From contig JACQUE010000172.1 of assembly GCA_016210425.1 (NCBI GenBank), forward strand, positions 1 through 12,029: 12,029 bases of DNA, read 5' to 3'. This document shows, piece after piece, positions 1 through 12,029 of this stretch (position 1 is its first letter; the number at the start of each line of letters is the position of its first letter). The notes beneath the pieces are model-generated. The model had not been told where the DNA came from and ran no database searches. It saw only the letters and a program-made list of their open reading frames with translations. Position numbers and translations under genes: made by a program. The DNA comes from Chloroflexota bacterium (GTDB lineage: Bacteria > Chloroflexota > Dehalococcoidia > JACQUE01).

Positions 1-81
1 ATGACAAGCGGCATCGAACGGCAAGAAGAGAAACAAGGCGCGCACCCCATCTTGTGTTTACATGTGCCCGTTTTGCGGTCC
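1..81. other. Left flank, no gene recognised
   Basis: This short stretch lies downstream of the MFS gene, which is read on the minus strand. A frame opens with ATG at position 1 but it runs antisense through the MFS gene and stops there, so I do not call it. On the minus strand a GC-rich patch is followed by a pyrimidine-rich run (about 15-40), but it forms no convincing stem, so I do not call a terminator. Confidence 0.5.
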
Positions 82-1344
82 CTACGCTTCTGCAGGCACC
101 GGCTCGCTCCCCAGGCGGCGGACGCGGCGGTTGAAGGCGCCGCTGAGGAAAGCAAACCCGGAGACCGCTGAACCACCGAGGGCCACCGCAAAGGGAGCGC
201 CGAGGGAGCTGGCGATGAGGCCGCTGGCCATCCCTCCCACCGGCATGATGTTGTACGTCATCCCGTAGATGCCCATTACCCGTCCGCGAAGCTGGTCAGG
301 GACCCGCGCTTGCAGCGTGCTCATGACGGAGATCATGTATACAGACTGGGAGAAGCCGGCCAGGAAGAGGAGGCCGATGGAAACGTAGTACCAGTGGGAG
401 AGCCCGAAGGCCACGACGAACCCTCCGAAGATAGCCGATCCGCCCAGCAGCAACCATCCGCGATGGGCGAAGCGTCCCATGAGAGCGACGGCGGCAGTGC
501 CCAGGAGGGCGCCGATGCCGCCGGCTCCGGCAAGGGTACCCTGAGCGGTGGCGCCCTTGTGCAATATGTCGACGGCGAAGATGGGCATGAGCTGGATGTA
601 GGCCAGGCCAAAGAAGCTGTTGAAGAAGGTCATGCCGATTAGCGAGGAGAAAAGCGAGTTGTCGCGGACGAAGCGCGCGCCCTGGAGGAGGTTCTGGAGC
701 GGCGTGCCGTGCGTGGGCCGCTCGATCTGCGGGACTTTGAGGCGCGAGATGAGGAAGACCATGCTCAGAAACCCGGCGCTTCCGGCGTAAAGGGAGGCCT
801 CGGTGCCGGCCGCTGCGATGATGAGGCCGGCGAGCATCGGTGCGACGATCCGTGTCCCTTGCCAGATCGAGGAGTTGAGGGCGACGGCGTTCATCAGGTC
901 CTTGCGGTCGATAAGGTGAGGTAAGATGGCCTGGCGCGCCGGCTGGTCGAAGGCTTGGACGGTGCCGTTGCAGAAGGCGATGACCAGCACGTGCCAGACC
1001 TGGACGATGCCCAGAAGCGTAAGTGTAGCCAGCAACAGAATAAGGGTTGCCGAAGCCGTCTGGGTGGCCATGATCAGGCGGCGCTGGTCGAGCCTATCAG
1101 CTACGACGCCCCCGAAAAGATTAAGGACAATGGCTGGCATGCCGGTGGCCAGCCCCACGGAGCCGAGCCATATGGGGTCTTTTTCGAGCTGCCGGATCAG
1201 CCAAAGCTGGCTGAACGTGACCATCTGGAAGCCGATCACAGAGGCCAGGGTAGCAAACCAGTACTTGCGGTACTCCGGATAGCGCATCGCGCCCAACATG
1301 CCCCTGTTGCGCGTGAGGTGGCTGCCGATCGCCTCCATAGACAT
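82..1344 (-). CDS. MFS transporter, EntS/MFS_3-type drug or siderophore exporter
   Basis: A 420-residue multi-spanning membrane protein of the major facilitator superfamily, close in size to the usual 12-helix fold. The loop after helix 2 holds the family motif A as GGVVADRLDQRR (about residues 78-89). The cytoplasmic start MRYPEYRKYW and the overall layout resemble the MFS_3 (enterobactin exporter-like) group, so it probably exports a small molecule by proton antiport; the substrate cannot be read from sequence. I start it at ATG 1344 because AGGAAGAGGG lies 8 bases upstream. The longer frame from TTG 1422 is rejected because that TTG sits inside the apparent -35 box. It is divergent from the 1440 gene and shows no functional link to the lipid block beyond proximity. 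Confidence 0.9.
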   Translation of the reverse strand: MSMEAIGSHLTRNRGMLGAMRYPEYRKYWFATLASVIGFQMVTFSQLWLIRQLEKDPIWLGSVGLATGMPAIVLNLFGGVVADRLDQRRLIMATQTASATLILLLATLTLLGIVQVWHVLVIAFCNGTVQAFDQPARQAILPHLIDRKDLMNAVALNSSIWQGTRIVAPMLAGLIIAAAGTEASLYAGSAGFLSMVFLISRLKVPQIERPTHGTPLQNLLQGARFVRDNSLFSSLIGMTFFNSFFGLAYIQLMPIFAVDILHKGATAQGTLAGAGGIGALLGTAAVALMGRFAHRGWLLLGGSAIFGGFVVAFGLSHWYYVSIGLLFLAGFSQSVYMISVMSTLQARVPDQLRGRVMGIYGMTYNIMPVGGMASGLIASSLGAPFAVALGGSAVSGFAFLSGAFNRRVRRLGSEPVPAEA

Positions 1345-1370
1345 GCCGTAGGCCCTCTTCCTGTGAAACC

Positions 1371-1380
1371 CCTCGCGAGG
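1371..1380. promoter_or_regulatory. Perfect 10-bp palindrome in the MFS leader, possible operator
   Basis: CCTCGCGAGG is a perfect palindrome about 8-17 bases downstream of the predicted MFS transcription start and upstream of the ribosome binding site. Exporter genes are often controlled by TetR- or MarR-type repressors that bind such sites, but no regulator gene is present here and a 10-bp palindrome can occur by chance. Confidence 0.25.
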
Positions 1381-1394
1381 AACTGGGTGAGAAG

Positions 1395-1422
1395 AGTATA
1401 TACTACGTCGAAAGCTCGTCAA
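1395..1422 (-). promoter_or_regulatory. Sigma70-type promoter for the MFS gene
   Basis: On the minus strand TTGACG (1422-1417) is followed after 16 bp by TATACT (1400-1395). Each box matches five of six consensus bases. The predicted start near 1388 leaves a leader of about 44 nt containing a good Shine-Dalgarno before ATG 1344. This is the clearest promoter in the window and it helps decide the MFS start codon. Confidence 0.65.
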
Positions 1423-1439
1423 AGTATCGCGGGTAGCAC

Positions 1440-2474
1440 GTGCTAGCTGTGCCTACTTTGCGGCAGCGCTCCACAGATGTATCATGGTTTCAGCAACTCA
1501 CGATAAGCAGGCAGACATTGCGCCGACACCGTTTCAGGTTCATACTGGGACTCCTAGCCGGCATAGCCCTGCTTTTCGCTGTGGCGAAGTTTATCAACCT
1601 GACCAGGACCTGGCACGAGTTTAATGAATACCCGTGGCAGACGCTACCCGCGATCCTCGCCCTGAGTCTGGGCTACTACCTGGTGAAGGCCGTACGCTGG
1701 CAGTACTTCATCAGGGCAATCGATATTAAGCTCCCCCTGCGGAGGTCGGTCCTAGTCTATTTGGCCGGCCAATGGTTCGCCTTCACGCCCGCCGGTGAGT
1801 TCGTCAGAGCCTACCTGTTGACAGGCTATGGCTTCAGCTTCAGCCGGGGCTCGGCGGCGGTGGCCGTTCAGGTGGTCTTTGACCTGCTCTCCTTAGCCAT
1901 CGTCGGCTCCCTCGCCGTCTTGCGCTACCCTCAGTTGTCCACCCTTGTGCAGCCCTTCACAGCGGCTATGATCGTGGGCATCCTTGCCTTCGTCTATTGG
2001 CCGCAGTTTAGACGGCGGCCTTCCTCCGCCTTCGTTCCCGGGGCGGCAACGGCAACTGTAGGGCGATTCGGCCACTTCTACGCCTATTCCCGGCAGTTGC
2101 TGGGCTGGAAGCAACTGCTCATCGGGCTGGCCTTGGGCCTTGTCTCTGTCGTTATGGGTGTCTTGGTGCTCTTGGAGGTCTCGCGCAACCATGAGATCGA
2201 AGTCGGTTTTACCCAGTCGGCGTACATCTACTCCCTGTCGCAGTTGGCGGGAGCGCTCTCCATGCTGCCCCACGGGCTGGGTGCGATAGAAGGAAGCGCG
2301 GTCGGCCTGTTTCACAACGCGGGAGTTGACACCGCTCACGCCGCCTCGGCCATCGTTCTGTTTCGCCTGGCCACGCTGGGCTGGAGCGTGGTTTTAGGCG
2401 GCGTCTCTCTCGTGTTGTTGCGGACTCCTCTGGCAGGGCCGGCTCCACGTAGCCCTCAGAAACCTGTACAATGA
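1440..2474 (+). CDS. Lysylphosphatidylglycerol-synthase TM / UPF0104 family membrane protein
   Basis: A 344-residue integral membrane protein with about seven to eight hydrophobic segments. It carries the hallmarks of the LPG_synthase_TM (UPF0104, AglD-like) family: GYYLVKAVRWQYF in the early part, AFTPAGEFVRAYLL in the middle, and LPHGLGAIEGSAVGLF near the C terminus. Family members include the flippase half of MprF and proteins placed beside lipid or polyprenyl-sugar glycosyltransferases; none of these activities can be assigned here, and no aminoacyl-transferase domain is fused. The start is uncertain: GTG 1440 and GTG 1449 are in frame, TTG codons follow, and none has a strong Shine-Dalgarno. 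The stop lies 4 nt before the phosphatase ATG, so the two are likely co-transcribed. Confidence 0.85.
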   Translation: MLAVPTLRQRSTDVSWFQQLTISRQTLRRHRFRFILGLLAGIALLFAVAKFINLTRTWHEFNEYPWQTLPAILALSLGYYLVKAVRWQYFIRAIDIKLPLRRSVLVYLAGQWFAFTPAGEFVRAYLLTGYGFSFSRGSAAVAVQVVFDLLSLAIVGSLAVLRYPQLSTLVQPFTAAMIVGILAFVYWPQFRRRPSSAFVPGAATATVGRFGHFYAYSRQLLGWKQLLIGLALGLVSVVMGVLVLLEVSRNHEIEVGFTQSAYIYSLSQLAGALSMLPHGLGAIEGSAVGLFHNAGVDTAHAASAIVLFRLATLGWSVVLGGVSLVLLRTPLAGPAPRSPQKPVQ

Positions 2475-2485
2475 CATAATGTACA
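2465..2485. repeat. TGTACA-N9-TGTACA repeat over a gene junction
   Basis: Two copies of the self-complementary hexamer TGTACA (2465-2470 and 2480-2485) flank the stop of the UPF0104 gene and the start of the phosphatase gene. Spacing is 15 bp centre to centre. It could form a weak hairpin over the phosphatase start or be a protein site, but chance is not excluded. Confidence 0.25.
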
Positions 2486-4008
2486 CCGTCGAGCGCTGGG
2501 CGATGGGAACGGCTGGCGTCAGAAAGTCTAGCGTGATGCTGAAGAAGCGGCTCGCAATGCCGGTCGCAGTTGTCCTGGTATGGCTGATAAGCCTCGTCGC
2601 GATTAGTGCACCCTGGGCATCCCGCCATGCCGTAGCGGCGGAGCCCATCCGCCTGACCAAGGGCCCCTACATCCAGAACGCGACTGTCGATTCGGCCCTC
2701 GTCTGTTGGGAAGCCAATGTCCCTCACTCCGGCGCCGTAGCTTACGGCACCACCACAGCCTACGGCTCGCTTAGCCTGGCCGATGGTAGAGACAGGGGCC
2801 ATTGCGCGAGACTGGACGGGCTCCAAGCTTACACGGTCTACCACTATAAGGTGCTTGCGGAAGAGACAGAGCTATCTTCCGACGCCACTTTCAAGACCCT
2901 GGCCGGCCCTAAGAGCGCGAAGATCAGCTTCGTGGCCTGGGGGGACAACCGCACCAACCACTCTATCCATCGTGGCCTGGCCCTGCAGGTCAAGCAGGCG
3001 GAGCCCGACTTCGTGATAAATGTGGGGGACCTGGTGGAGTCGGGCAAGCGCATGAGCGATTGGGATGCCTTCTTCGAGGATGAAAAGGAGCTATTACTCA
3101 CAGCGCCCCTTTACCCGGCCCTGGGCAACCAAGAGGAGGATAGCCCCCTTTACTTCTCGCTGTTTGCTCTGCCGGGCAACGAGAGATGGTACAGCTTCGA
3201 CAGCGGCCCGGCCCATTTCGTGGCCTTGGACGTCGTGTTCTCGGACTACGGGCCGGGAAGCGAGCAGTATGCGTGGCTGGAGCGTGACCTCAGAGAGACG
3301 GCTAGACCCTGGAAGATCGTGTTTGCTCACTATCCACCATACGATTTCTCAAGCTTCAGGGGCAGCGCGCTGGCGGTAAGGGAGGCTCTAGCGCCGCTCT
3401 TTGAAAAGTATGGCGTCCAGGTGGTTTTCGGCGGCCACAACCACCATTATCAACGCAACCTGGCCAACGGCGTGACGTACATCGTGACCGGCGGCGGCGG
3501 AGCGCCTCTTCATCCTGTGGCTATTGGCCCGTGGACGGCCTACGCCGAAACCACATACCACTTCGTGAAGATCTCCATCGATGGGAACACCCTCTCCAGC
3601 GTGGCTGTCCGGGCGGACGGAAGCGAGTTCGATCCCTTCACCCTATCGCTGAAGATAGCGCCTTTTGCGCCCGAGGAGCCGGTGATTAACTCGCTGGCGC
3701 CTGTGGGCATACTGGAGATGGTGAGCTGCCAGCGCTGCCATGACCCCTTCCGTCTGACCAACAAGCGTCTGGTAAGCTATGGATGGAAGTTTCATCGGCC
3801 CTTCATAGTGCGCGGAGGCATTGCCTTGGCCGCCCTAGTCCTGCTCCTAGTCGGCGGATGGTGGGCCTGGCATCTGAAGATCGGGAAAGGAAAGACGGAC
3901 CATGCGAAGGGCAAGACTTATTCTCAATCCCATACCCTGGGCTCGGCGCGCCTGGAGCAACCTGCCCGAGACAGTAAACCTGCTGGAAGACGCAGGCATA
4001 CGGGTTGA
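2479..4008 (+). CDS. Purple-acid-phosphatase-like metallophosphoesterase, exported and C-terminally anchored, with CxxCH motif
   Basis: A 509-residue protein. Residues 20-53 (LKKR, a hydrophobic core, then AVA) form a signal peptide, so the true start may be ATG 2536. Residues 57-140 resemble the fibronectin-like N-domain of purple acid phosphatases. The catalytic domain (about 148-380) has the metal-binding series GDNR (D156), GDLVESG (D184), GNQE (N217), AHYPPY (H284) and GGHNHH (H320, H322). Gln replaces the usual His of GNH[DE]. The enzyme should hydrolyse a phosphate ester outside the membrane; the substrate is unknown. After the domain comes a c-type heme-like CQRCH (417-421), then one transmembrane helix (about 443-465) and a basic tail. 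The last 35 or so codons are shared out of frame with the lipid kinase gene and are probably non-conserved. Confidence 0.88.
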   Translation: MYTVERWAMGTAGVRKSSVMLKKRLAMPVAVVLVWLISLVAISAPWASRHAVAAEPIRLTKGPYIQNATVDSALVCWEANVPHSGAVAYGTTTAYGSLSLADGRDRGHCARLDGLQAYTVYHYKVLAEETELSSDATFKTLAGPKSAKISFVAWGDNRTNHSIHRGLALQVKQAEPDFVINVGDLVESGKRMSDWDAFFEDEKELLLTAPLYPALGNQEEDSPLYFSLFALPGNERWYSFDSGPAHFVALDVVFSDYGPGSEQYAWLERDLRETARPWKIVFAHYPPYDFSSFRGSALAVREALAPLFEKYGVQVVFGGHNHHYQRNLANGVTYIVTGGGGAPLHPVAIGPWTAYAETTYHFVKISIDGNTLSSVAVRADGSEFDPFTLSLKIAPFAPEEPVINSLAPVGILEMVSCQRCHDPFRLTNKRLVSYGWKFHRPFIVRGGIALAALVLLLVGGWWAWHLKIGKGKTDHAKGKTYSQSHTLGSARLEQPARDSKPAGRRRHTG

Positions 4009-4765
4009 CCTGGCCTTCACCAAAATGACCGAGGCGATGACTCAGTCGGTGGCGCAGGCCGTCCAAGAGGACTACGACCTGGTCATCGCCGGCGGTGGCG
4101 ATGGGACGGTGAGCGAGGTGGCCTCAGGTCTGGTTGGCACAGGCGTCCCTCTGGGCATACTGCCCTTTGGGACGTACAACAACGTTGCCCATAGCTTGGG
4201 CGTGCCGCTGGACCTGGCCGCAGCCAGCCGTGCCATAGCCGAAGGCAAGACAATCGACATTGACGTGGGCGTGGCCAATGGCAATTATTTCTTCGAGGCC
4301 GTCGGCGTCGGACTGGATGCATCCCTTTTCCCCATCGGAGAGGAGATCAAAGGGGGACACTATGAGAAGGTCTTGCAGGGGGCGATGAAATTCCTGCGCC
4401 AACGCAAGGCTGAGATGACGCTCATCCTGGATGGAGAGGAGTTGAACCTGCGGTCGCCGATGGCGGTGGTGGCCAATGGGCCCTACTACGGCGCTGGGTT
4501 CACGATAGCTCCCCAGGCCAGCCTCACCGACGGGATGCTGGAGGTGGTCATCTTCGAGTGCAGCATGGTGGAGGTGGCCCGCCACTTCGCTCTCAGTGCC
4601 CAGAACCGCGTCCACGAGGAACCCTGCGTCACGGTACACCGCAGTCGCGAGGTCAAGGTCCTCTCAAGGCTACCGCTGCCGGCCCATGCCGACGGAAGGC
4701 CCATCGGCAATGCGCCCGTGGCTTGCAGCGTCCTTCCCGGCGCGCTGCGGGTCATCGTCCCCTAG
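3902..4765 (+). CDS. Diacylglycerol/lipid kinase (DagK/YegS family)
   Basis: A 287-residue cytoplasmic kinase of the DAGK catalytic-domain family, which phosphorylates diacylglycerol or a related lipid with ATP to give phosphatidate. It begins with the family opening RLILNP. The nucleotide-binding motif GGGDGT is at 64-69, followed by ILPFGTYNNVAHSLG (about 86-100), a fold-typical IAPQASLTDGMLEVV, and the C-terminal HADGRPIG...VLPGALRVIVP ending. Length is normal. ATG 3902 is supported by a GGAAAGGAAAG ribosome site just upstream and by the conserved N terminus, which lies wholly inside the preceding phosphatase gene (107-bp overlap in a different frame). Its 3' end overlaps the convergent PAP2 gene by 96 bp. 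The neighbouring PAP2 phosphatase and DAG glycosyltransferase fit a diacylglycerol-centred role. Confidence 0.93.
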   Translation: MRRARLILNPIPWARRAWSNLPETVNLLEDAGIRVDLAFTKMTEAMTQSVAQAVQEDYDLVIAGGGDGTVSEVASGLVGTGVPLGILPFGTYNNVAHSLGVPLDLAAASRAIAEGKTIDIDVGVANGNYFFEAVGVGLDASLFPIGEEIKGGHYEKVLQGAMKFLRQRKAEMTLILDGEELNLRSPMAVVANGPYYGAGFTIAPQASLTDGMLEVVIFECSMVEVARHFALSAQNRVHEEPCVTVHRSREVKVLSRLPLPAHADGRPIGNAPVACSVLPGALRVIVP

Positions 4766-6187
4766 ACTCCTCGGCCAGACCTGCCTCACCAGAAACAGCG
4801 AGTATTCGCCCACGAGGTACCCTAGCACCAGGGTGGCCGCCGCGTCGGTAGGCCAGGCGGCCCCGAAGTAGAGGAGGCTCACAGACACCAGGAGCGGGTA
4901 GACGTTGGCGGCGATGCGCAGCTTACCCCACGACCGCGCCAGGACCGAGCTCAACGCCGTTACCAACAGCAGATATGGGTTGGGCAGAGCGGCAAGTGAT
5001 GGCCAGTGGCGCTGCCAGGCTTGCGGCAGATCGGCCTCTCCGGTGGTGAAAGGCCTGGGGCGCTCGAACTGGGGCGAGACGATACTTACCAGTATCTCGA
5101 CGACCACGAGGGCTGCGACGATGGCAAGGGCAGATCGGCCTACGCCGTTCTGGCCGCGGAGTGCGCCGTGGCCCAGGATGATGACAGCCAGGGCCGGGTA
5201 GACTACAGCCGGGTTTGCCAACAGCCAGTACACGGCTTTAGCGTAGCCGGGATCGAAGCGCCGGAAAACGGGGTAGACAAGACTGTTGTCGGTGTTGCGC
5301 AGATAGTCGGCCAGGATGCGGGGGCTATCGATGTGTATCACGTAGCCCAAAGCGAGGCCAATGACTAGGAGCAAGACAAGCGCCAAGGCCAGACGTATCG
5401 CCCTTGGTAGTAGCGGATCAGCAGCATCCAAGCTTGTAGGGCGCGGCCGCAACAGGTAGTCGTAAACCCTTCTTGCCCCTTGCGTTCTTGCCAGCGATGC
5501 GATGACCTTGCTCACACCCTCAACCACCAGGACGCTGAAGGCGCCGGCCAGCAGGCCGACGACTATGCCGCCGATGACATCGGTAGGAAAATGGGCTCCG
5601 AGGTAGACACGGCTTGCCCCGATCAAAGCGACGTACGGAACGGCAAACCACGCTGCCCGGCGCCAGTAGTAGACGAGGACGAGGGACAAGCCGGTCAACT
5701 CGCGGACGTGGCCGCTGGGGAAGCTGGGTAGCTGCCCCCAGATGGAGCGCCAATGCTCGTCCATCTGCACATCTGGGGCGAGCATAAAAGGCCGGGGGCG
5801 TAAGCCGAACCATTGGGTGTATTGGATGGTCCAAGCCCCAACAATCAGGACAAGGCCCAGAGCAACGACCGCACTCACCATGTCCCGGCGTCGCTTCAAC
5901 CAGACATACACTGCGCAGGCTGCCACCACCACGGAGTAGTCAAGGCCTGGGTCGTTGAAGAAGGTGAGGATGAAACTGGTTAGTCCGGCGTTGTTCAGTC
6001 CGATGGCCTTGCGGAAGAGCTTTAAGTCTATGTCCAGGGCCCGCTGTGGCAGGTTCACCGACAAGAAAGCAAGGAGAAAGGAGACCCCGACGACGATGCC
6101 CAGGACGGCAACGGGCACGGCAACAGCATAGGACACGTCCCGCCAGAGGGCGTGGTCCCCAGACCTGGCTCCGTCCTGAGAAGTCAT
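4670..6187 (-). CDS. Tandem PAP2-family membrane phosphatase; first site intact, second degenerate
   Basis: A 505-residue polytopic membrane protein made of two PAP2 (type 2 phosphatidate phosphatase) repeats. Domain 1 (about 20-230) has RPRPF (R132-P133), PSFPSGH (H160) and SRVYLGAHFPTD (R193, H199, D203), a workable catalytic set, although the usual Lys of the K-x6-RP motif is Gln125. Domain 2 (about 265-470) keeps RPRPF (376-380) and D448, but the PSGH loop is gone, the Arg is Leu438 and the His is Ala444, so it should be inactive. Likely substrates are phosphatidate, polyprenyl pyrophosphate or similar. I start at ATG 6187, which shares ATGA with the upstream stop and has AGGAG about 10 nt before it; TTG 6196 would abut that site. 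The last 32 residues are antisense to the kinase gene. Confidence 0.9.
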   Translation of the reverse strand: MTSQDGARSGDHALWRDVSYAVAVPVAVLGIVVGVSFLLAFLSVNLPQRALDIDLKLFRKAIGLNNAGLTSFILTFFNDPGLDYSVVVAACAVYVWLKRRRDMVSAVVALGLVLIVGAWTIQYTQWFGLRPRPFMLAPDVQMDEHWRSIWGQLPSFPSGHVRELTGLSLVLVYYWRRAAWFAVPYVALIGASRVYLGAHFPTDVIGGIVVGLLAGAFSVLVVEGVSKVIASLARTQGARRVYDYLLRPRPTSLDAADPLLPRAIRLALALVLLLVIGLALGYVIHIDSPRILADYLRNTDNSLVYPVFRRFDPGYAKAVYWLLANPAVVYPALAVIILGHGALRGQNGVGRSALAIVAALVVVEILVSIVSPQFERPRPFTTGEADLPQAWQRHWPSLAALPNPYLLLVTALSSVLARSWGKLRIAANVYPLLVSVSLLYFGAAWPTDAAATLVLGYLVGEYSLFLVRQVWPRSLGDDDPQRAGKDAASHGRIADGPSVGMGRQR

Positions 6188-7350
6188 CTCTGGCAATCTC
6201 CTGTAGACGGTCGCCCGTTCTCAGCCAGCCCCAGCATCTCCATGGCGACCACGGCTATGCGCGTAGCAGCATGCGTCCAGTGCTTCCGGTAGTCCTCCGC
6301 CCCAGCCACCAACTGCCGCATCTCGCTGGGGTCAGCTAGCCATCTCTCCATCGTCCGAACCAGCTCTGAAGGGCTCGATACCATATGCGCCAGACCATGG
6401 CTACACGCGAAGCGGGCGTTGGTCGTCTCCTGGCCCGGCAAGGGACGCAGGTAGACGATAGGCCTGCCGGTGGCGATGGCCTCGCCGGTAGTGAGGGCCC
6501 CGGCTTTGCTCACAACGACATCCGCCGCTTTCATCACCTTAGGCATGTTGTCTCCGAAGCCCAGCACCCGGTTAGCCACGGATAATGAGCGTCTGTCCAG
6601 CTTTCGGCGCAGCCTCCCGTTCCTTCCGCAGGCAATGATCAGTTGCACCGGCAGCCGGGCTTTGGAGATGGCTTCGGCAGCCGAGAGCATCGCTCCGGCC
6701 CCCTCGCCGCCGCCGGCGAGCAGGAGCGTGAAGGCTTCCTCCGTCAGGCCAAGCTGGCGCCGCGCCTCGCCGGAGTCTGGCTCCCCCGCCCAGAAGCGGG
6801 CGCCAATGGGGAGCCCTATAAGGCGAATTTGCTGGGAGTTGACACCTCTTGCGATCAAGCTCATGCGGACCTCTTCCGTCGGCACCAGGTACAGGCTGAC
6901 CTGCGGAGCGATCCAGGTCGCGTGGGCCACAGCCAGATCGGTGACCACCGTTGCCAGGGGCGCCGACGATCCCGTTTCGCGTAAGGCTTCGGCGACGACC
7001 TGAGTGGACAGCGGGTGGACGCAGATGACCAAATCAGGGGCATGGGTCCGCAGCATATGGCCTGTTCGACATCTCCACGTTTTCCTCATCAGCCGACGAA
7101 AGACCCGACAGAAGGTGCTTGTGTCGCTGAGCCTGTAGACTAAGCCCCAGAGAATGGGAAGGTGCACGATGGTGCAGGCGTAGAGGCGGCTTGTTTGTCC
7201 CGTCCAGGAAAGGCCGCCGAGCGCTCGCCAGTCCAGGATGTCGGCCTCTAGTAGCCCGGTTCCCAGTTGGCGAAGGGCCGCAGACACGCTATCGGCCACG
7301 GAGTTATGTCCGGCTCCTGTGGCAGCGGTGACGATCAGGACTTTCTTCAT
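6184..7350 (-). CDS. MGDG-synthase/UgtP-like diacylglycerol glycosyltransferase (GT28)
   Basis: A 388-residue GT-B fold glycosyltransferase. The N terminus MKKVLIVTAATGAGHNS is the signature of the MGDG synthase family (acceptor half, TGAGH at 11-15). The C-terminal half has the nucleotide-sugar site: GGGEGAG (213-219), SKAGALTTGEA (281-291) and PLPGQETTNA (303-312), matching the SKPGGLT and PGQE-NA motifs of processive diacylglycerol glucosyltransferases. It probably transfers a sugar from a UDP-sugar to diacylglycerol at the inner membrane face. Donor and number of sugars added are not predictable. It follows the sulfatase gene by 33 bp and is coupled to PAP2 by an ATGA overlap. I see no good Shine-Dalgarno before ATG 7350. 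Confidence 0.92.
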   Translation of the reverse strand: MKKVLIVTAATGAGHNSVADSVSAALRQLGTGLLEADILDWRALGGLSWTGQTSRLYACTIVHLPILWGLVYRLSDTSTFCRVFRRLMRKTWRCRTGHMLRTHAPDLVICVHPLSTQVVAEALRETGSSAPLATVVTDLAVAHATWIAPQVSLYLVPTEEVRMSLIARGVNSQQIRLIGLPIGARFWAGEPDSGEARRQLGLTEEAFTLLLAGGGEGAGAMLSAAEAISKARLPVQLIIACGRNGRLRRKLDRRSLSVANRVLGFGDNMPKVMKAADVVVSKAGALTTGEAIATGRPIVYLRPLPGQETTNARFACSHGLAHMVSSPSELVRTMERWLADPSEMRQLVAGAEDYRKHWTHAATRIAVVAMEMLGLAENGRPSTGDCQR

Positions 7351-7383
7351 GGAGAGATAATGACGTCCGGCACGGCGCTCTCG

Positions 7384-8811
7384 CTAGGGGCCAATGCCAT
7401 TCCTGGCCATCCAGGAGTTCAGCTTCTGCTCTAAAGAGGAGGCTTGCTTGGGCTCGCTCGATGCCAGGTTGGTGAGCTCTCCCGGATCGGTTACTAGGTT
7501 ATAGAGCTCCAACTGCCCGGTAAGGTTGTACTTTATCAGTTTCCAACCATCCGCCACAATTGCGATACTACTGTCGTCGGGCACTTGGACGAAGGCCATT
7601 CGATCATCGGTGCTATTAGGGGCAGAGACAAGAGGCCAGAGGCTCTGGCCTTCGGTTTGAGGAGGATCGGGTACGCCTAGCGTTTGAAGGATTGTCGGCA
7701 TGATATCTATGGTCCTGACCGTTTGCCGTATGACCAGGCCAGCCGGCATCATAGCCGGATATCTGACTATGAGAGGAACTCTGACGACGCTATTGTAGAG
7801 GATCCAGGGATGGGACCAGCGCCCGTTGTCGTTGAAGCTCTCGCCGTGGTCACTGGTGGCTATCACCAGTGTATTGTCAAGAAGGTTGGCCTGTTTCATT
7901 CCATCCAGGAAGCGGCCGATCTCCCTGTCGGTGAAAGAGACCTCTCCATCATATAGGGCGAGCAGGTGTTTAACTTCGGCCTCCGAAAGCTGCTCGCCCG
8001 CGCCTATCCTATCGATGGTCTGGTATCCCCCGTCCGGGCAGCCCGGGCAGTCGGGGTCGTACATGGTGTCGAAGGGAGGCGGCGGAGTATAGGGGTAGTG
8101 TGGGTCCTGGTAGTGTATCCAGAGGAAGAAGGGCCCGGAGGGCCTATTTAGGAGCCAGCGCAGGGCCGCGTCGGTGGTGAGGTTGGCTCGGCCATCCACA
8201 GCCCGCCACGGGTCTGTCTCTCCCGGTGTGCTCACATATACACCCTCAGAAGTCATGAAGCCGCGTTCCAGCCCTGAATACTGAGGCTCAAAGGTGGGCC
8301 AACTGAAGATTCCGGCGGTGGTGTAGCCGTTGCCGGCCAATACCTCGGCCAGAGTAAATACGTTAGAGCGGAGTTTGTCCACCGCGTGGATCTTGATTCC
8401 ATGCGTGGCGGCGTAGGTCGAGGTGAAGATGGAGGCGTGGGCTGGGTTGGTCTGGGAGAACGAGGAGATGGCAAGAGCAAAGCGCGTTCCCTGCTGGGCC
8501 AAGGCATCCAGGTTGGGCGTCTTGACGGTCGTGTTCCCGTAGGAGCCCAGATGGTCGGCGCGGAGGGTGTCGATGGTGATTAGCAGGATATTTGGTCTGC
8601 TGCTCGTCTCGCCTGGAGCCTCAGTCGCCGTCGTTGCTGTCGGCACCGAGTCCGGGGCCGCTCTTTCAAGCTCAACTTTGCCTGGGGGGTTAATTGAGCC
8701 ATCGTTAGCGTCGTTGCCTCTATCTTCGTTGCCCCGAGCAGCGCAAGATGTGGCGACGGATCCCGAAAGCGCAATAAGCACCCATACCAGGATCAGAGAA
8801 CGCGAGAGCAT
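7384..8811 (-). CDS. Sulfatase/alkaline-phosphatase-fold hydrolase with Thr at the nucleophile position, exported
   Basis: A 475-residue secreted or lipid-anchored protein. Residues 1-22 form a signal peptide ending VATS before Cys23, an imperfect lipobox; a low-complexity Thr/Ala/Pro-rich linker follows to about residue 72. The sulfatase domain shows NILLITIDTLRADHLGSYG (metal ligand D81), HYQDPHYPY, ATSDHGESF and the C-terminal ELYNLVTDPGE. At the formylglycine position the usual C/S-x-P-x-R is T-N-P-A-H (T121, H125). Canonical Cys/Ser-to-formylglycine maturation is therefore impossible, and no maturase gene is visible nearby. Threonine nucleophiles occur in phosphoglycerol transferases and phosphodiesterases of this superfamily, so the substrate may be a phospho-lipid headgroup. 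ATG 8811 has GGAGGGA (8819-8825) 7 nt upstream. Confidence 0.88.
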   Translation of the reverse strand: MLSRSLILVWVLIALSGSVATSCAARGNEDRGNDANDGSINPPGKVELERAAPDSVPTATTATEAPGETSSRPNILLITIDTLRADHLGSYGNTTVKTPNLDALAQQGTRFALAISSFSQTNPAHASIFTSTYAATHGIKIHAVDKLRSNVFTLAEVLAGNGYTTAGIFSWPTFEPQYSGLERGFMTSEGVYVSTPGETDPWRAVDGRANLTTDAALRWLLNRPSGPFFLWIHYQDPHYPYTPPPPFDTMYDPDCPGCPDGGYQTIDRIGAGEQLSEAEVKHLLALYDGEVSFTDREIGRFLDGMKQANLLDNTLVIATSDHGESFNDNGRWSHPWILYNSVVRVPLIVRYPAMMPAGLVIRQTVRTIDIMPTILQTLGVPDPPQTEGQSLWPLVSAPNSTDDRMAFVQVPDDSSIAIVADGWKLIKYNLTGQLELYNLVTDPGELTNLASSEPKQASSLEQKLNSWMARNGIGP

Positions 8812-8933
8812 CGTCGTGTCCCTCCGGCGCGCCGTCTTATAGTTTCAGTTTAACCACTGGGCTTTCGGCTGTCGACTGGGGCTGTCTGCGACTTCGCTTC
8901 CCTATTTCCGTTCCCTCCCTAGGTTCTCCCCAT

Positions 8934-8951
8934 TATTTACACTATTTACAC
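8934..8951. repeat. Perfect tandem repeat of TATTTACAC
   Basis: TATTTACAC occurs twice head to tail (8934-8942, 8943-8951) in an AT-rich island between the divergent sulfatase and pilus transcription units. Read on the minus strand it is GTGTAAATA repeated, ending in TGTAAATAAT. It is a candidate binding site for a regulator or part of a promoter for the sulfatase operon. The 9-bp phase is close to one helical turn. No regulator gene is in the window. Confidence 0.45.
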
Positions 8952-8999
8952 TTAAAGAACTACGCCCCCTGTTCTAATCACATAGCCGATTAAAGGTTG

Positions 9000-9034
9000 T
9001 CGATGCGAGCCCTGGGTGGCTCGCCCAGCGTCGA
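9000..9034. other. Long imperfect hairpin in the leader region
   Basis: TCGATGC (9000-9006) pairs with GCGTCGA (9028-9034, one G-U pair). GAGCC (9007-9011) pairs with GGCTC (9018-9022) around a CTGGGT loop, leaving GCCCA as a 3' bulge. A competing stem CTGGG (9012-9016) with CCCAG (9024-9028) uses the loop and bulge. No T-tract follows on either strand, so it is not a classic terminator. It may be a structured RNA leader, a DNA site or a Rho-independent barrier; its role is unknown. Confidence 0.45.
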
Positions 9035-9073
9035 TTGAAGAATTCCAAAAAGATCTTTAGAAAAGGGCTAAAG

Positions 9074-9155
9074 TTTTGTCGGAACCGTCCGATAATAGCG
9101 ACGACAGGAAGAATAAAGACAAACAGAGCAAAACTGAATAGGGACTCCGACAAAA
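9074..9155 (+). repeat. 10-bp inverted repeat whose right arm is the aptamer 5' strand
   Basis: TTTTGTCGGA (9074-9083) is the exact reverse complement of TCCGACAAAA (9146-9155). The right arm covers the 5' ligand-pocket strand of the riboswitch including the specificity base at 9155. If both arms are transcribed, they could form a helix that blocks aptamer folding. The left arm also has a local partner: TCGGA (9079-9083) with TCCGA (9088-9092). Confidence 0.5.
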
Positions 9156-9238
9156 GCAAATCCATCGAAAGGTGGAGACGCAAAGCCACGGGTCTAAAGC
9201 CGCGAGAGCGGCCATGATCGCCGGGTTGCCGAAGAGGG
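9142..9238 (+). promoter_or_regulatory. GEMM-I riboswitch (cyclic dinucleotide aptamer), A20 variant predicted to sense 3',3'-cGAMP
   Basis: The aptamer is recognisable element by element. GCAAA (9156-9160) is followed by P2, TCCATC (9161-9166) with GGTGGA (9171-9176) closed by a GAAA tetraloop (9167-9170). The core GACGCAAAGCC (9177-9187) holds the intercalating A47 equivalent at 9182. P3 is GCCGC-GAGA-GCGGC (9199-9212), flanked by CTAAAG and CATGA, which resemble the tetraloop receptor. The 3' end GCCGGGTTGCCGA (9220-9232) holds the C92 equivalent at 9229. Aligned to Vibrio Vc2, position 20 is A (9155) instead of G. In GEMM-I RNAs A at this place goes with 3',3'-cGAMP binding, as in Geobacter, or with dual specificity. 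P1 looks short (CTC with GAG). It sits about 170 nt upstream of flp on the same strand. Confidence 0.92.
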
Positions 9239-9248
9239 ACGGACTTGG

Positions 9249-9294
9249 GGCCGCCTCGCTTTCGTCATCCGCTGCGAGGCGGCCATCTTATTAG
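9249..9294 (+). terminator. Riboswitch expression platform: 11-bp terminator-like hairpin
   Basis: GGCCGCCTCGC (9249-9259) pairs perfectly with GCGAGGCGGCC (9274-9284) across a 14-nt loop, and ATCTTATTAG follows. The T-tract is interrupted, so termination strength is uncertain. The left arm can instead pair with the aptamer's P3 strand GCGAGAGCGGCC (9202-9213), almost a copy of the right arm with one extra A. Ligand-stabilised P3 would free the left arm for the terminator, so the simplest reading is a ligand-OFF switch. An alternative is a non-terminating hairpin acting on Rho or on RNA stability. Confidence 0.65.
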
Positions 9295-9405
9295 CCTCCC
9301 TTCGGCCTCTTAGGAGGACGCCGGAAAGGAGTTTGCTTGGCCTAAAAAGGGCGGACTATCAAGCAGCAGGGGGCCCACCTAACCAACAAAAGGAGATGAT
9401 AGGTA

Positions 9406-9570
9406 ATGAAGATGCTGAGGAGATTCTGGAAGGATGAGTCGGCGCCCACGATGCCGGAGTACGCACTGATGGTCGCCCTGGTCGCCATCGTCGCTATCGT
9501 TGGGGCCCAGCTTCTGGGTACCAACATTCTGGCGAGGCTCAATCAGATCGCTGCCGCTATCGGTCCCTAA
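9406..9570 (+). CDS. flp: Flp-family type IVb pilin
   Basis: A 54-residue prepilin: a short basic leader (MKMLRRFWKDESA) is followed by PTMPEYALMVALVAIVAIV, a hydrophobic helix, and the family-typical LLGTNI...LNQIAAAIGP tail. Glu18 and Tyr19 are the +5/+6 EY pair of Flp pilins if cleavage is after Ala13; the usual residue at -1 is Gly, so the site is atypical. It should be processed by the peptidase encoded next door and polymerised into a Tad pilus for adhesion or surface contact. Start at ATG 9406 follows AAAAGGAG; a second in-frame ATG is at 9412. It is the first gene after the riboswitch and is followed by a strong hairpin before the next gene. Confidence 0.93.
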   Translation: MKMLRRFWKDESAPTMPEYALMVALVAIVAIVGAQLLGTNILARLNQIAAAIGP

Positions 9571-9587
9571 GGCCGGCGATAGAGGCC

Positions 9588-9617
9588 GGGGGAGCCCCCT
9601 TCGAAGGGGGCTCCCCC
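9588..9617 (+). promoter_or_regulatory. Perfect 30-nt inverted repeat between flp and the peptidase gene
   Basis: GGGGGAGCCCCC (9588-9599) and GGGGGCTCCCCC (9606-9617) flank TTCGAA, making a very stable RNA stem of 12 or more bp. No T-tract follows, so it is more likely a 3' stabiliser or partial attenuator than a full terminator. Such stems after a major pilin gene can leave the pilin message more abundant than the assembly genes downstream. Confidence 0.7.
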
Positions 9618-9643
9618 TCTCGCGGTAATTCCTGGGGGTTGCC

Positions 9644-10195
9644 ATGCTATCTTACGCTACCAGCATTGTCCTGGTCGTCGTCCTGGCTATTGGGAGCTAC
9701 AGCGATGTCAAGCGCCGCCGAATACCCAACTGGCAGACGGTCCCCGCCCTGGTGCTGGGCCTCACCCTAAACGGGCTTCTCGGCGGCCCGCGCGGCCTCC
9801 TCTCAAGCCTGGCCGCCAGCCTCTTCGCCTTCGGGTTGCTCATTGTTCCGTGGCTCCTCGGAGCGATCGGTGGCGGCGACGCGAAGCTCTTAATGGCCGT
9901 GGGCGCGCTAAAGGGATGGCCCTTGATCCTCTCAGCCACGTGGCTCTCGGCGATCGCGGCTGGCCTCCTTGCCATCTCACTGGTGATCAGGAGGCGCAGC
10001 CTGCTGCAGATGGTCGGCTATGTCCTGTCGCCAGCAGCTGGTGGCGTCGGGCCTTACCTGCCGCAGCCCGTGGGCGCCAGATTAGCCTCGTTCAAGGTGG
10101 AGAAGCCAGAGGCTCTAGCGGCCACTCTGCCGGCGGGGCTGGCGATAGCCATCGGCACGCTGGGAGCGCTGCTGTTGCAGGCTTTCGGCCGCTAG
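9644..10195 (+). CDS. tadV: Prepilin peptidase, A24 family (CpaA/TadV)
   Basis: A 183-residue membrane aspartic protease that cleaves Flp prepilin and TadE-type pseudopilin leaders at the cytoplasmic face of the membrane. Both catalytic motifs are present: SYSDVKRRRIPN (Asp at about residue 21) and GGGDAKLLMAVGALKG (Asp at about 80). Like other CpaA/TadV enzymes it lacks the N-methylating domain of PilD. Five or six hydrophobic segments are visible, with a longer hydrophilic loop (about 140-160) before the last one. It lies 73 bp after flp, and its ribosome site (GGGGG, close to ATG 9644) is weak. The open frame that starts at 9850 in another register is a shadow of this gene joined to tadE. 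Confidence 0.93.
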   Translation: MLSYATSIVLVVVLAIGSYSDVKRRRIPNWQTVPALVLGLTLNGLLGGPRGLLSSLAASLFAFGLLIVPWLLGAIGGGDAKLLMAVGALKGWPLILSATWLSAIAAGLLAISLVIRRRSLLQMVGYVLSPAAGGVGPYLPQPVGARLASFKVEKPEALAATLPAGLAIAIGTLGALLLQAFGR

Positions 10196-10218
10196 GCGGA
10201 GACATATCGGAGCGTCGG

Positions 10219-10668
10219 ATGAAACGTGTCGTGTGTAGGCTTCAAGAGGAAAAAGGTACAGGCCTGGTTGAATTCGCCCTGATGGCGACGGTGCTGGCTT
10301 TCCTCCTCTTTGGCATCTGGGATTTTGGACGTGTATTGGATGCCCGGATAGTTGCGACGAACGCGGCGCGGGAAGCCGCGCGCTATGGGGCAGTCTATGG
10401 CGCGGATCAGGACCTGTCACAGGCGGAGGTCGTGAGCCAGGCGCAGCAGAAGGCAACCGAGTACCTTCAGACGGGCTTGGGGACGCGCACTGACATCCGA
10501 CCATACTCCGTCAGCGACATAGTCGTCCAGTTCCCCAATGGGCGTCTCGTTGGGGAGCCAGTACAAGTCAGCGTCGACCTTAAGGTGGATGTTTGGCCAT
10601 TCATGAGGCAGTTCTTTGGGGGGGCCGATGTCGCGACTATCCGGGGCGCTGCCAGCATACGTATCTAG
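10219..10668 (+). CDS. tadE: TadE-like minor pilin
   Basis: A 149-residue pseudopilin. The N terminus EEKGTGLVEFALMATVLAFLLFGIWDFGR fits the TadE/TadF family: Gly13 could be -1 of prepilin peptidase cleavage with Glu18 at +5, then one transmembrane helix, then AREAARYGAVYG and a periplasmic or external domain. It would be processed by the upstream peptidase and help assemble the Flp pilus. The frame is open back to 9850, but ATG 10219, preceded by GGAG with a 6-nt gap, gives the family start and lies 23 bp after tadV. No cysteine occurs in the mature part. Confidence 0.9.
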   Translation: MKRVVCRLQEEKGTGLVEFALMATVLAFLLFGIWDFGRVLDARIVATNAAREAARYGAVYGADQDLSQAEVVSQAQQKATEYLQTGLGTRTDIRPYSVSDIVVQFPNGRLVGEPVQVSVDLKVDVWPFMRQFFGGADVATIRGAASIRI

Positions 10669-10677
10669 GTGGGCAAG

Positions 10678-11094
10678 ATGCAAGCCACCAGCAGGATGAG
10701 ATCGGACACGGGAGCGAGCACGGTGGAGTTTGCGATCGTCGGTACGCTTCTTTTGCTCCTCATGTTTGGCACGCTGGAGGGGGGGCGCCTATTCAATAGC
10801 TGGATGCTCATCACCAGCGAGGCCAGGGAGGGCTCCCGCTGGGGTGTGGTACGGGTGGGTGATCCCGCCTACTCCGACTTGAATGTCCTCAAGTCCGACG
10901 TGGAGGAACATGTTAGGGCCAGGACGAGCGGGCTCCTTGACCAGGCCCCGGCCGTATTCAACGTGCAAGCCACAGCGACCGAGGAGCAGGTCACAGTCAC
11001 TATAGACTACAGGGTCTCTATGGTCACGCCCATCATATCCGGCATTCGCCCCTCGTTTCAACTGCGAGCTGCGTCCACGATGCGTTCGGAGTAA
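10678..11094 (+). CDS. Second TadE/TadF-like minor pilin
   Basis: A 138-residue protein of the same family as the gene before it. The leader ends SDTG and the mature part starts ASTVEFAIVGTLLLLLMFG, giving Gly12 at -1 and Glu17 at +5, followed by one helix and SEAREGSRWGVV, which resembles AREAARYG of the first copy. Two paralogous minor pilins in tandem are usual in tad loci. ATG 10678 is chosen over GTG 10669 because AGGTGG (10667-10672), overlapping the tadE stop, is well spaced for it. The gene is coupled to its neighbours on both sides. Confidence 0.88.
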   Translation: MQATSRMRSDTGASTVEFAIVGTLLLLLMFGTLEGGRLFNSWMLITSEAREGSRWGVVRVGDPAYSDLNVLKSDVEEHVRARTSGLLDQAPAVFNVQATATEEQVTVTIDYRVSMVTPIISGIRPSFQLRAASTMRSE

Positions 11095-11116
11095 GGAGGG
11101 CTATACGGTAAAGGTC

Positions 11117-12029
11117 TTGAGGCTGTTGCGTGCTCTTGGGAACGACGATGGGGGGGCCATTATCGTCCTGGCTGGCATCTCTCTGGCCGCGCTCATGGGG
11201 TTTGTCGCCCTGGTGACGGATGTGGGGTTGATGGAAGTGACGCGGCGACAGCTCCAGAGCGGTGTCGACGGGGCTGCCCTGGCCGGCGCCTGGCAGCTAC
11301 CGAAAGACTCCGCGGGGGCCGTGGACATGGCCTATGACTATGCGGCCCGCAACGGCTTGGCTCCGTCCGAGGTCACCGACGCCCACGTCTTCCGTATTTT
11401 CCAGACTGACGAAGACGATGCCATCGAGGTCAAAGCAGACAGGACCGTCAACCTCTTCTTCGCCCGCGCACTGGGCATGAACACGGCGACCGTTGGCGCC
11501 TCGGCGACGGCCATCGTGGCCCCCCTGAAGCCGGGAGACCTCTGGCCATGGGGCGTCCCGCAGAGCCAGATCGGCAGTGGGTACGGGGTGATGAAGTTGG
11601 GGGCACCGGACAGCATGACGGGGAATTTCTGGGCGCTGGACTATCCGCCGGGTGGCGGTGGAGCGGCGGCCTATCGCGACGACATCGAGCACGGCTGGGA
11701 CGACTCGGGGGACGCCATGCCTCCCTATGATTCCACCGAGCCCTACTCGTGGTGGGTGGCCACGAAGACCGGGGTCATCGGGTCGACCAAGCAGGCCACC
11801 GATTACCTGACGTCTATGAGCGACACCTCCGATCCGCCATCATGCGTCCTGGCAGACCCATATCATTACAATCCCGCTAGTCCGCCCGCTGGCTTCAACC
11901 CTCGCCTGGAGTGCTGGCGCATCGGCCTAGTCCCCGTTGCGACCGACGCGTCCTGGGAGGCGGCAAAGGGCACCAGCAATCCAGTAGAAATGATCGGATT
12001 TGCAGCCTTCTACTTCGTGGACTTCACGC
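11117..12029 (+). CDS. TadG-like Flp pilus assembly protein, 3' end beyond the window
   Basis: Open to the window end (304 full codons), so partial. The N-terminal helix GGAIIVLAGISLAALMGFVALVTDVGL followed by RRQLQSGVDGAALAGAWQL matches the TadE/TadG-like (Flp_N) domain at the start of TadG proteins. The rest is an external region rich in Gly, Pro and Trp, starting PGDLWPWGVPQSQIG, with two cysteines late in the visible part. No von Willebrand A motif is reached. The start is unclear: AAGGAGGG (11093-11100) is a strong ribosome site, but no ATG or GTG lies at a suitable distance. Choices are TTG 11117 (used here, 16 nt away) or a non-standard ACG 11105 (4 nt away). It probably anchors or adapts the pilus at the envelope. 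Confidence 0.85.
   Translation, partial: MRLLRALGNDDGGAIIVLAGISLAALMGFVALVTDVGLMEVTRRQLQSGVDGAALAGAWQLPKDSAGAVDMAYDYAARNGLAPSEVTDAHVFRIFQTDEDDAIEVKADRTVNLFFARALGMNTATVGASATAIVAPLKPGDLWPWGVPQSQIGSGYGVMKLGAPDSMTGNFWALDYPPGGGGAAAYRDDIEHGWDDSGDAMPPYDSTEPYSWWVATKTGVIGSTKQATDYLTSMSDTSDPPSCVLADPYHYNPASPPAGFNPRLECWRIGLVPVATDASWEAAKGTSNPVEMIGFAAFYFVDFT

What the first reader, a model, noticed from the sequence alone, without database searches (positions are those of the whole stretch)
9142..9238. GEMM-I riboswitch with A at the specificity position: a likely 3',3'-cGAMP sensor
The core motifs of the c-di-GMP-I class are all present, but the base aligned to Vc2 G20 is A (9155), within GACAAAAGCAAA (9149-9160). 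In this class, A here is known from Geobacter RNAs that bind 3',3'-cGAMP and not only c-di-GMP, and those RNAs control extracellular electron transfer and pilus genes. An A20 GEMM-I in what looks like a non-Geobacter genome, in front of a Tad pilus operon, would extend cGAMP signalling to another group. Ligand choice is inference; dual binding is possible.
Basis: partly seen in the sequence, partly recalled or inferred. Interest (0 to 1): 0.88.

Follow-up and report, generated by a model that had tools for sequence, protein, structure and literature searches.

The report
A20 c-di-GMP-class riboswitch before pilus operon
A real bacterial RNA sensor of the c-di-GMP family sits in front of a Tad pilus operon in a Chloroflexota genome and carries a letter that can shift it toward cyclic GMP-AMP, but the usual cyclic GMP-AMP-making enzyme was not seen in this incomplete genome or in four other Chloroflexota with the same letter, so it more likely still reads c-di-GMP.

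Summary
Window 9145-9233 (+) matches Rfam RF01051 at 85.3 bits (cut-off 35; E 3.8e-16), and the model column of Vc2 G20 reads A at 9155. The RNA lies in the leader of a Tad operon in a Chloroflexota genome that is 54% complete.

The cGAMP reading is only partly supported. Five A20-bearing Chloroflexota genomes hold 48 GGDEF matches; 41 read Asp at the Hypr selectivity residue and none Ser/Thr, whereas a Geobacteraceae control has 4 Ser of 11. The genome's second GEMM-I has C at position 20.

New here: in this class A20 is rare (2 of 59 strict-core sites). Both A20 RNAs, from different families, precede Tad operons; 0 of 34 tested G20 RNAs do.

Best reading: an A20 GEMM-I switch on Tad pili, probably read by c-di-GMP in the cell, with possible dual binding. 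Control through the stem at 9249-9284 is inferred; ON or OFF is unresolved.

The parts
9145..9233 (+). GEMM-I (c-di-GMP-I, RF01051) aptamer
   Evidence: cmscan 85.3 bits, E 3.8e-16; same place in the whole-genome search
9155..9155 (+). A at the position of Vc2 G20 (model position 11)
   Evidence: cmscan alignment; register checked by P2 pairs
9156..9181 (+). P2 with GAAA tetraloop; closing pair G9156-C9181 is of the Vc2 type (G21-C46), not the C15-G40 of the crystallised Geobacter cGAMP riboswitch
   Evidence: C15-G40 from PMC6274999, contact list of 4YAZ from PMC7288161
9184..9227 (+). P3, with apical hairpin 9199-9212
9229..9229 (+). C at the position of Vc2 C92
   Evidence: position assigned by hand from the alignment
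9237..9248 (+). possible switching strand: pairs with 9221-9230 in the ligand-free minimum-energy fold and dismantles P3a and the pocket
   Evidence: prediction only
9249..9284 (+). 11-bp G+C-rich stem-loop followed by ATCTTATT (9285-9292): probable intrinsic terminator, weak T tract
   Evidence: -24.8 kcal/mol; the consensus scan finds only shorter stems ending at 9282-9283, 2 found against a shuffle mean of 1.1
9406..9570 (+). Flp/Fap pilin gene
   Evidence: Pfam PF04964 E 5.4e-12
9644..10195 (+). type IV prepilin peptidase (TadV-like)
   Evidence: Pfam PF01478 E 1.4e-20
10192..10668 (+). TadE-like protein
   Evidence: Pfam PF07811 E 8.2e-14
10669..11094 (+). second TadE-like protein
   Evidence: Pfam PF07811 E 2.7e-12
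11117..12028 (+). Tad/TadG-like protein, cut by the contig end
   Evidence: Pfam PF13400 E 4.7e-10, PF09977 E 6e-06

Best explanation
It is a GEMM-I (c-di-GMP class I) riboswitch of the A20 variety in the 5' leader of a Tad pilus operon. Shown by computation: the aptamer, the A at position 20, the operon. Inferred: in the cell it is read mainly by c-di-GMP made by a canonical GGDEF enzyme, with loosened selectivity that would also let cGAMP bind in a tube; ligand binding holds P1/P3a together against an alternative fold (9143-9149 with 9189-9194 and 9221-9230 with 9237-9248), and this alters read-through at the stem 9249-9284 and so the amount of Tad pili. The direction is not determined; ON is favoured only by analogy with pilM.
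For: Aptamer and A20. Operon. The only intact GGDEF of the own genome has Asp at the Hypr position. In five A20-bearing Chloroflexota genomes 0 of 48 GGDEF matches have Ser/Thr there; the same reading finds 4 Ser of 11 in a Geobacteraceae genome that has an A20 aptamer. No SMODS CD-NTase in the own genome. The own second GEMM-I, nearest to the window aptamer among 42 class aptamers (84% identity), has C20, so position 20 varies within this genome. PMC9262584: the equivalent G to A or C in Cd1 has no large effect. The P2-closing pair is the Vc2-type G-C, and PMC9262584 says changes in lower P2 can affect c-di-GMP/cGAMP selectivity. Two-state fold: alternative -65.2, aptamer forced -62.7 kcal/mol.
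Against: Own genome 54% complete, so a missing Hypr enzyme proves little there; G026 has 7% contamination. In Vc2 changes at G20 cost affinity (G20U binds c-di-GMP at low micromolar, PMC4686816). A20 aptamers of a Geobacteraceae and a Desulfuromusa genome share the G21-C46 pair, so that pair does not argue against cGAMP strongly. A20 present in both Tad leaders of two families may mean selection rather than drift. The predicted terminator forms with probability near 1 without ligand and is also present when the aptamer is forced, so the switching step is not explained by equilibrium folding.
Confidence: 0.55

Rival explanations
1. A true 3',3'-cGAMP riboswitch (GEMM-Ib) controlling Tad pili, with a cGAMP synthase in the unassembled half of the genome or of an unrecognised type.
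For: A20; A20G of Gmet_0970 flips it to c-di-GMP (PMC6456294); the variant Desulfobacca aptamer gains cAMP-GMP binding (PMC9481103); pilus target as in Geobacter; both A20 RNAs of the class sample precede Tad operons and 0 of 34 tested G20 RNAs do; A20 aptamers of a Geobacteraceae and a Desulfuromusa genome have the same G21-C46 pair.
Against: 0 Ser/Thr among 48 GGDEF matches in five A20-bearing Chloroflexota genomes, including G026 at 96% completeness; no SMODS in the own genome (not searched in the other four); Hypr enzymes are thought to have arisen in deltaproteobacteria (PMC6456294), though they occur in other bacteria too (PMC9140294).
Confidence: 0.28
2. A decayed or low-affinity GEMM-I whose position 20 has drifted (A in one paralogue, C in the other) and which no longer regulates much.
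For: Own genome has A20 and C20 and no G20 found, while 54 of 59 strict-core sites in the class are G20; the terminator is predicted with or without the aptamer fold.
Against: The window aptamer keeps standard pairs throughout and both paralogues score high (85.3 and 83.6 bits); A20 is also found in a second family in the same place.
Confidence: 0.12
3. A sensor of another cyclic dinucleotide such as c-di-AMP.
For: Position 20 is not G; a Vc2 double mutant G20A/C92U is reported to bind c-di-AMP (PMC9049102, citing earlier work).
Against: The window keeps C at the position of C92; c-di-AMP does not bind the Geobacter cGAMP riboswitch, which has A at this position (PMC6274999).
Confidence: 0.02

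Closest known systems
c-di-GMP-I riboswitch (GEMM-I, RF01051; Vc2 type)
   Same: Consensus pairs, P2 with GAAA loop, P3, A47, C92, G21-C46 pair
   Different: A instead of G at position 20
3',3'-cGAMP riboswitch (GEMM-Ib; Geobacter, structure 4YAZ, pilM, Gmet_0970)
   Same: A at position 20; leader of a pilus operon (as pilM); 9 of the 11 contact residues that PMC7288161 lists for 4YAZ are identical (places assigned by hand)
   Different: Lower P2 pair G-C instead of C15-G40, A instead of U13; Tad genes instead of pilM; Chloroflexota; no Hypr GGDEF seen
Desulfobacca acetoxidans cluster-3 variant aptamer (PMC9481103)
   Same: Variant at the same selectivity position, outside Geobacter; binding-tested, improved cAMP-GMP with c-di-GMP only perhaps slightly weakened
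   Different: In tandem with a cobalamin riboswitch; the window has one aptamer only
A20 GEMM-I before Tad genes in class genome G026 (L018)
   Same: A20, GCAAATCCA...TGGAGACG core, Flp pilins then prepilin peptidase
   Different: Other family; long P3 apical insert; two Flp genes; the genome's other aptamer read (L159) is G20

Membership tests
c-di-GMP-I riboswitch (RF01051) | Covariance-model score over the curated cut-off | tested here: met
   85.3 bits against 35
c-di-GMP-I riboswitch (RF01051) | P2 and P3 helices with GNRA tetraloop, A47 and C92 | tested here: met
   All 22 model pairs standard, GAAA at 9167-9170, A9182, C9229
c-di-GMP-I riboswitch (RF01051) | P1 helix next to the pocket | tested here: inconclusive
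   Two pairs can form (G9149-C9230, C9148-G9231); forcing them costs 4.6 kcal/mol over the aptamer alone
c-di-GMP-I riboswitch (RF01051) | G at position 20 (consensus, not a strict requirement) | tested here: not met
   A9155; called a selectivity factor rather than a hard filter (PMC9262584), so I still file the RNA in the class as a variant
c-di-GMP-I riboswitch (RF01051) | Binds c-di-GMP | not testable with these tools
   needs in-line probing or ITC
3',3'-cGAMP riboswitch (GEMM-Ib) | A at position 20 | tested here: met
3',3'-cGAMP riboswitch (GEMM-Ib) | Prefers cGAMP over c-di-GMP | not testable with these tools
   needs binding assay
3',3'-cGAMP riboswitch (GEMM-Ib) | cGAMP synthase (Hypr GGDEF with Ser/Thr, or CD-NTase) in the genome | tested here: inconclusive
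   None seen in the own genome (54% complete); no Hypr residue in G026 (96% complete; 2 of 2 Asp)
3',3'-cGAMP riboswitch (GEMM-Ib) | Controls pilus or electron-transfer genes | tested here: met
   Position before a Tad pilus operon; control itself and cytochromes not tested

The most novel reading that the evidence does not exclude
A cGAMP (or dual cGAMP/c-di-GMP) signalling branch exists in Chloroflexota without Hypr GGDEF enzymes, in which A20 GEMM-I riboswitches are dedicated to Tad pili and G20 riboswitches of the same class to sensory kinases, sigma factors and secreted enzymes; its synthase would be a new or unassembled enzyme.
Probability: 0.18. Interest if true: 0.72.

Novelty: new member of a known kind. 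Interest (0 to 1): 0.42.

Why it matters
If it is a c-di-GMP switch, it shows that A20 must not be used alone to annotate cGAMP riboswitches, which touches many Bacillota and some Chloroflexota sites. If it does sense cGAMP, it moves Geobacter-style pilus control by cGAMP into another phylum without the known synthase. Either way one in-line probing experiment on a 95-nt RNA decides, and the class offers natural A20, C20 and G20 aptamers to compare.

Tried and rejected
Rejected: (1) that A20 is an alignment artefact: the P2 pairs fix the register. (3) That the lower P2 pair alone separates the two ligands: a Geobacteraceae and a Desulfuromusa genome have A20 with G21-C46 and G20 with C21-G46. 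(4) An antiterminator between 9202-9213 and 9249-9259: costs about 9 kcal/mol over the best fold. (5) One of the six A20 genomes of the phylum scan (G695, L261) is no aptamer: no Rfam match.

Led nowhere: the two founding cGAMP riboswitch papers (PMC4418906, 10.1073/pnas.1419264112) are not held, so statements about them rest on later papers or recall. The searches (capped lists) showed no paper that I recognised, from titles and abstract starts, as describing A20 GEMM-I in Chloroflexota or before Tad genes; most listed papers were not opened. The position-20 letters printed are wrong for several rows because its pattern starts early; I used instead. The regex missed the window's own Flp gene, so its negatives are weak; Pfam was run for 34 of the 47 G20 aptamers read, one ORF each, 6 of them without any family.

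Full report
What is there. Rfam RF01051 matches 9145-9233 on the + strand, full length, 85.3 bits, E 3.8e-16. The aligned column of Vc2 G20 is A at 9155. All 22 model pairs are standard, with a GAAA loop on P2, A at the A47 position (9182) and C at the C92 position (9229) (the last two places assigned by hand). The upstream gene (sulfatase, 7384-8811) runs the other way; the next genes on the + strand are a Flp pilin (9406-9570), a prepilin peptidase (9644-10195), two TadE-like genes (10192-10668, 10669-11094) and a Tad/TadG-like gene cut by the contig end (11117-12028).

Which organism. The genome is held as G000: 1.40 Mb in 266 contigs, 54.4% complete. The 59 relatives offered were all only of the same class. 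Among the named best homologues of the window's sulfatase are Chloroflexi/Chloroflexota and Dehalococcoidia MAG proteins (57%, 56% and 55% identity; two unnamed ones are nearer). I take it as Chloroflexota, probably Dehalococcoidia; the class is inference from one protein.

How unusual is A20. In 393 genomes of the class a strict core pattern finds G20 at 54 sites in 37 genomes and non-G20 at 5 sites in 4 genomes: A20 in the window and in G026, C20 in the own genome's second aptamer (L002), G230 and G322. A wider net gives the same picture: the covariance model finds 52 matches in 60 class genomes; of the 50 that I fetched and read, 47 are G20, 2 A20 and 1 C20; 2 were not fetched. In 400 genomes of the phylum the A20 pattern occurs in 6, one of which (G695) is no aptamer. 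So A20 is rare in this class but not special to Geobacter.

The Tad link. The only other A20 GEMM-I of the class sample, in G026 (another family, 96% complete, 7% contamination), also stands before Flp pilins and a prepilin peptidase. For 34 of the 47 G20 loci the longest downstream sense ORF starting within 700 bases was tested with Pfam: histidine kinases, response regulators, PAS proteins, sigma factors, subtilases, glycosyl hydrolases and others, no Tad gene; 6 had no family. A regex scan of 1.5 kb found Tad motifs only at the two A20 loci, but it is not fully sensitive. By my own arithmetic 2 of 2 against 0 of 34 has a chance of 1 in 630, post hoc and with several loci per genome. Two A20 sites of the named set also precede Tad genes: L110 (prepilin peptidase, Flp) and L052 (prepilin peptidase, TadE); only these two of 116 sites scanned showed such motifs.

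Which ligand. For cGAMP: A20 sets cGAMP preference in Geobacter RNAs (PMC6456294, passages), and the Desulfobacca variant aptamer gained cAMP-GMP binding with perhaps a slight loss of c-di-GMP (PMC9481103, passages and one section). Against: PMC9262584 (part of one section and passages) saw no large effect when the same position in Cd1 was changed to A or C, and calls it a selectivity factor rather than a hard filter; its mutants neither confirm nor exclude that this base binds the ligand. The producer test goes against cGAMP. PMC9140294 (passages) gives the rule: Asp at PleD D344 in strict c-di-GMP makers, Ser/Thr in Hypr enzymes. The own genome has one intact GGDEF with Asp and one degenerate domain with Glu; G026 2 of 2 Asp; three further A20-bearing Chloroflexota (G395, G396, G397, taken from six named ones) 20 of 23, 9 of 10 and 9 of 11 Asp. 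In all, 41 of 48 are Asp, 0 Ser/Thr, 5 other residues, 2 not alignable; several of the 48 are weak or degenerate matches. The Geobacteraceae genome G393, which has an A20 aptamer (L173), read the same way has 4 Ser of 11, two of them in intact GGDEF motifs. The own genome has no SMODS CD-NTase; the others were not searched for it.

The paralogue. The window aptamer's nearest relative among 42 class aptamers is the own second aptamer (84% identity), which has C at position 20 and is followed by a stem with a T5 tail, read by eye in the leader printed. Two paralogues with A and C and none with G in the known half of the genome fit loosened selectivity at this position. No ligand for natural C20 GEMM-I appears in the passages I read.

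Mechanism. The minimum-energy fold keeps P2 and the P3 tip but pairs 9143-9149 with 9189-9194 and 9221-9230 with 9237-9248, which destroys the pocket; forcing the aptamer costs 2.5 kcal/mol, an amount that ligand binding could pay (inference). An 11-bp stem at 9249-9284 (-24.8 kcal/mol) followed by ATCTTATT looks like a terminator with a weak T tract; the consensus scan there is near chance (2 found, 1.1 expected). The stem forms in both folds, so how ligand binding changes termination is not explained; a co-transcriptional effect is possible. ON is favoured only by analogy with pilM (PMC9262584).

Verdict. Real, well-formed A20 GEMM-I on a Tad operon; the step from A20 to cGAMP is not supported by the producer evidence but is not excluded.

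Noticed in passing
L002 (G000:C78:8913-9001): Second GEMM-I of the same genome has C at position 20 and is followed by a stem with a T5 tail; its gene lies beyond the contig end.
   Followed up: partly
L168 (G230), L171 (G322): Natural C20 GEMM-I recurs: before a GGDEF-motif ORF in G230, in G322, and at 16 of 113 named non-G20 sites; I saw no known ligand for it.
   Followed up: partly
L257, L258, L260, L259 (same stretch as L123), L058: Other Chloroflexota carry two GEMM-I aptamers in tandem: A20 with G20 in L257, L258, L259/L123 and L260, C20 with A20 in L058. A sortase gene follows in L260 (Pfam) and similar ORFs follow in others.
   Followed up: partly
L173, L174, L177, L181 against L176, L178, L179, L180, L184 (G393, G394): A Geobacteraceae and a Desulfuromusa genome hold aptamers with A20 and G21-C46 and others with G20 and a flipped C21-G46 pair, so these positions may vary together.
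   Followed up: no
L052, L110: Two named A20 GEMM-I sites precede Tad genes (prepilin peptidase with Flp in L110, with TadE in L052); L110 is labelled Bacillota, L052 I take to be Bacillota.
   Followed up: partly
window 82-8811: Upstream genes include a PAP2 protein, an MGDG-synthase-type glycosyltransferase, a diacylglycerol-kinase-family gene and an LPG-synthase-type membrane protein: perhaps a lipid-related cluster.
   Followed up: no
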